This document shows positions 1 to 64,000 of a stretch of DNA of 64,000 bases, piece by piece. The position numbers were made by a program, and so were the translations under genes. The DNA is from Sediminivirga luteola. GTDB lineage: Bacteria > Actinomycetota > Actinomycetes > Actinomycetales > Brevibacteriaceae. The notes below the pieces were generated by a model, which was given only the letters and a program-made list of their open reading frames with translations, searched no databases and was not told where the DNA came from. The stretch is from NCBI RefSeq assembly GCF_014639315.1, contig NZ_BMFY01000012.1, positions 1-64,000 on the forward strand. The letters are read 5' to 3'. Numbering within the stretch: position 1 is the stretch's first letter; each line of letters opens with the position of its first letter.

Positions 1-121
1 GGGCGGCCGAGGGACCGGGACCGGCGCTGGGATCGGTACGGCGCAGCGATGAGACGCCGCAGAGCACACCGTCCCGGTACTCGTGACGACACTTCTGAAG
101 ACGCACACGAAGGAGCGCAAC
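1..121 (+). other. Left edge, leader of iolB
   Basis: This stretch precedes iolB and holds its ribosome binding site (AAGGAG about 6 bases before the GTG at 122). Two forward frames are open from the window edge and stop at 50-52 and at 84-86. Either could be the C-terminal tail of an upstream inositol gene, but both are too short to identify. Confidence 0.3.
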
Positions 122-1063
122 GTGACTCAGTGGTTCTACCGCCGCGGCGAACTGGCACGCGAGGGCTGGGAGACCCTCGTCGACGCCCGCACCCCCGGCT
201 GGGCGCACACCGGCCTGCGGGTGGGCGCACTGACTGAGGGCACCGTCCTGGAGCTGCCACCGGCCCAGGTGGAGCGGATCGTGATGCCGCTCTCCGGTCC
301 CGCGCACGTCGAGTACGTCGTGGACGGCGCCACCCGGGAGCAGCGGCTCGGCGGGCGCCCCGGGGTGTTTCACGGCCCGTCCGATGTGCTGTACCTGCCC
401 AGCGGCGCCGCCGCGACGCTGCGCTGGGCCGGCAGCGATGCCCGCATTTCGGTCTCCGAGGCCGTCACCGCCGAACGGCGCCCGGCCCGGTATCTGCCCC
501 ATGAGGACATCCCAGTCGAGCTGCGAGGTGCCGGCACCTCCAGCCGGCAGGTGCAGAACTTCGGCACGCCCGCGGCGCTCGATGCGGCGAAGATCATCGC
601 CTGCGAGGTGATCACGCCCGCGGACAACTGGTCGTCCTATCCGGCGCACAAGCATGACGAGCATCTGCCCGGGCACGAGAGCCGGCTTGAGGAGATCTAC
701 TACTTCGAAGCCGCCGTGACCCGCGGCGCCGGTTCGCCCGCCGGTGTCGAAGCCGCCCCCGGTGGCGCGGATCCGTTCGGCATGTTCGCGACGTATTCGT
801 CCCCGGCCGGGGAGATCGACATCAACGCCCTGGCCCGTACCGGCGATGTGGCGCTCATTCCCTACGGCTATCACGGGCCGGCGGCTGCCGCCCCCGGCTA
901 CGACCTGTATTACCTCAACGTCATGGCCGGTCCGGACGAGGAACGGGTGTGGCTCATCAGCGACGATCCCGCCCACGCCTGGGTGCGTGGCAGCTGGGAA
1001 CAGCAGAGCGTCGACCCGCGCCTGCCCTACACCGCGACCGGGACAGGCGCCTCGGCGGTCTGA
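122..1063 (+). CDS. iolB: 5-deoxy-glucuronate isomerase
   Basis: IolB isomerises 5-deoxy-D-glucuronate to 2-deoxy-5-keto-D-gluconate, the step after ring opening in cytosolic myo-inositol catabolism. The 313-residue product has the bicupin layout of the KduI/IolB family, with a metal-ligand cluster in the C-terminal half (HKHDEH followed by RLEEIYYFE) and a later HGPAAAAPG segment. The GTG at 122 is preferred over an ATG 39 bases upstream because an AAGGAG ribosome binding site sits just before it and family homology begins at TQWFYRRG. It is followed after 47 bases by iolD, and both belong to one forward iol transcript. Identification rests on family knowledge and motif reading. Confidence 0.93.
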   Translation: MTQWFYRRGELAREGWETLVDARTPGWAHTGLRVGALTEGTVLELPPAQVERIVMPLSGPAHVEYVVDGATREQRLGGRPGVFHGPSDVLYLPSGAAATLRWAGSDARISVSEAVTAERRPARYLPHEDIPVELRGAGTSSRQVQNFGTPAALDAAKIIACEVITPADNWSSYPAHKHDEHLPGHESRLEEIYYFEAAVTRGAGSPAGVEAAPGGADPFGMFATYSSPAGEIDINALARTGDVALIPYGYHGPAAAAPGYDLYYLNVMAGPDEERVWLISDDPAHAWVRGSWEQQSVDPRLPYTATGTGASAV

Positions 1064-1110
1064 CCGCCGGCCGGATCAGCGAATACCAGAACGGAACGTA
1101 AGGACGCATC

Positions 1111-3021
1111 ATGAGCACCAGGCGGATGACGGTCGGGCAGGCACTCGTGGAGTTCCTGGCCCGGCAGTACACGGTCGACGGGGACAGGCGGGAGCGCACC
1201 ATCGCCGGCACCTTCGGCATCTTCGGGCACGGCAACGTCGCCGGTCTCGGCCAGGCCCTGCGGCAGGCCAATGAGCAGGACCCCGAGCTGATGCCCTACT
1301 ACCAGGCCCGCAACGAGCAGGCGATGGTGCACCAGGCCGTGGGGTACGCCCGCATGCACCGGCGGCTGGGCACCTTCGCTGCCGCGGCCTCCGTCGGCCC
1401 GGGTGCGGCGAACATGCTCACCGGCGCCGCGCTGGCGACCTCCAACCGGATGCCGGCGCTGCTGCTGCCTTCGGACACCTTCGCCACCCGCGTGGCCGAC
1501 CCCGTGCTGCAGCAGCTGGAGCACCCGCACGACACCAGCCTCCAGGTGACCGACGCCTTCCGGCCTCTCTCGCGTTTCTTCGACCGGGTGGACCGGCCCG
1601 AGCAGCTGTTCTCCATCGCGCTGGCGGCGCTGCGGGTCCTCACCGATCCGGCCGAGACCGGCGCCGTGACGATCGCGCTGCCGGAGGACGTGCAGGCCGA
1701 GCCGGTGGACGTGCCGGAGGAGTTCCTCGCCGAGCGCGAGTGGCACCTGCGCCGCCCGCTGCCCGAGCACGGCCCGCTGGAGCGCGCGGTCCGGGTGATC
1801 CGGCAGGCCCGCCGGCCCCTCATCGTCGCCGGCGGCGGGGTGCTGTACTCCCACGCCGAGGATCAGCTGCGGGCCCTGGCCGAGGCGACCGGGATCCCCG
1901 TCGGCACCACGCAGGCCGGCGGCGGCGTCCTGGACTGGGACCACCCGCAGAACCTGGGCGGCATCGGCGCCACGGGCTCGTCCGCGGCCAACCGTTATGC
2001 CGCGCAGGCGGACGTCATCATCGGCATCGGGACCCGCTACAGCGACTTCACCACCGCCAGCCGCACCGTGTTCCAGCACGAGCGGCCCGCCTTCGTGAAC
2101 GTCAACGTGGCAGCCTTCGACGCCTATAAGCACGGCAGCCAGCTGCCCGTGATCGCCGATGCCCGCGAGACGCTCACCGCCCTGTCACGCGAGCTGCAGG
2201 ACTGGCGTCTTCCGGCCGAGGCCGCCGAGGAGGCCGCCGCGCTCAAGCGCGACTGGGATGCCGCCGTGGACGAGGCGTTCGTCCCCAGCGGGGCCGAGCT
2301 GCCGGGACAGCCGGAGATCATCGGCGCGGTCAACTCCGCCATCGACGGCCGGGACGTGCTCATCCAGGCGGCCGGCTCGCTACCGGGGGATCTGCAGAAG
2401 CTCTGGCGCACCCGGGACCCGCTGGGTTACCACGTGGAGTACGCCTTCTCCTGCATGGGCTACGAGATCGCCGGCGGCCTGGGCGTGCGGCGCGGACTGG
2501 ACGCCCTGGACGACGACCGCGACGTGGTCGTCATGGTCGGCGACGGCTCCTACCTGATGCTGCACACGGAACTGCTCACCGCGGTGGCCGAAGGCCTGAA
2601 GATCATCGTGGTGCTCATCCAGAACCACGGCTACGCCTCCATCGGGCATCTCTCCGAGACGGTCGGCACGGACCGCTTCGGCACCTGGTACCGCACGTAC
2701 GACAAGCAGGCGAAGAACTTCCAGGGCGATGAGGTCCTGCCGGTCGACCTGGCGGCCAACGCCCGCAGCTACGGGATGGACGTGATCGAGGTCGAGCCCG
2801 GTCCCGGCGCCATCGACGATCTCAAGGCCGCCCTCGCCACCGCCAAGGCGAAGGACACCTCCACGTTCATCCACATCAACTCCGATCCCCTCGTCTACGC
2901 GCCTGAGGGCGATGGCTGGTGGGATGTTCCGGTCGCCGAGGTCTCCGAGCTGCCCAGCACCCAGCGGGCGCTGGAGGAGTACCGGCAGGAGAAGAAGCGG
3001 CAGCGGCCGCTGCTGGGCTGA
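1111..3021 (+). CDS. iolD: 3D-(3,5/4)-trihydroxycyclohexane-1,2-dione hydrolase
   Basis: IolD is the thiamine-diphosphate enzyme that opens the ring of trihydroxycyclohexane-1,2-dione to 5-deoxy-glucuronate, the substrate of the preceding gene product. The 636-residue length is normal for the family. The order is an N-terminal Pyr domain with the cofactor-activating Glu at about residue 69 (ARNEQAMVHQA), a central domain, and a C-terminal PP domain with the ThDP/metal motif GDGS at about 477-480 and Asn 505 (QNHGYASIG). An AAGGA site lies 6 bases before the ATG. The 3' end runs into a 34-base imperfect tandem duplication that begins in the last codons. Confidence 0.95.
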   Translation: MSTRRMTVGQALVEFLARQYTVDGDRRERTIAGTFGIFGHGNVAGLGQALRQANEQDPELMPYYQARNEQAMVHQAVGYARMHRRLGTFAAAASVGPGAANMLTGAALATSNRMPALLLPSDTFATRVADPVLQQLEHPHDTSLQVTDAFRPLSRFFDRVDRPEQLFSIALAALRVLTDPAETGAVTIALPEDVQAEPVDVPEEFLAEREWHLRRPLPEHGPLERAVRVIRQARRPLIVAGGGVLYSHAEDQLRALAEATGIPVGTTQAGGGVLDWDHPQNLGGIGATGSSAANRYAAQADVIIGIGTRYSDFTTASRTVFQHERPAFVNVNVAAFDAYKHGSQLPVIADARETLTALSRELQDWRLPAEAAEEAAALKRDWDAAVDEAFVPSGAELPGQPEIIGAVNSAIDGRDVLIQAAGSLPGDLQKLWRTRDPLGYHVEYAFSCMGYEIAGGLGVRRGLDALDDDRDVVVMVGDGSYLMLHTELLTAVAEGLKIIVVLIQNHGYASIGHLSETVGTDRFGTWYRTYDKQAKNFQGDEVLPVDLAANARSYGMDVIEVEPGPGAIDDLKAALATAKAKDTSTFIHINSDPLVYAPEGDGWWDVPVAEVSELPSTQRALEEYRQEKKRQRPLLG

Positions 3022-3085
3022 GGACCGGCGACCCGAGTGGCCACAGCCCGGCTGAGGGCAGGCGACCCAAGCGGCCGCAGCCGGG
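3018..3085. repeat. Imperfect 34-bp tandem duplication
   Basis: Two adjoining 34-base units (3018-3051 and 3052-3085) match at 28 of 34 positions, each starting CTGAGG and ending in CCGG or CGGG. The first unit contains the iolD stop codon. It lies in the 215-bp gap before iolG and looks like a local slippage or duplication product. No coding role is visible. Confidence 0.6.
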
Positions 3086-3236
3086 CTTAACGGTCGACAT
3101 CGCGCGTACTGAGCTGAAGCAGGACCAGCCGGTTCTGGCGGACTTACGCACCGGCATCGGCGCAAGATCAAGGACGGTGTCCGGAGCGGACGCCGCGGAA
3201 CGGGCATGACCGCCCGCGAGACTCGAAGGAGAGCAC

Positions 3237-4274
3237 ATGACCGCAGCGGAACTGCGCATCGGCGTGATCGGCGCCGGCGCCATGGGTTCGGACCACATCA
3301 AGCGGATCACCCGCCGGATCTCCGGCGCCCGCGTGAGCGCCGTGGTGGAACCGGACGAGACGAGGGCTCAGACCGCGGTGCAGAACGCACCGGGCGCGCA
3401 GGCGTTCGGCCGCATCGAGGACGCGCTGGAAGCCGGCGCCGTGGACGCCGTGCTGATCGCCACCCCGGGATTCCTGCATGAGGCAGTGCTGCTGCCGGCG
3501 CTGGAGGCGAAGCTGCCCATCCTGTGCGAGAAGCCGCTCACCCCGGACCCCGAGTCGTCCTGGCGCGTCCTGGAAGCGGAGCAGGCCTCCGGTGCCCGGC
3601 GCATCCAGGTGGGCTTCATGCGCCGGTTCGACCCGGAGTACCGGCAGCTGCGCGAGCTGGTCTCCGCCGGGACGGCCGGCGAGCTCCTCATGGTCCGTGC
3701 GGCACACCGGAACGCGAGCGTCCCGGAGCAGTACCAGCAGGACATGCTCATCACGGACTCCGTGGTGCACGAACTCGATGTGCTGCCGTGGCTGGCCGGC
3801 GCCGAGCTGCGCTCCCTGGAGGTCAAGCTGCCTCGGCGCAACTCCCTCACCCCGGAGCGGCTGCAGGAGCCGATCCTGGTGCTGATGGAGCTCTCCAACG
3901 GCGTGCTGGTCGATCTGGAGATGAACGTGAGCGTCCAGTTCGGCTATCAGGTGACCACCGAGGCGGTCTTCGAGTCTGGCGTGGCGCGGATCGGTGAGAA
4001 CGCCGGCCTGCAGCTGTGGCAGGCCGGCCGGACCGGCACCGGCGTGGATGCGGACTTCACCACGCGCTTCGCCACAGCCTACGACGAGCAGGTGCAGCGC
4101 TGGGTGGATGCCGCCCGCGCGGGCCTGGCCGGGACGGGTTCCTTCGTCGACGGGCCGGACGCCTGGGACGGCTACCGCGTGGCGGTCGCCTGCCAGCAGG
4201 GCGTCAAGGCACTGCACGCCCCGGGCACCCGCGTGGAGGTGGAGCTGCCCGAACGCCCGGCGTTCTACCGCTGA
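3237..4274 (+). CDS. iolG: Inositol 2-dehydrogenase (Gfo/Idh/MocA family)
   Basis: This NAD-dependent enzyme oxidises myo-inositol to 2-keto-myo-inositol, the first catabolic step. The 345-residue protein opens with a Rossmann GxGxxG loop (GVIGAGAMG). It carries the family catalytic set at Lys99 (CEKP), Asp174 and His178 (DSVVHELD), offset by two from Lys97/Asp172/His176 of Bacillus subtilis IolG. An AAGGAG site lies 6 bases before the ATG. It is the last iol gene here, 215 bp after iolD, and is followed by a strong hairpin. A related sugar-alcohol dehydrogenase role (scyllo- or chiro-inositol) is possible because the family is broad. Confidence 0.88.
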   Translation: MTAAELRIGVIGAGAMGSDHIKRITRRISGARVSAVVEPDETRAQTAVQNAPGAQAFGRIEDALEAGAVDAVLIATPGFLHEAVLLPALEAKLPILCEKPLTPDPESSWRVLEAEQASGARRIQVGFMRRFDPEYRQLRELVSAGTAGELLMVRAAHRNASVPEQYQQDMLITDSVVHELDVLPWLAGAELRSLEVKLPRRNSLTPERLQEPILVLMELSNGVLVDLEMNVSVQFGYQVTTEAVFESGVARIGENAGLQLWQAGRTGTGVDADFTTRFATAYDEQVQRWVDAARAGLAGTGSFVDGPDAWDGYRVAVACQQGVKALHAPGTRVEVELPERPAFYR

Positions 4275-4299
4275 GCACCTGGCGCGCTTGGCCGCGTGA

Positions 4300-4360
4300 T
4301 TCCGGGGCTGTGCACTAATTCCGCGTCAACTCCCCCGGGAATTAGTGCACAGCCCCGGAA
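4300..4360. terminator. Perfect 23-bp inverted repeat between convergent genes
   Basis: Positions 4300-4322 and 4338-4360 are exact reverse complements around a 15-base loop. The arm starts TTCCGGGGCTGTGCACTAAT. It sits between the stops of iolG (+) and the ABC permease (-), so it could end both transcripts. There is no T-run on either side, so intrinsic termination would be of the U-tract-poor type common in actinobacteria. Its perfection and AT-rich inner arm are unusual for the region. Confidence 0.75.
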
Positions 4361-4378
4361 GTAGAGGACGGGGGGCGC

Positions 4379-5317
4379 TCAGGTCCAGCGGTCCAGGACG
4401 CGCTTCTGCACGAGGGCGAAGACGCTGTCGCAGAGCTTGCCCAGCACCGCCAGCAGCACGATCGCGAGGATCATCCGGTCGGTACGGCCGTTGTTCTGCG
4501 AGTCGATCAGCAGGAAGCCCAGGCCCATCGACGAGGCCAGCAGTTCGGCCGCTACCAGGAACAGCCAGGACTGCGCCAGGGCGAGCCGCAGGCCGGCCAC
4601 GACGGAGGGCATCGCCGCCGGGAGCTGAACCGTCAGGAGCAGTTTCACGCCGCCCAGCCCGAAGGCGCGCCCGGCCTCGACCAGCTGCGCGTCCACGTGC
4701 CGCAGTGCCGCGGCGACCGTGGTGTAGACGGGGAAGAACGCGCCGATGGCGACCAGGGTGACCTTGGAGTCCTCGCCGATGCCGATCCACAGGGCCAGCA
4801 GCGGTACCCAGGCCAGGCCCGTCACGGCCCGGAACGCGCCGATGGTGGGGGCGAAGAGCACGTCGCTGAGGCGGGACAGTCCCACCAGCGCGCCCACGGC
4901 GAGGCCCAGGATCGCGCCGATCGCGTAGCCGAGCAGCACCCGCTGGGTGGAGATGCCGATGTGCTGGAAGAACTGGCCACGCTCGATCAGGTCGATGGCG
5001 GCGGTGAAGACGTCTTGCGGGGGCGGCAGCTGCACCGGCGTGAACACGCCGGCGGCGGTGCTCCAGAACCACGCGGCCACCAGCGCGGCCGGCACCAGCA
5101 ACCCCAGCAGGACGACGGGACCGCGCCTGCGTCCGGAACGGCGCGCACGCCCGGAGCCCGGACCTGTGCCGGAGCCCGGACCGGCAGCGCCGGGCGCGCC
5201 GCTCGCCACCGTGGCATGACCGTGCGCGGCCGTCCCCGGCGCGGCGCCGCTCCCGGCGTGTGTGACGTCGTCAGGTGCGCCTTCCGGCGCACCTGCGGCT
5301 GAATGATGCTGGCTCAT
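4379..5317 (-). CDS. ABC transporter permease, SsuC/TauC-like
   Basis: Integral membrane subunit of an importer of the sulfonate/nitrate/taurine class. The 312-residue protein has a hydrophilic Gly/Ala/Pro-rich N-terminal tail of about 65 residues, then around six membrane segments of a BPD_transp_1 domain. The EAA loop that docks the ATPase reads EAGRAFGLGGVKLLLTVQLP. The C-terminus DSVFALVQKRVLDRW is typical of the SsuC/TauC group. It is the last gene of a three-gene reverse operon after the binding protein (49 bp) and ATPase. GGGAG precedes the start. The substrate (alkanesulfonate, taurine or another small anion) cannot be told, and no desulfonating enzyme is adjacent. Confidence 0.85.
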   Translation of the reverse strand: MSQHHSAAGAPEGAPDDVTHAGSGAAPGTAAHGHATVASGAPGAAGPGSGTGPGSGRARRSGRRRGPVVLLGLLVPAALVAAWFWSTAAGVFTPVQLPPPQDVFTAAIDLIERGQFFQHIGISTQRVLLGYAIGAILGLAVGALVGLSRLSDVLFAPTIGAFRAVTGLAWVPLLALWIGIGEDSKVTLVAIGAFFPVYTTVAAALRHVDAQLVEAGRAFGLGGVKLLLTVQLPAAMPSVVAGLRLALAQSWLFLVAAELLASSMGLGFLLIDSQNNGRTDRMILAIVLLAVLGKLCDSVFALVQKRVLDRWT

Positions 5318-5366
5318 CCTCGCGCTCCCTGTGGACTACCGTGGATTCCCCTGCAGCGCCTGCGCC

Positions 5367-6386
5367 TTACTCGGCGGCCTGCGCGTAACTCGGCTCGAAG
5401 AGGGTCTCCAGGGCCTCGTCCAGGGCTTCCTGATCGCGGACGTCACCGGAATCCACCATGAAGGAGCCGATGGTCTCCAGCACCGGGGAGAGCTCCTCGG
5501 CGACGGGGACCCCGCTGATGTCGTGGTTGAAGCGGCTGAAGGCGAGTTCGGCGATCTCCGGCTCCAGGCCGGCTTCCTCGGCGTAGATGTCCTGTGCCTC
5601 CTCCGGGTTGTCCAGGACCCACTGCCGGGCGCGCTCGTACACGTCGATGACCAGCTGCACGGTCTCCGGGTGCTCGGATTCGAACTGCTCGGTGACGTTG
5701 AGGACGATCGGGCTGATCAGTTCGGGATTGGTGTAGATCAGGCGGGCGCCAGCCACCTCGGCCCCGGCGAGGATCGGGTCCAGGCCGGACCAGGCGTCGA
5801 CGGTGCCGTTGTCCAGGGCGGCGCGGCCATCGGCGTGCTGCAGGTTCTCCAGGGTGACCTCCTCGACCGGCACGTCGAACAGGTCGAGGGTCTGGAGCAG
5901 GAAGAAGTACGGGTCGGTGCCGCGGGTGACCGCCACGGAGGCCCCGCGCAGGTCCTCGACGTCCTCGATCTCGGAGTCCTCCGGGACGGCTAGGCCGAAG
6001 CCCTCGCTGGCGTGGGTGACGTAGACAGTCTTGATCTGGGTGCCGTTGGCGCGCGCCTGCAGCGCGGGGCCGCCGCCGGTGGTGCCGAAGTCCACCGCCT
6101 GCGCGCGCAGGGACTCGTTCGCCCGGTTCGATCCGGCGGAGAAGACCCAGTTGACGTCGACGCCGTCCTCGCCGAGCTCCTCCTCCAGCCAGCCGTGCTC
6201 CTTGATCACGAGGCTGAGGACCGAGTAGGTGGCGTAGTCGACGTTGAGCTCGGTGAGCTCGCCTCCGCTGCCGGCGATGCTGCTGCCCTCGCCGGCGCAG
6301 GCGCTCAGCGTCAGGCTCGCGGCGGCGAGTCCGGCGATGAGGGAGCTGGTCTTCACGGCAGCGCGGGGGCGCATGGTCTGGGACAT
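5367..6386 (-). CDS. ABC transporter substrate-binding lipoprotein, SsuA/TauA-like
   Basis: Solute receptor of the importer encoded on either side. The 339-residue precursor starts with a lipoprotein signal ending in the lipobox LSAC at about residue 30, so it should be lipid-anchored outside the membrane. The mature part is a NMT1/SsuA-like fold with the segments GVDVNWVFSAGSNRANESL and RGASVAVTRGTDPYFFLL, as in sulfonate and nitrate receptors. An AAAGG site precedes the ATG. It lies between the ATPase (31 bp upstream) and the permease (49 bp downstream), giving the transcription order ATPase, receptor, permease. Confidence 0.85.
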   Translation of the reverse strand: MSQTMRPRAAVKTSSLIAGLAAASLTLSACAGEGSSIAGSGGELTELNVDYATYSVLSLVIKEHGWLEEELGEDGVDVNWVFSAGSNRANESLRAQAVDFGTTGGGPALQARANGTQIKTVYVTHASEGFGLAVPEDSEIEDVEDLRGASVAVTRGTDPYFFLLQTLDLFDVPVEEVTLENLQHADGRAALDNGTVDAWSGLDPILAGAEVAGARLIYTNPELISPIVLNVTEQFESEHPETVQLVIDVYERARQWVLDNPEEAQDIYAEEAGLEPEIAELAFSRFNHDISGVPVAEELSPVLETIGSFMVDSGDVRDQEALDEALETLFEPSYAQAAE

Positions 6387-6417
6387 CGGATGGCCTTTCG
6401 TGGAGCGTGGGTGCGGA

Positions 6418-7227
6418 TCAGGCTTCGGAGCGCAGCTGGACGCCCAGGGCGGCCAGGAGCTGCTGGCGCAACCGGGTGAATTCCGGGTCGGAGTGGCTGC
6501 GGGGACGTTGCTGGCTCGGCGAGACGGTCTGCAGGACGGTGGCGCCCGGCCGGCCCTCCTCTTTGCCGAGTACGACGATGGTGTCAGCCAGGACCAGGGC
6601 TTCGTCGACGTCGTGGGTGACGAAGATGACGGTGGTGGGTTCGGCGGCGTGGACGTCCAGCAGCAGATCGTGCATGCGCAGCCGGGTGAGGGCGTCGAGC
6701 GCGCCGAAGGGTTCGTCGAGCAGCAGCACGCTCGGGGTCCGGGCGAGCGCCCGGGCGAGGGAGGTCCGCTGGGCCATGCCGCCGGAGATCTCCTTGGGCT
6801 TGTGCCCGGCGAATTCGGTCAGTCCCACCAACTCGAGCAGTTCGCCGATGCGGGTGCGGCCCCGGGCGCGGTCCTCGTCCCGGGGCAGGCCCAGGGCGAC
6901 GTTGTCGGCGACCGTGCGCCACGGCAGCAGCCGGGCTTCCTGGAAGGCGAAGGCACACCGCGGGTCGTACTGGGCCACCGCCCGGCCGTCGATGTTCACC
7001 GCGCCGTCCGTGGGGGTGTCCAGGCCGCCGATGAGCCGCAGCAGGGTCGATTTGCCGGAGCCGGAGGCGCCGATGATCGCCACGATCCGGCGGGCGGGGA
7101 TCTGGAGGGTGACGTCGCGCAGCACGGTGTGGGCGCTGAACGATTTGCCCACGGCACGCAGCGCGACGGCGTCCTGCGTCGCGGAGTGCGCGCTGCTCGT
7201 GCCGGCCTGGCCGGTGTGCTCAGTCAT
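6418..7227 (-). CDS. ABC transporter ATP-binding protein, SsuB/TauB-like
   Basis: ATPase driving the sulfonate/nitrate-type importer. The chosen 269-residue form (ATG at 7227) has Walker A GASGSGKST at 53-61, a Q-loop in AFAFQEARLLPW, the signature ISGGMAQR near 148-154 and Walker B VLLLDEP near 167-173. The LLPW after the Q-loop is characteristic of the SsuB/TauB/NrtD group. A start 40 codons upstream is open but adds only Arg/Thr-rich sequence without family resemblance. First gene of the reverse operon. Confidence 0.87.
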   Translation of the reverse strand: MTEHTGQAGTSSAHSATQDAVALRAVGKSFSAHTVLRDVTLQIPARRIVAIIGASGSGKSTLLRLIGGLDTPTDGAVNIDGRAVAQYDPRCAFAFQEARLLPWRTVADNVALGLPRDEDRARGRTRIGELLELVGLTEFAGHKPKEISGGMAQRTSLARALARTPSVLLLDEPFGALDALTRLRMHDLLLDVHAAEPTTVIFVTHDVDEALVLADTIVVLGKEEGRPGATVLQTVSPSQQRPRSHSDPEFTRLRQQLLAALGVQLRSEA

Positions 7228-7542
7228 GCTCGCCCATAGGTGTCGTCGGTCGTCGGTGGTGGCTGGCGTTCGCGTCGTGCCGTGCCGTGCCGTGACGGAG
7301 CGTGACGTCGTATACCGCGCCGCCGGTCGCGCCCGGCGTTCCGGCACACGCAGTTTCCCCGCACCGCGCGGGCCACGTGGCCCGTCGGCACGCGGCGGAG
7401 CGGGCTTCCGCCCGGCCGATGACCGACGCTACCGAGAGGCCGCGCCCGCGGTGGGGGGTGGACGACACATTTCGTCAATCAAGGCGGGGCGTTCCCCCGC
7501 AGAGGCGGGGCGCGCCGTGGGTCAGGCGGGCCGCGCCGTGGG
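7228..7542. repeat. 315-bp gap with short direct repeats
   Basis: No gene is supported between the ATPase start and the MFS stop, both on the minus strand. The gap holds three tandem CGTGC units at 7276-7290. Two identical 18-base copies of CGCGCCGTGGGTCAGGCG lie at 7511-7528 and 7532-7549; the second overlaps the MFS stop codon. The promoter of the ABC operon should lie in the left part, but no clear -35/-10 pair was seen. Confidence 0.45.
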
Positions 7543-8841
7543 TCAGGCGCGCGCGGCGGTCTCGACGTCGCGCTGCTCGGCCTTCAGCTGGGCCGCGAGG
7601 ACGGCGGGCCGGGCCACCGCGATCGACAGGACCGCGCCTACGCCGCACAGGCCGGCCGCCATCATCCACGCCGCGTCGTAGCTGCCGGTGGCGTCGCGAA
7701 GCAGGCCGGCACCGCCGGCGGCGATGGCCGCGCCGATCTGGTGGGAGGCGAAGACCCAGCCGAAGACGACGGGGGCGCGTTGCCCGAACCGCTGAGCGCA
7801 CAGCGCGATCGTCGGCGGAACCGTGGCGACCCAGTCCAGGCCGTAGAAGACGATGAACGCCCACATCGGCGGGTGGACCTCCGGACCCAGGAGCGCCGGC
7901 AGCAGCAGGAGCGAGCCACCGCGCAGGGCGTAGTACGCCAGCAGGAGGAAACGCGGGTCGATCCGGTCGGTCAGCCAGCCGGAGAACACGGTGCCGAGGA
8001 TGTCGAAGATGCCGATCAGGGCGAGCAGTCCCGCAGCGGTCGTGGCGGGCATCCCGTGATCGTGCGCCGCGGGGACGAAGTGGGTGCCGATGAGCCCGTT
8101 CGTGCTGGCGCCGCAGATCGCGAAGGAACCCGCCAGCAGCCAGAACGTGCGGGTCCTGGCCGCGTCCCGCAGTCCGGTCATCGTCGTGGCGAACGCCGAG
8201 CGGGGGCTGGGGGCGGGCGTGATCTGCGGATCGCCGGGCACGGCGCCGTAGGGCACGAGGCCCACATCGGCGGGCCGGTCGCGGAGCATCAGCAGGACGA
8301 GCGGCACCGCGAGGAGCGCCGCCCCCGCGATGACGAACGAGGGCGTCCGCCAGCCGTGGTCCTGCGCGAGCGCGGCGATGAGCGGGAGGAACACCAGCTG
8401 ACCGGCGGCGCTGCCGGCGGTCAGGATCCCGGAGACCAGTCCGCGGCGGGCCACGAACCAGCGCCCGGCGATGAGGGACACGAACGGCATCGACATCGCG
8501 CCGGTAGCCGCGCCGATCACGAGGCCCCACAGGATCCAGAGCTGCCAGGCCTGCTGCACCAGCACCGTCAGGCCGCTGCCCAGGGCGACGGCGGCGAGCG
8601 CGACGACTGTGACCCGGCGGACGCCGAACCGTTCCATGAGACCGGCGGCGAACGGCGAGAACAGGCCGAAGAGCAGCAGGTTCACCGAGACCGCGCCGCC
8701 GATGGTGCCGTGCGACCAGCCGAACTCCTCGTGCAGGGGGTTCATCAGCACGCCGGGCGCCGAGCGCATACCGGCGGCGGCCACGAGGGTGAGGAAGGCG
8801 GCGATGACGACACTGATGTACCAGGGAGAGAGTCTTTTCAC
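7543..8841 (-). CDS. MFS transporter
   Basis: Proton-linked or facilitated carrier with twelve predicted membrane helices in about 432 residues. The between-helix motif GLMERFGVRRVTV follows helix 2, and a charged loop separates the halves. The overall pattern resembles oxalate/formate-antiporter-like and monocarboxylate carriers of the MFS_1 group. A GTG at 8841 is preferred over the in-frame GTG at 8850 because GGAGAAGG falls 8 bases upstream of the former and overlaps the latter. It is divergent from the AraC-type regulator, 72 bp away, which plausibly controls it. The substrate is not recognisable. Confidence 0.8.
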   Translation of the reverse strand: MKRLSPWYISVVIAAFLTLVAAAGMRSAPGVLMNPLHEEFGWSHGTIGGAVSVNLLLFGLFSPFAAGLMERFGVRRVTVVALAAVALGSGLTVLVQQAWQLWILWGLVIGAATGAMSMPFVSLIAGRWFVARRGLVSGILTAGSAAGQLVFLPLIAALAQDHGWRTPSFVIAGAALLAVPLVLLMLRDRPADVGLVPYGAVPGDPQITPAPSPRSAFATTMTGLRDAARTRTFWLLAGSFAICGASTNGLIGTHFVPAAHDHGMPATTAAGLLALIGIFDILGTVFSGWLTDRIDPRFLLLAYYALRGGSLLLLPALLGPEVHPPMWAFIVFYGLDWVATVPPTIALCAQRFGQRAPVVFGWVFASHQIGAAIAAGGAGLLRDATGSYDAAWMMAAGLCGVGAVLSIAVARPAVLAAQLKAEQRDVETAARA

Positions 8842-8913
8842 GAGCTTCACCTTCTCCCGTGGGCGCCCACGCCTGCCAGTGGCAGAAAAGCCAAGGTATG
8901 AAACAATTCGGCC

Positions 8914-10068
8914 ATGCCGTCATCATCGTCCGCGCAGCGCCCCGCAGACCGCGAGCGCCCTGAGCGCCGCGAACACCTGGAGCGCTTCGAACACCTGGAG
9001 CGCCGTGCGCGCCCGGCACGCGCCCAGCGGCCGGGACGCGCTCAGCAGTCAGAGCACGCGGGGCGGCCTGGGAGCGTCCATCGCCGCCAGCGCCGGCCGC
9101 ACCGGGTGGTCGTCCTGCTCCTGCCGCCGGTGATCGGCTTCGACGCGACGATCCCCTCGCTCATCTTCGGCAGCGCGACCGATGCCGCCGGGCAGCCGCT
9201 GTACGAGGTGCGCATGTGCACCACCGCGGAGGGGCCGGTCTCCACCTCCCGGGGATACGGTCTGCTCGCCGATGCGCCCCTGGAGGCGCTGGCCGAGGCC
9301 GACACCGTGGTCGTGCCCGGCACCCGGCTGCCCGCCGCCCGCGAGCGCGGTGAGCTCGATGACGCCGCCCGGCGGGCGTTCGCGCTCATCCCGGACACGG
9401 CCCGGGTGGTCTCGGTGTGCACGGGGGCGTTCGTCCTGGCCGCGGCCGGGATGCTGGACGGCAGACGCGCCACCACGCACTGGCAGTACGCCGCGGAACT
9501 CCAGCGCCTGCATCCGGCCATCCGGGTGGACGCGAACGCGCTGTTCGTCGACGAGGGCCGGGTGCTCACCTCGGCGGGGCTGACGGCCGGCATCGACCTG
9601 TGCCTGCACATGGTGCGGCAGGACGCCGGCTGGGAAGTGGCCAACCGGGTGGCCCGGTACTGCGTGGCCCCGTCCTGGCGGGACGGCAGCCAGGCGCAGT
9701 ACATCGAGCTGCCGCAGCCGGCGTCGAACGGCGGCACCCTGGCGGCCAGCCGGCAATGGGCGCTGGGCCGCCTCAGCACCCGCGTGACGGTGCCGGAGTG
9801 GGCGGCTGCGGCGCATATGAGCGTGCGGACCTTCAACCGGAGGTTCCAGGCGGAGACGGGCCTCTCCCCCGCCGCGTGGCTGTCCCGGCAGCGGGTGCGG
9901 CGGGCACAGGAACTCCTCGAGACGACGGACCTGCCGGTGGACGCCATCGCCGTCCGGACCGGCTTCGGCACGGGCGCCGCCCTGCGCAAGCAGTTCCGCG
10001 CCGTCGCCGGGACCACGCCGTCCGATCACCGCCGCCGCTTCGGCAGCGCGCACGACCGTACGGCGTGA
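8914..10068 (+). CDS. GlxA-type AraC family regulator
   Basis: Transcription factor with a DJ-1/PfpI-like N-terminal domain and a C-terminal AraC helix-turn-helix pair. The first domain (about residues 65-230) holds the nucleophile-elbow-like SVCTGAFVLAAAGMLDGR and TSAGLTAGIDL. The DNA-binding part (about 275-375) shows AAHMSVRTFNRRFQAETGL and VRTGFGTGAALRKQFRAVAG. From the ATG at 8914 the protein has a 64-residue Arg/Glu/His-rich extension encoded partly by a 15-base direct repeat (8971-8985, 8989-9003). The GTG at 9106 would give a normal-length family member. Divergent from the MFS carrier, so that gene is the likely target. The effector is unknown. Confidence 0.85.
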   Translation: MPSSSSAQRPADRERPERREHLERFEHLERRARPARAQRPGRAQQSEHAGRPGSVHRRQRRPHRVVVLLLPPVIGFDATIPSLIFGSATDAAGQPLYEVRMCTTAEGPVSTSRGYGLLADAPLEALAEADTVVVPGTRLPAARERGELDDAARRAFALIPDTARVVSVCTGAFVLAAAGMLDGRRATTHWQYAAELQRLHPAIRVDANALFVDEGRVLTSAGLTAGIDLCLHMVRQDAGWEVANRVARYCVAPSWRDGSQAQYIELPQPASNGGTLAASRQWALGRLSTRVTVPEWAAAAHMSVRTFNRRFQAETGLSPAAWLSRQRVRRAQELLETTDLPVDAIAVRTGFGTGAALRKQFRAVAGTTPSDHRRRFGSAHDRTA

Positions 10069-10181
10069 ACCCGGCAGCGATCAGCAGCCGCTCGGTCGGC
10101 TCTGGAAAGCGATCAGCGGCAACATGCCAGGTCGCCGCGCGGGGCTGACACCGCCGGGCTGGCACCGGTCAGAGGCTCGTC

Positions 10182-12659
10182 TCAGCGCGCGCCGGGCATC
10201 AGCGTGAACCGGAACCCGGCATTGTCCTCCACTGCCTGCCGCGAGTAGACCAGCGGGAACGTCTCTCCCCGCAGCCACGGACCGAATTGGTCGGCGTAGT
10301 GGCGTGAGCGCGGATCGCCGGATTGCCCCGGGGCGTTCATCGTCAGGCTCCTGTCCCAGTCCCCGACGTCCAGGGCCATCCGGAACGAGGATCCGATGGT
10401 CTGCCGGAAAGTACCGTCGTATCCGGCCAGACCGACGGTGTCACCGGTCCCTCCGCGCGGGACCGGGCCCAGCCGTGCCCACTCCGCGGGAATCCCGGTG
10501 CGCCCGGTGAACGCGGGATGTTCGAGGGCCGTGTGGTGCACAGCACCCCACGACCACGACGCGGTATCCTCCCCCAGAAGCCCCCGGATCTCCTCCAGCG
10601 CCGCCGGCAGCGTGTGCTCGACGACGTTCCGCAAGGCCTGCGGATCGTACTGTCCAAGCAGGGCGGCCATGCGCAGATCCCCTCTGAGGTCTCCGCCGAA
10701 GGACTCGTCCTTCAGGAGGTATCTCTTGGCCTCCTCGATCGCCTGCGGGCTCAGGCCTTGGATCCCGAGGACGGTCTCCACGAGCCGGGGCCGGAGGTGC
10801 CTGCGGGCCCAGACCTCGAAGACGAGCGCTTCACGGGAAGCCGCCTGGGTCCGTCCGTCCCAGGCGCGCAGCCGGCGGAACTCCTCGTGCCTGGGAGTGG
10901 CGCCCTCGACGTCGAGGACGCGCAGCAGTTCGACGGCGTGAACGCTCAGGTCGTCCCATTGCATCGCCGCGGACTCCTCGACCGAGATGCCGCCCGAGCC
11001 ACCGAGCCATTCGCGAAGTCGCGTGGCACGGGCATAGGAGTACCAGTCGTAGGTGACGGTCTGCTCCGTGTTGTCGTGCCCGGCTGGAAGGTTCATCTCA
11101 TTCGCGGAGGCGAACCAGCCCTGGTCCGGACGGCGCAGCGAGGGGAAGTCGGCAAGATCCCACCACCCGTCCCACTCGTAACGGCCGTCGCCCGGGACCG
11201 GGACGCTGCCGTCCCATCCTTTCCGCCGGGGGATGCGGGCGGCCGGCTGCCAGCCGAAGTCCCCATCGGGCGTGGCGTAGATCTGGTTGACCCCCGGCGC
11301 TCCCCAATGCCGCAACGCCGCCAGGAAGTCGTCGGCGTTGCGGGCGTTCATATAGCCCAGGCTGGCGAGATAGGGGACCATGCCCGGTTCCAGCCACGCG
11401 GCTTTCAGCGCCACCGCGACGCCGCGTCCGGTGTCCTCGTAGATCACCGGCCCGTGCCGGGTGAAGCGGAGCGTCACCGCCGCCGTCTTGCCGCCCGCGA
11501 TCCCGATCTCCTCGGTGTGCTCCTCGAACGGAGTCCATTCACCCCGGTAGCGGTACTGACCGCCGTCGCCGGGCCGCGTCTCGTAGACGAACAGATCCTC
11601 CTGGTCGGCCGGCCAGATGGTGAGGCCGAAGGCGATGGCGTCGTTGTGCCCGATCGAGATGCCGGGCAGGCCCGGCTCGCCGGCGCCGACGACGTCGAAG
11701 GCGGGAGTGCTCAGATGCGCGAGGTACCGGAGCGAGGGCAGGGTGACGGCGCGATGCGGATCGTTGGCCAGCACGGGCCGGCCAGTCGAGGTCCTCTCGC
11801 CGGAGACCACCCAGTTGTTGCTGCCGCTCAGCGTTTCACCGGCGCGTCCGGGTTCGGGCTCCCCGGCGAAGGCGACGGGAGAGAAGGCGAGCCGGTAGAC
11901 GCGCAGAACCTCCTCGGAGAAGACCTGCAGATCGGTTCCCTCCGGCACCTGCAGGGGGTCCGCCGGTTCGCGTGCCTGCCTGATCGCCTCGGCTTCGGTC
12001 CCGAACTCGCGCAAGGTGATGCTGCGGGCCAGCTCCTGCTCCGCGTTGTAGAAGAGACCGTGGGTCCGGAATCGCACGTAGTCCTCCGCGGACCACAGCC
12101 GCGGCCGGTATCCGTGCAGATGGAACTCCGGCGGCAACCGGCCAGGTTCCTCGCACGCCCAGGAGATGTAGGCGTTGACCCCGGTGGCGAACGCCTCGAC
12201 CGCCTCGCGGGTCCCGGCGGCGTACGAGGCCCATTCGGCCTCGATACCGCCGCGGTAGCGGAACAGCCGGTTGGCGCGGTCCTGCTCCAGGTAGGCCTCT
12301 CCCAGCACTTCGGCCAGCCGTCCGTTCCCGCGGCGCAGCCACAGGTCGATCTGGAACAGGCGATCGCGGGCGGCGTTGAATCCCTGAGCCAGGAAACCGT
12401 CGCGCGCCGAGGAAGCATAGATGTGCGGTACGCCCCAGCGGTCGACGATCACCTCGACGGGCTCGTCCAGGTCCGGCACGGGGAACTCCGCGTCCTGGGC
12501 GCTCTCGGCGGGCAGAGCGGGATCGATGTGTCCGGCAGGGCCGATGGTCCCGGCAGGACCACGGGTGGGGCCGGCATCTCCCGCCGGGTCTCCGGCGGGG
12601 CCGGTATCGGGGTGGTCAACGGCGCCTGCGGGGTCGTCGGGGGTGAAGTCCGAGGTCAT
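10182..12659 (-). CDS. Penicillin acylase family protein (Ntn hydrolase)
   Basis: N-terminal-nucleophile amidase that should hydrolyse an N-acyl amide. The chosen 825-residue product has alpha-chain motifs VIVDRWGVPHIYASS and NAARDRLFQIDLW. The cleavage/nucleophile site is LSGS-NNWVVSGERT, so Ser280 would become the N-terminus of the beta chain. Unusually for a family of mostly secreted enzymes, no signal peptide is visible; the first 55 residues are a Gly/Ala/Pro/Asp-rich tail. The ATG at 12659 overlaps the stop of the sugar-type permease (ATGA), so it is translationally coupled to an importer. Known relatives act on beta-lactams, acyl-homoserine lactones and other acyl amides; the substrate here is unknown. 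Confidence 0.86.
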   Translation of the reverse strand: MTSDFTPDDPAGAVDHPDTGPAGDPAGDAGPTRGPAGTIGPAGHIDPALPAESAQDAEFPVPDLDEPVEVIVDRWGVPHIYASSARDGFLAQGFNAARDRLFQIDLWLRRGNGRLAEVLGEAYLEQDRANRLFRYRGGIEAEWASYAAGTREAVEAFATGVNAYISWACEEPGRLPPEFHLHGYRPRLWSAEDYVRFRTHGLFYNAEQELARSITLREFGTEAEAIRQAREPADPLQVPEGTDLQVFSEEVLRVYRLAFSPVAFAGEPEPGRAGETLSGSNNWVVSGERTSTGRPVLANDPHRAVTLPSLRYLAHLSTPAFDVVGAGEPGLPGISIGHNDAIAFGLTIWPADQEDLFVYETRPGDGGQYRYRGEWTPFEEHTEEIGIAGGKTAAVTLRFTRHGPVIYEDTGRGVAVALKAAWLEPGMVPYLASLGYMNARNADDFLAALRHWGAPGVNQIYATPDGDFGWQPAARIPRRKGWDGSVPVPGDGRYEWDGWWDLADFPSLRRPDQGWFASANEMNLPAGHDNTEQTVTYDWYSYARATRLREWLGGSGGISVEESAAMQWDDLSVHAVELLRVLDVEGATPRHEEFRRLRAWDGRTQAASREALVFEVWARRHLRPRLVETVLGIQGLSPQAIEEAKRYLLKDESFGGDLRGDLRMAALLGQYDPQALRNVVEHTLPAALEEIRGLLGEDTASWSWGAVHHTALEHPAFTGRTGIPAEWARLGPVPRGGTGDTVGLAGYDGTFRQTIGSSFRMALDVGDWDRSLTMNAPGQSGDPRSRHYADQFGPWLRGETFPLVYSRQAVEDNAGFRFTLMPGAR

Positions 12660-13684
12660 CCGGTCCTCCTCGTGCGCATGATCGCGTCCACCGCGACCGC
12701 GGCGACGACGATGCAGCCCTTGGCGATCATCTGCCAGTGCTGCGAGACGTTCAGGCTGTAGAACACGTTGGTCAGGGTCGCCAGGATCAGCAGTCCGACG
12801 ACCGAGCGCCACATGGCGCCCTCGCCGCCCCGCAGGGAGGTGCCTCCGACCACGACGATGGCGATGGCGTCCAGTGCCAGCATGCCGCCGACGTCCGCCT
12901 GGCCGACACCCAGACGCGAGGCGTCGATCATGCCGGCGAGCGCGGCCAGCACGCCGGTGAGGGCGTATACGCTCCCGTGCAGTCCGCGCACCCGCAGACC
13001 GCTGAGCCAGGCGGCCTCGTAGTTCCCGCCGATCGCGTAGACGTTGCGGCCGAAGGTCGTTTTGGCCAGCAGGAAGGCGCCGATGATGAACGACACGATG
13101 AGGATGATGATGGGCAGGGGGACACCGGCGATCCGCGTGAGCGCGAGATCCTGGAAGGCCGGGTTCCCGTTGACGATGAAGGGCGAGGAGCCGGAGTAGA
13201 TGTAGGCGATGCCTCCGATGATGGAGGAGGTGCCCAGGGTCGCGACGAACGGGTTGATGCCCAGCCGGGCGATGATGGCGCCGTTGAAGCAGCCCACGAG
13301 CAGTCCCGCCAGCAGCGCGCCGAGGCCCGCCGTGAGCACGGAGCCCGTCTGCAGGGTGAGCCCGGCGAACAGCGTGGCACCGAGCGCGTAGGTGGCACCG
13401 ACCGAGAGGTCGAACCCGCCGCTGATGATCACGAAGGTCATGCCGATCGCGATCAGCCCGACGGCAGCGTTCTGAGTGAGGATGTTGCTGATATTGGCCG
13501 GGCTGAGAAAGCCCGGGTAGAGCACCGTCGCGATGCAGATCAGGACCACGAGCGCGCCCAGGATGCTGAACGTGGACACGTAGTGGCGCAAGCCCCGGGC
13601 GCCGCCGCGGCCGCCGGGCTTCCCCGGCGGCGCGTCGGACGCACCGGTGACGGGCTGAGCGTTGGGGATCGTATCTTCTTTCAT
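12656..13684 (-). CDS. Ribose-type ABC transporter permease
   Basis: Membrane subunit of a CUT2 importer (RbsC family). The 342-residue protein has a hydrophilic N-terminus then eight to ten membrane segments. Family features include SPANISNILTQNAAVGLIAIG, the ISGGFDLSVGATYAL segment characteristic of RbsC/AraH permeases, and ARLGINPFVATLGTSSIIGG. The ATG at 13684 overlaps the ATPase stop by four bases and its own stop overlaps the acylase start by four bases, so all three are co-translated. CUT2 systems usually carry pentoses, AI-2 or related polyols, but the enzyme neighbours suggest a different ligand. Confidence 0.9.
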   Translation of the reverse strand: MKEDTIPNAQPVTGASDAPPGKPGGRGGARGLRHYVSTFSILGALVVLICIATVLYPGFLSPANISNILTQNAAVGLIAIGMTFVIISGGFDLSVGATYALGATLFAGLTLQTGSVLTAGLGALLAGLLVGCFNGAIIARLGINPFVATLGTSSIIGGIAYIYSGSSPFIVNGNPAFQDLALTRIAGVPLPIIILIVSFIIGAFLLAKTTFGRNVYAIGGNYEAAWLSGLRVRGLHGSVYALTGVLAALAGMIDASRLGVGQADVGGMLALDAIAIVVVGGTSLRGGEGAMWRSVVGLLILATLTNVFYSLNVSQHWQMIAKGCIVVAAVAVDAIMRTRRTG

Positions 13685-15195
13685 GCTGCTTCCGTTTCTC
13701 CGAAACCGAATCGGACGATCTCCTCGACCGAGTACGCCGTCGAGGCGGTGTCCAGTTCTTTGACGACTTCTCCGTGCGCGAAGACGAGCAGGCGATCGCA
13801 CACGGCCAGGACCTCTTCGAGCTCGGACGAGGTGACCACCACGGCCGCGCCCTCCTCCGCGAGGCGGACGAGCGAGGCGAGCACCTCGGCCTTCGCGCCG
13901 ACGTCGATCCCCCGGGTCGGCTCGTCCACGAGGAGCACGCGGGGCCGGCGGCCGGCCCACTTGGCCAGCAGGACCTTCTGCTGATTCCCGCCGGAGAGAT
14001 GACGGACCGGTTCAGCCAGCCTGCCGGGGTCGAAGCCGAAGAACCTGGCGACCTCGGCGGTGCGTGAACGCTCCTTGACCGGCGAGATCATGCCCTGTCC
14101 GGGGGTCCGGCGGCCGAGCCAGTAGTTCGAGGGCGCATCCATGCCCATCACGAGAGCGGCACGGCGGCTCTCGGGGACCATCGCGATTCCCTCGGCGATG
14201 GCGGCGCGGGCCGAAGACGGCCAGGGCCGCTTCTCACCGTGCAGGACGAGTTCGCCGGAGCTGGCCGGCTCCAAGCCTGACAGGGACCGGAAGAACGTGG
14301 TCCTGCCGGAGCCGACGAGACCCCACAGCCCGACGATCTCCCGTTCCCGCACCCGCATGTCGATGCCCTTCAGCACGCCGGGAAGGACGAGGTTCCGCAC
14401 GGAGAGCGCCTCACCGCCCAGAGCGTGACGGGTCTCGCGCCGGGCGATGACCACGTCCTGGCCCACCATGTGCCGCACCAGGGCGGGCTTGTCCCACTCG
14501 GACCGGGACGCGGAGCGAACCACATCGCCGTCGCGCATGACGGTGATGTGATCACTGAGGCTGAGCACCTCGTTCAGGTTGTGACTGACGATCACGATGG
14601 TCGTCCCCTGAGCCCGGAGGCGGTTGATGATCCGGTAGAGCACCTCGCGTTCCTGCTCCGCCAGCGCAGCGCTGGGCTCGTCGAGCATGAGGATCCGGCC
14701 CTTGGCCTGCACCGCGCGCATGATCTCGATGATCTGCTGCTGCGACACCGACAGGTCGCGCGCCCGGGCGTCCGGGTCGACGAAGACGTCGAACTCCTCG
14801 CACAGCTGGAGGTACCGTGCCCGCATGGCTTTCTCCGACAGGACGGAGGCCCGTGCCATCAGCTGACCGAGGAACACGTTCTCCACCGCCGTGAGCGCCG
14901 GGACCATCGTGAGTTCCTGGTACACCACGGCGATGCCGTGGCGCCGGGTCTGCCGCGGATCGGAGGCATCGAGTTCCTCACCGAACGCCGTGATGGTGCC
15001 GGTGTCGTTCTTCACCCGCCCGGCGATCATTCCCAGCAGCGTCGACTTGCCCGCTCCGTTCTCCCCGACGAGGGCGTGCACCGTGCCGGAACGAATGGTC
15101 ACGCTGGCGTCGCGGACGGCGTACTTGCCGGAGAACCTCTTTGATATGCCCTTGCATTCGATGGCGACCGGTTTCGCTGGCGCTACCGCGTTCAT
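13681..15195 (-). CDS. Ribose-type ABC transporter ATP-binding protein (two NBDs)
   Basis: Double-domain ATPase of the RbsA/MglA/XylG type, 504 residues. Domain 1 has a canonical Walker A (GENGAGKST), signature LSVSQQQ and Walker B ILMLDEPSAAL. Domain 2 has the degenerate Walker A typical of the family (GLVGSGRT), signature LSGGNQQK and Walker B VLLVDEPTRGIDVGAKAEV. The ATG at 15195 has AGGAG 5 bases upstream; an in-frame GTG two codons earlier overlaps that site. It lies between the receptor gene (68 bp) and the permease (4-base overlap). Confidence 0.92.
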   Translation of the reverse strand: MNAVAPAKPVAIECKGISKRFSGKYAVRDASVTIRSGTVHALVGENGAGKSTLLGMIAGRVKNDTGTITAFGEELDASDPRQTRRHGIAVVYQELTMVPALTAVENVFLGQLMARASVLSEKAMRARYLQLCEEFDVFVDPDARARDLSVSQQQIIEIMRAVQAKGRILMLDEPSAALAEQEREVLYRIINRLRAQGTTIVIVSHNLNEVLSLSDHITVMRDGDVVRSASRSEWDKPALVRHMVGQDVVIARRETRHALGGEALSVRNLVLPGVLKGIDMRVREREIVGLWGLVGSGRTTFFRSLSGLEPASSGELVLHGEKRPWPSSARAAIAEGIAMVPESRRAALVMGMDAPSNYWLGRRTPGQGMISPVKERSRTAEVARFFGFDPGRLAEPVRHLSGGNQQKVLLAKWAGRRPRVLLVDEPTRGIDVGAKAEVLASLVRLAEEGAAVVVTSSELEEVLAVCDRLLVFAHGEVVKELDTASTAYSVEEIVRFGFGETEAA

Positions 15196-15263
15196 GATCA
15201 CTCCTGGAGGCTCAGCCGCCGCACCGGGCCCGCGGTCGTGCGCGGGCCCGGTGCGGCGGGCGA

Positions 15264-16334
15264 TCAGTATTCGGCGTCGTAGTCGTCGACGTTCTCGGGG
15301 TAGACGAACGGGCTCCCGTTCGGCAGCGAGTCGAGTTCGGCGAGGTTGACGAACACCGGCGTCTCAGTGCCTTCCACCAGGTCGACGAGGCCCTGCAGCG
15401 CGTAACGCGTCTCCTGCCTCGGGAGCATGATGATCGTCGAAGCCAGTTCTCCGTCGGAGACCCGGTCGAGAGCCCATTCGTCGCCCCCGAAGTCGAACAC
15501 GTCCACATCGCTGCCCGAGGTCGCCTGCACCACCCCGCGGGTCATGCCGGAGAAGTTCGACATGATCACGTCGAGGTCCGGATTGGCCTGCATGATGGTC
15601 TGCGCGGCTTCGAAGGCCTGGGGCGTCGTGTAGTCCGTGGTCTGCTGCGCGACGACCTCGTATCCCTCCTCCGCGTCGAAAGCCTCGGCGGCCTGGAAGA
15701 AGCAGATCGTGTTGGCGTTCAGGTCGGGACCGGAGATGAGCGCGATCTTGGCGCCGTCCGGGTAGGCCTCCTTCACCTGCTCGACCCAGTCCTGGTAGAC
15801 GTCGAGCGTCTGCCCGCCGACGTAGTTGACGGTACCCGGCTGCCAGGTCTCCTCGCCGAGGTTGGTGGCCCGCCCGCAGATGGGCAGGTTGAAGACCGCC
15901 ACCATGACGCCGGCCTCGGGCGCATCCTGGGTGAGCAGGTTGCAGACGAGGTTGCCGTCGTTCGGCTCGACCGCGAAGGCGTTGTAGCGACCGCTGGTCA
16001 GCGCGGTCTGCATCTGGTCGAACTGGACCTGCGCGTCGAACTCGCCGTCGAACACGTCGAGCTCGAAGCCGTTCTCCTCGGCGAAGACGTTCGCCTCGTC
16101 GATGGCCGCCTGCAAGTACTGATTGCTGCTGCCGGCCGAGAAATAGGCCACGCGCAGATCCTCGACCGCGTCGACGGACGGCTCGGGCTGGCCTTCGGCG
16201 CTCTGGGCGCCGCTGCCCGATTCGGCCTCGGCGGCCTGCTGGCTGGGGCTGGTGCAGGCGGTCAGCGTCAGGAGCAGCGCGGCCGCGCAGGCGCCCCAGG
16301 CGAATCGCCGGGTGGGTGAGTCATTCATCGTCAT
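15264..16334 (-). CDS. Ribose-type ABC transporter substrate-binding lipoprotein
   Basis: Extracellular receptor of the CUT2 importer. The 356-residue precursor has a short signal with lipobox LTAC near residue 28 and a Ser/Glu/Gly-rich linker, then a Peripla_BP_4 (RbsB-like) fold. The receptor starts VAYFSAGSSNQYLQAAIDEA and contains GRYNAFAVEPNDG. The start overlaps the deacetylase stop (ATGA), tying the receptor to the upstream enzymes. A Trp/Asn-rich pocket segment and Cys residues (LVCNLL, LPICGRA, ICFFQAA) differ from ordinary ribose receptors and hint at a non-sugar ligand, which is inference only. Confidence 0.87.
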   Translation of the reverse strand: MTMNDSPTRRFAWGACAAALLLTLTACTSPSQQAAEAESGSGAQSAEGQPEPSVDAVEDLRVAYFSAGSSNQYLQAAIDEANVFAEENGFELDVFDGEFDAQVQFDQMQTALTSGRYNAFAVEPNDGNLVCNLLTQDAPEAGVMVAVFNLPICGRATNLGEETWQPGTVNYVGGQTLDVYQDWVEQVKEAYPDGAKIALISGPDLNANTICFFQAAEAFDAEEGYEVVAQQTTDYTTPQAFEAAQTIMQANPDLDVIMSNFSGMTRGVVQATSGSDVDVFDFGGDEWALDRVSDGELASTIIMLPRQETRYALQGLVDLVEGTETPVFVNLAELDSLPNGSPFVYPENVDDYDAEY

Positions 16335-17170
16335 TCACTCCAGGTGTCATAGATGTCGCTGATGGGCGCGAACCATGTGCCGGGGAAGGACGCCATGTAG
16401 TCGATGAGCCGCTCCAGGCCCATGATCATGTGGGCGCGGCCGATGGTCTGCGGGTGCACGGTGATGCACAGGACCCCGCCGGGCACGTTCTTGTACGCGT
16501 AGTCGAAGTGGTCCTGGAAGCGCTTGAACATCGCCTCGCTGGAGCCCAGGCCCGGGTTGGCACCGGGGATGTACTCCTGATCGGGGAAGTCGTCCAGGTA
16601 CCACGAGACCGGGAACTCGAGCACGCTGCTCGGCTCGCCGAAACTGCTGCCGTCTTCCCAGCCGACCGTCACGGGGCGCGGACGATACGGTTCGAAGTCC
16701 CTGCCCATCAGGGACGAGTCCCATTCGAAACCGAACTCCTCCAGGAGGCCGAGGGTCGTCTCGGTGAAGTCCCACGCCGGGGAGCGGTATCCCCGTGGCT
16801 TCTTGCCGACGTGCTTCTCGTGCAACCGGAGGGTCTGTTCCATGAGCCGGCGTTCCTCGTCGGCGTCGAGCTTGGGCACCGGTTCGTGCCAGCATCCGTG
16901 GGCGGCGATCTCGTGGCCGCGCTCGACGATGGACCCGAAGCGCTCGGGGAAGGTCAGCATGGTGTGCGCCGGGGTGCACCAGGTCGTGGTGATGGAATAG
17001 CGCTCGAAGAGGTCGAGGAGGCGCGGCACTCCTACTTCAGCGCCGAACTCTCCGCGGGACAGGTAGCTGGGGCTGCTCAGGCCGAAGGTGCCCATCCAGA
17101 CACTGTGCGCATCGAAGTCGGCTCCGATGCTCACGGCGAGGGTCTTCCCGGCAGGGAGGTTGAGCGGCAT
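16331..17170 (-). CDS. Polysaccharide deacetylase family protein (NodB/PuuE-like)
   Basis: Metal-dependent carbohydrate esterase 4 fold acting on a small N-acyl or ureide substrate. The 279-residue protein carries NodB motifs: motif 1 near residue 18 (IGADFDAH), motif 2 HGCWHE supplying the His pair, motif 3 RSPAWDFTE, and a late HPQTIGR. No signal peptide is present, and the length and motif spelling resemble the cytosolic PuuE (allantoinase-like) branch rather than cell-wall deacetylases. It is embedded between the SDR genes (44 bp) and the receptor gene (overlap), so it probably works on the imported compound. Confidence 0.82.
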   Translation of the reverse strand: MPLNLPAGKTLAVSIGADFDAHSVWMGTFGLSSPSYLSRGEFGAEVGVPRLLDLFERYSITTTWCTPAHTMLTFPERFGSIVERGHEIAAHGCWHEPVPKLDADEERRLMEQTLRLHEKHVGKKPRGYRSPAWDFTETTLGLLEEFGFEWDSSLMGRDFEPYRPRPVTVGWEDGSSFGEPSSVLEFPVSWYLDDFPDQEYIPGANPGLGSSEAMFKRFQDHFDYAYKNVPGGVLCITVHPQTIGRAHMIMGLERLIDYMASFPGTWFAPISDIYDTWSE

Positions 17171-17214
17171 GTCGCGTTCTCCTAATCGTGTGGTGCGTGC
17201 ATGAGACGGGAGAG

Positions 17215-17937
17215 TCAGACGGCGAGGAAGCCGCCGTCGATGACCAGTTCGGTTCCGGTGACGAAGCGGGCGTCGTCACCGGCCAGGTAGACGCAGCCGG
17301 CGGCGATGTCCTCCGGTTCGCCGCCGTGGCCGGCCGGGGTCGCGCCGATGACCCGCTCGTTGGCGTCCGCGGGTTGCCGGTCGGTCAGCGGTGTACGGAT
17401 CCAGCCGGGAACCACGGCGTTCACCCGGATCCCCTCGCGGGCGTAGGTGACGGCGGCGTTGCGGGACATCGATCCCACCGCGCCCTTGGCCGCGTTGTAC
17501 GCCGCGACGCCGACGCCGCCCACGACCCCCCAGGCGGAGGAGAGATTGATGATGGAGCCGGCGCGCCGTTCCCGCATGGCCGGGAGGACGGCGCGCATGC
17601 CCAGGTAGACCCCGGTCTGATCCACGTCCAGCACGCGCTGCCACTGCGCGGTGGTGAGCTCGTGGATGGGCTCGTATCCGATGACGCCGGCGGCGTTGAC
17701 GAGGACGTCGACGCGGCCGTAACGGCGCATCACCTCCTCTGCGAGCGAGGCCCAGGCCTCCTCATCGGCGACGTCGAGGCGGCGGGTTTCGATCTTCTGA
17801 TCGCCCGGCCGGTCCTGGTCCGCGATGTCCGCGGCGATCACCCACGCGCCCTCCGCGGCGAACGCTTTGGCGACGGCTCTGCCGATGCCCATGGTCGCGC
17901 CGGTGACGATCGTGACTTTGCCTTCGAGTCTTCTCAT
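17215..17937 (-). CDS. SDR family oxidoreductase (copy 1)
   Basis: Classical short-chain dehydrogenase of 240 residues. It has the cofactor loop VTGATMGIGRAVA (TGxxxGxG), the LVNAAG segment, catalytic Ser in INLSSAWG, the YNAAK catalytic Tyr/Lys pair, and a PGWIRTP loop. The ATG at 17937 has AAGGAG 6 bases upstream; a start 6 codons earlier lacks one. It resembles the next SDR along its whole length, with matching TGVYLGMRA/TGVFFGMRA and PGWIRTP/PGWIQTP blocks, suggesting an old tandem duplication. Probable role: oxidation or reduction of an alcohol or ketone in the pathway served by the ABC importer. Confidence 0.88.
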   Translation of the reverse strand: MRRLEGKVTIVTGATMGIGRAVAKAFAAEGAWVIAADIADQDRPGDQKIETRRLDVADEEAWASLAEEVMRRYGRVDVLVNAAGVIGYEPIHELTTAQWQRVLDVDQTGVYLGMRAVLPAMRERRAGSIINLSSAWGVVGGVGVAAYNAAKGAVGSMSRNAAVTYAREGIRVNAVVPGWIRTPLTDRQPADANERVIGATPAGHGGEPEDIAAGCVYLAGDDARFVTGTELVIDGGFLAV

Positions 17938-17961
17938 GTCTCTCCTTCCGGTCACGACCGC

Positions 17962-18678
17962 TCAGGCAGCCAGGTATCCGCCGTCGACGGGCAGGTCCAC
18001 GCCGGTGATGAACGCCGACTCGTCCGAGGCCAGGAAGACGGCGGCGCCGGCGACGTCGGACGGCGTCCCGGGCCGGCCCAGCGGGGTGGCGTCCAGGAAT
18101 CTGTCGTTGACGTCGGCGCTCTGGCCGGCGGTCATCGGCGTCTGGATCCAGCCGGGCAGGATGGCGTTGGCGCGGATGCCCTGGCGCGCATAGGTGATGG
18201 CGGCATTCTTGGTCATGGTCCGCACGGCGCCCTTGGCGGCGTGGTAGGCGGCGATGCCCGGGACCGCGGCGGCACCGCAGATGGACGAGATGTTGATGAT
18301 GGCGCCGCCACCGCCGGCTTCCATGGCGGGAATCGCGGCGCGCATGCCGAAGAAGACGCCGGTCTGGTTGACCGATACGACCCGGCGCCATTCCTCCAGC
18401 CTGGATTCGTGCACGGACTCCGGCGAGGTGATGCCCGCGTTGTTCACCAGCACATCGAGCCGCCCGGTCCGTTCCAGGACCTTCGCGACCACCTGCGCCC
18501 AGGCGTCCTCATCGGTGACGTCGAGGGCTTCCGTGGCCGCGAGCGCGGGCGCCGAGAATCCCAGCACATCGCATCCGATCACCGTGGCGCCCTCGGCGGC
18601 CATCGCGGTGGCGATGCCGGCACCGATGCCCCGCGAGGCCCCTGTGACGATCGCGACCTTGCCGGTCAGCCGTGTCAT
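17962..18678 (-). CDS. SDR family oxidoreductase (copy 2)
   Basis: Second classical SDR, 238 residues, with VTGASRGIGAG, NNAGI, ISSICG (catalytic Ser), YHAAK and PGWIQTP. It precedes copy 1 by 24 bp and is the first structural gene of the reverse operon. AAGGAG lies upstream of the ATG. The pair could catalyse successive oxidations or form a mixed oligomer. In copy 2 the active-site neighbourhood (SICGAAAVPGIAA) differs clearly from copy 1 (SAWGVVGGVGVAA), so the two probably differ in substrate. Confidence 0.88.
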   Translation of the reverse strand: MTRLTGKVAIVTGASRGIGAGIATAMAAEGATVIGCDVLGFSAPALAATEALDVTDEDAWAQVVAKVLERTGRLDVLVNNAGITSPESVHESRLEEWRRVVSVNQTGVFFGMRAAIPAMEAGGGGAIINISSICGAAAVPGIAAYHAAKGAVRTMTKNAAITYARQGIRANAILPGWIQTPMTAGQSADVNDRFLDATPLGRPGTPSDVAGAAVFLASDESAFITGVDLPVDGGYLAA

Positions 18679-18751
18679 TGGATCAGCTCCTTCCCGTCCC
18701 GGCGAGTGCCGGATTGGGTTCAGAGTATGATCGGCGTCACATGCCCCGGAT

Positions 18752-18764
18752 CGTAAGAATTACG
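18752..18764. promoter_or_regulatory. Inverted repeat upstream of SDR operon
   Basis: CGTAA-GAA-TTACG is a perfect 13-base palindrome-like site 74-86 bases before the first SDR start, inside the 271-bp gap after the LuxR-type regulator. Partially matching CGGA and TCTCCG flanks extend it. It is a candidate operator for the adjacent regulator, inferred from position only. Confidence 0.4.
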
Positions 18765-18949
18765 TATCTCCGACAGGGCCGCCGCGGCGGCTCGCCCGCA
18801 GGCCGGTGCGGGGCGCCCGCATGGACGGGCGCACCCGGACGCGGCACGGCGCACCAGCTGGCTCGCCCGCACGACGGTTCCGCATCCTCGCCGCGAGCGG
18901 ATCCGGATCCTTCGGCAGTCTCAGCAACCCGCCCGGACCGCGCACACGG

Positions 18950-20716
18950 CTAAGCCGCCCGTCCTCGCGTTCGTGAGCGCGTCAGCCACGACTGCGGCAC
19001 GAAATCGCCGTCGGTGTACGGGTGCGGGCTCAGGATCCGCTGCTGGCCGCGCTGAATCTGGAAGATGAGGTGGGCAAGGGAGAGCGAGGGATCGGACCCC
19101 GTGCCGGCGTAGGTCTGCGCGGTCTGGCTGGTGTCCCCGAAGTAGTAGGCGCCGTTGACGCCGCGGTACACGATCCGGCGGAGTTCCTTCGTCACGGCGT
19201 CCCTGTCCCGCGGGTTCTCCGCCAGGCGCCATGCCTGCGCGATCAGCTGCACGCGGTCATAGGCGATCCCGGCGTGCGAACGTCCCGGCAGACGGCCGAA
19301 CGTGTTCGCGTACTGGGTGGCGAAGGCACGCGCCAGCGGATCGGAGTAGGTTCCTGTGACGGTGGCCCAGACGAGGCCCTCGGCCCGGTCGCCCATGCGC
19401 TCGTAGAACTTCGGCACACTCGGGGCGTAGAGGGAGTACACCAGGGTGTCGCTCGGTTCGGCGAGGAAGGCGTCAAGGAATCCGACCGTGCCGTCCACCA
19501 GGTAATGGCCGATCATCACCGCCCCGGGCTCGAGCGAGCGGATCCGCTCGGCCATGGCCGACCAGGCGAGCTTCGAGTCGCCCGCCGGCCGCATGACCTC
19601 GAGCTGCCAGCCGAGGCGATCGGCGAGAGCGGCGGCCTCGGCGAGACCGAGATCGGTGAGATCCCATCCGCTCTGGATGATGACCAGCCGGCGCGAGGAG
19701 GGAGCCCACTGCCCGCTCACGCGCAGCTCCTCCATGAACTGCACGAACCGGGGGCCGTAGTGGGAGTCGCTCGGGCACACCTGGAAGATCCGCCCGTACC
19801 GGCCCGGGTCCTGGCTGACCCGCCGCTCCATCGCCGCCAGGGTGGCCGCGTGCAGGTAGATGCCGCCGGCGTCGGCGATCACCTCGTGCGCCAGGTCCTG
19901 GTGGGCCAGATAACCCGAGGTGATGGCATCGGCCTCCTGGTCCGCCATCTGCGTGAAAGCGGCCCGCACGCTGTCCACGTCGAAGATGTCGACATCGGCG
20001 ACGGCCAGCTCGACCCGGCGGCCGTCGATGCCGCCGCGGGCGTTGATCTCGTCGATCGCCAGCTGGCTGGCGTTGACCATCTCCTCGCCGTCCTCGGCGG
20101 CGTGACCGCTCAGGGGCAGCGCGGCACCGATCAGGAGCGGCCGCTTGACCGGCCGTGGCCGTGAGGCCGTCCCGGCCTGGCGTCGAGTGAGCGCCCGCCC
20201 GAGCGCCAGGACGGAGAAGTCGCCCATCTCGCCGGGGAACGGCAGCTTGACCAGGCCCCCGTCCAGCGCCGCGGCCGCCGCTGCGGTCCGGCTGGCGGCG
20301 CCGAGCTTCTGCATGATGTGCTCGACGTGCGTCGTGACGGTACGGGTGCTCAGCGAGAGCCGCTCGGCGATGGCGGCGTTCGAGAGCCCGACGGCGACGA
20401 GCGTGATGATGTCCAGTTCGCGCATCGTCAGATCGAACGGGAGTTCCTCGCACGGCACCGCGGTCACCACCGCGGAAGGAGCGAGGTTCCCGCCACGCTG
20501 GTGCCCGGCAATGCTGAACAGCCTGGGCACGCGCGCCCCGGCAGGCGCCCAGACGAAGGCCGCGTGCTCGATCCTCGCGGCGATCATGTCGCGGACGATC
20601 CTGAGCAGTTCCTCGTCGAGCTGTCCGGCGTCCCCTGCCTCGATGGCGACCATGCGCCCTTCGGCGTCTATCTCGGCGCAGAAGCCGTCCTCCGCGCCGA
20701 ACACTCCGCTATTCAC
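18950..20716 (-). CDS. LuxR-type HTH regulator fused to a periplasmic-binding-protein-like domain
   Basis: The 588-residue protein has three parts. Residues 1-90 form a short N-terminal domain without recognised motif. Residues about 94-150 are a LuxR/NarL helix-turn-helix (LTMRELDIITLVAVGLSN, IAERLSLSTRTVTTHVEHIM). Residues about 193-565 have the signature of the branched-chain-amino-acid/urea receptor family Peripla_BP_6 (IGAALPLSGHAAEDGEEMVN, IDEINARGGIDGRRVELAVA). No signal peptide or membrane helix is seen, so the receptor fold should sense a ligand in the cytosol, as AmiC does for AmiR. It sits immediately upstream of the SDR/ABC/acylase operon on the same strand, so it is the likely pathway regulator. 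Confidence 0.85.
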   Translation of the reverse strand: MNSGVFGAEDGFCAEIDAEGRMVAIEAGDAGQLDEELLRIVRDMIAARIEHAAFVWAPAGARVPRLFSIAGHQRGGNLAPSAVVTAVPCEELPFDLTMRELDIITLVAVGLSNAAIAERLSLSTRTVTTHVEHIMQKLGAASRTAAAAAALDGGLVKLPFPGEMGDFSVLALGRALTRRQAGTASRPRPVKRPLLIGAALPLSGHAAEDGEEMVNASQLAIDEINARGGIDGRRVELAVADVDIFDVDSVRAAFTQMADQEADAITSGYLAHQDLAHEVIADAGGIYLHAATLAAMERRVSQDPGRYGRIFQVCPSDSHYGPRFVQFMEELRVSGQWAPSSRRLVIIQSGWDLTDLGLAEAAALADRLGWQLEVMRPAGDSKLAWSAMAERIRSLEPGAVMIGHYLVDGTVGFLDAFLAEPSDTLVYSLYAPSVPKFYERMGDRAEGLVWATVTGTYSDPLARAFATQYANTFGRLPGRSHAGIAYDRVQLIAQAWRLAENPRDRDAVTKELRRIVYRGVNGAYYFGDTSQTAQTYAGTGSDPSLSLAHLIFQIQRGQQRILSPHPYTDGDFVPQSWLTRSRTRGRAA

Positions 20717-21180
20717 GGCAGTCTCCCTTCCCGGTCTTGCCCGTGATCGACTCAGCCGTGGATTGATAAGAGAGTACGAGAGGCTTATGTGAGACGCCTC
20801 ACATACGAACGGTTTGTTACCTGCTCTTTACGCGCGGGCCCCTTCGCGCCCCGCAGCGCGGCCCTCGCGTTCCCGGACGCGGCCCCGTGCTCGGCAGCGT
20901 GGCGGCCTTCGCCCCCCGGGCCGGCGGCCGGCCCGCCCCATGCCGGAAACCTTCGCAGCACGCTCGCATCGGAAGCGGCGCAGGGCCGGATGTTCATGAG
21001 CGCACTCGGAGCCAGCACCAGGCCGGTGTCGACGACGCCAGACGGGCCTCAACACCCTCGCGGCGGTACGCGGATGCGGCCGGGGCGGTGCGGGCGCCGG
21101 GGCAACCGGCACGGATGCGGCTCCGGCTCACCGGCTCATGACGAAAGCCGGCTGGCCCCCGGGGGTCGCCGCACCAGACT
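20717..21180. promoter_or_regulatory. 464-bp gap with perfect inverted repeat at 20786-20805
   Basis: TATGTGAG-ACGC-CTCACATA (20786-20805) lies 70-89 bases before the LuxR-PBP regulator start, in an AT-richer patch (20756-20820), and is a good operator candidate. The rest of the gap, up to the pxpBC stop at 21181, is GC-rich. Several frames are open there but none has a ribosome binding site or recognisable product. Confidence 0.5.
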
Positions 21181-22803
21181 TCAGCCGTCCGCGTAGAAGC
21201 GCAGGAGGGTTCCGGGGCGGGCCTGTGCCAGAAGAGGCAGTGCCCGGCCGCGCACCACAGCGATGACCGGATAACCGCCCGTGACCGGACGGTCGTTCAG
21301 GAACAGCACGGGCAGCCCGGAGGGAGGCACCTGCAGGGCACCGGTCACGGTGCCCTCGCTGGGCAGCTCCCCGGCGATGGCCCGCTCCAGCGGCGTCTCG
21401 CCCTCCAGCCGCATCCCCACCCGGTCCGATTCCGGCGTGATCCGCCAGGGCTGCTCCAGCAGGCGGGTGCGGGAGTCCGCTGTGAACCAGTCCTCACGCG
21501 GGCCCATCACGACCGGCACGTCGAGCGTCTCGCCGGGCATCGTCGGCCAGAGCTGCGGGTGACCGGCAGCGGTCATGGGCGGCGGACCGGTCTGAAGTTC
21601 GTCTCCGGCGGCCAGCGGTGCCGGTCCCAGGCCGGAGAGGGTGTCGGTGGCGGCACTGCCGAGCACGCGGGGCGCGGCGATCCCGCCGCGGAGGGCCAGG
21701 TAGCTGCGCATCCCCGTGGCCGGGACGCCGATGTCCAGCGCGTCTCCGTCGTGGAGCGCGAAGGCGCGCATATCGCTGATGTGCTCGGTCTCGCCGTCTG
21801 CCCGGGTGATCGTGATCGGCGTTGGTGCACCGGTCAGGGCGGCGGCCAGGATACCGGCGGCGGTGGCGCGGAAACCGCCCAGCGTCAGTTCCAGTGCGGG
21901 GGCGTGCGGGTCGTTGCCGACGAGGCGGTTCGCCTCCCGCAGCGAAGGTGCGTCGAGCGCTCCGGAAGGGGGAACGCCGATGTCCGCGTGTCCCGGGCGC
22001 CCGGCGTCCTGGATGAGCGGACGCAGGCCGGGCACCTCGATGCGCAGTGCGCCGGCGCCCCGCGGGGTTCCGGGTCCGGCGGGAATCTCGCGGTCTGCAG
22101 GATCGGAGGCGGGCGGGGCGGACGCATCGGTGGCCACGAACCGGACGGTGTCGCCTGGCTGCAGCAGCGCGGGGAGGTCTCGCGTCTCGTCCCACAGCGG
22201 GACGTCGGTGCGTCCCAGAAGCTGCCAGCCGCCGGGGCTCTCACGCGGATAGATGCCGCTGAACGTGCCCGCCAGGCCGACGGCACCGGCCGGGATTCGG
22301 GTCCGGGGCGTCTGCCGGCGGGGCACGTCCAGGCTGGGGTGGCCGCCGGTCAGATACGCGAAGCCGGGGGCGAAACCGGCGAAGGCGACCGTGTACCGGC
22401 TGCCGGTGTGGCGTGCGATCACCTCGTCCGGCGTGATCCCCAGCAGCTCGGCCACCTCGCCGAGGTCCTCGCCGTCGTAGCGGACCGGGATCTCGTGGTG
22501 CCGCGCGTCTGTCTCGTCCGGCGTCACCGGCTCCAGGCGTTCCAGTTCCCGTCTGAGGCGATCCGAGCCGGACCGGCCCGAGACGGTACCCACCAGGAGC
22601 GTGCGCGCGGCGGGGACCACTTCGGTGATGTCGTCCAGCCCGGGCCGGCCCTCGGCACGGGCACGTCGTAGCGCCTCGGCGAGACCGAGCACCTCGTCCA
22701 GGTCCGCGCAGTCGAGCAGCAGAGCCGCATCGCCGGCCGGCCGCACCCGCCCGGTACCGGCTGCCTGCCCGCCGCCGGCCTCGGTGCGAGCGGTGTCTGT
22801 CAT
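21181..22803 (-). CDS. 5-oxoprolinase subunits B and C, fused
   Basis: One 540-residue chain joins the KipI/PxpB and KipA/PxpC modules, which are separate genes in Escherichia coli. With PxpA they hydrolyse 5-oxoproline to glutamate using ATP. The N-terminal module (about 15-245) shows [13 protein letters not shown] and the conserved [19 protein letters not shown] segment. The C-terminal module (about 255-535) begins with [17 protein letters not shown] and has GVPPSGALD. The ATG at 22803 overlaps the pxpA stop by four bases, so all parts are co-translated. Fused B-C proteins are also annotated as urea amidolyase-related or allophanate hydrolase, but adjacency to pxpA favours 5-oxoprolinase. 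Confidence 0.9.
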
Positions 22804-23687
22804 CGTGCTTCCTCCTGCGCCGTCATCGCCGCATGTCGTGCCAGTCCGTTCCGGTCTCGCTCCGGGGTGAACGGCGCGATCCGCGCCCCGGCCTCCCGGA
22901 GTCCCGCCGCGACGCGCGCGGCCATCGCGACCGCTCCGGGGGTGTCGCCGTGGACGCACACGGAGTCCGCGCTCAGCCGCAGCCATGAGCCGTCCGCGGC
23001 TCTGATCCGCCCGTGTTCCACCAATTCGACGATGCGTGCGGCCACGGCGTGCGGATCGTGCAGCACCGCGCCGGGTTCGCTGCGGGGCACGAGCGTGCCC
23101 TCAGGGGTGTAGCCGCGGTCGGCGAACGCCTCGGTGGCCGTCGGCAGCCCGGCGGCGTCGGCGGCTCGCAACGCCTCGGAGCCGGGCAGGCCGAGCAGGA
23201 CGAGGGAGTCGTCGATCTCCCGGATCGCGGTGGCCACGTCCCGGGCCTGACGGGCGTCGTGGACGATGGTGTTGTAGAGCGCGCCGTGGGGTTTGACGTA
23301 GCGCACCCGGCCGTCGGCCGCCGCGGCCATCGCCTGGAGCGCGCCGATCTGGTAGACGAGCTGCGGGATGAGCACGGCGCTTGGCACGTCCATGGGACGG
23401 CGGCCAAAACCCTCCCGGTCCTGGTAGGAGATATGGGCGCCGATGGCCACCCCCCGGCTGACGGCCTCGGCCACGGTGGCGCGCATGGTGACCGGGTCGC
23501 CGGCATGGAAGCCGCAGGCGATGTTGGCGCTGGAGACGATCTCGAGCATGGCGGCGTCCCCGGTGCCCGGACTGTGATGCTGCGTCGCGGGGCCAGGCTG
23601 GCGCGCCGGATCGGTGGCAGCCAGCGCCGTCCCGGCGTCCAGGGCGCCTTCGCCCAGGTCCGAGTTCAGATCGATGCTGCTGGTCAT
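22800..23687 (-). CDS. pxpA: 5-oxoprolinase subunit A (LamB/YcsF family)
   Basis: PxpA provides part of the ATP-dependent 5-oxoprolinase with the fused PxpBC downstream. The 295-residue protein keeps the hallmark blocks [47 protein letters not shown] and CVHGD. The chosen ATG at 23687 has GAGGAG 8 bases upstream. Two oddities are an insert of some 25 residues rich in Ala/Pro/His directly after DLGEG, and a conserved loop spelled [14 protein letters not shown] where the family usually has AHPS(F/Y)PD. Divergent from the PfkB kinase, 112 bp away. Confidence 0.9.
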
Positions 23688-23799
23688 GCTCAAACTCCTC
23701 GCCTGCCGGTGCGGCAGCCCGGCGCCTGTGCCACCGCTGGCGGCGAACGTGCACTGCGGGCTGCGCCTGCGCTGGCGGGTTCCTCTAGGATACGGGGCT

Positions 23800-24792
23800 A
23801 TGACTGCTCCCGACGAGGTCGCCCGGCCGCCAGGGGCGCCCCGCGACGGAACGATCACCGTCATCGGCGAGGCGCTCATCGACGTGGTGCACCGGCCGGG
23901 AGAGCCGGCCGGGTCCGCCGAGGAGTTCCCCGGCGGCAGCCCCGCGAACGTGGCGCTCGGATTGGGGCGCCTGGGGCGCACGCCCCGTCTGCTGACGGCA
24001 CTCGGCGATGATGCCCGCGGACGTCAGCTGCGCGCGCATCTGGCGCCTTCCGGGGTGGAGGTCGTCGACCTGGGCGGCAGCTCGCGGACCGCCACCAGCA
24101 CCGCCTGGCTGCGGGAAGACGGCTCGGCCCGCTACGACTTCGATCTGCGCTGGCAACCGGAGGCCGGACGCGCTGCCGCCGAACCCGCGCCGATGTGGGC
24201 GCACACGGGCTCCATCGCAGCGGTGCTGGAGCCCGGCGCCAGCGAGGTGCTGCGCCTGATCCGCCGGTGGCGGGAACGGGCGGTGGTGTCGTTCGATCCC
24301 AATGCGCGCCCGTCGCTGATCCCGGACCCGGCGGCCGCCCGGGAACGGATCGGGCAGCTGGCGGCATTGAGCGATGTGGTCAAGGCCAGCGACGAGGATC
24401 TGGAGTTCCTGGCACCGGGCCGCGATCCGCAGGAGACGGCCTCCCAGTGGCTGGCCTCCGGTGCCTCGCTGGTCTGCGTGACGTTCGGGGGCGAGGGAAG
24501 CCTCGTCCTGACCGCCGATGGCGATCGCGTCGAGGTGCCCGCCGCGGCGGTGATGGTGCAGGACACCGTCGGCGCCGGTGACACCTTCATGGCGGCGCTG
24601 ATCGACGCCTTGGCCGCACACGCCCCGGACCCCGCCGTGCTGCGTTCGGCGGGCCCCGGGGCGGCCGGCTGGTCCCGCCCGGTGGTGGAAGCGGCTGCGC
24701 GGCGAGCCTCGCTGGCCGCCGGGATCACCGTCGCGCGCCGCGGCGCCGACCTCCCGTGGGCGCAGGAGCTGGCCGCGGCCACAGCGCCTTGA
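23800..24792 (+). CDS. PfkB family carbohydrate kinase (fructokinase-like)
   Basis: Sugar kinase of the ribokinase/PfkB fold, 330 residues from the ATG at 23800. Signature 1 is near residues 35-60 ([17 protein letters not shown]). Signature 2 is the anion hole and catalytic base [13 protein letters not shown] near 250. The GEALIDVV start and [11 protein letters not shown] block resemble fructokinases more than ribokinases. AGGA lies about 10 bases upstream. It is divergent from pxpA with no visible pathway link; the phosphorylated sugar is unproven. Confidence 0.83.
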
Positions 24793-24871
24793 GGCAGTCA
24801 GCGGCAGACGGACGACGGCGCACCCACGTGTGGTGCCGGGGGACGCGCCGCCGCGCTCGTTCCGGATCTCG

Positions 24872-25570
24872 TCAGCGGAGGCTGATGACGGCGGTGCCGC
24901 CGAACAGGCTGCCGCGGAATTCCAGGGTTCCCGGGTCGGCGTCTTCCGGCACGTCGAACACGACCTGACCGGTCACCGTGTTCCCGGGGTTGATCTGCTC
25001 GAACAGGCTGTTGGCGTCCTCCACGTAGAAGCTGGCCTCCGTGCTGCTGCTGAACGACCGCCCTTCATCGTCGATGAGGGTGACGTCCGAGCCGGTGAAG
25101 TGCACGGCGCTGTCACCGACGTTCGTCACGCTGACGTGCACCACGATGAACTGCCCGCTGGCATCGGTGCCGAGGTACTCGTTTCCGACGCGGGACACGC
25201 CGGTCTCGACCTCCGTGACGGTGATCTCCATGTCACCGGAGGCCACGGCATCGCCGATGCCCGCGATGGGTTCGTCCTCCGCAGCCGGCTCTGCCTCCGC
25301 GTCCTCGCTGTCGCCTCCAGCGGTTTCCTCGCCTCCGGTCTCAGGAACGGCAGCCGTGTCCTCGGACGCGGGCTCCTCACCGCCGGAGACGATCGCGCTG
25401 AGGAGCCCGAAAAAGACCACCAGCGCCAGGATCCAGAACCACACGCGCTTGTAGAACTTCTTCTTGGGCTTCGGCGCCGCGGGGGCCGGCCCCTGCGGGT
25501 ATCCCTGAGTTGCCTGCGGAACAGACTGGGGCGCCTGATGCGGGCCGGGGACATGGGGTGGGACGGTCAT
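24872..25570 (-). CDS. DUF4352-type membrane-anchored protein
   Basis: A 232-residue protein with a Pro/Gln-rich cytosolic N-terminus (about 1-45), a basic KPKKKFYKR patch, one membrane helix (WFWILALVVFFGLLSAIV, about 57-75), an acidic Ala/Glu linker and an extracellular beta-rich domain. That domain has the DUF4352 spacing GNEYLGTDASGQFIVVHVSV and FDVPEDADPG. Such proteins are common and functionally undefined in Gram-positive bacteria. The ATG at 25570 has AGGAG 7 bases before it. It stands alone, convergent with the kinase and divergent from the sensor kinase. Confidence 0.72.
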   Translation of the reverse strand: MTVPPHVPGPHQAPQSVPQATQGYPQGPAPAAPKPKKKFYKRVWFWILALVVFFGLLSAIVSGGEEPASEDTAAVPETGGEETAGGDSEDAEAEPAAEDEPIAGIGDAVASGDMEITVTEVETGVSRVGNEYLGTDASGQFIVVHVSVTNVGDSAVHFTGSDVTLIDDEGRSFSSSTEASFYVEDANSLFEQINPGNTVTGQVVFDVPEDADPGTLEFRGSLFGGTAVISLR

Positions 25571-25755
25571 AGGAGAACTCCTCATACGATGCGGGTTTCG
25601 GGTCATCACCAGTCCACAGCGTCCGTCGGCTCTCCCGCGTCGGCCGGACGGTCAGAACTGCATAGCCGGCAGGTCAGCCCCAGCTGTCCACTTGGGCATC
25701 TCGACTGCCCACCTGGCAGAGGCATAGTGTCCGTGGTGCGCCATAACATCGGGCC

Positions 25756-27318
25756 ATGACCGACACCCGATTCCAGCGCCTTCTGCGTGCGACTGGCTTC
25801 GTCGCGCTGACGGTACTGCTCGTTCTGCTCTCCTGGAGCGGGGCAGCGCTGAGTTCCTCCGGCGTGGCTGCCGTGTACGCGCCGCAACGGGAGCCGGTCT
25901 TCAGCGATGAGGGAATCCCCGATCCGAGCACCATTCCCGTGGTCACTGGTCTCAGTGCGCTCTATATGCTCGTCTCGTTCACGCTGTTCCTGCGCCGCCG
26001 ATACCCTTGGCTGGTATTGGCGGTGGGGCTCTTCGGGACGTTCGTGCTGCAGTTCGATCCGCTCATCGCATGCATGGTCATGGCGAGTGTGGTCGCACGG
26101 CGTCAAGGCAAGGGTGTCGTCGTGGTGGCTGTCCTGGCCGGCGTCGCGACTGCTTTCCACGCAATCCGCGACGCTTTCCTCCTGCCCGCGCATCTGTCGC
26201 CCTCCGCGACGGTGTTGTGGGATGACGAGTCCATCCTGGCCGGCGAGGTGTCCCCCGGCCGCGAAGTGGTGGCACTGGCGATTCCGGTGTTCGTCTACGC
26301 CATCGCCCTCGTCTACGGGCTGCTGATGCGGTCCCGTCGCCAAGCGGCGGAGGCACGGAGGGAAACACGCCAGGAGCAGCGACGCAGCAGCGCGCTGCAG
26401 CAGCAGACGCAACGGCTAACGGAACGCGAGCGGTTGGCACGGGATGTGCACGACACGCTCGCACACCGCCTCTCCCTGATCTCCATGCACTCGCATGGCC
26501 TGGAGAACGCAGCAGCCTCCACCGATCCACGGCTCGCTACGGCGGCGAAGGTGCTGCGCGACAACGCCAAAGAATCTCTTAACGACCTGCGGGGGCTCGT
26601 CGAGAGCCTGCGCACGCCGCAGCATGGGGAAGGAACGCTCGTTGGACCCCCGGGGGTGTCCACGCCACCTACCGGCACTCCCGTTCGCAGCGCACCGGCG
26701 GGTGCGCCTGTCGGGCAGCGCGGCCGCGGGCCGTTCAGCGGCACTACACAGCCACAGGGATCGACCGTACCGAGCCTCGCTGCGGACGCCGGCATGGTGA
26801 TACCGCCGATTCCACCGGCACCGCCGGGCCTCCGGCCCGGTACACACGCCCCGCCGGTCCTGCAGCCGGCGACGCGCACTCCGCGCCCCCGACCGGTGGG
26901 GTTGCACGATCTGGACGCCTTACTGCGGTCGTCGCGGCAGGCCGGTCTGGACATCAGGCCGCTGATCGCGCTCCCGCCGCCGGAACAGATCGATGCCCGG
27001 GTCAGTGAAGCGGCGTTCCGCATCGTCCAGGAGTGCCTGACGAACGTGCACAAGCATGCTCCCGGCTCACCGGTTTGGCTCCGTCTGGGCCGGACACAAA
27101 ACGGCGAGCTCCGCATCCACGTAGCCAACCAGCTCGGCTCGGCCGGTCCGCTGGCCGGCAGTGGCAGTGGCACCGGTCTCCTGGGTATCCGCGAACGCAC
27201 CGCAGAACTCGGCGGCCGCTGCAGTCTCGGCCCGGACGGTCATGGTGGCTTCGTGGTCGAGGTGCACCTTCCCCCGCGTGCGTTTCACCGGGACCCGGCG
27301 GTCGCGCGGGAGTCGTAG
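25756..27318 (+). CDS. NarL-family sensor histidine kinase
   Basis: Membrane sensor of a two-component system, 520 residues. About five hydrophobic segments lie in residues 12-190. The HisKA_3 dimerisation domain has the phospho-acceptor His232 in RERLARDVHDTLAHRLS. The C-terminal HATPase (about 410-510) has the N-box IVQECLTNVHKHA and G-box GSGTGLLGIRERTAELGG. Unusually, a Pro/Gly/Thr-rich low-complexity stretch of roughly 95 residues (about 287-380, with PPIPPAPPGLRPG) separates the dimerisation and ATPase domains. The response regulator follows 38 bp later. The stimulus is unknown. Confidence 0.9.
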   Translation: MTDTRFQRLLRATGFVALTVLLVLLSWSGAALSSSGVAAVYAPQREPVFSDEGIPDPSTIPVVTGLSALYMLVSFTLFLRRRYPWLVLAVGLFGTFVLQFDPLIACMVMASVVARRQGKGVVVVAVLAGVATAFHAIRDAFLLPAHLSPSATVLWDDESILAGEVSPGREVVALAIPVFVYAIALVYGLLMRSRRQAAEARRETRQEQRRSSALQQQTQRLTERERLARDVHDTLAHRLSLISMHSHGLENAAASTDPRLATAAKVLRDNAKESLNDLRGLVESLRTPQHGEGTLVGPPGVSTPPTGTPVRSAPAGAPVGQRGRGPFSGTTQPQGSTVPSLAADAGMVIPPIPPAPPGLRPGTHAPPVLQPATRTPRPRPVGLHDLDALLRSSRQAGLDIRPLIALPPPEQIDARVSEAAFRIVQECLTNVHKHAPGSPVWLRLGRTQNGELRIHVANQLGSAGPLAGSGSGTGLLGIRERTAELGGRCSLGPDGHGGFVVEVHLPPRAFHRDPAVARES

Positions 27319-27356
27319 ACAAGAGCCCCGGGCGCAGCCTGGATATAGTCACCTGT

Positions 27357-28034
27357 GTGAGTATCGACCGTCCTGACGACCGCCCCATCCGGGTGCTGCT
27401 CGTCGATGACGATCCCATGGTCCGCACCGGTCTACGCGTCATCCTCGACGATGCCGCCGGTATCGAGATCGCCGGTGAGGCCGCAGATGGGACAGAGGTG
27501 GCCGACGCCGCCGCCCGCCACTGGCCGGACGTGGTGCTGATGGACGTCCGGATGCCACGCATGGACGGCATCGCCGCCCTGTCGGAACTGCAGAAACGCG
27601 TCAGCCCGCCGAAAGTGATCATGCTGACGAGTTTTGACGTCGACGAGGATGTCTACCATGCGCTGGAGGCCGGCGCGATGGGGTTCCTACTCAAGGACGC
27701 GACCCCGGATGAGCTGGCCCATGCCATCCGCGTGGTGCATTCCGGTCAGGCGATCATCTCGCCGCGCTCGACGCTGCATCTGCTGTCGCACTTCCACGGT
27801 GGGCGGCCCGAGGCAGAACGGCGGCAGGCGACTGAGCGCTGTGCAGCGCTGACCTCCCGAGAACTCCAGGTGGCCCGAGCTGTGAGCCTCGGCATGAGCA
27901 ACCAGGAGGTCGCAGACGACCAGCACTGCAGTGTGGGGACCGTCAAAGCGCATCTGAGCCGCATCATGGCGAAACTCGACGTGCCTCATCGGATCGGAAT
28001 CGCCCTGACGCTGCAACGCGCCGGTCTGCTCTAA
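27357..28034 (+). CDS. NarL/FixJ-family response regulator
   Basis: Partner of the preceding kinase. From the GTG at 27357 the 225-residue protein has an N-terminal receiver (IRVLLVDDDPMVRTGL, phospho-acceptor Asp63 in VVLMDVRMPRMDG, switch residues in MLTSFD and LLKDATP). The C-terminal LuxR helix-turn-helix reads LTSRELQVARAVSLGMSNQ and VGTVKAHLSRIMAKL. The frame is open further upstream, but the kinase stop and the start of receiver homology favour the GTG. Targets are not evident; the nearest genes are the divergent DUF4352 gene and the convergent usp. Confidence 0.9.
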   Translation: MSIDRPDDRPIRVLLVDDDPMVRTGLRVILDDAAGIEIAGEAADGTEVADAAARHWPDVVLMDVRMPRMDGIAALSELQKRVSPPKVIMLTSFDVDEDVYHALEAGAMGFLLKDATPDELAHAIRVVHSGQAIISPRSTLHLLSHFHGGRPEAERRQATERCAALTSRELQVARAVSLGMSNQEVADDQHCSVGTVKAHLSRIMAKLDVPHRIGIALTLQRAGLL

Positions 28035-28081
28035 CGCCAGGACCCCGGGTTCGGGCTTCGCTGTTCCGCAGCACAGCGTTA

Positions 28082-28102
28082 CCGGCCCATCGGACGGGCC
28101 GG
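28082..28102. terminator. Hairpin between convergent genes
   Basis: CCGGCCC and GGGCCGG pair around a 7-base loop in the 134-bp gap between the response regulator (+) and the universal stress gene (-). It lacks a T-run, so it is a plausible but unproven terminator for either strand. Confidence 0.45.
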
Positions 28103-28168
28103 CCCGCCACCGTTGCCAGGCAGCGAGCCGGTCCTGTCGGCGCCGGTCAGCTCATTGGTGAAGGAGCT

Positions 28169-29155
28169 TCAGGACTCGCTCTCCCGCCGGATGCGGGGGT
28201 GATCCGCCACGCGGGGGTCCTCCTCGCCGGAGACCGTCAGCACGGGCCCCTCGGCATGATGCAGCACGCCGTTGGTGGTGGAACCCAGCAGCAGACCTTT
28301 GAAACCGCCCAGACCCCTCGTGCCGAGGACCGTCAACGGCGCGGTGGCGGTTTCGGCGATCAGCACCTGGACCGGGGAGCTGAGCACGACGTCGGTCTCG
28401 ACGCTCAGCTCCGGGAAGAGGCCCTGCAACCATTCGGCGTCCTCGTTGACGGTGTCACGCAGGCCGTCGGCAAGGCCTGTCAGCACCTCCGTCGGCGGTG
28501 TCCAGCCCACCTCATAGACAGTCAGGGGCGGGACCGCGCCGACGAGCCGGAGGCCCACACCGCGGCGCATCGCGTGCGAGGCGGCTTCCAGCGCGGCGGA
28601 CAAGCTGTGCCGTGAACCGTCAGCGCCAACCACGACCGGAGCGGTGTCGTCCTGCCGTTCCCCTTCTGCCAGGGCGCGCGTGTACTTCCGCGGCACGATC
28701 AGCACCGGAGCTTTCGAATGAGACGGCAGGCCAGAGGATGTCGACCCCAGTAGCCGGCCCGTGAATCCGCCGCGTCCCCGGCTGCCCACCACGACGAGGT
28801 CGGCGTCCTCGGAGCACTCCAGCAGCACTTTCGCCGCGTCACCGTACTTGACGACGCCGCTCACGTTCACCATGTCGCCTACCTCGGCCTCCGCCTCGGT
28901 GAGGATCCGCTCGTGCTGTTCCTCGAGCAGGCGCCTGTCATCGACCAGGTGGGTGTATGCGGCCACATTCGCGGCATACGGCGTGATGGTGTAGGCGGTG
29001 ACGAGTGTGAGGGGCGCGTCCCTGCGCTGAGCTTCTGCTGCCGCGACCCGCAGGGCGCCCAAGGCGTCCTGTGAGCCGTCGATGCCGACCACGATCCCGT
29101 AGCGGGCCGGCGCCCTTTGTCCTGCGGGGCGCTCCTGCGGCGATGGCGTACCCAT
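28169..29155 (-). CDS. Universal stress protein, two tandem Usp domains
   Basis: Cytosolic stress protein of 328 residues made of two UspA folds (about 18-150 and 165-310). Each has the ATP-binding motif Gx2Gx9G(S/T): VVVGSRGRGGFTGRLLGSTS in the first and VLGTRGLGGFKGLLLGSTTN in the second. Each starts with a VVGxDGS strand. This double-Usp layout is typical of actinobacteria, where it is often under redox or hypoxia control. The start at 29155 lies 314 bp from the divergent panB. Confidence 0.92.
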   Translation of the reverse strand: MGTPSPQERPAGQRAPARYGIVVGIDGSQDALGALRVAAAEAQRRDAPLTLVTAYTITPYAANVAAYTHLVDDRRLLEEQHERILTEAEAEVGDMVNVSGVVKYGDAAKVLLECSEDADLVVVGSRGRGGFTGRLLGSTSSGLPSHSKAPVLIVPRKYTRALAEGERQDDTAPVVVGADGSRHSLSAALEAASHAMRRGVGLRLVGAVPPLTVYEVGWTPPTEVLTGLADGLRDTVNEDAEWLQGLFPELSVETDVVLSSPVQVLIAETATAPLTVLGTRGLGGFKGLLLGSTTNGVLHHAEGPVLTVSGEEDPRVADHPRIRRESES

Positions 29156-29469
29156 GATGACCTCCGATCATCGGGCGTCCGCCCCCGGGCTTAAGGCCTT
29201 CGAACGCCTGCCAGTGCGTGGCCACCGCGGTGCCCCGCGGGGGCTCTCTGCGGGATCACGGGCCCTGTAAGTCGAGGCGTGTCCTGCATCAGTCCAAGCA
29301 TATCGCCGCGTCCCCATGGCAGGACCGCCGGCCCGGCCCTCACAGGGCGAGCGGGCCCGTAACGGAGCCGGGGACGGTCCCTTCGTCCCGGCCACGGTAT
29401 GGTGCTCGAAACGGCCGGTCTCCTCTGATTCAGGACCGGTCGCGCTCAGATTCTCGTGGAGGAACGACG
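29156..29469. other. Divergent promoter region, usp / panB
   Basis: This 314-bp gap must hold the promoters of usp (-) and panB (+). GGAGG lies 7 bases before the panB start. No clear inverted repeat or -35/-10 pair was identified by eye, and no small gene is supported. Confidence 0.35.
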
Positions 29470-30300
29470 ATGTCTCATCACGACAAGCCCACCGCGCGCA
29501 GCGCCAAACAGTTCCGCGTGCATCACTTCGCGCAGGCGCGCGAAAAGGGCTCGAAGATCACGGCGCTGACCGCCTATGACGCCGTGACCGCCCGTATCTT
29601 CGATGATGCCGGGATCGATGTCCTGCTGGTGGGCGACTCGATCGGCAATGTCATGCACGGCCACGACTCCACCCTTCCGGTGACGGTGGAGGACCTCATT
29701 CCGCCCGCTCGCGCCGTGGCCCGCGCCGCTGGACGGGCGTTCGTGGTGGTCGACATGCCCTTCGGCAGTTACGAGAGCGGACCTGAGCAGGCCCTCGGCA
29801 CGGCGGTGCGGTTCATGAAGGAGACCGGCGTCGCCGCGGTGAAGCTCGAGGGAGGCGCGCGCGTCGCCGGGCAGATCCGCGCCATCACCCAGGCCGGCAT
29901 CCCGGTGATCGGCCACCTGGGATACACACCGCAGTCCATTCACGCTCTGGGCGGCCCGCGCGTCCAGGGCCGGGACTCCGCTGCCGATGAGCTCCGGGCG
30001 GATCTGGCCGCCGTCGCCGAGGCAGGGGCCTGCGCCGTGGTCCTCGAGATGGTCCCCGCCCCGCTCGCCGGGGAACTGACGACAGCCAGCCCGATCCCCA
30101 CCATCGGCATCGGCGCCGGGCACGGCTGCGACGGCCAGATCCTGGTCTGGACGGATATGGCCGGCATGAGCGCCTGGGCACCGCGCTTCGCCCGCCGCTT
30201 CGGCGAGGTGGGAACGGCTCTCCGCGAAGCGGCACAGGACTACGCCGGAGCAGTGCGTTCGGGTGACTTCCCCGGCGATGAGCACAGCTTCCAGAAGTAG
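29470..30300 (+). CDS. panB: 3-methyl-2-oxobutanoate hydroxymethyltransferase
   Basis: PanB transfers a hydroxymethyl group from methylene-tetrahydrofolate to alpha-ketoisovalerate, giving ketopantoate in the pantothenate/CoA pathway. The 276-residue TIM-barrel protein has [20 protein letters not shown], the metal-binding [19 protein letters not shown] segment, [17 protein letters not shown], and [21 protein letters not shown] precedes the ATG at 29470. It stands alone, without panC or panD. The C-terminal region is normal in length. Confidence 0.94.
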
Positions 30301-30554
30301 GCCGGCCCGGCGGCGCCACTCTGGCGACGAGCTGGGCGCGGCGACTGCTGTAACCGATCAGTCGCGACCGATCTGAGTAGGAAACGAGGGAGCTGACCAC
30401 CGATTCCGTATTCCCACGTGCCCTCCCGCGTCGGTATCCTTAAGACTATGCAGCCGATCACACGACCGCACCGCGGCTGTGTGACTTCAGGCGGTCTCGG
30501 GACTTCCGTACCGCCAGTCATGACACTGACGAGCAGAGGAAAGAGGGAATCGCC

Positions 30555-31925
30555 ATGACCGAGTACAAGGTCACCGAAGCCGCCACCGGCACCGTCGTCG
30601 CCGAGTACCCCACCGCCACCGACGCCCAGATCGAGGCGGCGCTGGAGGCAGCGAACTCCGCCTACTACGGCTGGTCCCGGAAGACCTCGGTGGCCGAACG
30701 CGCCGCCCTCATCGCCAAGGTCGCCCAGCTGCACGAGGAGCGCCGCGAGGAGCTGGCGAAGATCATCGTCCGGGAGATGGGCAAGCCTCTGGAGCAGGCG
30801 CTCGGCGAGGTCGACTTCTGCGTGGAAATCTACAACTACTTCGCCGATATCGCGGAGAAGCAGCTCCAGGACGAGGAACTCCCGCTGAACAGCGGCAGCG
30901 GGCGGGCGTTCCTGCGCTACCAGCCCATCGGCGCCCTGCTGGGCATCATGCCGTGGAACTTCCCGTACTACCAGGTGGCGCGGTTCGCCGGCCCGAACCT
31001 GGTGCTGGGCAACACCATCGTGCTCAAGCACGCCCCGCAGTGCCCGGAGTCAGCTGAGGCGATCCAGAAGATCTTCACCGACGCGGGCTTCCCCGAGGGC
31101 GCCTACGTCAACGTCTATGCCACGCACGAGCAGGTCGAGAAGGCCATCGGCGACCCCCGCATCCAGGGCGTCTCCCTCACCGGCTCCGACCGCGCCGGCG
31201 CTGCGGTCGCGGAGATCGCCGGCCGCAATCTGAAGAAGGTCGTGCTCGAACTCGGCGGCTCCGATCCGTTCATCCTGCTGTCCACCGACGACCTGGACGC
31301 CACGGTGGAGGCCGCCATCGGCGCCCGCCTGGACAACAGCGGCCAGGCCTGCAATGCGGCCAAGCGCTTCATCGTCGACGAGAAGTACTACGACGAGTTC
31401 GTGGAGAAGTTCACCTCCGCCATCTCCGCCATCGAGGTGGGCGACCCTGCCAAGGAAGAGACCGTGCTGGGCCCGCTGTCCTCGCAGGCGGCTGCCGACC
31501 GGCTCGAGGAGCAGGTGGAGCGCGCGATCGCGCACGGCGCTGAGGTCAAGGCGCGCGGCGAGCGGAAGGGCACCTGGTTCTCCTCCGCCGTGCTGACCAA
31601 CGTCACCCCCGACAACCCGGCGCATCACGAGGAGTTCTTCGGTCCTGTCGCCGCCATTTACAAGGTCAAGGGCGAAGACGAGGCAATCGAGCTGGCCAAC
31701 GACACCCCGTTCGGCCTGGGCTCCTATGTGTTCACCACCGATGAGGAGCAGCAGCTTCGCGTCGCCGATGCCATCGAGGCCGGCATGGTGTTCATCAACG
31801 GCGTGGGCCTGGAGGCCGCGGAGATCCCGTTCGGCGGCATCAAGCGCTCAGGCTACGGCCGCGAGCTCGGCCCGCACGCCTTCGAGGAGTTCGCCAACAA
31901 GAAGATGATCCGTATCAACGGCTGA
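30555..31925 (+). CDS. NAD-dependent succinate-semialdehyde dehydrogenase (Sad type)
   Basis: Aldehyde dehydrogenase of 456 residues, closest by motif to the Sad/YneI branch that oxidises succinate semialdehyde to succinate. It has catalytic Glu232 in [10 protein letters not shown] and catalytic Cys266 in [12 protein letters not shown]. The Rossmann-region MPWNFPYYQ and the C-terminal [16 protein letters not shown] are also present. AGAGGGAAT precedes the ATG at 30555. It is a single-gene unit, 254 bp after panB and followed by a strong hairpin. No GABA aminotransferase is nearby, so the physiological aldehyde is uncertain. Confidence 0.87.
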
Positions 31926-31964
31926 TCCGCCTTCGCTGAGGGCCGGGTCTCCCGAACACCACGA

Positions 31965-32002
31965 CGCACCGCCGCTTCCCATTCACGGGGAGCGGCGGTG
32001 CG
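31965..32002 (+). terminator. Stem-loop after the aldehyde dehydrogenase gene
   Basis: A 16-base stem (12 perfect GC-rich pairs of CGCACCGCCGCT with AGCGGCGGTGCG, extended by one T-G and three C-G pairs) encloses the 6-base loop ATTCAC. It starts about 40 bases after the stop codon. A T-run is absent, as is common in high-GC actinobacteria. The rest of the 406-bp gap to 32331 shows no supported gene. Confidence 0.65.
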
Positions 32003-32331
32003 CTGCTGTGTACGGCGTGCGGCGCAGCGCTCCGAACGGGTTACCCGCATTCACACCTCCAAGGACGAGACGGGCGGACCCGGTGCACGCCGGAGCTAGG
32101 CGACCGCCCAAACCCCACTGCTGTTCTGAAAACCCACCGGGGATCAGCCGTGGGAGTTGTGGATTTTAGTTGACCCGCGGGAGGCGAGCGCTCAGATCGC
32201 CATATGAATGGGTCCCGCACCTAGACCCGCTGTCTGGCAGAAAATGTGCTGCCCCAGCAGATCGAAGCACGCCCATCCGGACCCGTCATCGCCTCACGTC
32301 CGCCGGGCCGCCGACCCGCCACAGCGAGCGG

Positions 32332-33495
32332 TCAGGCGCTCAGATGCGCGATCAGGCGCTCGATGAACTCCTCGCCAGCGCGGATCTGCTCCAGTTCGAT
32401 GAACTCGTCCGGGGTGTGGGCCTGCGCGATGTCACCGGGGCCGAGGACGATGGTCTCGATGCCTGCCTCTGCGAAGAGTCCCGCCTCGGTGCCGAAGGTC
32501 ACCTTCTGAGCCGGGGCATCGGCGCCGAGCCGGCGGGCCAGCTGCAGCACCTGCGCGTCCTCCGGCGTGTCCAGGCCGGGCGCCTTCGCGATGACGCGCA
32601 ACGAGGTTCCCGCGGCCGGGTTCTCCGTTTTCATGGCCGCATCGATGACGGCCAGCTCGGACGCGATTCCCGCGATGACCTGGTCCGGATCGTCGCCGGC
32701 GACGGTGCGGAACTCCAGCTCGATCCGGGTGTGCGCCGGCACGATATTGGCCGCGGTGCCGCCGGAGACGACGTTGACGCTGGCCGTGGAGTGCGGGATG
32801 GGGTAGCCCTCGTCGAAGGGGCCGTTGGCCCGCCAGTGATCGGCGAGGCCGCGCATGTACGTGATAATCCCGGCGGCATGCTCGATGGTGTTCACCCCGT
32901 GCGTGGTGAGCGAGGAGTGCGCCGCGACCCCGCGGAACTCCAGTTCGATGATGTTCATCGACTTGTGCGCGCGGATGGGGCGCATGCTGGTGGGCTCGCC
33001 GACGAATGCCACCCGCGGATGCAGGCCCTGATCCGCGATGCCCTTGACCAGGCCGGGGGCGCCGACGCAGCCGATCTCTTCGTCGTAGCTGAAGGCCAGG
33101 TGCACCGGCTGGGAGAGCCTGGCCGCCGCCAGCTGGGGGACGTAGTGCATGACGATGCCGCAGAACGCTTTCATGTCGGCGCTGCCGCGGCCGTAGAGCC
33201 GGCCGTCGCGCACGTCGCCGGTGAACGGCTCGGAACTCCAGTCCTGGCCGTCGACGGGAACGACATCCGTGTGACCGGAGAGCATCACACCGCCGGCGCG
33301 GGTGCCGTCGGCCGCCGGGATCGTCGCCAGCAGGTTCGCCTTGCGGCCGTCCTCACTGGGCAGGATACGAGGTTCGATGCCGTGACTGCGCAGGTCCGCG
33401 GCGATCACCTCGATGAGTTCGAGGTTGGAGTCGCGGCTGGTGGTGTCCAGACCGATCAGGCGGTTGATCCAGGGAAGCGAGGCAGGGAGTTCCAT
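32332..33495 (-). CDS. ArgE-like M20 family deacylase
   Basis: Zinc peptidase-fold hydrolase of 387 residues, in the acetylornithine deacetylase ArgE subfamily. Metal and catalytic motifs are SGHTDVVPVDG (His ligand and Asp), YGRGSADMKAF (bridging Asp), SYDEEIGCVGAPG (Glu-Glu) and a later HTPDEFIEL. The ATG at 33495 begins family homology (LPWINRLIGLDTTS). It is the last reverse gene after the PucR regulator (121-bp gap). Its place suggests it may deacylate or decarbamoylate the amino acid released by the hydantoinase-like operon. A classic ornithine-biosynthetic role is less likely because no other arg gene is near. Confidence 0.82.
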   Translation of the reverse strand: MELPASLPWINRLIGLDTTSRDSNLELIEVIAADLRSHGIEPRILPSEDGRKANLLATIPAADGTRAGGVMLSGHTDVVPVDGQDWSSEPFTGDVRDGRLYGRGSADMKAFCGIVMHYVPQLAAARLSQPVHLAFSYDEEIGCVGAPGLVKGIADQGLHPRVAFVGEPTSMRPIRAHKSMNIIELEFRGVAAHSSLTTHGVNTIEHAAGIITYMRGLADHWRANGPFDEGYPIPHSTASVNVVSGGTAANIVPAHTRIELEFRTVAGDDPDQVIAGIASELAVIDAAMKTENPAAGTSLRVIAKAPGLDTPEDAQVLQLARRLGADAPAQKVTFGTEAGLFAEAGIETIVLGPGDIAQAHTPDEFIELEQIRAGEEFIERLIAHLSA

Positions 33496-33616
33496 GCCTC
33501 GTGACGCTAGCACGAGGCCGGGACACGCGATGGTGGCGGCTGCCTCCCGAGGTGGGTGGTACCCGCTGCCGAAGCCCCGATGCGGTGCCGCACGGGTCGG
33601 GTGTTCGCGGCTGCAG

Positions 33617-35155
33617 CTAGCTCGGTCTGTGCTCTGTGGCGCGCAAAGCCAGGTGAAGAGCCAGCCGCTCGTCTCGGCTGGCAAGATCCACGCCGAGGAC
33701 CTCCCGGATACGGTCGATGCGCATCCGCACCGTGTTCCGGTGCGTTCCTAGCACCTTTGCCGCCTGCGCCGTGGACAGCGAACTGTCCAGGTACGCCAGG
33801 AGCGTCCTGCGGTACTCGGCACCCAGATCGTCCAGTGGCTCGAGAAGACCCATCGCCCGCGGCAGGAATGGCGCCGACTCGGTCCACGACAACAGCAATC
33901 TGGTCGCACCCAGACCGTCGGCCCGCACGAACCGGCGCCCCGCGGCTTTTGTGGCCGCTAGCTGAGCGGCGTCACGCGCCTCTGCCAGTGCCTGCCGCAG
34001 ATGATCCACGCCCTCACCCGCCCGGCCGACGCCCATGCTGATCTCGATACCGCGCGCCGTCTTCCGGTACACGGCTCGCAGGTCACGCACGACCTCCTGG
34101 AGTCGCGCGGCCGACGGCGCGGAGGAAAACTGCACCCAGCCGGCCCAGCCACCGTCCCTGGGAAGCAGCACAGTCGTGGCGCGAACGATCTGGAGCGCGT
34201 CTTCCAGCACATCACCGAGGCCGGGGACGGGATCAGCCGGAGCCAGGAAGAATGCCAGATGCCATCCCGTGAGTGGAAGGCCCAGATCCGCAGCGCGCTG
34301 TTCCAGGGAACTTGCCGGCGCAGTCCCGGCGAATGCCTGATCCAGCACGGCGTTCCGCGCCGAACCAAGGACCTGCCCCGCCAGCTGGAGCTCGGCGTAC
34401 CAGCGGGCGGCGTACACCGATCCCAGCGCGACCACGCGCCCCGCCTGACGAACCGCCTCCGCCGGAGAGTCCGCCGGCAGCCGCGCGCCGAGCAGATAGC
34501 GCTGTTTCCCGACCCGGAAGGGCTGGCGTACGTACAGGTACTCGTCCTTCGCCGTCAGCGCCGCACCGGGATCAAAGCGCGCGAGTGCTTCCTGCGGCAC
34601 GGTGACCACGCCCTCGGTATGCGCCAGCAACGGCCCGTTCTCCACGCCCAGCCACACATCGGCGCCGATCAGCGCCGAGAACTGGTCGAGCACCGGCCTC
34701 ATGCTCTCCGGGCGCTGCTCTCCCTGCGCCGCCTGCAAAGCGGTGAGGATATCCGCGTCACGCAGCCTGGGCGCCTGCAGATGGACGCGTGCTTGCGCGG
34801 CGAATTCCAGCAGATCCTGCTGACTACCCTCCAGCATCACCATGGCAACGCCGAGACGTCGCGCCAGTGCCGCGGCGCTTCCTCCTGCCTGCGCTTCATG
34901 CGCGGAGCAGACCATGACTCCGGCGGCACCGCTGTCCCGGACACGGCGCACCAGCGCGTCCCACCACCAATGCTGATCGGTGGTACCGAAGACGACCAGC
35001 AGATCCCCGCCTTCCAGGTCTTCGCGCCCGCCGGCGATCACGAGCCTGACACGAGAGACCGTCACCCGGGCCGGCGCGGCGGAGCCTCCGGCACCCAGCA
35101 CCTGAGCGCGTTCCCGCCAGAAGGGCGGGTGCAGCAATTCCGCCAGCGTCGTCAT
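33617..35155 (-). CDS. PucR/CdaR-family transcriptional regulator
   Basis: Regulator of 512 residues. An N-terminal PucR-type domain lies at about 1-130 (VRLVIAGGREDLEGGDLLVV), a central GGDEF-like region at about 290-410 contains ISMGVGRAGEGVDHLRQALAEA, and a C-terminal HTH_30 domain at about 445-505 contains YLDSSLSTAQAAKVLGTHRN. Characterised PucR proteins control purine or allantoin catabolism. The ATG at 35155 overlaps the stop of the DUF917-3 gene (ATGA), so it is co-translated with the hydantoinase-type operon it presumably regulates. Confidence 0.87.
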   Translation of the reverse strand: MTTLAELLHPPFWRERAQVLGAGGSAAPARVTVSRVRLVIAGGREDLEGGDLLVVFGTTDQHWWWDALVRRVRDSGAAGVMVCSAHEAQAGGSAAALARRLGVAMVMLEGSQQDLLEFAAQARVHLQAPRLRDADILTALQAAQGEQRPESMRPVLDQFSALIGADVWLGVENGPLLAHTEGVVTVPQEALARFDPGAALTAKDEYLYVRQPFRVGKQRYLLGARLPADSPAEAVRQAGRVVALGSVYAARWYAELQLAGQVLGSARNAVLDQAFAGTAPASSLEQRAADLGLPLTGWHLAFFLAPADPVPGLGDVLEDALQIVRATTVLLPRDGGWAGWVQFSSAPSAARLQEVVRDLRAVYRKTARGIEISMGVGRAGEGVDHLRQALAEARDAAQLAATKAAGRRFVRADGLGATRLLLSWTESAPFLPRAMGLLEPLDDLGAEYRRTLLAYLDSSLSTAQAAKVLGTHRNTVRMRIDRIREVLGVDLASRDERLALHLALRATEHRPS

Positions 35156-36270
35156 GGCAGCACCGCCTCGAAGTCCAGGCCGAACGACGCGGGCCCGGTC
35201 CGTTCCACATATGCGTCCCGCCGACGGGGCAAGGAAGGCGGCAGCGCGATGACCACCACATCGGCGGCCAGGCGTATCTGGTCCGCTCGCAGCGGCAGGA
35301 ACGTCCGGGCGTCCAGCACCCCGATGACAGCGGGAGTCGTGCATGCCATGCTGCCGTCGATCGCGACGGCGAGGAACTCGTTCTGCATGTCGACGCGAAG
35401 CAGCGGCCCCGAGGCTGACACCGTGAACCAGCCAGTGCGTCCTCCGTCGACTCCCGGTCGATGGATGGCACTCACGTGGCCGTCGCCGAGCACCCGCCCG
35501 CCTTCGGCATCCAGGTAGGGCTGCAGCCCGCTGAGCGACTGCGCCGCCGCGAGAACCCTGCCCCAGCGGGAAGCCCTGAGCAGAACGTGCGGGACCACCA
35601 CATCGGCGACCTCGGACAGCGTCCCCACCGAGAAACTCACGACGACCCAGCCTCCGGTAGCGCGGACCACGGCACGGACGATCTCCTCGAGATACCGCCC
35701 GTCCGCAGCGCTTCCTGCCTCAGCGGTCGTGTCAGGCACCGCCGCTGCGTGAGTCGCCCCGCCGACGACCATCGTGCGCCCATGCGCGTCGACCAGGACG
35801 GCCGGAAGCATGGAGACGCCGGAGTAGGCCGGGCTGAACTGATCAAGCCACGGCAGCGCACGGCCGCTCAAGTCCGCATCCAGAACAGGCAGACTCAACT
35901 GAGCGGCCGCCGCCACGGCCGCCAGGCCGTTGAAACCGCCTACTTCCAAGGGAACCACGGCCTGCGCATCCACGCCGAGAGACGCGAGCCGTTCCACTGC
36001 AGCCGGGAACTCAGCCCCGCTGGGAAGCTGCTCCGACAGCGGACCGTCCGCAGCGCCGGCGATGCCTAACGCCACCGCCTGCCCATGCGCCGTCGCGGTC
36101 AGCGGATCCATCACGTCCAGCCTTCGCTCGCCGAGGTATCGCCGGGCAAGCCATCGCCCGATTCCAGCATCGCCGCCACCCCCGCAACCGAAAAGGCGCG
36201 CGCCGATCGTCAGCATCTCGATGTCGTGGAGGCCTCGGATCCACTGGTCCGAGCTGTTCCCGCCCGTCAC
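35152..36270 (-). CDS. DUF917 family protein, copy 3 (divergent)
   Basis: A 372-residue member of the DUF917 family, which more recent domain naming links to S-methyl-thiohydantoin desulfurase. The Gly-rich N-terminal loop reads FGCGGGGDAGIG where the two siblings have GTGGGGDP, and the middle block VVPLEVGGFNGL replaces their MEIGGLNS or IEAGGVNS. This is the most divergent copy and may have a different partner or activity. It overlaps the upstream HyuA-2 stop and the downstream regulator start by four bases each. Assignment to the family is firm; the reaction is inferred. Confidence 0.82.
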   Translation of the reverse strand: MTGGNSSDQWIRGLHDIEMLTIGARLFGCGGGGDAGIGRWLARRYLGERRLDVMDPLTATAHGQAVALGIAGAADGPLSEQLPSGAEFPAAVERLASLGVDAQAVVPLEVGGFNGLAAVAAAAQLSLPVLDADLSGRALPWLDQFSPAYSGVSMLPAVLVDAHGRTMVVGGATHAAAVPDTTAEAGSAADGRYLEEIVRAVVRATGGWVVVSFSVGTLSEVADVVVPHVLLRASRWGRVLAAAQSLSGLQPYLDAEGGRVLGDGHVSAIHRPGVDGGRTGWFTVSASGPLLRVDMQNEFLAVAIDGSMACTTPAVIGVLDARTFLPLRADQIRLAADVVVIALPPSLPRRRDAYVERTGPASFGLDFEAVLP

Positions 36271-37841
36271 GGGATTGCCCCTTCCGGCGCCCGGGTGCGA
36301 GCGATACGCAGATCGCCCACCGCTTTGACCCGGATTCTGGTGGCTTCTCCGGGCAGATACGGGATCGGGATGTCGTCCTCGTCGATGATGGCCACGCTGG
36401 AAGGCGCAGCACCGGCGGCAACCGCACGGTCCACCGCCTCCTGCCGTGCTTCGTCCATCGTCTGCCTGCGCCTGCCGGGCGGGATGGTGAAGATCCTGTC
36501 GACCTCGCCGGAAACCTGCGCGATCGCGGCCCCGACTGCATTGGCGACCGCGTAGTGCTCCGGACGGACGACCGGCCCTACCCCCTCAAGCCGCTCCGGG
36601 AGCAGTGCCGATCCGCCGCCCACGCCCACCACCGGGAACTCGCCGGGCGCGGTCCGCATCGAGTTCACCGCATCGGCGTGGCGGGATGCCATGTCCCGCA
36701 ACGCGTCATGCACCAGCTGCTCGTCTAGATGGCGTACCAGGGATCGGTCGCCGATGTCAGCCCTCCCTGCCGCCACGGCCACATCAGTGGCGGTGAGGAC
36801 GTCGCCGCCGAACACCAGTCCGCGGCGGGAAAGGCGGTATCCGACGGAACCCGGCCCCACCCGCACCGGCGGACCCGGGCGTACCAGGCTGCCGCCGCCG
36901 ATGGCGATGGAAATGACGTCAGGCATGCGGAAGTTCGTGGGAACGCCAGCGACTTCCACCGCGCTGGTCGCCTCACGAGGAAAGCCAGCACGCAGCATTC
37001 CGACATCGCTGGTCGTGCCACCGAAATCGACCACTGCGCAATCCCTCACTCCCGAGAGCATCGCGGCGCCACGCATCGAGTTCGCCGGGCCGGAGGCGAA
37101 CGTCGAGACCGGGTATTCCTGGACCGTTTCGACATCCATGACAGTGCCGTCGTTCTGCGACAGGAACAGCGGCGCGGTGATGCCGCAGGCCCGCACGACG
37201 CCATGCAACGCCGCAGCGACCTCCTCCGCGAGGAGGCGCAGTGAGGCGTTGATGATGGTGGCGTTCTCTCGTTCCAACAGGCCGATCCGCCCGATCCGGT
37301 AGGACAGCGACACAGGGACATCGGGGAGCACCTGACCAAGCACATCTGCGGCCTCCTCTTCGAACTCGGCGTTCACAGGGGAGAACACCGAACTCACGGC
37401 GATGCTCTGCACCCCCGCTTGACCGAGTCGCTCGCCGATTCTCCGTAGCCCGGCCACATCGAGCCGCGAGATCCGCCGACCGGTGAACTCGTGTCCGCCG
37501 GCCAGCAGATGCCCGCTGGCGTGCAGGGCGTCCCGCAGATGCTGCGGCCACTCGGTGAACGGCGGCAGCGCAGCCGTCGCGGGAAGACACAACCGGATGG
37601 CCGCGGTGCGAGCCAGCCGGTCGGCCTCGACCAGGGCGTTGAGGAAATGCGTGGTGCCGACCATGACGGCATCGACGTCCGCAGTCAGGAACGGACGCTG
37701 ACGCTGCAGATCGTCCAGTGCCCCGCGGATCCCTGTCGAGACATCAGCGGTGGTGTGACGCTTGGCCACCGCGACGACCGCTGACCCGTCCATGAGGACG
37801 GCGTCGGTATGAGTGCCCCCGACGTCGATTCCTATCCGCAT
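36267..37841 (-). CDS. Hydantoinase/oxoprolinase A-type subunit, copy 2
   Basis: HyuA-like protein of 524 residues with the ASKHA-type nucleotide fold. The N-terminal phosphate loop is GIDVGGTHTDAVLMDG, the second is VVDFGGTTSDVGML near residue 270, and MVGTTHFLNALVEADRL follows the first domain. Relatives hydrolyse hydantoins or oxoproline with ATP, normally with a HyuB partner. No HyuB is present; the gene lies between two DUF917 genes (21-bp gap upstream, 4-base overlap downstream). It resembles HyuA copy 1 throughout, pointing to duplication of a HyuA-DUF917 pair. Confidence 0.88.
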   Translation of the reverse strand: MRIGIDVGGTHTDAVLMDGSAVVAVAKRHTTADVSTGIRGALDDLQRQRPFLTADVDAVMVGTTHFLNALVEADRLARTAAIRLCLPATAALPPFTEWPQHLRDALHASGHLLAGGHEFTGRRISRLDVAGLRRIGERLGQAGVQSIAVSSVFSPVNAEFEEEAADVLGQVLPDVPVSLSYRIGRIGLLERENATIINASLRLLAEEVAAALHGVVRACGITAPLFLSQNDGTVMDVETVQEYPVSTFASGPANSMRGAAMLSGVRDCAVVDFGGTTSDVGMLRAGFPREATSAVEVAGVPTNFRMPDVISIAIGGGSLVRPGPPVRVGPGSVGYRLSRRGLVFGGDVLTATDVAVAAGRADIGDRSLVRHLDEQLVHDALRDMASRHADAVNSMRTAPGEFPVVGVGGGSALLPERLEGVGPVVRPEHYAVANAVGAAIAQVSGEVDRIFTIPPGRRRQTMDEARQEAVDRAVAAGAAPSSVAIIDEDDIPIPYLPGEATRIRVKAVGDLRIARTRAPEGAIP

Positions 37842-37862
37842 ATCTCCACAGTGTGCCTTATC

Positions 37863-38927
37863 TCACACCCTGACCGGATCGGTGTCATAGCCGAAGTACC
37901 GCGGGCCAACCAGCGCGATCCCTTCCTCGGTGTGCCACCGCGCATCTGCCGGCGAGGCGATCACCGCGATCCGGGCCCCGTACCGCAGGTTCTCTGTGGT
38001 GATGGGCTCTCCGGTCTCGATGTCCAGCGCCATGATGAGATCCGGAGTGGTGACCTCCGTGGCCCCGTCGATCTCCGCGATCAGGATCTCATTCTGGATG
38101 TAAAGCCTCATGACCGTGCCCTCACGTCCACCGAAACCTGCGATCGTGACGATGCCCCGGGCGAAGCCCGTCTCGGTCTTCCGCTCGAGGTCCGTGATCT
38201 TGCCCGCGAAGAGCTTTCGTCCGCCGACTGCGGCCACGACGGCCTGCACCGGGTCCCTGTGTTCCTTCTGCGCGGCCTGGATCGCCGCTCCGATGTCGAT
38301 GCATGCCGAGAGGGTGCCCGGCACGTAGGACTTCCTTGCCTCCTCGCCGTCCATGGCATACAGCGAGATGATCGCGGAGCATCCCATGTCGATGGTGGCC
38401 GAACGCGCCAGCGTCTCCGCCCATCGGTTGCTGATCGTGTCCAGCACGCCCCGGTTTCCCTTCTCATCCATGATGGTCATCGGGGTGGCGCGGATGCCGT
38501 AGAGCGAGGGGATCACCATCTGGAGCTCGGGGAAGGCCCGCCCCATGAAATCGCCGTCCACGAGCGGGAGACCCAGCTGAGCGGCCGCGACGAACGGGAT
38601 GGTCGAGTTGACGCCGCCGGCCTCGATGCAGGCGATATGCGTGGGCTTCTTACCCAGGTAACCTGCCAGGGTCTCCACGGCGGCGGAGACCTGATCGATA
38701 GTCGGCACCTTCTCCACCATGACGGTGGGCGCGCCCATCATAGCCACGGGAAGCACGACTGAATCGTCATCAAGGTCGTCCACTGCGGCGAGACTGATGG
38801 GACCGTGCTCGCGAATCGTCGCTTCCGCCAGAAGCGCACCGATGTAGGGGTCTCCGCCTCCTCCCGTCCCCAGCACCGCGGCCCCGCGCGCCAGCGCGGG
38901 AATGTCCTCGAGCACGACAGTGCGCAT
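37863..38927 (-). CDS. DUF917 family protein, copy 2
   Basis: DUF917 protein of 354 residues. The N-terminal loop is GTGGGGDPYIGALL, then IEAGGVNSTIPF near residue 100 and a C-terminal beta-rich region with YIQNEILIAEIDG and TPDLIMALDIETGEPI. The ATG at 38927 follows the stop of HyuA copy 1 after two bases, with AAAGGGG upstream inside that gene. Members next to HyuA genes have been linked to removal of the sulfur substituent from S-methyl-thiohydantoins and to hydantoin metabolism. That function is assumed here by family and context only. Confidence 0.87.
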   Translation of the reverse strand: MRTVVLEDIPALARGAAVLGTGGGGDPYIGALLAEATIREHGPISLAAVDDLDDDSVVLPVAMMGAPTVMVEKVPTIDQVSAAVETLAGYLGKKPTHIACIEAGGVNSTIPFVAAAQLGLPLVDGDFMGRAFPELQMVIPSLYGIRATPMTIMDEKGNRGVLDTISNRWAETLARSATIDMGCSAIISLYAMDGEEARKSYVPGTLSACIDIGAAIQAAQKEHRDPVQAVVAAVGGRKLFAGKITDLERKTETGFARGIVTIAGFGGREGTVMRLYIQNEILIAEIDGATEVTTPDLIMALDIETGEPITTENLRYGARIAVIASPADARWHTEEGIALVGPRYFGYDTDPVRV

Positions 38928-38929
38928 GG

Positions 38930-40471
38930 TCACACCCCTTTCAGATCGCCGACGGCCTTGCATCGGATCCGGGTCGCGTTGCCCGGCAGATATGGCAGGG
39001 GGACCTCGTCGAAGTCCACGATCCGCACGGTGTCCCTGTCCGCGCCGGCCTCCACCGCCCGGTCCACGGCGGCCTCACGGGCTTCGGCCACAACGTCGTC
39101 GCGGGTTCCCGGCGCCACCGTGAACACCTGATCGATCTCGCCCCCGATCTGGGCGATCGCGGCGCCGATGGCGTTCGCCACGGCGAAGTTGTCCGGACGG
39201 ACCATCTCGCCGAGCCCGGGAAGCCGGTCCGGCAGCAGAATCGATCCGCCGCCGACCGCCACCACCGGAAGCGGATCGGATGAAGTGCGCATCCGGTCCA
39301 CCCCCTCTGCGACATCGTCAGCGATGCGTTGCACCGCAGCCGTGACAAAGTCCTTGTCCAGGTGAGCGACCCTGGACGGATCGCCCATCTCCGCCATTCC
39401 CGCAGCCACGGCGATGTCACTGGCGGTGAGCGTGGCGCCGCCGAAGACGAGTGCCTCGGTGGTGAGCCTGTAACCCACAGACCGGGGCCCCACCGCGGCT
39501 TCGGCGGAGACGAGGCTGCCGCCGCCGATGCCGATGGAGTAGACATCCGGCATGCGGAAGTTGGTGCGCACGCCGCCGATCTCCACCTCCGTGTTGGCCT
39601 CGCGCGGGAACTTGTTGACCAGGATGCCGATGTCCGAGGTGGTTCCGCCGACGTCCACCACGGCGCAGTCTTCCAGGCCCGACAGCACAGCGGCACCGCG
39701 CATCGAATTGGTCGGACCGGAGGAGAACGTGCTGATGGGGTACTGCCGTGCGTAATCCGCGCCCATCAGCGTGCCGTCGTTCTGGGACAGGAAGAGCGGA
39801 GCGGTGATGCCGTAGTCCGCAAGGGAACGCTCGAAGCCGCCCACGACGGTCTGGGCCATGGCGGACAGCGCCGCGTTGGCGATCGCAGCGTTCTCCCTTC
39901 CCAGCAGCCCGGTGCGGCCGATCCTGCTGGAAAGCGAGATCGACACCGCAGGGCCGAGCTCCTCGGCGAGGATCTCCGCCGCACGCACCTCGAATTCGTC
40001 GTTGACCGGGGAGAACACAGAGGAAACCGCCACGGCTTCCACGCCATTGGTCCTCATGTCCGCGGCGATGCGTTTGATCTCATCGGGATCCAGTGGGGAG
40101 ATCTCCCGGCCGTCGAATTCGTGACCGCCGTGGGCAAGATAGCTGCGGCCCCCGGTGGCCTCCACGAGACGCTGGGGCCAGTCCACCATCGGCGGCAGCG
40201 AAGCCGTAGCCGGCAGACCGAGTCGCAGAGCTGCGACCTTCACGAGCCGACGTGCTTCGACGAAGGCGTTGACGAAGTGGGTGGTGCCGATCATCACCGC
40301 CTCGATGTCGCCGGGGTCGAAGTCCCGTTCGGCCTTCAGCCCGTCAAGCGAATTGACGATCCCGGTAGAGATGTCGTCGGTGGTAGGGGCTTTGGTTCCC
40401 GCGAGGACGGTGTCGCCCTCCATCAGGACGGAGTCGGTGTTGGTCCCACCGACGTCGATTCCGATGCGCAC
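38930..40471 (-). CDS. Hydantoinase/oxoprolinase A-type subunit, copy 1
   Basis: HyuA-like ATP-binding protein of 513 residues, with GIDVGGTNTDSVLMEG at the N-terminus, MIGTTHFVNAFVEARRL at about 80, and VVDVGGTTSDIGILV near 260. It is the sibling of copy 2 downstream, with the same block order and length. It lies 35 bp after DUF917 copy 1 and 2 bases before DUF917 copy 2, so each HyuA is followed by a DUF917 gene. Likely acts in ATP-dependent opening of a hydantoin-type ring, in the cytosol. Confidence 0.89.
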   Translation of the reverse strand: MRIGIDVGGTNTDSVLMEGDTVLAGTKAPTTDDISTGIVNSLDGLKAERDFDPGDIEAVMIGTTHFVNAFVEARRLVKVAALRLGLPATASLPPMVDWPQRLVEATGGRSYLAHGGHEFDGREISPLDPDEIKRIAADMRTNGVEAVAVSSVFSPVNDEFEVRAAEILAEELGPAVSISLSSRIGRTGLLGRENAAIANAALSAMAQTVVGGFERSLADYGITAPLFLSQNDGTLMGADYARQYPISTFSSGPTNSMRGAAVLSGLEDCAVVDVGGTTSDIGILVNKFPREANTEVEIGGVRTNFRMPDVYSIGIGGGSLVSAEAAVGPRSVGYRLTTEALVFGGATLTASDIAVAAGMAEMGDPSRVAHLDKDFVTAAVQRIADDVAEGVDRMRTSSDPLPVVAVGGGSILLPDRLPGLGEMVRPDNFAVANAIGAAIAQIGGEIDQVFTVAPGTRDDVVAEAREAAVDRAVEAGADRDTVRIVDFDEVPLPYLPGNATRIRCKAVGDLKGV

Positions 40472-40506
40472 TAGGTAGTCCTTTCCATATCAGGGCTTCG
40501 AGGGTG

Positions 40507-41643
40507 TCAGGGCGCCGGCGCGGCCTGTTTCGGGGCAGCGAGCTGTTCCAGCGGAGTCCAGTCGTGGTCCAGCCCAAAGCAGCGGGGCCCCCAGACCTTC
40601 AACGCCTCGGGTGTGCGCATGATCTCCGGCGTAGAGATCCCCAGCACGGTCACGCGCTGGCCGTACCGGGTGGATTCCGTCGTGATCGCCTCACCCGAGT
40701 CAGAATCCAGCACGCAGATGAGATCCGGGACGACCCCGACGACTTCGCTATGACCAGCCGGATCGACCATCCGCGCGATGATGTTCTCGTTGCGGAAGTC
40801 GATCACCAGTTCGTCCTCGGCACCGAAGACGGCGATCTTCAACGTGCCTGAGCTGAAGCCGTCCACCACCTGCCGTTGCACGTCGGTGACCTTCCCGGTG
40901 GCGATCACGTGCGCGTAGCCGTAGATGGAGTCCTGCACCACGGAGGCGATCGCGGCGATCGGATCGGAGTGTGCCTGGTTGGCCTCGCGCACCGCGGCGC
41001 CGAACGACTGGGCAAGACCCAGCGTGCCGGCCACAGCCGTGCGTTTCACATCCGCTCCGCTCATCGGATACTCCGCGATGTAGGCCGCCCCGCCCATGCG
41101 GATCGTCACGGCACGAGCGAAAGATTCCATCCGGACGTTGTCGTCACCGGTCTCGACGACGACGTGATCCCCATTGGCGTCCGAGACGACCAGCGGTGAG
41201 CCGGGCACCCCGTAAACCCCGAAGGTCTCCATCTGAAGCTCCGGGAAGGCCCGCCCCATCCCGTCGCCGTCGACCACGGGGATGCCGGCCTGTGCGGCGG
41301 CCAGGAGCGGGATCATCGAGTTCAGCCCGCCTATCTCCATCGGGATGATGAAATCGGCCGTCTTCCCGATGCGCGTCTCCAATGCACGCAGGGAGTTCAG
41401 CGCTTCCTCACCAGCAGGGAGCTTCTCCACCACGACGGTCGGGGCTCCCATCATGGCGGAGGCGATCACGCACGCCTCGTCCGGCACTTCGTCCGGATGG
41501 ACCACGGTGACCGTCAATCCGTCGCGGATGGCTTTTTGCACCAGCAGCCGGCCGATGAGCGGGTCGCCTCCGCCTCCGGTGCCGAGGATGCCGGCGCCGA
41601 TGGCGATGTCGTCGATGTCCTCGACAGTCAGGATGCGGGTCAT
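40507..41643 (-). CDS. DUF917 family protein, copy 1
   Basis: DUF917 protein of 378 residues, beginning MTRILTVEDIDDIAIG with GILGTGGGGDPLIGRLL close behind, then IPMEIGGLNSMIPLL. The C-terminal half has NENIIARMVDPAG and VPDLICVLDSDSGEAI, matching copy 2 at corresponding places. The start overlaps the permease stop by four bases. It is the first of three family members in the operon, and copy 1 and 2 are clearly closer to each other than to copy 3. Confidence 0.87.
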   Translation of the reverse strand: MTRILTVEDIDDIAIGAGILGTGGGGDPLIGRLLVQKAIRDGLTVTVVHPDEVPDEACVIASAMMGAPTVVVEKLPAGEEALNSLRALETRIGKTADFIIPMEIGGLNSMIPLLAAAQAGIPVVDGDGMGRAFPELQMETFGVYGVPGSPLVVSDANGDHVVVETGDDNVRMESFARAVTIRMGGAAYIAEYPMSGADVKRTAVAGTLGLAQSFGAAVREANQAHSDPIAAIASVVQDSIYGYAHVIATGKVTDVQRQVVDGFSSGTLKIAVFGAEDELVIDFRNENIIARMVDPAGHSEVVGVVPDLICVLDSDSGEAITTESTRYGQRVTVLGISTPEIMRTPEALKVWGPRCFGLDHDWTPLEQLAAPKQAAPAP

Positions 41644-42968
41644 GCCGCGGCCTCCGTCTCGGTGTTCGACTTCAGCAGAGCGCTGTCCTTACCGAACCGG
41701 TTAAGCAGGAAGAGCACGATACCGGCCGAGACCATGCCGTCGATCACCGGCATGCTGGTGATGAGAACGGGCGTGTAGGTGGTGATCAGAGCCACGACGG
41801 AGCCCACGATCCACGCGGCAAGGGCGAAGGGACGCAGGACCGGCACCGAGTCCAGCAGGGAGGTGCCGTAGCGCGATCGCTTGCCGAAGTAGTAGTCGGC
41901 GATGATCACGCCGGCTACCGGCGGGATGAACACGCCCAGCACGTTCAGGAACGCGGGGAAGTTCTGGTAGATGCCCATCAGCGCCAGGACGATACCCACG
42001 ACGCCGGCGATGGCGGTCAATTGCCACTTCTGCAGTCTGGTGAAGATCACCGCCAGTCCCAGAGCGGCGGAGTAGAGGTTGTTGTCGTTGGAGGACCACT
42101 GAGCGAGCATCAGCAAGACGAGAGCGAGCACGCCCCAGCCCAGGCCGATCATGATGTTGACGATGTCCGAGGTCCCGGTCTCCATCGCCATCAGCGTTCC
42201 CGTGATGAGGACCAGCGGGGTGACGACGCCGAAGGCCAGTACGGCTCCGCCGATCGTGTGTGCCGGCGATTTGGCGTACCGTGAGACGTCCGGCGCGATG
42301 ACCGCGCCGACGATGAAGGAGCTCACGGTGAGGGAGATGCCCACACCGACGCTGATCGGTTCGCCATTGCCTTCCATCGCTAGGATCTCGTCCCAGGTGT
42401 TCGCCTCCAGGACCCGCCACGTGGATGCGATGATGAGGACCGCCATCAGCGGCACCGCGAGCTTGGAGAGGATGTCCAGCGCCTTGTAGCCGATCACGGC
42501 GGTGGAGATCATGAGCACGCCGCCGATGATGATGAACAGCCACGAACCGACGGAGCTTCCGGTCAGCGTCGTCCATGCGGTCGCCGCGGTGTCTCCGAAA
42601 AGCCCCAGCTGAACAGCGAACCAGCCGTAACACCCGAGCGCCATGATGAAGGCGATGAGGACGATGGCCGAACGCCCGAAGGCGAACCGTGCCGCCATGG
42701 CAGTGGAGAGCCGAAGACGCGCGCCGATGATGCCCGTCAAAGAGGTGACGACGGTGAGGATGGCTCCGCCAACGAAAGCGGCGACGAATGCCTCGCGAAT
42801 GTTCAAGCCGTCGCCGATGGTGCCACCGGTCAGCAGCAGTCCCAGGCTGATGCCGACCCCGGACCACACGAGGCCCATGGAGAGCCAGGAGTGCGACTTC
42901 TCCTCCGGGACGGTCTCCCGGCTGTAATCCTTGAATGCCCTATTCGCTTTGCTGATTGCCGTTGACAT
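41640..42968 (-). CDS. NCS1-family permease (cytosine permease-like)
   Basis: Membrane carrier of 442 residues with about twelve hydrophobic helices, of the nucleobase:cation symporter-1 family to which CodB, allantoin and hydantoin (Mhp1) transporters belong. It has the N-terminal PEEKSHSWLSMGLVWSGVG motif before helix 1 and YGWFAVQLGLFGDT in helix 3. Cytosine-permease features include ARFAFGRSAIVL and IAPDVSRYAKSP. It follows the racemase by 13 bp and overlaps DUF917 copy 1, so it is the probable importer of the heterocycle degraded by this operon. Confidence 0.88.
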   Translation of the reverse strand: MSTAISKANRAFKDYSRETVPEEKSHSWLSMGLVWSGVGISLGLLLTGGTIGDGLNIREAFVAAFVGGAILTVVTSLTGIIGARLRLSTAMAARFAFGRSAIVLIAFIMALGCYGWFAVQLGLFGDTAATAWTTLTGSSVGSWLFIIIGGVLMISTAVIGYKALDILSKLAVPLMAVLIIASTWRVLEANTWDEILAMEGNGEPISVGVGISLTVSSFIVGAVIAPDVSRYAKSPAHTIGGAVLAFGVVTPLVLITGTLMAMETGTSDIVNIMIGLGWGVLALVLLMLAQWSSNDNNLYSAALGLAVIFTRLQKWQLTAIAGVVGIVLALMGIYQNFPAFLNVLGVFIPPVAGVIIADYYFGKRSRYGTSLLDSVPVLRPFALAAWIVGSVVALITTYTPVLITSMPVIDGMVSAGIVLFLLNRFGKDSALLKSNTETEAAA

Positions 42969-42981
42969 GTGAGCGTTCCCC

Positions 42982-43704
42982 TCAGATTCTCTCTTTGATG
43001 CGGGGCGGATAGTAGGTGGCTCGACTGGGGACGGCCTTGAGCCTGACGGCCTGTTCCAATGCGGTGATGGCCGAGCCGGTGGGATCCATGACGGGGATCT
43101 GCCCGTAGTCGGCGCTCAGCCGCGCCGAGACCGCGTGGGCCACATCGAGCATGCCGGTGCAGCCGAGTACGAAGCTCTGTGCTGCCCCGCTGTCCAGGGC
43201 CGCCCGCGCCTGAGCCTCGAGCCGGTCGACCAGAACGTCGTGCTGGCCGACGGAGAGCACGGGCATGTCCACCACGCGGATATCGGTGACCCGCTCGCTC
43301 AGGCCGTAGCCGCCGATGAGGCGGTGCAGCATGGAGAGCACATCGGGCAGCACCGTGAGGATACCGATCTTGTCCGCAGTGCCCAGCGCCGCGTGGATGG
43401 CTGGTTCGAAACCCCCGAAGACCGGGCCATCGAAGATCTCCCGGGCCGCATGCACACCGGGCTCGGCAAAACAGGACACGAAAATGCCGTCTATCCCGTC
43501 ATCCTTGGCCTGCTGGACGAGTTCGAGGATTCCGGGAACGCTGAGCGCCTCGTCGTAGCTGTTCTCGATGGACTGCGGTCCGCGTTCGATCTGGACCACG
43601 TCCACCTGCGTGCCCACGGCGCACCAGGCCTGGGCTTCCTCCTGAACACCGGCCAGCAGGGACGCGTCGATGATCGGAACGATGATCCGTAGCTTGATTG
43701 CCAT
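42982..43704 (-). CDS. Asp/Glu/hydantoin racemase family protein
   Basis: First gene of the hydantoinase-type operon, 240 residues from the ATG at 43704 (AAGGGAG upstream). It carries the two-cysteine catalytic pair of the Asp/Glu racemase superfamily at Cys78 (FVSCFAEPG) and Cys182 (VLGCTGMLD), one in each pseudo-symmetric half, as in hydantoin racemase HyuE. It should interconvert the two stereoisomers of a 5-substituted hydantoin or related compound so the ring hydrolases can use both. A maleate isomerase-like role is possible but less likely here. Confidence 0.85.
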   Translation of the reverse strand: MAIKLRIIVPIIDASLLAGVQEEAQAWCAVGTQVDVVQIERGPQSIENSYDEALSVPGILELVQQAKDDGIDGIFVSCFAEPGVHAAREIFDGPVFGGFEPAIHAALGTADKIGILTVLPDVLSMLHRLIGGYGLSERVTDIRVVDMPVLSVGQHDVLVDRLEAQARAALDSGAAQSFVLGCTGMLDVAHAVSARLSADYGQIPVMDPTGSAITALEQAVRLKAVPSRATYYPPRIKERI

Positions 43705-44006
43705 AGCGGCTCCCTTCGTTCTGCCGCCTGCCGTAAAGGAAGCGGCGGCGAGCATGTCCGCGAGCCTAAGAAGCACCCCGCCACACCGGAATGGGCACAT
43801 TGCACAGTCCTGGTGCACCACGCGCCAGTGTGCACTGCATCACACACGCCGGTGAGGGTTTCTGAGAGTGAAATGTCTGGTGAGAGTCGTGACCAAGGCG
43901 GTGACAGGAGATGTTTCAGCCATATGAAGAGTGAATCTTCAACAGCGCCGCCTGGCAGCACTACCCGCCAGATCGCTCCTGTGCGGCGACCGGAGAGCGC
44001 GATCCC
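43705..44006. promoter_or_regulatory. Operon promoter region with TGCAC palindromes (43801-43846)
   Basis: The 302-bp gap before the racemase holds no supported gene. Within 50 bases lie ATTGCACAG (43799-43807), the perfect palindrome TGGTGCACCA (43811-43820), CAGTG-TG-CACTG (43826-43837) and a CACACACG tract. These sit about 95-140 bases before the racemase start and could be operators for the PucR-type regulator encoded in the same operon. The link is positional only. Confidence 0.45.
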
Positions 44007-45401
44007 CTAGCCGTGCGGTCGCGCCGGGCGCCCCAGCCCCACGGCCAGCAGCGCCACCAGGCATACGGCCGCCGCCGTGAAGCCGAGTCCGGTGAAGCCC
44101 ACCAGCGCCAGCACGACTCCGGCGAGCGCGCCGCCGGCAGCCCCGGCCAGGCTCATGAAGGTGTCGAGCGTCCCCTGAGCGGCGACCCGCGCCGAGGCCG
44201 GCACGGCGACGACCAGCATCGACGACCCGGCGACGGTCGCCGCAGACCAGCCCAGGCCCAGCAGCACGAGGCCGGCCATGGTGAGCGTGTGCGCGTGCCC
44301 GCTCAGGCCGGCCAGCACGGCGGCGGCGAGCAGGATCACCTGGCCGCCCGCCAGGACCGCTCTGGCGCCCAGCCGGTCCGCGAGCATGCCCATCACCGGC
44401 GCGAGGGCGTACATGCCGGCGATGTGCAGGCTCACAGTCAGCCCGACCAGGGTGATGGCGGCGCCGTGCCCGCTCATATGGACCGGCGTCATCGACATCA
44501 CCGCCACCATCACCGCGTGGGCGGTCAGGACGCCGATGAAGGCCCGTCGCCCCGTGCTGCTGCGCATCAGGGCGCTCAGGCCGGCTTTCAGACCTGCGGC
44601 TTCAGCGTGCTCGGCGGCCGCGGTGACCTGAGCCCCCTCGGCGGGTTCCCCGGTCCCGGCGTCCCCGGTTCCCTCAGCGCTGGCCACCCGGCCGGAGGAG
44701 CCGGGCACGAGCGACTCCGGCGCCGGCGCGGGACGCCCGCCCGGTCCGCTTTGACCGGCGGCCTCCTGTGCCTCCTGGCGGAGCCGCCGGGCGGTCAGGT
44801 ACGGGTCCGGCTTCAGGCCCCACCACAGGACGGCCATCCCGAGCAGCAGTCCGGCGGCCGCGATGACGAAGAGTCCCGCCAGGACGGGAACGCCGAGAGC
44901 AGCTGAGAGCCGTTCACCGGGGCCGAGCAGATTGGGGCCGGCCACCGAGCCGACCGTCGTCATCCACACCACGAGGGAAAGGTCCCGGCCGCGCCGTCCG
45001 GGACGGCTGAGATCGGTGGCCGCGAATCGCGCCTGCAGATTCGCAGAGGTGGCGAATCCGATGAGCGCGGCACCTGCGAGCAGCAGCGGGAAGGCCCCCA
45101 GCACGGCGGCGGCGATCACGACGAGGCTGCCGCAGAATGCCACCAGCAGACCGGTTGTCAACGCCCGGCGCCTGCCACCGCTGGGAACGAGCCGGGCCAG
45201 TAGGGCGGAGCCGAAGGCAGCGCCCAGGGTCGTGGCAGTGGCCGCGGAGCCGGCCCAGGCCTCCGAACCGGACAGGTCGACCGCCAGCAGTGAGCCGGTG
45301 GAGACCACAGCCCCGGCGCCGATGCCGCTGAAGACCTGGGCGGCGGACAGGAGGGCCACGGTGCGGCGCTGCAACCGGAGAGAGTTCGTCACACAGCACA
45401 C
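44007..45401 (-). CDS. MFS transporter
   Basis: Carrier of 464 residues with twelve hydrophobic helices and a long hydrophilic loop of about 65 residues (Gly/Ala/Pro/Glu-rich) between halves. The N-terminus AAQVFSGIGAGAVVSTGSLL and the helix 2-3 motif LARLVPSGGRRRALTTG are typical of drug- or metabolite-efflux MFS_1 proteins. A GTG at 45401 with GGGGA 8 bases upstream is used; an in-frame GTG three codons later is also possible. Single-gene unit after the hydantoinase region; substrate not recognisable. Confidence 0.78.
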   Translation of the reverse strand: MCCVTNSLRLQRRTVALLSAAQVFSGIGAGAVVSTGSLLAVDLSGSEAWAGSAATATTLGAAFGSALLARLVPSGGRRRALTTGLLVAFCGSLVVIAAAVLGAFPLLLAGAALIGFATSANLQARFAATDLSRPGRRGRDLSLVVWMTTVGSVAGPNLLGPGERLSAALGVPVLAGLFVIAAAGLLLGMAVLWWGLKPDPYLTARRLRQEAQEAAGQSGPGGRPAPAPESLVPGSSGRVASAEGTGDAGTGEPAEGAQVTAAAEHAEAAGLKAGLSALMRSSTGRRAFIGVLTAHAVMVAVMSMTPVHMSGHGAAITLVGLTVSLHIAGMYALAPVMGMLADRLGARAVLAGGQVILLAAAVLAGLSGHAHTLTMAGLVLLGLGWSAATVAGSSMLVVAVPASARVAAQGTLDTFMSLAGAAGGALAGVVLALVGFTGLGFTAAAVCLVALLAVGLGRPARPHG

Positions 45402-45637
45402 GCTAGCTTCCCCGCCACGCCGCAGGGCAGGCGGCTCCGGGACACCGCGCTACACCGCCGCCACACGGACAGCGCTGTGGGCTCTCGATGAGCCTTTGAA
45501 ACGGCGCACAACGGGCGGGGCAGGCGCGCTGCAGGCACCAACCGACGGGCCAGTCGGCCGTCGCTGGCGGGCAGCACCACGTCAAGCCGCCGGGCACCGG
45601 CGCGTACCCTCGGGAGACCGCGTATCCTTAAGGAGAC

Positions 45638-46447
45638 ATGTCACGGATCTTCACCAAGACCGGACGCCCCGCGGGGCAGAACGTGCGGGGCGAGGCCGCG
45701 GGGCTGCGGTGGCTGGCCGAGGCGGAACCGGCCGGGGGTGCGCGCGTCGCCCGGGTGATCGCAGTGGACGAGGACCGCCTGGAGCTGGAGTTCATCGAGC
45801 AGGCGCCACCCTCGGCCCGCGCGGCCCGCGCCTTCGGAACCGCCCTGGCCCGCACCCATGCGGCCGGCGCGCCCTGGTGGGGTTGCCCGCCGGCCGGATG
45901 GCAGGGTCCGGACTGGGTGGGCAACAGCCGCACCCCGCTCATCGGCGACCAGCAGAGCGCCCCGCGGACCTGGGGGGAGTTCTACGCAGAGCACCGCATC
46001 ATGGAGTTCGCCCGGCGGCTGCACCAGGCAGGTGTCGTGAACGCCGATGAGTACCGTGTCTTCACGCGGCTGGCGGACCGGCTGGCCAGCGGCGAACTGA
46101 ACGCGCCGCAGCCGGCCCTGGTGCAGGAAGCCGGGCACGAGGTGGCACGGTGCCACGGCGATATGTGGTCCGGCAACGTGCTCTACGACGGCACCGGCAA
46201 AGGGGCGACGCTGATCGATCCGATGGCGCACGGCGGCCACGCGGAGACCGATCTGGGCACGCTCTCCGTCTTCGGCTTCCCCCATCTGGAGGACGTCTAT
46301 GCGGGGTACGACGAGGCCTCGGCGCTGGCGGACGGCTGGCGCGAGCGGATTGAGCTGCATCAGCTGGGCATCGTGATCATGCACGCGGACCTGTTCGGCG
46401 GCAGTTACACCGGGGCAGCGCTCCGGCTTGCCCGGCGGTACCTGTAG
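45638..46447 (+). CDS. Fructosamine kinase family protein
   Basis: Aminoglycoside-phosphotransferase-like fold of the fructosamine-3-kinase (YniA) family, 269 residues. The kinase core reads VARCHGDMWSGNVLYDG (catalytic Asp in HGD, Asn ligand), then LIDPMAHGGHAETDLGTLSVFG (metal Asp). The N-terminal LELEFIEQAPPSARAARAFG covers the hinge, and GWQGPDWVGNSRTPLIGDQQ is a family block. Such enzymes phosphorylate ketosamine adducts on proteins or free amino acids as repair. AAGGAG lies 4 bases before the ATG. Divergent from the MFS gene by 236 bp. Confidence 0.86.
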   Translation: MSRIFTKTGRPAGQNVRGEAAGLRWLAEAEPAGGARVARVIAVDEDRLELEFIEQAPPSARAARAFGTALARTHAAGAPWWGCPPAGWQGPDWVGNSRTPLIGDQQSAPRTWGEFYAEHRIMEFARRLHQAGVVNADEYRVFTRLADRLASGELNAPQPALVQEAGHEVARCHGDMWSGNVLYDGTGKGATLIDPMAHGGHAETDLGTLSVFGFPHLEDVYAGYDEASALADGWRERIELHQLGIVIMHADLFGGSYTGAALRLARRYL

Positions 46448-46535
46448 CGCGCGTGCGGCACACGGCCCGGGCGCCGGCGCTCAGGCCGGGCGCGGTCCTC
46501 CGCTCGGGCTGCGGCGCGGTTCTCCCGATCCGGCC

Positions 46536-47957
46536 TTACGGCCCGGCCAGCAGCAGGAGCACCGCGCCCAGCAGCGCCACGATCCCCAGCCCGAGAAGCA
46601 GCACGATGCGCTGGACGGCCCGGCGGTCCGGCGCCTCGCGGCACAGGCTGACCGCGAGCGCCACCCGTGCCGGCGAAGCCATCCCCAGCAGAGACGCGGC
46701 GACGTTGTGCCCGGCCATGACGAGCAGCACATCGGCGTCCAGCGCGACCGCCATCTGTGCCTGCGGCCCGGCGAACATCGCGTTAGCCCCGGTATTGGAG
46801 GCCGTGATGTACCCGCCGAGGCCCGCTACCGCCGGAGCCAGCGCCAGGTAGCCTTCCCCCAGCCGTGCCACCGCCGATGCCAGCACCTCAGACATCCCGG
46901 ACACGGCCATCACGACGCCGAGGACGATGAACAGGCCCGTGGCCGGCCCCACGCCGAGCCAGGACCGGCCGATGCGCGCGGCCGCCCCGGTTCCGCCACC
47001 GCGAGGCCGGAGCCCGCGGGCCGCCACCAGCGAGGCGATCAGCAGCCACAACGCGGGTGAGCCGAGTGGCCGTGCCAGAGCAGCGGCACCAGGTGCCGCC
47101 TGGGCCAGCGCCAGCAGGCCGAGGCTAGCCGTGAGCACTCCGCCGAGCAGCACCGCATGCGGCAGCAGAGCCCGGCGGACCGGTGCGGGCACGGCCAGGA
47201 CTCCCCCGCGCAGCCGGCGGAACGTCAGATGCACCACAAGCGTCACAGCGGCGCCCGCCGCGCCGGCCGGGGCCGTGCCGATCAGCAGATTCGCCCCGAG
47301 CACGGCCGCCCAGAGGACCGTTCCGGAGGCCAGGCCGGCGCCGATGGCCCACCACCGCCGGTCATCGGCGGCGAGCCATGCGGCCAAGGCGCCGACTGCC
47401 AGGAAGACCGGCAGGCTGAGCCACGCCGTCGCCACGCCCAGTTCCTTGAACGGCAGGCCCGCGAGTTCTGCGGCGATGAGGGTGCCGGGCGCCAGAGACC
47501 CCCACGGCACCGCGCACAGCCCGAGCAACGCGATGACGGCGGCACGGCCACCTGGCATCCCCAATGCCAGGAGCAGTGGCAGCGCGATCACCACGCCCAC
47601 CCCGAAACCGGTGAGCGACTCCGCCAGCGGCGTGACCCCGTGGACGATCGCGAGGATGGGCGCCACGCCTCGCCCCAGCGCTGCTTTCAGCCAGTCCGCG
47701 ATCCGCCCTTGCGCGCCGCTCACCCGGGTCAGCTCGGCGAAGGCGATGCCGCCCAGCACGATCAGAAGCACTTCGATGAGCAGGGGCGACCACTGCGTGA
47801 GCGCGCGGGACGCCTCCGGCCAGGGCACCGGGAACCACAGCGCCGCGATCAGGAGCGCCGATGCGGCCCCGGCCAGCGCGGAGCGGGTCGCCGGGGCTCC
47901 GGCCATGAAGGCGGCGATCGCCAGAACCGGCGGCACCGAGGCAAGGACGATGAGCAC
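46536..47957 (-). CDS. L-lactate permease family protein (LctP-like)
   Basis: Membrane carrier of 473 residues with about twelve to fourteen helices. The LctP-type signature HGVTPLAESLTGFGVGVVIA lies in the first half, and VAGLGGYITASNTGANAMF in the second is the conserved discontinuous-helix block of the lactate/glycolate permease family. It probably imports a 2-hydroxy-monocarboxylate with protons. It is alone on the minus strand, convergent with the fructosamine kinase (88-bp gap). No lactate dehydrogenase genes are adjacent. Confidence 0.83.
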   Translation of the reverse strand: MLIVLASVPPVLAIAAFMAGAPATRSALAGAASALLIAALWFPVPWPEASRALTQWSPLLIEVLLIVLGGIAFAELTRVSGAQGRIADWLKAALGRGVAPILAIVHGVTPLAESLTGFGVGVVIALPLLLALGMPGGRAAVIALLGLCAVPWGSLAPGTLIAAELAGLPFKELGVATAWLSLPVFLAVGALAAWLAADDRRWWAIGAGLASGTVLWAAVLGANLLIGTAPAGAAGAAVTLVVHLTFRRLRGGVLAVPAPVRRALLPHAVLLGGVLTASLGLLALAQAAPGAAALARPLGSPALWLLIASLVAARGLRPRGGGTGAAARIGRSWLGVGPATGLFIVLGVVMAVSGMSEVLASAVARLGEGYLALAPAVAGLGGYITASNTGANAMFAGPQAQMAVALDADVLLVMAGHNVAASLLGMASPARVALAVSLCREAPDRRAVQRIVLLLGLGIVALLGAVLLLLAGP

Positions 47958-48298
47958 ATGGCCTTCCTATCACCTCGCCCTGCGGCTCGACGGGCTCGGC
48001 GCGCCTCGCACGACGGAGCGCGCCTGGTCCTGCCCGCTAGGAGCTTCGCCCTGCGGTTGGCTCGAAGCGGTTGACCTCAAAAGGTCGCGTTGCCCGTGAA
48101 TATCCGATCACCGTGACCATTTCGGCTCGATCCGCGCCGGGCAACGCGACTCGCAGGGCGGGCTGGCGCGGCTCGCAGGGCGGCTCGGCGCCGGAGCAAC
48201 TGCCGGGAATACCCTCCGGGCCCCGCGCAGTTGCGTAGGTGACATCAGGAGCCCAGGGGCCGGTGACCGGCGCGCGGGCACGAGCAGAGGGAGTCGCC
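47958..48298. repeat. 341-bp divergent gap with 13-bp inverted repeat (48084-48150)
   Basis: GTCGCGTTGCCCG at 48084-48096 is exactly repeated in reverse complement at 48138-48150, 41 bases apart and flanking an AT-richer segment (TGAATATCCGATCA). Two direct copies of CTCGCAGGGCGG follow (from 48150 and 48172), and related inverted CGCCCTGCGG copies lie near 47974 and 48049. No gene is supported. The region must hold promoters for the LctP-like gene (-) and the NAD(P)-binding gene (+). Confidence 0.55.
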
Positions 48299-48937
48299 AT
48301 GTCCACCATTGCCGTCATCGGAGGCACCGGGTACACCGGGACGAACATCGTCCGCGAGGCCGCTGGCCGCGGTCACCAGGTCATCTCGCTGAGCCGTTCA
48401 GCCCCGTCGGAGCCGGTGGAGGGTGTGCGGTACGAGCACGGTGAGGTGCTGGAGCACGCTCCGGCGCTCGTCGAGACCGCCGATGCGGTGGTCGCCACGC
48501 TCTCCCCGCGCGGGGACACCGCGGGGACGATCCCGGCTCTGTACGGCCGGCTGGCCGAGCTCGCCGCCGAGTACGGCACGCGGCTGATCGTCATCGGCGG
48601 CTTCTCCTCCCTGCGCCCCTCCCCGGACTCGCCGCGGTTCGTCGAGGGGGACATCCCCGAGCAGTTCGCCGCCGAGGCCGCCGAGATGGACGCCGTCCGG
48701 CAGTGGCTCCAGGACGAGGCGCCCGAGCAGCTCGACTGGCTCTTCGTCAGCCCGGCCGGCAGCTACGGTTCCTTCAATCCCGGCGAGGCACGCGGGACCT
48801 ACCGCATCGGCGGCGAGATCGCCCTGTTCGACGATGACGGCGAGTCCGCCATCTCCGGGGCGGATTTCGCCTTGGCGGTCGTCGACGAGATCGACGACCC
48901 GCAGCATCGCCGCGCGCACATCGGCGTGGCGTACTAA
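48299..48937 (+). CDS. NAD(P)-binding protein (NmrA/atypical SDR type)
   Basis: A 212-residue Rossmann protein with the loop IGGTGYTGTNIVREAAGRG at the N-terminus and VIGGFSSLRPSP in place of a classical Ser/Tyr/Lys triad, as in NAD(P)H-binding atypical SDRs such as Rv-type or YwnB-like proteins. The ATG at 48299 begins the Rossmann strand directly; an upstream in-frame start adds 20 residues of no similarity. It is followed after 12 bp by the DsbA-like gene and probably forms a small stress- or redox-related operon with it. Substrate unknown. Confidence 0.8.
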   Translation: MSTIAVIGGTGYTGTNIVREAAGRGHQVISLSRSAPSEPVEGVRYEHGEVLEHAPALVETADAVVATLSPRGDTAGTIPALYGRLAELAAEYGTRLIVIGGFSSLRPSPDSPRFVEGDIPEQFAAEAAEMDAVRQWLQDEAPEQLDWLFVSPAGSYGSFNPGEARGTYRIGGEIALFDDDGESAISGADFALAVVDEIDDPQHRRAHIGVAY

Positions 48938-48949
48938 AGGGGCGCGGGC

Positions 48950-49588
48950 ATGCGGATCGACGTCTGGGCCGATGTGGCCTGCCCCTTCTGCTATCTGGGC
49001 ACCGCACAGCTGGAACGGGCGCTGGCGTCCTTCCCGCGGCGGGACCAGGTCGAGGTGCGCTATCACAGCTTCCAGCTGGACCCCGATGCCCCGGTTGAAG
49101 CGGCCGGCAGCGGCATGGAGATGCTGGCGCGCAAGTTCGGGCGCTCGGTGGAGGAGACCCGCCGGATGACCCGCGGGACCGAGGAGCGGGCCGCCGCCGA
49201 GGGGCTGCACATCGACCATGAGGCCATTCAGCCGGTGAACACCTTCGATGCGCACCGGCTGGTGCATCTGGCCACGGAGCACGGCGCCGGCCATGCGGTC
49301 CTGATGCGGCTCTACCAGGCGTACTTCAGTCGCGGGGAGAACGTGGCCGATCACGACACCCTGGCGGCCATCGGCGCCGAAGCCGGTATGGACGAGGCCC
49401 GCGTCCGGGAGATGCTGGCCACGGACGAGCATGCCGAGAACGTCCGGGCCGATGTCCGGCAGGCCGCTGAACGGGGCATCCAGGGCGTGCCGTTCTTCGT
49501 CTTCGACCGTGTGCATGGCCTCTCGGGAGCTCAGGGCGCCGAGACCCTCAGCGCCGTCTTCGCGCAGCTCTGGGAGAAGACGGCGTAA
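48950..49588 (+). CDS. DsbA family oxidoreductase (FrnE-like)
   Basis: Thioredoxin-fold protein of 212 residues with a CPFC redox motif at 11-14 (WADVACPFCYLG), a helical insertion, and the cis-Pro region QGVPFFVF near residue 185. Absence of a signal peptide and the overall blocks match cytosolic FrnE-type disulfide isomerases rather than periplasmic DsbA. It follows the NAD(P)-binding gene by 12 bp. Known relatives take part in oxidative-stress tolerance or polyketide biosynthesis. Confidence 0.9.
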   Translation: MRIDVWADVACPFCYLGTAQLERALASFPRRDQVEVRYHSFQLDPDAPVEAAGSGMEMLARKFGRSVEETRRMTRGTEERAAAEGLHIDHEAIQPVNTFDAHRLVHLATEHGAGHAVLMRLYQAYFSRGENVADHDTLAAIGAEAGMDEARVREMLATDEHAENVRADVRQAAERGIQGVPFFVFDRVHGLSGAQGAETLSAVFAQLWEKTA

Positions 49589-49598
49589 ACGCGCTCGG

Positions 49599-51197
49599 TC
49601 AGGGTCGGGCGTCAGCCCGCCACGCGGGTGCGTCTGCGCCCCAGAGGCCGCCCATGTGCGCGTAGCCGGACGGGGCGCCGGGGAAGTCGAGCGCGGGAGC
49701 CGCGCAGACGAGCACGCCTGCCGGGGTCCGACCGGTCACGGTGGGCGCCTCCTCCTGTTCACCGGGCGCTCCGCTGCCGCGACCGTCCCGGCGGCCACCT
49801 CCGGTCTGTGATCCTGCCGCGGACGCCGACGCGGGTGCACCGGTGCTGCTGGCGCTCGCGGGACATGCGGTGTTTCGCGGCCCATACGAGGCCAGCGCCC
49901 GGGAACCGGCCTCATCCGGGGCCGGCGCGGCCATCAGCTCAGCGGCGACCCTGGCCAGGGACACCGACACAGCCCGTCCCCGGCCGTCTTCACGGCGCGC
50001 AGCCACCGCCAGAGTCAGGGCGGTCGCGAGCAGGTGACCGGCGGCATGGTCGAGCGCCTGCGCCGGAAGCGCACCGGGACGGACGTCTTCACCGGCGGCC
50101 ACGCCTTCGATCACGGCGATGCCGGACGCCGCCTGGACGATGCTGTCGAACCCGCGCCGGTCCGCCCACGGTCCGGTGTGTCCCCAGGCGCTCACGCGAC
50201 CGACCACCAGCCCCGGATGCCTGGCAGCCAGTTCTTCGGTGCTCAGGCCGAAGGCGCCGAGAGCCCCGGGCCGGTATCCGGTGACCAGGACATCGGCGTC
50301 CGCCAGCAGCTCCTCGAACTTCCGCCGCCCCTCGGGCGAGCGTAGATCCAGCAGCGTCGAGCGCTTCTCCTGCCCGGTGTCCAGATGCTGCCACGCGGCC
50401 TCGGGAAGATGCGGCGGATCCACCCGCAGCACCTCGGCTCCAGCGAAAGCCAGGGCACGGGTGGCGACTGGCCCGGCGATCACCCGCGTCAGATCGAGGA
50501 CCCGTACGCCGCGCAACGGCAGATCCCCGGCGGCGGCACCCGGGGGCTTCCGCCCCGGCACCGCACCTCCGATCTCCCGGACGCCAATGAGCGGTTCCGC
50601 GGCGACCGCCCGGCCCTGCGGGTGCGCGGCCCACTCCTCCGGCCTTCGCACCGCGACCACCACCGCTCCGGCCGCTGCCGCGCGGTCCTCCAGTTCGCGG
50701 GCGGAGAGCGCGCCGATGACCTCCGCCACCCGTGCTGTCGCCGTCTCGTCCGCGGTGCCGGGGCCGATGCCCAGCAGGGCACGCAGGCGCTCTTCGTGAT
50801 GCGGGTAGTTCGCATGCGTGCGCACCCAGCCGTCGGCGGCGGGCCAGAAGCCGGACAGCGGGGCCCATGCCCGGGGAGGCTGCCCGTCGAGCCGGAAGAG
50901 ACGGTCGCTGCGTGCCGAAGCGGCGATCCGCCGGCCATCGAGCCGCACCCACGGGCCTTCAAGTCCGGCGGGTGCAGAGGCAGTGGCAGCGGGTGCAGCC
51001 CGCGCAGCGGGTCCGCCGGATACAGCGAGGGCGGCGAAGGCCAGACTGGCGGCACCCATGGTGCCGGCGAGGAGCCCCGCGGCGTCGAGACGGGAACGCA
51101 GCGGCACAGGAGGCGCGGGCGACCCGAGGCGGTGCAGCATGGCCGGGTCGCCACCGGCCGCAGCCCATGCCCGGGCCGCGAAATGTCCTACCGTCAT
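49599..51197 (-). CDS. CaiB/BaiF-type CoA-transferase, enlarged
   Basis: Family III CoA-transferase-like protein of 532 residues, longer than the usual 380-420. The C-terminal two thirds are canonical: GVRVLDLTRVIAGPVATRAL, DVLVTGYRPGALGAFGLS, WGHTGPWADRRGFDSIVQAA, and the probable catalytic Asp in LPAQALDHAAGHLLA. The N-terminal 230 residues contain a second, reduced, CaiB-like segment (LEGPWVRLDGRRIAASARSD, NYPHHEERLRALLGI) without the Asp motif, so it looks like a fused half-domain. The ATG at 51197 is preferred over an upstream TTG without ribosome site. Divergent from the LLM operon. CoA donor and acceptor unknown. Confidence 0.8.
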   Translation of the reverse strand: MTVGHFAARAWAAAGGDPAMLHRLGSPAPPVPLRSRLDAAGLLAGTMGAASLAFAALAVSGGPAARAAPAATASAPAGLEGPWVRLDGRRIAASARSDRLFRLDGQPPRAWAPLSGFWPAADGWVRTHANYPHHEERLRALLGIGPGTADETATARVAEVIGALSARELEDRAAAAGAVVVAVRRPEEWAAHPQGRAVAAEPLIGVREIGGAVPGRKPPGAAAGDLPLRGVRVLDLTRVIAGPVATRALAFAGAEVLRVDPPHLPEAAWQHLDTGQEKRSTLLDLRSPEGRRKFEELLADADVLVTGYRPGALGAFGLSTEELAARHPGLVVGRVSAWGHTGPWADRRGFDSIVQAASGIAVIEGVAAGEDVRPGALPAQALDHAAGHLLATALTLAVAARREDGRGRAVSVSLARVAAELMAAPAPDEAGSRALASYGPRNTACPASASSTGAPASASAAGSQTGGGRRDGRGSGAPGEQEEAPTVTGRTPAGVLVCAAPALDFPGAPSGYAHMGGLWGADAPAWRADARP

Positions 51198-51272
51198 CGG
51201 CGCCTGCACCCCCTTGAAGACCGTGCCGCTGCCATTCTCTCCGAGCGTGTCAACCGGGGGGAACAAATCGTG

Positions 51273-51297
51273 CTACGATTTCGCTGCATTAGATGCA
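51273..51297 (+). promoter_or_regulatory. Probable promoter/operator of the LLM-MarR operon
   Basis: TACGAT (51273-51278) resembles an actinobacterial -10, and TGCAT-TAG-ATGCA (51285-51297) is a perfect inverted repeat just downstream, about 80 bases before the monooxygenase start. The spacing would let a MarR dimer block initiation. The MarR gene is second in the same operon, so autoregulation is likely; binding itself is inferred. Confidence 0.5.
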
Positions 51298-51376
51298 AAC
51301 AGAATAGATACACGAACATCGAGCCGCGGCCGGGATGATCACGACAGATCTGGTGCCGCCTCGGAAGGGAAGCACC

Positions 51377-52564
51377 ATGCAGTTCGGCATCTTCTCGGTG
51401 AGCGACATCACCCGCGATCCGACGACAGACCACACGCCGAGCGAGGCCGAGCGGATCAAGGCCGCCGTCGCCATCGCCACCAAGGCCGAGGAGGTGGGCC
51501 TGGACGTCTTCGCCATCGGTGAGCACCACAACCCGCCGTTCTTCTCCTCCGCGCCCACCACGCTGCTGGCGTACATCGCCGCGCAGACGAAGAACCTGGT
51601 CCTGTCCACCGCCACCACTCTCATCACGACGAACGATCCGGTGCGCATCGCCGAGGAGTACGCGATGCTCCAGCACCTCGCCGGCGGACGCATGGATCTG
51701 ATGCTGGGCCGGGGCAACACCGCGCCGGTGTATCCCTGGTTCGGCCAGGACATCCGGCAGAGCCTGCCGCTGGGTCTGGAGAACTACAACCTGCTGCACC
51801 GGCTGTGGCGGGAGGACGTCGTGGACTGGGAGGGGAAGTTCCGCACTCCGCTGCAGGGCTTCACCTCCACTCCCCGGCCGCTGGACGATGTGCCGCCGTT
51901 CGTATGGCACGGCTCGATCCGCACGCCCGAGATCGCCGAGCAGGCCGCCTACTACGGCGACGGGTTCTTCGCCAATCACATCTTCTGGCCGAAAGAGCAC
52001 TTCATGCGGCTCATCCGGTTCTACCGGCAGCGCTACGCGCACTACGGCCACGGCACCGAGGACCAGGCGATCGTGGGCCTGGGCGGGCAGGCGTTCATCG
52101 CCAAGAACTCTCAGGACGCCTACACGCAGTTCCGCCCGTACTTCAACGAGGCGCCGGTCTACGGCCACGGGCCACGCCTGGAGGACTTCGCCGAGCAGAC
52201 GCCGCTGTCGGTGGGGAGCCCGCAGGAGGTCATCGACAAGACGCTCACCTTCCGCGAGCACTTCGGCGATTACCAGCGTCAGCTGTGGCTGATCGACCAC
52301 GCGGGCCTGCCGCTGGGCACCGTGCTGGATCAGCTCGAGCTGCTCGGCGGCGAGGTCGTGCCGGTGCTGCGCAAGGAGATGGCCGCGCGCCGCAAGGCCG
52401 GCGTCCCGGATGCCCCGACGCACGCCAGCCGGGTGAAGGACAAGTACGGCGATGCCGAGCCGCGGCAGCCACGGCCGAATGCCAACCGTGGTGACAACGT
52501 CACGGGCGGCTCCCCCTATCAGGACACCGACGAGGGCGTTCGCGCCTCGTTGCCGGAGCTGTGA
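51377..52564 (+). CDS. LLM class flavin-dependent oxidoreductase, CE1758 family
   Basis: Luciferase-like monooxygenase of 395 residues using reduced FMN, presumably supplied by the flavin reductase two genes on. It has the (beta/alpha)8 start MQFGIFSVSDITRDPTTDHT, the FAIGEHHNPPFFSS block (His of the flavin site), RMDLMLGRGNTAPVYPW and the C-terminal half with GLGGQAFIAKNSQDAY. The ATG at 51377 has GGAAGGGA upstream. The MarR gene overlaps its stop (GTGA). This three-gene pattern is recurrent in actinobacteria. The substrate is unknown. Confidence 0.88.
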   Translation: MQFGIFSVSDITRDPTTDHTPSEAERIKAAVAIATKAEEVGLDVFAIGEHHNPPFFSSAPTTLLAYIAAQTKNLVLSTATTLITTNDPVRIAEEYAMLQHLAGGRMDLMLGRGNTAPVYPWFGQDIRQSLPLGLENYNLLHRLWREDVVDWEGKFRTPLQGFTSTPRPLDDVPPFVWHGSIRTPEIAEQAAYYGDGFFANHIFWPKEHFMRLIRFYRQRYAHYGHGTEDQAIVGLGGQAFIAKNSQDAYTQFRPYFNEAPVYGHGPRLEDFAEQTPLSVGSPQEVIDKTLTFREHFGDYQRQLWLIDHAGLPLGTVLDQLELLGGEVVPVLRKEMAARRKAGVPDAPTHASRVKDKYGDAEPRQPRPNANRGDNVTGGSPYQDTDEGVRASLPEL

Positions 52565-53073
52565 GGACAGTGGACACGACTGAGGAAACGGCCCCCCGCG
52601 GCCGGAGCGGACGACCCGGCCGCGCTGCCCGGGCCAATGCCGCCTGGGAGGCGCTGCTGACCGCGCACGCCGTGCTAATGAAAGAGTTCACGGCCGAGAA
52701 CATCTGGGACGAGATCTCCATCCGCGAGTACGACGTGCTGTACACGCTCTCGAAGTGCTCCGCGCCGCAGAAGCTGCGCGAGCTGCACCAGCACGTGCTG
52801 CTGAGCCAGCCGGCGCTCTCACGCATGGTCGACCGGCTGGTGCAGCGGGGCCTGGTGGACCGCGAGCCCGACCCCGATGACCGCCGCGCCACCCGGCTCT
52901 CCCTCACCGAGGCGGGCAGGAAGGCGCAGCGGCGGGTGGGCCGCAAGCACGCGGCGAGCGTGGCGGCAGCGGTCGGCCGCGCGCTCGATGACGACGAGAT
53001 GGTCCAGCTGGAGGCACTGTGCCGGAAGCTGCTGACCGGCACCGGCGACGAGGACGGGGATGAAGGAGAGTGA
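52561..53073 (+). CDS. MarR family transcriptional regulator
   Basis: Winged-helix repressor of 170 residues. The recognition region is LHQHVLLSQPALSRMVDRLV, the wing is REPDPDDRRATRLSLTEAG, and helical dimerisation segments lie at both ends. An Arg/Gly-rich N-terminal tail precedes the fold. The GTG at 52561 overlaps the monooxygenase stop, ensuring co-translation. It probably represses its own operon through the inverted repeat at 51285-51297. A single Cys (SKCSAPQ) in helix 2-3 could serve as a redox switch, as in other actinobacterial MarR proteins; this is inference. Confidence 0.88.
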   Translation: MRTVDTTEETAPRGRSGRPGRAARANAAWEALLTAHAVLMKEFTAENIWDEISIREYDVLYTLSKCSAPQKLRELHQHVLLSQPALSRMVDRLVQRGLVDREPDPDDRRATRLSLTEAGRKAQRRVGRKHAASVAAAVGRALDDDEMVQLEALCRKLLTGTGDEDGDEGE

Positions 53074-53077
53074 CCCG

Positions 53078-53773
53078 ATGAGCGACACTGCACCGGGACC
53101 GGCGCCGGTACGGCGGGAGTTGCGGCTGGCCGTCGTCAGCGCGGGCGCGAGCGATCCCTCCTCGACCCGTATGCTCGCCGACCGCACGGTCGCGGCTGCC
53201 GGCCGGCTGGCGGCGGCCGAGGGGATCACGCTGCGAGTGGACGTGGTCGAGCTGCGCGAACTCGCGCAGGAGATCACCACCGCGATGACCTCGCAGTTCC
53301 TCGGCGAGGGACTGAACGCGGCGGTGGAGACCCTGCGCACGGCGGACGGGATCGTGGCCAGCACACCGGTCTACAAGGCCGGTCCGAGCGGGTTGTTCTC
53401 CGCGTTCTTCCAGATCCTGGACAACGACCTGCTGATCGCCAAGCCCGTCGTGCTCGCCGCGACGGCCGGTACCGCGCGGCATGCGCTGGTCGTGGACGAG
53501 CAGATGCGCCCCGTCTTCGCCTATCTGCGCACGATGACGATGCCGACCTCCCTGTTCGCCTCCACGGAGGACTGGACCGACCCGGCGCTGAGCAAGCGGA
53601 TCGAACGTGCCGCGCGGGAACTGGTGCTGCAGATGGACAGCGGCTTCGAGCGGCGGGTGCGCGAGGAATCCTGGGGCAGCTATCAGCACTCCTTCGGCAG
53701 CGCCGGCGGCACCGAGACCGGCATCGAACTCGATTCCGATCTGATGCGCCTGGCAGCCGGCGGTCAAGCCTGA
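53078..53773 (+). CDS. NADPH-dependent FMN reductase, CE1759 family
   Basis: Flavodoxin-fold reductase of 231 residues that should deliver FMNH2 to the LLM monooxygenase. It has VSAGASDPSSTRMLADRTVA at the N-terminal phosphate loop and VASTPVYKAGPSGLFSAFFQ, the conserved flavin-contact block. The ATG at 53078 has AAGGAG about 10 bases upstream, inside the 3' end of the MarR gene. Last gene of the operon; the three genes are separated by at most four bases. Confidence 0.89.
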   Translation: MSDTAPGPAPVRRELRLAVVSAGASDPSSTRMLADRTVAAAGRLAAAEGITLRVDVVELRELAQEITTAMTSQFLGEGLNAAVETLRTADGIVASTPVYKAGPSGLFSAFFQILDNDLLIAKPVVLAATAGTARHALVVDEQMRPVFAYLRTMTMPTSLFASTEDWTDPALSKRIERAARELVLQMDSGFERRVREESWGSYQHSFGSAGGTETGIELDSDLMRLAAGGQA

Positions 53774-53868
53774 GGCTACCGGCTCGGCGGCCAGCGCTGC
53801 ATCGGCGGCGCGCTTCATGGGGGCCGCACCACACCCATCACCGCCCCTGCGGCGGCCGCACCACACAG

Positions 53869-55095
53869 CTAGAGCTTGCGGCGCCGGCGGCCGGGCGGGC
53901 GGCGCAGCCGCGGATGCGTGAAGACGAACACCGCGACCAGGAGCATGATGGACGCGCCCACCATGACCGGAAGCTGGGGCATGGCGCCGTAGAGGGCAGT
54001 GCCGGCGGTCGGCGCCACGACGAAGGTCAGGCCGTTGGTGGCGCCGATGAGCCCGGCCATCCCGCCCTGCTCCTCCCGGGAGACGAGGAGGCTGGGACCG
54101 GCGGTATAACCGGGAAGCCCGATGCCCAGGCCCAGGCCGATGGCGAACATCGCCAGGAGAAGCAGCGGCAGGCCGGCATCGGGGATCAGCAGGCTGTACC
54201 CGGCCAGCCCGATGACGCTTCCGACCCGGAGCAGCATCGGCGGGCCCCAGCCGGAACGCGGCACCACGAGGCTCTGGCCGGTGACCATGCCCAGGCCTGT
54301 CACCAGCAGCGCCGCACCGGTGAGCATGCCGGTCTGCTCGGCGGTGAGCCCGAGCCGGTCCTGCACGATGAAACCGGTGATGACCATGATGAAGCCCAGG
54401 GCGGTGAACATCCCGAAGCCGGCGAGCAGGAACGGCCAGATGCGGCGGTCGAGGGGGCTCACCCGCACCGGCCGGGCGATGAGCTGCGTACGCGACTCGG
54501 GCCGGAGCCGCAGGCTCACCAGGAGAAGACCGACGATGAGCAGGACCGGCACGGTCACCAGCGGAGCCATGAGGCCGAGGCCGGAGAGCATCCCGCCCAG
54601 GACCGCGCCGCCGACCATCGCCATGCCCTGCACCGCGCCGATCCCGGCCATACCGCGCACCCGCGAGACCTGATCCGTGGTGACATCGGCGATATAGGCC
54701 TGCGCCGTGGGCGGTACGGCCGCGATCGCGGTGCCGAACAGCAGCCCCCGCAGCAGCGCGAAGGACAGGAACAGCGCCGTGCCGGTCACGATGCCGCTCA
54801 TGCCCAGTCCGGCCATCAGCGCGAACAACGTGGTGGCGATGAACGCCAGGATGAAAGCCGCGACGAGCACGGGCTTGCGACCCAGGGACTGCGAGCGGCG
54901 GCCCCACATCTGGCTGGTGAGGACCATCATGAAGGCTCCGGCGCTGACAGTCGCGCCGATCTGCCATTCAGCGAGGCCGACTTCGCGGGAGAGCGGCGCG
55001 ATGATGGGGTTGAGCGCCATCTGCGCCAGGAAGACGAGGAACACCGCGGCAAGCACCAGCCGCACCTGGGGTGCCTGCTCGGCGGCCGTCATCAT
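53869..55095 (-). CDS. MFS transporter (multidrug-efflux-like)
   Basis: Carrier of 408 residues with twelve hydrophobic helices. The helix 2-3 loop MWGRRSQSLGRKPVLVAAF matches MFS motif A of DHA1-type exporters. The second half has VQDRLGLTAEQTGMLTGA and GLGIGLPGYTAGPSLLV. Convergent with the flavin reductase (95 bp). The start is preceded by a 16-base perfect inverted repeat in the leader. Possibly exports a compound made or modified by the neighbouring oxidoreductases, but there is no direct evidence. Confidence 0.83.
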   Translation of the reverse strand: MMTAAEQAPQVRLVLAAVFLVFLAQMALNPIIAPLSREVGLAEWQIGATVSAGAFMMVLTSQMWGRRSQSLGRKPVLVAAFILAFIATTLFALMAGLGMSGIVTGTALFLSFALLRGLLFGTAIAAVPPTAQAYIADVTTDQVSRVRGMAGIGAVQGMAMVGGAVLGGMLSGLGLMAPLVTVPVLLIVGLLLVSLRLRPESRTQLIARPVRVSPLDRRIWPFLLAGFGMFTALGFIMVITGFIVQDRLGLTAEQTGMLTGAALLVTGLGMVTGQSLVVPRSGWGPPMLLRVGSVIGLAGYSLLIPDAGLPLLLLAMFAIGLGLGIGLPGYTAGPSLLVSREEQGGMAGLIGATNGLTFVVAPTAGTALYGAMPQLPVMVGASIMLLVAVFVFTHPRLRRPPGRRRRKL

Positions 55096-55446
55096 CGTCC
55101 TTTCCGTGCGTCTGGCGGTTCCGCCAGGATTGTCGTTCTTCGCCGGTGCCTGCAGCGCGTGGGCAGCGCGACTTCGTCATGCATGGGCCGGTCGATCGGC
55201 CCGCCCCGGATGCGCGGGGTGCGTCCGGGACCGCGCGGTCTTCCAGCGACGGAGCCCTTCGGGGCCGGACTCGCTCGCCGCCCCAGCTTGGATGGTGCTG
55301 CTGACATGACTGGCCAGGGCGCGCCTCCACATCGAGGGCGAGTCCCGGCCTTCTTCTTCGGAGCCTATCCCAGCGCCGATGGCGCCGGCACCGGCGGGGG
55401 TGTCCTGAAGCGCCCGTGCGGTGCGCGGCCCGTTAGATTGAACGTC
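55096..55446. promoter_or_regulatory. 351-bp gap with inverted repeat in MFS leader (55112-55127)
   Basis: CTGGCGG-TT-CCGCCAG (55112-55127) is perfect and lies 17-32 bases upstream of the MFS start, where a repressor or RNA hairpin could control expression. The remaining gap up to the DUF817 start shows only overlapping open frames in GC-rich DNA and no supported gene. Confidence 0.45.
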
Positions 55447-56331
55447 ATGGCCGAGAGGAGCAGGCGGGCGTTCACGCCGCTGGAAGAACGGATCGACGCC
55501 TGGGCTCACGACCGGCTGGAACGCCTCTCGTCCGGCGGGCGGATGCGGACCGCGCTGCTGGAGTTCGTCGTCTTCGTGCTCAAGCAGGCCTGGGCATGCG
55601 TGTTCGGCGCGGCGATGCTGGCCCTCCTGGTCGCCGCGCGGCTCTGGTACCCCGACGATGCCGCGCTGGCCCGCAGCGACGCGCTCGTCCTGGCGGCCGT
55701 CGGGATCCAGGCGCTGATGCTGGCCTTCCGCTTGGAGAGCGGGCGCGAGCTGTGGGTCATTCTGCTGTTCCACGTGGTGGGCACGGTGATGGAGATCTTC
55801 AAGACCGCGGTCGGCTCATGGCAGTACGGCGGCGAGGGCCTGCTGTGGATCGGCGGCGTGCCGCTCTACACCGGGTTCATGTACGCCGCCGTGGGCTCGT
55901 ACATGGTGCGGGTCTTCCGGCTGTTCGATCTGCGGTTCGACCGGTACCCGCCGCGCTGGGCGACCGCGATCCTCGCCACGGCGATCTACGTCAATTTCTT
56001 CGCGCATCACTATCTGCCCGATGCGCGCTGGGTCCTCCTGGCGCTCGTGGTGCTGCTCTACCTGCGCTGCACGATGCATTTCCGCAACCACCGCGCCCGG
56101 GGCTGGCGGCGGATGCCGATCCTGGCCGCCTTCGCCGGGGTGGCGTTCTTCATCTGGGTCGCGGAGAACATCGGGACAGCGGCCGGGGCGTGGATCTACC
56201 CCTCCCAGACCGACGGCTGGGAGCTCGTCTCCGCCGCGAAGCTCGTCTCCTGGTTCCTGCTGATGATCATCTCGGTGGTGCTGGTCACCTTCGTATACCG
56301 CCCGCGCGGGAGGGATGGCGCAGCGCGCTGA
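55447..56331 (+). CDS. DUF817 family membrane protein
   Basis: Integral membrane protein of 294 residues with about eight helices, preceded by a basic cytosolic N-terminus. Diagnostic DUF817 blocks are VLKQAWACVFGAAML, FHVVGTVMEIFKTAVGSWQY and WVAENIGTAAGAWIYP, containing conserved acidic and Trp residues within helices. The family has no established function. The ATG at 55447 starts the resemblance; the frame is open far upstream, but only through antisense of the MFS gene. It lies 145 bp before the second LLM gene, possibly one transcript. Confidence 0.82.
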   Translation: MAERSRRAFTPLEERIDAWAHDRLERLSSGGRMRTALLEFVVFVLKQAWACVFGAAMLALLVAARLWYPDDAALARSDALVLAAVGIQALMLAFRLESGRELWVILLFHVVGTVMEIFKTAVGSWQYGGEGLLWIGGVPLYTGFMYAAVGSYMVRVFRLFDLRFDRYPPRWATAILATAIYVNFFAHHYLPDARWVLLALVVLLYLRCTMHFRNHRARGWRRMPILAAFAGVAFFIWVAENIGTAAGAWIYPSQTDGWELVSAAKLVSWFLLMIISVVLVTFVYRPRGRDGAAR

Positions 56332-56476
56332 CGCTGCGGCCCACACCTCGTCCGCGGAGGGGACACCGTGACCGGGCAGGCCTCCGGCTGGGGTCCTCGT
56401 CAAGCGCCGCTTCGGGCGTCACGGGGTCGCCGCAGCCGACAGGAATACGCATCGGCGGCGGGGCCTTGCACTGGAT

Positions 56477-57496
56477 GTGAAGAAGATCGGATACCTCTCG
56501 TTCGGCCATTACCGGGACATTCCCGGCTCGCACACTCCCACCGCGCGCGATGCGCTGCTCCAGGCGATCCAGCTGGCGCAGGAGGCGGAGCGGGTCGGTG
56601 TGGACGGCGCGTTCCTGCGAGTGCACCATTTCGCGCCGCAGCATTCCGCGCCGTTCCCGCTGCTGGCGGCGATGGCGCAGGCCACCGAGCGCATCGAGCT
56701 GGGCACCGGGGTGATCGATCTTCGTTATGAGAACCCCCTCTATATGGCCGAGGAGGCCGCCATCACGGACCTCATCTCCGGCGGCCGTCTGCAGCTGGGC
56801 ATCTCGCGCGGCTCACCGGAGCCGGCGCTGCGCGGCTGGGAGGCGTTCGGCTATCGCACCCCGGAGGGGATGTCCGTGGCGGAGATGGCCCAGCAGAAGG
56901 CGCATGTCTTCCGGGAGGCGATCCGCGGGGCCGGGGTGGTGCAAGCCGATCCGCAGATGACCGGGCACGACGGAGCTCTCGCCATCGACCCGCTCTCCCC
57001 CGGTCTGGACGAGCGCCTCTGGTGGGGTTCGGGCACCCGGGCCAGCGCCCGATGGGTGGGCGAGCAAGGCTTCAACCTGCAGAGCTCCACCCTGCTGACC
57101 GAGGACACCGGCGAGTCGTTCGATGCGCTGCAGGCGGAGCAGATCGCGATCTACAAGGACGCGTGGCGGCAAGCCGGTCATTCCGGGGAACCCCAAGTAT
57201 CGGTGTCCCGGAGCATCATCCCGCTGGTCACCGACGAGGATCACCGGTACTTCGGGGTGCGGGCCCAGGCGGAGTCACGCGACCAGGTGGGGCACCTGGA
57301 AGGCGGGCTGGCCCGGTTCGGCCGCAGCTACATCGGCGAGCCGGAGAAGCTGGTGGAGGAGCTGGCCGCCGATGCCGCAGTCGCCGCCGCCGACTATGCG
57401 CTCGTCACGGTGCCCAACCAGCTGGGCGTGGGGTACAACGCCCGGCTGCTGGAGTCCATCGTCACCCGGGTGGCGCCTGACCTCGGCTGGCGGTGA
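56477..57496 (+). CDS. LLM class flavin-dependent oxidoreductase
   Basis: Second luciferase-like enzyme, 339 residues, from a different branch than the CE1758 protein. It shows the family start IGYLSFGHYRDIPG, then GADFLRVHHF-like spelling GAFLRVHHFAPQHSAPFP, LGTGVIDLRYENPLYMAEE and GRLQLGISRGSPEPAL. Translation probably begins at the GTG at 56477, since homology starts there, but the ribosome site is weak. No flavin reductase is adjacent. Its 3' end overlaps the convergent HXXEE gene by 35 bases. Substrate unknown. Confidence 0.84.
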   Translation: MKKIGYLSFGHYRDIPGSHTPTARDALLQAIQLAQEAERVGVDGAFLRVHHFAPQHSAPFPLLAAMAQATERIELGTGVIDLRYENPLYMAEEAAITDLISGGRLQLGISRGSPEPALRGWEAFGYRTPEGMSVAEMAQQKAHVFREAIRGAGVVQADPQMTGHDGALAIDPLSPGLDERLWWGSGTRASARWVGEQGFNLQSSTLLTEDTGESFDALQAEQIAIYKDAWRQAGHSGEPQVSVSRSIIPLVTDEDHRYFGVRAQAESRDQVGHLEGGLARFGRSYIGEPEKLVEELAADAAVAAADYALVTVPNQLGVGYNARLLESIVTRVAPDLGWR

Positions 57497-57983
57497 GCAC
57501 GGCTGCGAGAGTGACGCCGTGGCCGGCCGCCAGCGCCGCCGCGATCCCAGCGGGCATGAGCAGCGCACCGAGCACGGCGGTCGCAGCCGTCTTACCCGGC
57601 CCGTGTTCCCGCACGACCACGAGATGAAGTGCCGCAGCACCGAGTAGCGCGGGCGCGGTGGCGGCGCCCGGGTTGTACCGGCGTTCGGCGGCGGCCCGGC
57701 CGATGTGCACCAGTGCGTTCGCGCCCAGCGCTCCGGCTGCCGCAGCGTGCAAGGCCGTGGCACCGGGTCGCCGGGACGATAGCACGGCGGCGACTGCACC
57801 AGTGAGGGCGAGCATGACGGGAGCCAGGCGACGCCGCCCGTAGAGGCCCTCCAGGCGAGGGAACCGCGCCGCGAGTGCGGGCGGGAGCATGCCTCCTCGG
57901 TTGAGGAACGTCAGCTCCTCGGCGTTGTGCACCACGAAGACGGCGGCCAGCAGACCGCGTGAGGCGTTCGAGCCCAGCTCCAT
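57462..57983 (-). CDS. HXXEE domain-containing membrane protein
   Basis: A 173-residue protein with five to six hydrophobic segments and the hallmark HNAEE motif at 19-23 in the first helix, followed by a basic loop LYGRRRLAPV. Family members are of unknown function and have conserved His/Glu residues within the membrane. The ATG at 57983 begins the family resemblance. Its last 35 bases are shared with the end of the convergent LLM gene. It stands alone before the symporter operon. Confidence 0.72.
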   Translation of the reverse strand: MELGSNASRGLLAAVFVVHNAEELTFLNRGGMLPPALAARFPRLEGLYGRRRLAPVMLALTGAVAAVLSSRRPGATALHAAAAGALGANALVHIGRAAAERRYNPGAATAPALLGAAALHLVVVREHGPGKTAATAVLGALLMPAGIAAALAAGHGVTLAAVLTASRGQAPPG

Positions 57984-58134
57984 ACCGTCAGCGTAGCCCC
58001 GCGCCCCGGGGAGATGGCTGACGTCCGCCCAGGACGGACCGAAGCCAGCGGGAGCCGCAGCAGGCCGGTCCCGCCGCCGAAGCACCGGCGGCGGGACCGG
58101 ACACAGGCGCACTCGGTGCCGGGAGGGGAACCCC

Positions 58135-59616
58135 TTACCGGGCCGGATCCTCCGCAGCCGTCTTCTCGTCGGCGGAGAAGAACCGGGCCAGGGTCTCCTT
58201 AGAGACCGGCTTGGTCAGCAGCGAGACGATGATGAAGCAGGGGATGTTGACCGCCAGGCCCCAGATGCCCGCGTGGATGCCCAGCGGGTGGACGAACACG
58301 AAGGAGAAGAGCGTCGTGACGACGGCGCCGGCGACGAGCCCGACGATCGCACCGGCAGCGGTGGCGCGGGGCCAGAAGAAGATCCCGACCATGATGGCGA
58401 ACGCCTGGCCGGTGAAGCCGTAGCCGATGAGCAGGATGTATACCAGACTCGCCGGTTCCATGATGGAGATGGGCGCGATGATCAGCGCCATGATCGGGAA
58501 GATGAGCCACCGCGTGAGCTTCCCGGTCCTCTCGTCGGAGAGCTTGAAGAGCGGCTGGATGACGTCCTTGCTGTAGGTCAGCGCGGTGGCGTGGATGTTC
58601 GGCTCGCTCGACGACATGGACGCCGCGAGCGTTCCGGCTCCCAGCAGGCCCGCGACGATGATGGGCATATTGTCCACCGCCATCTGGATCGCCACCTGGT
58701 CCGAATTGGCGATGTCCGGGTAGGCGAAGATGCCGATGAAGCCGACCACGATCATCGGGATCAGAACCAGGTAGTACAGCGGGAGATACGTGACCGCCCG
58801 CTTGAGGCTCCGCGCCGACTTCGCGCCCATCCAGGCGATCCAGTGCGACTGCCAGATGGAGAAGAACGAGATGAGGATGGAGGTGGTCCAGAACGCGTAG
58901 CTCATATCGTCCAGGGCACCCGGGAGGGTCAGGAACTCCGGGGCCTCCGCGCGGAGCCGCTCGAAGATGGGCGCCGCGTTGAAGCCGCCGGTGAACCAGT
59001 TCACGGCCCACAGTCCCACCATCCAGGCGACGACGAACATCAGGGCGCCCTGGAACGCGTTGGTGAAGCCGATCGCCCGCAGGCCGCTGCGGTACAGGTA
59101 GATGGCGATGACGCTGAGGGCGATGATCACGCCCAGCCACGTGGGGATCAGGCCGAAGCTCATGACGTTGAGGATGTAGGCGGCGCCGATGGTCTGGATG
59201 ACGGCGAAGGCGAGCCCGCCCACGGAGCCGACGATGGCGGTCAGCCCGCCCAGGAGCTTGCTCTCGTACCGGTCGGCGATGGCAGTGGACTGGGTGACGT
59301 GACCGTACTTGGCTCCCAGGTTCCACACCTTCGGCCCGATGTACCAGGCGACGATCGCCATATAGGCGAGGTAGACGACGACGTAGAGCGCGGGCACGCC
59401 CTTGTCGTGCGCCCAGCCCGGTGAGCCCATGAACGTGTAGGCGCTCACGCCGCCGGCCGCCACCAAGAGGTAGACGACGATCGAGTTCATGCTGCGGCCG
59501 CCGGCACCCCAGCCTTCGACCGTGCGCATGTTATGTCCGCGGCCCGCGCCCCAGCCGATGATGATCGCGATGAGCAGGTAGGAAGCGGTGATGATGAAGG
59601 GAACGTACTGGCTCAT
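58135..59616 (-). CDS. Sodium:solute symporter family protein
   Basis: SSF carrier of 493 residues with about thirteen helices. It has the N-terminal ASYLLIAIIIGWGAGR, TVEGWGAGGRSMNSIVVYLL (unwound helix 1 region), VTQSTAIADRYESKLLGGL, and LAASMSSSEPNIHATALTYS, the sodium-site helix of the family. It is the last gene of a reverse operon with an amidohydrolase, a CobW protein and a DUF3311-like protein; its start overlaps the latter (ATGA). It probably imports the amide or heterocyclic substrate. A short acidic C-terminal tail ends the protein. Confidence 0.88.
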   Translation of the reverse strand: MSQYVPFIITASYLLIAIIIGWGAGRGHNMRTVEGWGAGGRSMNSIVVYLLVAAGGVSAYTFMGSPGWAHDKGVPALYVVVYLAYMAIVAWYIGPKVWNLGAKYGHVTQSTAIADRYESKLLGGLTAIVGSVGGLAFAVIQTIGAAYILNVMSFGLIPTWLGVIIALSVIAIYLYRSGLRAIGFTNAFQGALMFVVAWMVGLWAVNWFTGGFNAAPIFERLRAEAPEFLTLPGALDDMSYAFWTTSILISFFSIWQSHWIAWMGAKSARSLKRAVTYLPLYYLVLIPMIVVGFIGIFAYPDIANSDQVAIQMAVDNMPIIVAGLLGAGTLAASMSSSEPNIHATALTYSKDVIQPLFKLSDERTGKLTRWLIFPIMALIIAPISIMEPASLVYILLIGYGFTGQAFAIMVGIFFWPRATAAGAIVGLVAGAVVTTLFSFVFVHPLGIHAGIWGLAVNIPCFIIVSLLTKPVSKETLARFFSADEKTAAEDPAR

Positions 59617-59834
59617 CCGCGATCACCCGTGATGACGTTGATGATCACCATCGCCGCCGTGGTGGCGAACAGGATGAAGATCGACCACAGCATGAGGGCG
59701 GGAATGCCCAGCGGCAGCGCGGTGGTGTTGAACAGCGCGATGACGGGCCACAGGCCGATGATCAGGACGACGAGGATGATGCCCACGCTTATCCAGCCCC
59801 GGGCCGTACGTGGACCTCTGAAACGCATATCCAT
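59613..59834 (-). CDS. DUF3311-like small membrane protein
   Basis: A 73-residue protein with a basic N-terminus (MDMRFRGPRTARGW), one hydrophobic helix (about 15-36), a short Pro/Gly turn and a second helix (about 46-68). Small DUF3311-type proteins typically precede and overlap SSF symporter genes, and this one overlaps the symporter start by four bases. It is probably an accessory subunit of the transporter. The ATG at 59834 has AAGGAGAA upstream; the long open frame further 5' is antisense-like shadow of the CobW gene. Confidence 0.75.
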   Translation of the reverse strand: MDMRFRGPRTARGWISVGIILVVLIIGLWPVIALFNTTALPLGIPALMLWSIFILFATTAAMVIINVITGDRG

Positions 59835-59851
59835 GGAAGTGGTTCTCCTTC

Positions 59852-61156
59852 TTACTGTGCGGTGCGACTGTGGCGGGGGTGGACGGGAGTCGGGGAGTCC
59901 GCAGGGTGCGGGACATCGGCAGCGGGGCCATCGGCAGGTGTGACGCCAGGGGTGCCGGCGGTGCGCGGGGCGGCGCCGCGTGCGAATCTTGCGGCCGCGT
60001 CGTTTGCAAGGCCGGGGGCGACGCCGCTTGCGAGACCGGGGACCGCGCCGGCACCATCGGCGGTGGCTTTCCCCGCGCCCGCCGAGCTGTGAGTGCACGC
60101 GTTGGCGCGGAGGGCGTCGGCCACGAAGCGCAGCTTCTGCTCCGCGTGGGGTCCGGCGGCGATGAGGACCAGGGACGACTCCGGATCCTTGGGCTCCGGG
60201 AGACCGTCGGGCGCCGGGCGGTCCGCGCGGTCTCCGGAGACCGGTTCTGTCGTGACGACGTCGCCGGCGAGCTGGATGCGGCTCCAGCCGCCCTCGTCGT
60301 TCTCGATGATGCCTTTGGCGCGGACGAGCGCCGAGCGGTGGTCCCGCAGCGCCGCCACGATCCGCTGGACAGCGTTCAGGCCGGGCAGCGCCACAGTGAG
60401 CGACGCGTGCGCGGAGGCATGCTCGGAACGATCCGCCTCGTGCTGAGTGTCCGGCGCGCTCGGGTCCCTGGATCCAGACCTGCTCGCCGATGCGTCTTGA
60501 CCCGGCTCGGGGTGCGGGTTGCCCTGAACGGGCGGGGCTGCCGGCTCGCCCTTGGCGCGCTCCGTGAGTTCGCGGATGACTGCCTCCGTTCCTGCGGCAT
60601 CGCCCGGGCCGGCCTGGTGCACGGAGGCCTCCGGGGCCAGCTGGGCGCACCACCGCAGGCTCGCCTCGCGCTGCGCCGGCGTGGCCAGATCGGTCTTGGT
60701 GATCACCAGGATGTCCGCGGCTGCGATCTGCCGGGTGACGATGTCCGCGACGTACTCGTCCGCCAGCCGCCGGGGAGTCACCGCCGCGTCCACGCAGATC
60801 ACCACCGGTCCGGGACGGAAACCCGGGTAGCTGCGCCAGCTGCCCAGCCGGGCGGGGTCACCGATCCCGCTGAGCTCGCAGACGACGTGGTCGATGTCCT
60901 CGCGTGCCGCCAGCGCCGACATGGTGCGCTGGACGTCATCGGTGATCTGGCAGCAGATGCACCCGTTGGTCAGCTCCAGGGTGTCCGCGCCGGCCGAGCT
61001 GATCAGGGACGCATCGACGTTCACCGAGCCGAAGTCGTTGACGACGACGGCCACGCGCCCGTAACTCCCTGCGGAGAGGATGTGGTTGACCAGCGTGGTC
61101 TTGCCGGTGCCCAGGTAGCCGCCGATCAGGGTGAGCGGCTTTCCAGTCCGGCCCAT
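59852..61156 (-). CDS. CobW/G3E family GTPase, likely metallochaperone
   Basis: GTP-dependent metal-insertion protein of 434 residues. Walker A is GGYLGTGKTT (about 12-21), the metal-binding CxCC motif is CICC (66-69), and the NTKxD-type base motif appears as ITKTDL; VNDFGSVNVD is the switch region. Two low-complexity, His-containing segments stand out: a linker at about 205-255 (QGNPHPEPGQD, HEADRSEHASAH) and a C-terminal tail ending VPHPADSPTPVHPRHS. Its start overlaps the amidohydrolase stop (TGATG), so the likely client is that zinc-type enzyme. Metal identity is not shown. Confidence 0.87.
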   Translation of the reverse strand: MGRTGKPLTLIGGYLGTGKTTLVNHILSAGSYGRVAVVVNDFGSVNVDASLISSAGADTLELTNGCICCQITDDVQRTMSALAAREDIDHVVCELSGIGDPARLGSWRSYPGFRPGPVVICVDAAVTPRRLADEYVADIVTRQIAAADILVITKTDLATPAQREASLRWCAQLAPEASVHQAGPGDAAGTEAVIRELTERAKGEPAAPPVQGNPHPEPGQDASASRSGSRDPSAPDTQHEADRSEHASAHASLTVALPGLNAVQRIVAALRDHRSALVRAKGIIENDEGGWSRIQLAGDVVTTEPVSGDRADRPAPDGLPEPKDPESSLVLIAAGPHAEQKLRFVADALRANACTHSSAGAGKATADGAGAVPGLASGVAPGLANDAAARFARGAAPRTAGTPGVTPADGPAADVPHPADSPTPVHPRHSRTAQ

Positions 61157-62832
61157 CAGGACGACCCGACGTTGCTCCGGAAATGCCGGCCGCCGACCAC
61201 GGTGCCGTGAACGCGGATGTCCCCGATCTCGGCGGGATCGACCGCGAGCGGATCATCGGCGAGCACCGCCATGTCGGCGAACTTGCCGGGTTCGATGGAG
61301 CCGATCTCGTCGTCGCGTTTGAGCATGAAAGCGGAGCCGAGGGTGATCGCCTCCAGCGCGTCCTGGGCGCTGATCCTCTCGTTCTCGCCCATGACGCGCC
61401 CGGACTGAGTGAGCCTGGTGACGGCGTGCTTGACCGTCTTGAGCGGGCCCAGCGGGGTGACGGGCGAATCCGAGTGGAGGCTGATGGGCACGCCGTGGCG
61501 CAGCGCCGTGGCGGCGGCGTTGTTCCGGCGTGCGCGGTCCGGACCCATGGTGAGGTCGAGGTGCTGGTCTCCCCACTGCCAGATGTGGTTGGCGAAGAGG
61601 TTCGCGCACGCCCCCAGCGCCTTCATCCGCCGGAACTGCGCCGGGGTCGTCATCTGCGAGTGCGTGCAGGTGTGCCGGTGATCCGGGCGGGGGTGGGCGA
61701 CGAGGACCTGCTCCAGGGTGTCGAGGAACAGCTGCGTCGCCTGGTCCCCGTTGCAATGGACGTGGATGAGCAGACCCGCCCGGTGGAAGATCTCGAAGGC
61801 ACGGTGATACTCCTCCGGGCTGACGTTCCACATGCCGTTGGGCTGATCGCCGTAGTAGCCCGGCTCGCGCACCCGGGCGGTGAAGCCCTGCAGGGTGCCG
61901 TCGAGCATGAGCTTGACGTTCCCGAAGGTCAGCCGGTCGGTGGAGAGGTCTCGCAGTTCGACCAGGCGCTGGGCGTCCTCGGCGAGGCTGCCGGACACCG
62001 GGCCGATCCCGGCGCCGAAGTGGAAGACGTTCAGCCGCGCGGGAAAGCCGTCGCCGACGGTGCCGCGGTACAGTTCGACGCCTTCCTCGCCCATCAGGCG
62101 GGTGGTGCCCAGATCCGTGAGCGTGGTGGTCCCCGTGTTCACCGCGTCCTGGCCGAAGCGTTCCAGGGCGGCGCGGTCGACGCTGAGCACGTCGTTCCCG
62201 GCGGAGAGTTCCTGCACCAGGCTCATCGCCGCGAACTCGTGGAGTTCCCCGTTCGGCTGCCCGTCGTCGCCGAGGTGGACGCCCTCGACGTGCGACGCCT
62301 CGGCCACCCGGCATCGGCGGATGGCGGCGGAGTTGACGGTGCAGGCGTGGCCGCTGGCATGTCCGATGTAGATGGGGCGCTCCGTGGACACCCGGTCCAG
62401 GTCCCGTGCGGTCAGATGACGGTCCTGGAAGAAGATCGGGTCGAATCCCCAGGCGATCATCGGCTGGCCGGGGTCGCCGATCTTGCGTTCCTCCCGCTGC
62501 AGGCGGGCGATGACGTCGTCGATGGAACGGCAGCCGGGCCAGTGGCGACCCTCCGGGTCTACCCGGTCGACGTACCCGATGTACGTTCCCTTCCAGGTGG
62601 TGCCAGTGCCCGCGTGGCTGTGCGCCTCAACGAAGCCGGGGAGGAGGACATCGTCGGCGTAGCGGTCGTCGACGACGGCGCCAGGGTAGGAGAGCAGTTC
62701 GTCCACGGTCCCCACCGCCCGGAAGCGGTCGCCCCGCACGGCCACTGCCTCAGCGGTCGGGCAGCTCGCGTTCATGGTGCGGACCAGCCGCGCTGGATAG
62801 ACGATGGTGGGTTCCGGGGTCTGCCCTGGCAT
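61156..62832 (-). CDS. Amidohydrolase 3 family protein (YtcJ-like)
   Basis: Metal-dependent hydrolase of 558 residues in the amidohydrolase superfamily. The first metal motif is HSH at 71-73 (LPGFVEAHSHAG); later HCNGDQA, TCTHSQM and LHSDSPVTP supply further ligands and the catalytic Asp. The C-terminal beta-sandwich ends GSIEPGKFADMAVL, the usual closing motif. YtcJ-type enzymes act on cyclic or linear amides, formamides and carbamates. GGGAGA lies 9 bases before the start. It leads the operon with CobW, DUF3311 and SSF genes. Substrate unknown. Confidence 0.88.
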   Translation of the reverse strand: MPGQTPEPTIVYPARLVRTMNASCPTAEAVAVRGDRFRAVGTVDELLSYPGAVVDDRYADDVLLPGFVEAHSHAGTGTTWKGTYIGYVDRVDPEGRHWPGCRSIDDVIARLQREERKIGDPGQPMIAWGFDPIFFQDRHLTARDLDRVSTERPIYIGHASGHACTVNSAAIRRCRVAEASHVEGVHLGDDGQPNGELHEFAAMSLVQELSAGNDVLSVDRAALERFGQDAVNTGTTTLTDLGTTRLMGEEGVELYRGTVGDGFPARLNVFHFGAGIGPVSGSLAEDAQRLVELRDLSTDRLTFGNVKLMLDGTLQGFTARVREPGYYGDQPNGMWNVSPEEYHRAFEIFHRAGLLIHVHCNGDQATQLFLDTLEQVLVAHPRPDHRHTCTHSQMTTPAQFRRMKALGACANLFANHIWQWGDQHLDLTMGPDRARRNNAAATALRHGVPISLHSDSPVTPLGPLKTVKHAVTRLTQSGRVMGENERISAQDALEAITLGSAFMLKRDDEIGSIEPGKFADMAVLADDPLAVDPAEIGDIRVHGTVVGGRHFRSNVGSS

Positions 62833-63269
62833 ACGTATCTGTCTCCCTTACTTCATCACTTCATCGGAATCCGTGCTCGTCCACGGCATCCGCTGCAAGC
62901 CAGCTCGTGCGCCTGGACCGGCGAAGCGCGACGCCCTTCCCGGTGGCCGCCGCGCAGTCCGGCATCGGCGTGAGGAGCCGCCAGGCCAGGCCGGGCGGAG
63001 CCGGGACGGCCTGCCGTGTCTCATCCTGGTCTGGAGTTGTTTCGGCTGGACGTTCCTCACGGTTGCGTTCCCGATAACAGCTATTGATTGTTGTGGCGTC
63101 CGGCATCACGGCAGTCGATGACAGCCCTTCTAGTCTGGTGGCTCAGGTCACATGCGTCCAATGCATTTATCTGGCGGAGCTCATCACGAGAGTCGATGGC
63201 GAGGGTGACAGGGCGATGCCCATCACCGCAGCGGCGGTGCCGGATGCGCCGGACGCCGAGGCCTAAATC
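62833..63269. promoter_or_regulatory. 437-bp gap before the amidohydrolase operon
   Basis: No gene is supported between the amidohydrolase start and the LysR stop. An AT-richer island at about 63070-63100 (GATAACAGCTATTGATTG) and the palindrome AATGCATT (63160-63167) mark the probable promoter and a possible LysR site. The inner part (62880-63050) is GC-rich without visible structure. Confidence 0.35.
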
Positions 63270-64000
63270 TCAGCCGGCGTCGGGACGGATGGCGCGGTAC
63301 AGCCCCTCGCACACCTCGGCGAAGGCCTGAGCCCTCCGGGTCAGACGAGCACGTTCGGGCCAGGCGAGCACGACGTCGATGCCGGGGACGTCATCGGCGA
63401 TCCCCAGCGCCGCTGTGCTGCCGCCGGCGGAGGTCGTGGCGGCGACCCGCTGATTGAGCACCGTGTATCCGTGCCCCTGACCGACGAACGACCTCACCGT
63501 CTCGTATCCGTAGAACCGGTGCCGGATATACGGGGTCACCCCCGCCGCCCGGAACACCTCCTCGTAGTACTGCTGCGAATACGGCAGGGCGAGCTGGATC
63601 ATCGGCTCGCTCGCGAAGTCCCGCAGGTGGACGGGCGCGGACCGGCCGGCGGCGGGATGATCGGCGGCGACGAGGACATGCGGGGCGATGGTGTCGACAA
63701 GGCGGGTCTCGAACCCGGGGCCGAGACCCAGGGCGTACGTGAGCGCCATCTCGCATTCACCCGCGTAGAGCGCCTTCTGCAGGGTCGCCAGGTCCGCCTC
63801 CAGGAACTGCACATGGACGTGCGGATAGCGGGCTTCGAACTCGGCGAGGATATGCGGCAGCCGGAACGGCGCGATCGGCGCGAAGATCCCGACGCTCAAC
63901 GGCCCGGACAGCGACTCCCCCACGCCTTGCGCCGACTCACGCAGGGCATCGGCATGCTCCAGGAAGACGCCGACATCGGCGGCGAGCCGGCGACCGGCGG
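63270..64000 (-). CDS. LysR family transcriptional regulator (5' part beyond window)
   Basis: The reading frame runs off the right edge, so the helix-turn-helix is missing. The visible part includes the LysR linker helix (AGRRLAADVGVFLEHADALR at about 63937-63998) and the full effector domain. That domain starts PLSVGIFAPIAPFRLPHILA and ends with ARLTRRAQAFAEVCEGLYRA. An internal GTG at 63923 is not a real start. It lies upstream of and in the same direction as the amidohydrolase operon, with a 437-bp gap, and is the nearest candidate regulator. The effector is unknown. Confidence 0.88.
   Translation of the reverse strand, partial: AGRRLAADVGVFLEHADALRESAQGVGESLSGPLSVGIFAPIAPFRLPHILAEFEARYPHVHVQFLEADLATLQKALYAGECEMALTYALGLGPGFETRLVDTIAPHVLVAADHPAAGRSAPVHLRDFASEPMIQLALPYSQQYYEEVFRAAGVTPYIRHRFYGYETVRSFVGQGHGYTVLNQRVAATTSAGGSTAALGIADDVPGIDVVLAWPERARLTRRAQAFAEVCEGLYRAIRPDAG

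Follow-up and report, generated by a model that had tools for sequence, protein, structure and literature searches.

Can a substrate receptor of the transporter type be part of a cytosolic DNA-binding regulator, and if so, what does such a protein sense and which genes does it serve? The question is raised by an open reading frame at positions 18950-20716 (minus strand) of the window, by which we mean the whole 64,000-nucleotide stretch of Sediminivirga luteola DNA analysed here. An earlier note on this DNA had described the product as a LuxR helix-turn-helix (HTH) joined to a Peripla_BP_6 receptor, compared it with AmiC and AmiR in one chain, and called the architecture unusual.

Domain architecture and predicted structure

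The reading frame is intact, with its GTG start at 20716 and its stop codon at 18950, and encodes 588 amino acids. Combining the frame itself, Pfam, an AlphaFold model and family comparisons, we find a PAS-like N-terminal domain, a LuxR/GerE HTH and a LIVBP-type (Peripla_BP_6) receptor. The HTH (residues 96-148; 20273-20431, minus strand) matches GerE with E = 4.3e-17 (61.9 bits versus a curated cut-off of 23.5), and residues 196-535 match Peripla_BP_6 over 329 of 343 profile positions (E = 9.7e-29; 101.5 bits versus a cut-off of 31.7), confirming that both domains lie in one chain. A frameshift or assembly chimera is ruled out by relatives that align end to end over HTH, linker and receptor; one of them (L064) is 60% identical to the regulator across residues 12-582. 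The HTH is internal, with the receptor after it, and does not occupy the C-terminal position usual for LuxR/GerE proteins. At E <= 1, Pfam returned no match in the regulator to the N-terminal autoinducer-binding domain of quorum-sensing LuxR, to ANTAR, or to either the LacI HTH or a Peripla_BP_1/3-type core.

Export and membrane association were assessed by Kyte-Doolittle hydropathy only. The highest 19-residue mean of the regulator is 1.38 and falls within the HTH, and neither a signal peptide nor a membrane helix is seen, N terminus included, in agreement with the cytosolic location proposed earlier. By the same measure the protein lacks the export signal or lipoprotein anchor of ABC-transporter substrate-binding proteins (SBPs). 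The majority of the transporter SBPs homologous to it begin with a Tat-like SRRxFLxG signal, which the regulator does not.

The AlphaFold model, built from 43 sequences with two plasmid rows left out of the alignment, has a mean pLDDT of 91.7 and divides into a small N-terminal domain (residues 12-88; 20453-20683), the HTH (residues 98-152 in the model), a low-confidence linker (residues 181-186, pLDDT <50; 20159-20176) that joins the HTH to the receptor, and a two-lobed receptor (residues 192-567; 19016-20143), all on the minus strand. The HTH thus sits between a short N-terminal domain and the receptor, as had been proposed. It superposes on the DNA-binding domain of LiaR with a Z-score of 10.9 (r.m.s.d. 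is 1.1 Å over 64 residues). The nearest solved protein is the Liv-type SBP 3h5l from Silicibacter pomeroyi, which is found with residues 191-578 by phmmer (E = 9.5e-54) and is also the best structural match to the receptor part (Z 46.6, 30% identity). A binder of pyroglutamate, a cyclic amide, comes second (8wch, Z 39.6), and AmiC (1qo0/1pea) superposes with Z 34.2 at 18-19% identity. The predicted binding-protein fold of the C-terminal part is therefore borne out; of the branched-chain-amino-acid/urea label given to it in the earlier note, the LIVBP type holds, but the closest proteins are the 3h5l subfamily and SBPs encoded beside amide hydrolases.

The N-terminal domain (predicted beta-beta-alpha-beta-beta-beta) is only tentatively PAS-like, because the HTH dominates the fold list of the N-terminal half. 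VqmA, a PAS-LuxR protein, is the top whole-length Foldseek match for this half, but with an r.m.s.d. of 7-8 Å, and Pfam finds no PAS domain in the regulator, the predicted fold resembling VqmA only loosely. One could argue from this resemblance that the PAS-like domain is where the true signal is received and that the receptor is vestigial or merely structural, serving dimerisation. We consider this quite improbable: many receptor residues are invariant or close to it in the family (H289, Y320, Y427, Y430, P432, W450, D487) and the receptor fold is unbroken by gaps, whereas the segment ahead of the HTH has almost no invariant residues.

Comparison with known regulators

AmiC, from the amidase operon of Pseudomonas aeruginosa, is a cytosolic LIVBP-type amide receptor controlling amide-hydrolase genes. 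As a protein of its own, it holds in check AmiR, which is an antiterminator that binds RNA. The predicted receptor of the regulator shares the AmiC fold, a likeness at the level of the fold, and in this respect the comparison drawn in the earlier note stands; however, in place of a separate receptor and an ANTAR-type antiterminator we find receptor, DNA-binding LuxR HTH and PAS-like domain in a single chain. By analogy, the regulator would work as AmiC plus AmiR in one molecule. With the 3h5l subfamily it has in common an H-A-x-T loop (residues 289-292) and a Y-G pair (residues 320-321), but those are transport proteins without an HTH, and the homologues we saw are mostly exported.

Fusions of a DNA-binding domain to a periplasmic-binding-protein fold are known from one-component regulators of the LacI/GalR family and from E. 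coli XylR. The regulator repeats this plan with another HTH and another receptor family; the known proteins have no PAS-like domain and their HTH is terminal, not central. VqmA and other PAS-LuxR regulators likewise place a PAS-like domain before a LuxR HTH but end there, whereas the regulator adds a 400-residue receptor. It embodies no new principle, but the known idea of a receptor-fused regulator in another version.

Two amide-degradation systems come close without sharing the fusion. On the Aminobacter DMFA1 plasmid (L083:4418-8215), a signal-less relative of the receptor lies beside a LuxR/NarL-type regulator and near a dimethylformamidase gene; this regulator, a hybrid histidine kinase and the receptor relative are three separate proteins encoded in a row, their coupling read from gene order, and the cluster may be the same sensor in split form. 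The DmfR protein of Paracoccus aminophilus pAMI2 is a LuxR-family activator of an amide-degradation operon that is induced by dimethylformamide (PMC4543880). It can be dismissed as a known family member, having GerE only: its 344 residues end in a C-terminal GerE domain, and no Peripla_BP domain was detected. On pAMI2, a plasmid-database beta-lactamase call (AAK-1, L087:4206-4469) lies inside an IS3 transposase gene and is probably a database artefact.

A family of fused regulators

The regulator has more than 40 full-length relatives in three bacterial groups. A single-protein pattern scan of genome contigs found none of them; a profile from a six-row alignment did, and across 84,980 species genomes profile scanning located at least 43 loci in Actinomycetota, Alphaproteobacteria and Pasteurellaceae. 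When 394 genomes were sampled evenly across the class, at least four other genomes had the full fusion. Both counts are lower bounds, since the searches either scored only a handful of candidates in each genome or depended on exact peptide patterns. The closest relative among the scanned species genomes is in Microbacterium rhizomatis (60% identity). One fusion each occurs in two genomes of the window organism's own bacterial family and in three of another actinobacterial family, further copies lie on plasmids of Agrobacterium and Paenarthrobacter, and a divergent second copy is present in the window genome (C17, 28% identity). The Paenarthrobacter YJN-D plasmid served as a lead to the iprodione pathway; the literature searched did not tie its genes to the regulator, and we dropped this pathway.

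GerE is present in 45 of 45 aligned members and Peripla_BP_6 in 44, and the regulator has both domains in the family order together with the amidohydrolase or amidase neighbours described below. Annotated relatives carry the NCBI product name "ABC transporter substrate-binding protein". Apart from this name and the homology to SBPs, the reading of these proteins as transporter subunits has little to recommend it and we regard it as scarcely credible: all 45 members contain an HTH, the regulator has no export signal by hydropathy, and at six loci (L028-L030, L054, L055, L061) the regulator gene is divergent from that of a separate, exported Liv-type SBP that has homology with the regulator's sensor domain. 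Those SBPs start with Tat-like signals and the adjoining regulators do not, so this reading is already contradicted.

In a receptor-domain tree, unrooted and with a small sample of unfused proteins, ten HTH-less SBPs form one side of a single branch (support 98/97), which is consistent with a single switch between fused and unfused forms. The Pasteurellaceae members nest in a Rhizobiales group, which suggests horizontal transfer.

In a census of 991 actinobacterial proteins with a LuxR domain, the partners listed are REC, PAS, HDc, AAA, CHD, FHA, PKc, TPR and cold-shock domains, with no binding protein among them (PMC3466318). We found no description of a GerE and Peripla_BP_6 fusion in the literature searched, which included few subscription papers, and a description elsewhere is possible. 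The architecture is thus unusual in that the census does not contain it; it is no one-off, given a family in three bacterial groups and a second copy in the same genome.

Gene neighbourhood and ligand class

Downstream of the regulator, all on the minus strand, lie two short-chain dehydrogenase (SDR) genes (17962-18678, adh_short_C2, 1e-65; 17215-17955, adh_short_C2, 6e-61), a gene for a PuuE/HP0310-like amidohydrolase of the polysaccharide-deacetylase family (16331-17170; Pfam; 5e-50 to 3qbu and 2e-16 to PuuE, 3cl6), a sugar-type ABC system and, last in the run, a gene for an Ntn amidase of the penicillin-acylase family (10182-12812; Penicil_amidase, 7e-196). The ABC system comprises a substrate-binding lipoprotein (15264-16334; Peripla_BP_4, 5.8e-31), an ATPase with two ABC_tran domains (13681-15201; 4.4e-48) and a permease (BPD_transp_2, residues 156-421 of the ORF at 12656-13960, 7e-37), the real start of the permease gene probably lying inside that ORF. 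SDR genes recur beside relatives of the regulator, and orthologues of the ATPase occur at many of their loci. PuuE-like genes number only three in the 3.86 Mb window genome, two of them adjoining the two regulator copies. A scan for sigma-70-like promoters and terminators returned nothing.

The conserved catabolic neighbourhood was absent from the earlier note, and it indicates amides or cyclic imides as the signal. The most conserved neighbour is the PuuE-like gene, found within 10 kb at 37 of 43 distinct non-Pasteurellaceae loci; including nitrilase, penicillin-acylase or C45/AAT-type genes raises this to 40, and ATP-dependent-hydantoinase-type genes to 42. Where relatives of the receptor lack an HTH, the genes next to them are of the dimethylformamidase, amidase and class II histone-deacetylase types. 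At the Agrobacterium locus, the protein nearest to the nitrilase is Nit2, an omega-amidase; an imidase paired with a half-amidase would fit. HP0310, which among solved proteins is closest to the PuuE-like enzyme, carries no signal peptide, and a small-molecule substrate was argued for it; the substrate of the related PuuE is a small cyclic imide (PMC3084791). Taken together, these observations indicate amides and cyclic imides, ureides or lactams as the signal, by association with neighbouring genes rather than by proof.

Alternatively, the receptor could sense a sugar-like or amino-acid-like cargo of the adjacent ABC or MFS transporter, the transporter substrate being the inducer and the amidohydrolases incidental. 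The ribose-type ABC system of the window operon would suit this, as would the six loci at which the regulator gene diverges from one for a Liv-type SBP with homology to the sensor. However, the type of transporter differs between loci (sugar-type ABC, Liv-type ABC, MFS or none) while the PuuE-like and amidase genes persist, and we think sensing of such cargo unlikely.

Four Pasteurellaceae loci (L072, L073, L076, L081) have the regulator directly upstream of genes for a TorC-like multihaem cytochrome and a TorA/BisC-family molybdoenzyme reductase, which suggests S- or N-oxides as the signal at these loci. These members lack amide genes; the ligand class is thus not uniform across the family, and the receptor has probably been retuned in Pasteurellaceae.

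Just ahead of the regulator (21181-23981, minus strand) lie carboxyltransferase C/D, carboxyltransferase A/B and LamB/YcsF genes of the 5-oxoprolinase PxpA/B/C type, which would be a further enzyme for a cyclic amide. None of the relatives' loci has LamB/YcsF and carboxyltransferase genes, and the LamB/YcsF gene is the sole copy in the window genome; their closeness is therefore probably incidental, and 5-oxoprolinase was set aside as the controlled pathway.

Candidate operators

A perfect 8+8 bp palindrome, TATGTGAG-N4-CTCACATA, lies 70 bp upstream of the regulator start (20786-20805, no strand assigned). It is the only match in the window with up to three mismatches allowed (0.02 expected) and the sole perfect copy in the genome; it could serve another regulator. 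At five loci of the six-locus sub-branch, the shared promoter region holds a near-perfect palindrome, ATCCGTCA-NN-TGACGGAT, which is degenerate in the sixth (L061). Their aligned upstream regions agree at this site and little elsewhere, with diverging flanks. Near copies occur 57 bp upstream of the start in the distant L037 and just beyond the gene end in L065. The shared CGTCA-NN-TGACG candidate was found neither in the window nor at most loci, so the operator is branch-specific or located elsewhere. Searching upstream of the window's close relatives gave palindromic motifs scoring little above shuffled sequences, and no common operator can accordingly be named for this branch. The motif that this search picked up in the gap between the regulator and SDR genes, GCAAGGTCGCGATCGTCA, was rejected as an operator because it looks like a conserved SDR coding start. 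Sites of two-fold symmetry would suit a dimeric GerE protein, and we infer that the regulator may use such candidates.

Palindromic candidates near start codons at some loci also invite the idea of a repressor released by its ligand, and the action of AmiC on AmiR is itself a negative one. Most regulators of the GerE/LuxR-NarL type are activators, however, and candidate positions of -57 to -124 relative to the start codon are equally compatible with activation; repression seems to us rather unlikely, if the least remote of the competing ideas.

Proposed mechanism and implications

Probably, then, the protein is a cytosolic one-component regulator whose C-terminal receptor binds an amide-type metabolite and whose LuxR HTH acts on a palindromic operator, controlling its own gene and the adjacent transporter and amide-hydrolase genes. 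The LIVBP-type domain would bind a small amide-type metabolite after uptake, most likely a cyclic imide, ureide or lactam, or the corresponding half-amide, which the neighbouring catabolic pathway would use as substrate or form as an intermediate. Closure of the two lobes may alter the dimer geometry of the PAS-like domain and the LuxR HTH, which would then occupy a two-fold palindromic operator, and this would shift, probably upwards, transcription of the regulator gene as well as of the transporter and amide-hydrolase genes beside it. We favour this explanation because of the GerE and Peripla_BP_6 domains in 44-45 of 45 members, the confident AmiC-like model, the missing signal, the amidohydrolase neighbours, the palindromes and the pyroglutamate-binder match; against it we count the Pasteurellaceae members without amide genes, an operator that is not shared, and a window palindrome that may be another regulator's.

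The family is scattered and apparently undescribed; it is conserved, mobile, mislabelled and consistently linked to amide hydrolysis. On balance we lean towards an undescribed one-component class that arose when, in a single event, an ABC-importer-type receptor was joined to an internal LuxR HTH with a PAS-like domain. Its spread between Actinomycetota, Alphaproteobacteria and Pasteurellaceae would have been partly plasmid-borne, and it would act as an exchangeable sensor that serves amide/imide catabolism and, in the Pasteurellaceae, a respiratory oxide reductase; on this reading it was overlooked because annotation labels its members transporter components. A whole regulator family is of more interest than a single odd protein. 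It offers a testable set of cytosolic biosensors made by nature, in which receptors of the transporter type are coupled directly to DNA binding and the genes alongside give a clue to each member's ligand. It shows a route from an AmiC-type receptor to a direct transcription factor, exposes database entries wrongly labelled as transporter subunits, and indicates an uncharacterised amide/imide degradation pathway across phyla, with a PuuE-like enzyme, an SDR pair and an Ntn amidase.

Some copies appear to be in decay. On Paracoccus pantotrophus plasmids the nitrilase, deacetylase and regulator frames are in pieces (L039:9856-13430), apparently a decayed locus, and in genome G004 (L016 / L031:4785-6503) receptor and MFS fragments next to hydantoinase genes look like a decayed copy.

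Follow-up and report, generated by a model that had tools for sequence, protein, structure and literature searches.

The pairing of HyuA with DUF917 proteins is general and close to all-or-none in three phyla, although gene order and transporters vary around it. HyuA-like genes are routinely annotated as encoding hydantoinases or oxoprolinases, and a need for HyuB is assumed; here a whole clade of them, found in three or more phyla, seems to rely on an unrelated protein instead. We think it probable that the pair is a two-component hydrolase, in which a short HyuA would use ATP to activate a cyclic amide or ureide, to be hydrolysed by DUF917 in HyuB's place. The analysis started from an operon of Sediminivirga luteola in the window, the whole 64,000-nucleotide stretch of DNA that was analysed.

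The operon is a block of nine genes on the minus strand (positions 32332-43704) encoding, in order, a racemase, an NCS1 permease, DUF917-1, HyuA-1, DUF917-2, HyuA-2, DUF917-3, a PucR regulator and an M20 deacylase. The earlier note had claimed this order and close spacing, and all nine genes lie where it placed them, with gaps of at most 35 bp through PucR. Racemase and permease are 13 bp apart, permease and DUF917-1 overlap by 4 bp, and 35, 2 and 21 bp separate DUF917-1 from HyuA-1, HyuA-1 from DUF917-2 and DUF917-2 from HyuA-2, respectively; 4-bp overlaps join HyuA-2 to DUF917-3 and DUF917-3 to PucR, and the M20 gene starts about 121 bp past PucR. Because no internal gap exceeds 35 bp, the core from racemase to PucR is very probably a single transcription unit. 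A promoter and terminator scan of the operon returned no more sites than shuffled sequences did. All three DUF917 proteins carry both S-Me-THD (formerly DUF917) domains (Pfam, E 1e-28 to 1e-68), and each HyuA matches Hydant_A_N plus Hydantoinase_A. For the permease, the nearest NCBIfam model is cytosine permease, with a score under the cut-off. An alternative ATG for DUF917-2 lies upstream, at 38963.

Features of the S. luteola operon, in gene order, with their supporting matches.
Feature	Coordinates	Strand	Matches and remarks
Asp/Glu/hydantoin racemase family protein, 240 aa	42982..43704	-	PF01177, E 1.8e-35
NCS1-type permease, cytosine-permease-like, 442 aa	41640..42968	-	PF02133, E 5e-29
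DUF917-1 (S-Me-THD fold), HyuA-coupled class, proposed hydrolytic subunit	40507..41643	-	PF06032/PF20906
HyuA-1, short type, 513 aa, GTG start, proposed ATP-dependent activating subunit	38930..40471	-	PF05378/PF01968
DUF917-2, HyuA-coupled class, proposed hydrolytic subunit	37863..38927	-	PF06032/PF20906
HyuA-2, short type, 524 aa	36267..37841	-	Hydant_A_N + Hydantoinase_A; sub-lineage differs from HyuA-1 (tree)
DUF917-3, GTG start, fast-evolving, usual PucR neighbour	35152..36270	-	both S-Me-THD domains
PucR/CdaR-type regulator	33617..35155	-	PF13556, PF17853
M20 deacylase, ArgE-like, 387 aa	32332..33495	-	PF01546/PF07687; NF005710 above cut-off

A HyuB gene elsewhere in the genome was named in the earlier note as one finding that would overturn its reading, and a six-frame search of the whole host assembly (3.86 Mb, 99.2% complete) with Hydantoinase_B (PF02538) gave zero matches. 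Across the phylum, the same search detected HyuB in 122 of 246 genomes. Hydantoinase_A occurs three times in the host genome, each copy adjoined by DUF917: two copies are in the operon and the third is on contig 11, in the order NCS1-DUF917-HyuA. The host's fifth DUF917, on contig 1, has no neighbouring HyuA.

We used HyuA-1 to scan named genomes and obtained 80 loci from Actinomycetota, Chloroflexota, Proteobacteria and other lineages. DUF917 adjoins HyuA in 78 of these. Both exceptions are metagenome contigs: in one (L074), HyuA starts 430 bases from the contig end, and in the other (L036), an 8.7-kb contig without DUF917, a racemase follows HyuA. HyuB appeared in a single locus (L037), adjoining additional HyuA matches of its own. 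The usual actinobacterial order is NCS1-HyuA-DUF917-DUF917-(sometimes another gene)-DUF917-PucR, with PucR after the last DUF917 in most loci, so that operons of Actinomycetota ordinarily combine a single HyuA with two or three DUF917s; the alphaproteobacterial order is HyuA-DUF917-DUF917. Parts of oligopeptide-type ABC transporters recur in the neighbourhoods of HyuA-DUF917 loci.

Samples not seeded with HyuA gave the same picture. Among the 246 genomes of the phylum, 16 contain DUF917. Ten of these have only weak HyuA matches with short-type scores, and HyuB is found in none of the ten, as against 122 of the other 236 genomes (p 0.002, indicative only, since the ten are partly interrelated). 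Five further DUF917 genomes (L100-L104) carry both systems in one cluster or nearby, and there each full-length HyuB lies near a separate long HyuA and each DUF917 near a short one. In five relatives, the HyuBs listed are all away from the short HyuA, and adjoin a long HyuA where coordinates are comparable. HyuB is also absent from further HyuA-DUF917 genomes, for example G237 and Clavibacter G287. Among 349 Pseudomonadota genomes, DUF917 fell into two score classes; a short HyuA adjoins 10 of 10 full-length loci of the high (coupled) class versus 0 of 11 of the low class (Fisher p 3e-6), and one further high-class copy, in which the gene is truncated (L122), lacks HyuA. HyuAs with neither partner (G058, G118, G227) were rejected as low-scoring relatives outside the short clade.

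Among the DUF917 matches of the 246 Actinomycetota genomes and of the 349 Pseudomonadota genomes, no convincing natural HyuA-DUF917 fusion was present. Candidates with long open frames (in G237, G239 and G136) each resolved to separate genes and were rejected. HyuA and DUF917 domains might also be joined in certain fungal proteins, which would be no more than a lead.

Three DUF917s are thus usual for actinobacteria, and what appears unusual in S. luteola is a second HyuA of another sub-lineage. Our tree places HyuA-1 with Quadrisphaera, and the homologues that cluster with HyuA-2 are from Specibacter and Clavibacter. An operon from the same family (L112) encodes a HyuA with 72.7% identity to HyuA-2 and, after it, a DUF917-1-like protein (52%), DUF917-3 (51%; 50.6% identity) and PucR (48%). 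By this phylogeny HyuA-1 and HyuA-2 are not the products of a recent duplication. Because HyuA-2 groups apart and L112 carries a matching HyuA-2/DUF917/PucR module, the operon appears to have arisen by the merging of two modules and not by tandem duplication. The earlier note's suggestion that duplicated pairs form a multi-subunit enzyme or take successive steps is conjectural.

Comparison of 99 short HyuAs with long HyuAs indicated that the short proteins are a distinct clade. They are about 160 residues shorter (~513 versus 670-720 aa), the long C terminus being gone, and the motifs QNDGT and TNFRMPD are specific to them. Both phosphate-binding motifs are invariant or nearly so among the 99 (DVGGTNTD and DVGGTTSD in HyuA-1). 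In place of PGPACYG, the adenosine-binding motif described for CapA (PMC8453981), the short proteins have a segment peculiar to their clade, which reads TTEALVFGG in HyuA-1; the GxxPGP adenosine-binding motif is absent from both HyuA-1 and HyuA-2, and the replacement segment ends in (A/G)LVFGG. With the adenosine motif changed, ATP use by short HyuAs is putative.

DUF917 proteins likewise appear, from model scores and context, to form two classes, HyuA-coupled and HyuA-free, with the named desulfurases in the HyuA-free class. HyuA-free proteins exceed the cut-offs (440-450 bits) of the NCBIfam models for thiohydantoin and S-methyl-thiohydantoin desulfurase (NF058529, NF058532), with 593 bits for L128 and 539 bits for L135, and the operon's three DUF917s score only 29-109 bits. 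With residues numbered as in DUF917-2, counted from the ATG at 38927, a GGGG loop, D124, R130, R175, N279 and E280 are common to both classes; the coupled class has E72, N107 and D126 in addition, and E102 is uniform in it. Context and descent do not divide the DUF917 proteins in quite the same way, because the HyuA-free L125-L127 nest within the coupled clade in the tree of this sample. DUF917-2 is nearest to the first downstream DUF917 of actinobacterial operons, and DUF917-1, which keeps D124, R130, R175, N279 and E280, to the second. DUF917-3 is nearest to the third one of other operons, at tree distances of 2.2 and more; it retains the shared core residues, but D296 and G317 are gone.

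Some loci have HyuA and DUF917 in the same frame, separated by just one stop, which allowed us to use read-through chains as a device for structure prediction with AlphaFold; we make no claim that cells produce such chains. The chain from L030 (HyuA first, 108-row alignment) was predicted with pTM 0.87 and pLDDT 91.6, its linker being disordered (pLDDT <50). By our own estimate, a pTM of about 0.6 is the baseline expected if the halves are not placed relative to each other. The operon's own DUF917-2/HyuA-2 chain, in the reverse order with a linker of about 8 residues, reached 0.74, above this baseline yet not decisive. A structural test of the partnership had been proposed in the earlier note; the L030 model favours a contact, and the operon's own chain does not settle it, so that the predicted placement of HyuA on DUF917 lends the partnership moderate backing. 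In the L030 model, the HyuA half has structural matches to CapA and to subunits of acetone and acetophenone carboxylase (Ac, Apc) with Z 24-29, and the DUF917 half to 2o3i with Z 41. The fold search returned no DUF917-HyuB match, which does not imply that their folds differ.

The proposed substitution of DUF917 for HyuB has good computational support, from the genomic comparisons and the predicted arrangement, and its chemistry may be read from known systems. For caprolactamase and oxoprolinase it is proposed that the A subunit activates the lactim oxygen and the B subunit hydrolyses, with a metal site in caprolactamase (PMC8453981). By analogy, the short HyuA, an ASKHA ATPase, would convert the ring amide to an O-phospho-imidate, the intermediate suggested for CapA and oxoprolinase, and DUF917, in the place that HyuB has elsewhere, would hydrolyse the activated ring. 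The named DUF917 enzymes act, as their NCBIfam names state, on thiohydantoin and S-methyl-thiohydantoin. The pathway of these enzymes is ergothioneine breakdown. Both substrates already bear a leaving group on the N=C carbon, so a HyuA-free DUF917 would need no HyuA; HyuA would supply activation where the substrate lacks it. An N=C-X group with a leaving group is common to S-methyl thioimidates and O-phospho-imidates, and DUF917 as a hydrolase of activated cyclic imidates is thus an economical reading. More tentatively, short HyuA and coupled DUF917 could be a distinct class of ATP-dependent cyclic-amide hydrolase, apart from HyuA-HyuB, in which the O-phospho-imidate is cleaved by the S-methyl-thiohydantoin chemistry of the HyuA-free relatives. 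If so, HyuA would be the module that opens unactivated amides to the "desulfurase" fold.

The physical complex, the phosphorylation, the order of steps and the substrate are what we infer for this system. DUF917-1 and DUF917-2 are the probable catalytic partners, and DUF917-3 may be a divergent accessory. The racemase, NCS1 permease and M20 deacylase point to a ring that is chiral and nucleobase- or hydantoin-like and that is opened to an N-acyl or N-carbamoyl amino acid; a hydantoin-kind cyclic amide or ureide would then be taken up, epimerised, opened at the expense of ATP and deacylated by the operon's products. Of the substrates suggested in the earlier note, a hydantoin would fit this scheme. 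The thiohydantoin alternative is weakened, since the named desulfurases are HyuA-free and the operon's DUF917s fall far below their models.

It is rather unlikely that the two proteins are only pathway neighbours, with the DUF917s as stand-alone hydrolases or desulfurases and HyuA performing a separate ATP-dependent step without contact. That the named enzymes are HyuA-free, that a single HyuA is accompanied by two or three DUF917s and that the operon-order chain was predicted with only moderate confidence would all be expected of neighbours. HyuA-free DUF917s evidently act alone, which counts against the two-component hydrolase, as HyuA might serve a separate step. The lower pTM of the operon's own chain, the lack of natural fusions in the genomes searched, the contig of L036 with HyuA but no DUF917 and the altered adenosine motif also weigh against it. 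Independent neighbours, however, do not readily account for a pairing near all-or-none in three phyla despite varying gene order and transporters, for the pTM of the L030 chain, or for short HyuAs without HyuB, given that mutations in either subunit of caprolactamase impair or abolish its activity (PMC8453981). HyuA might instead be an ATP-driven activator or reactivase of DUF917 and not a substrate kinase, comparable to the ASKHA ATPases that serve radical and corrinoid enzymes. The structural matches of HyuA include such activators (2-hydroxyacyl-CoA dehydratase activator, diol dehydratase reactivase), and the adenosine-site motif of short HyuAs is unlike that of substrate-phosphorylating HyuAs; the nearest matches in sequence and structure are nevertheless the substrate-activating CapA, Apc and Ac subunits, and we consider this role improbable. 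That we know of no labile cofactor in S-Me-THD families also counts against an activator. An ordinary HyuA-HyuB hydantoinase with its HyuB elsewhere or missed is very improbable: HyuB is common in the phylum, but its absence refutes this reading for this assembly, barring an assembly gap, the HyuBs of relatives pair with long HyuAs, and G237 and Clavibacter G287 likewise have HyuA-DUF917 without HyuB.

The two-component hydrolase that we favour shares with the HyuA-HyuB and CapA-CapB enzymes (hydantoinase, 5-oxoprolinase, caprolactamase) an ASKHA-fold HyuA with both phosphate-binding motifs, and with hydantoin pathways its racemase, permease and deacylase neighbours. It differs from the former in lacking HyuB, in its DUF917 partner and in a shorter HyuA with PGPACYG replaced and QNDGT and TNFRMPD present. 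With the thiohydantoin and S-methyl-thiohydantoin desulfurases, the operon's DUF917s share the two Pfam domains, the GGGG loop and the five core residues (D124 to E280), but they score far lower on the desulfurase models, have the coupled-class residues E72, E102, N107 and D126, and adjoin HyuA, whereas desulfurase loci are HyuA-free. Acetone and acetophenone carboxylases have a similar fold in their HyuA-like ATP-binding subunit; unlike the operon, they have a HyuB-like catalytic subunit, and their chemistry is carboxylation. Non-CDPS cyclodipeptide-oxidase clusters contain DUF917 with AroM and hydantoin racemases, and a hydantoinase role, the opening of a hydantoin-like ring, was suggested there for DUF917 (PMC11055893). 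DUF917 and hydantoin-racemase-like genes thus occur together in both settings; the operon has no AroM, and the consulted part of that description does not mention a HyuA partnership. In the open literature that we searched, where only four papers mention DUF917, we found no description of DUF917 as a replacement for HyuB or of its pairing with HyuA. Our results offer a functional hypothesis for the large HyuA-coupled DUF917 class and a chemical link to the two named DUF917 enzymes. The operon fits the module defined in this analysis, a HyuA of the short clade with coupled DUF917 adjoining, which would be a largely undescribed enzyme class, a ring-opening enzyme by its looks and, if our reading is right, a second evolutionary solution to the ATP-dependent hydrolysis of lactams or ureides.

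Because its two HyuA-HyuB pairs flank an NCS1 permease gene and the DUF917 genes around a short HyuA, a single cluster, L100, holds the HyuA-HyuB and short HyuA-DUF917 systems side by side. The short HyuA of L036 is a possible exception to HyuA-DUF917 pairing, and the truncated coupled-class DUF917 of L122 is possibly a decaying remnant. At L139, the HyuA relative follows a gene for a RACo-type ASKHA protein, which suggests that there is an additional branch of HyuA-like proteins whose partner is a different one.

DUF917-3 has evolved at a rate much above those of DUF917-1 and -2. Despite this, its counterparts adjoin PucR in most actinobacterial loci, and a tie to regulation is conceivable.

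Locations of the compared features
Feature	Location	Context
Short HyuA, racemase immediately after	L036 1922-4102	no DUF917 on contig
HyuA relative	L139 1453-3444	genome without HyuB or DUF917
HyuA relative	L140 535-2700	genome without HyuB or DUF917
DUF917-3	window 35152-36270	faster-evolving
Mixed cluster	L100 4438-18304	HyuA-HyuB pairs on either side of NCS1-DUF917-short HyuA-DUF917
Truncated DUF917, about 212 aa	L122 5147-5782	no HyuA nearby
L090 operon	S. luteola contig 1, about 142.8-150.5 kb	PucR, Asp/Glu racemase, OPT transporter, DUF917, DUF1177, AroM, M29-like peptidase

The S. luteola genome carries a second DUF917 operon, without HyuA, at L090. Its gene content is similar to the cyclodipeptide-oxidase cluster gene set described in PMC11055893.
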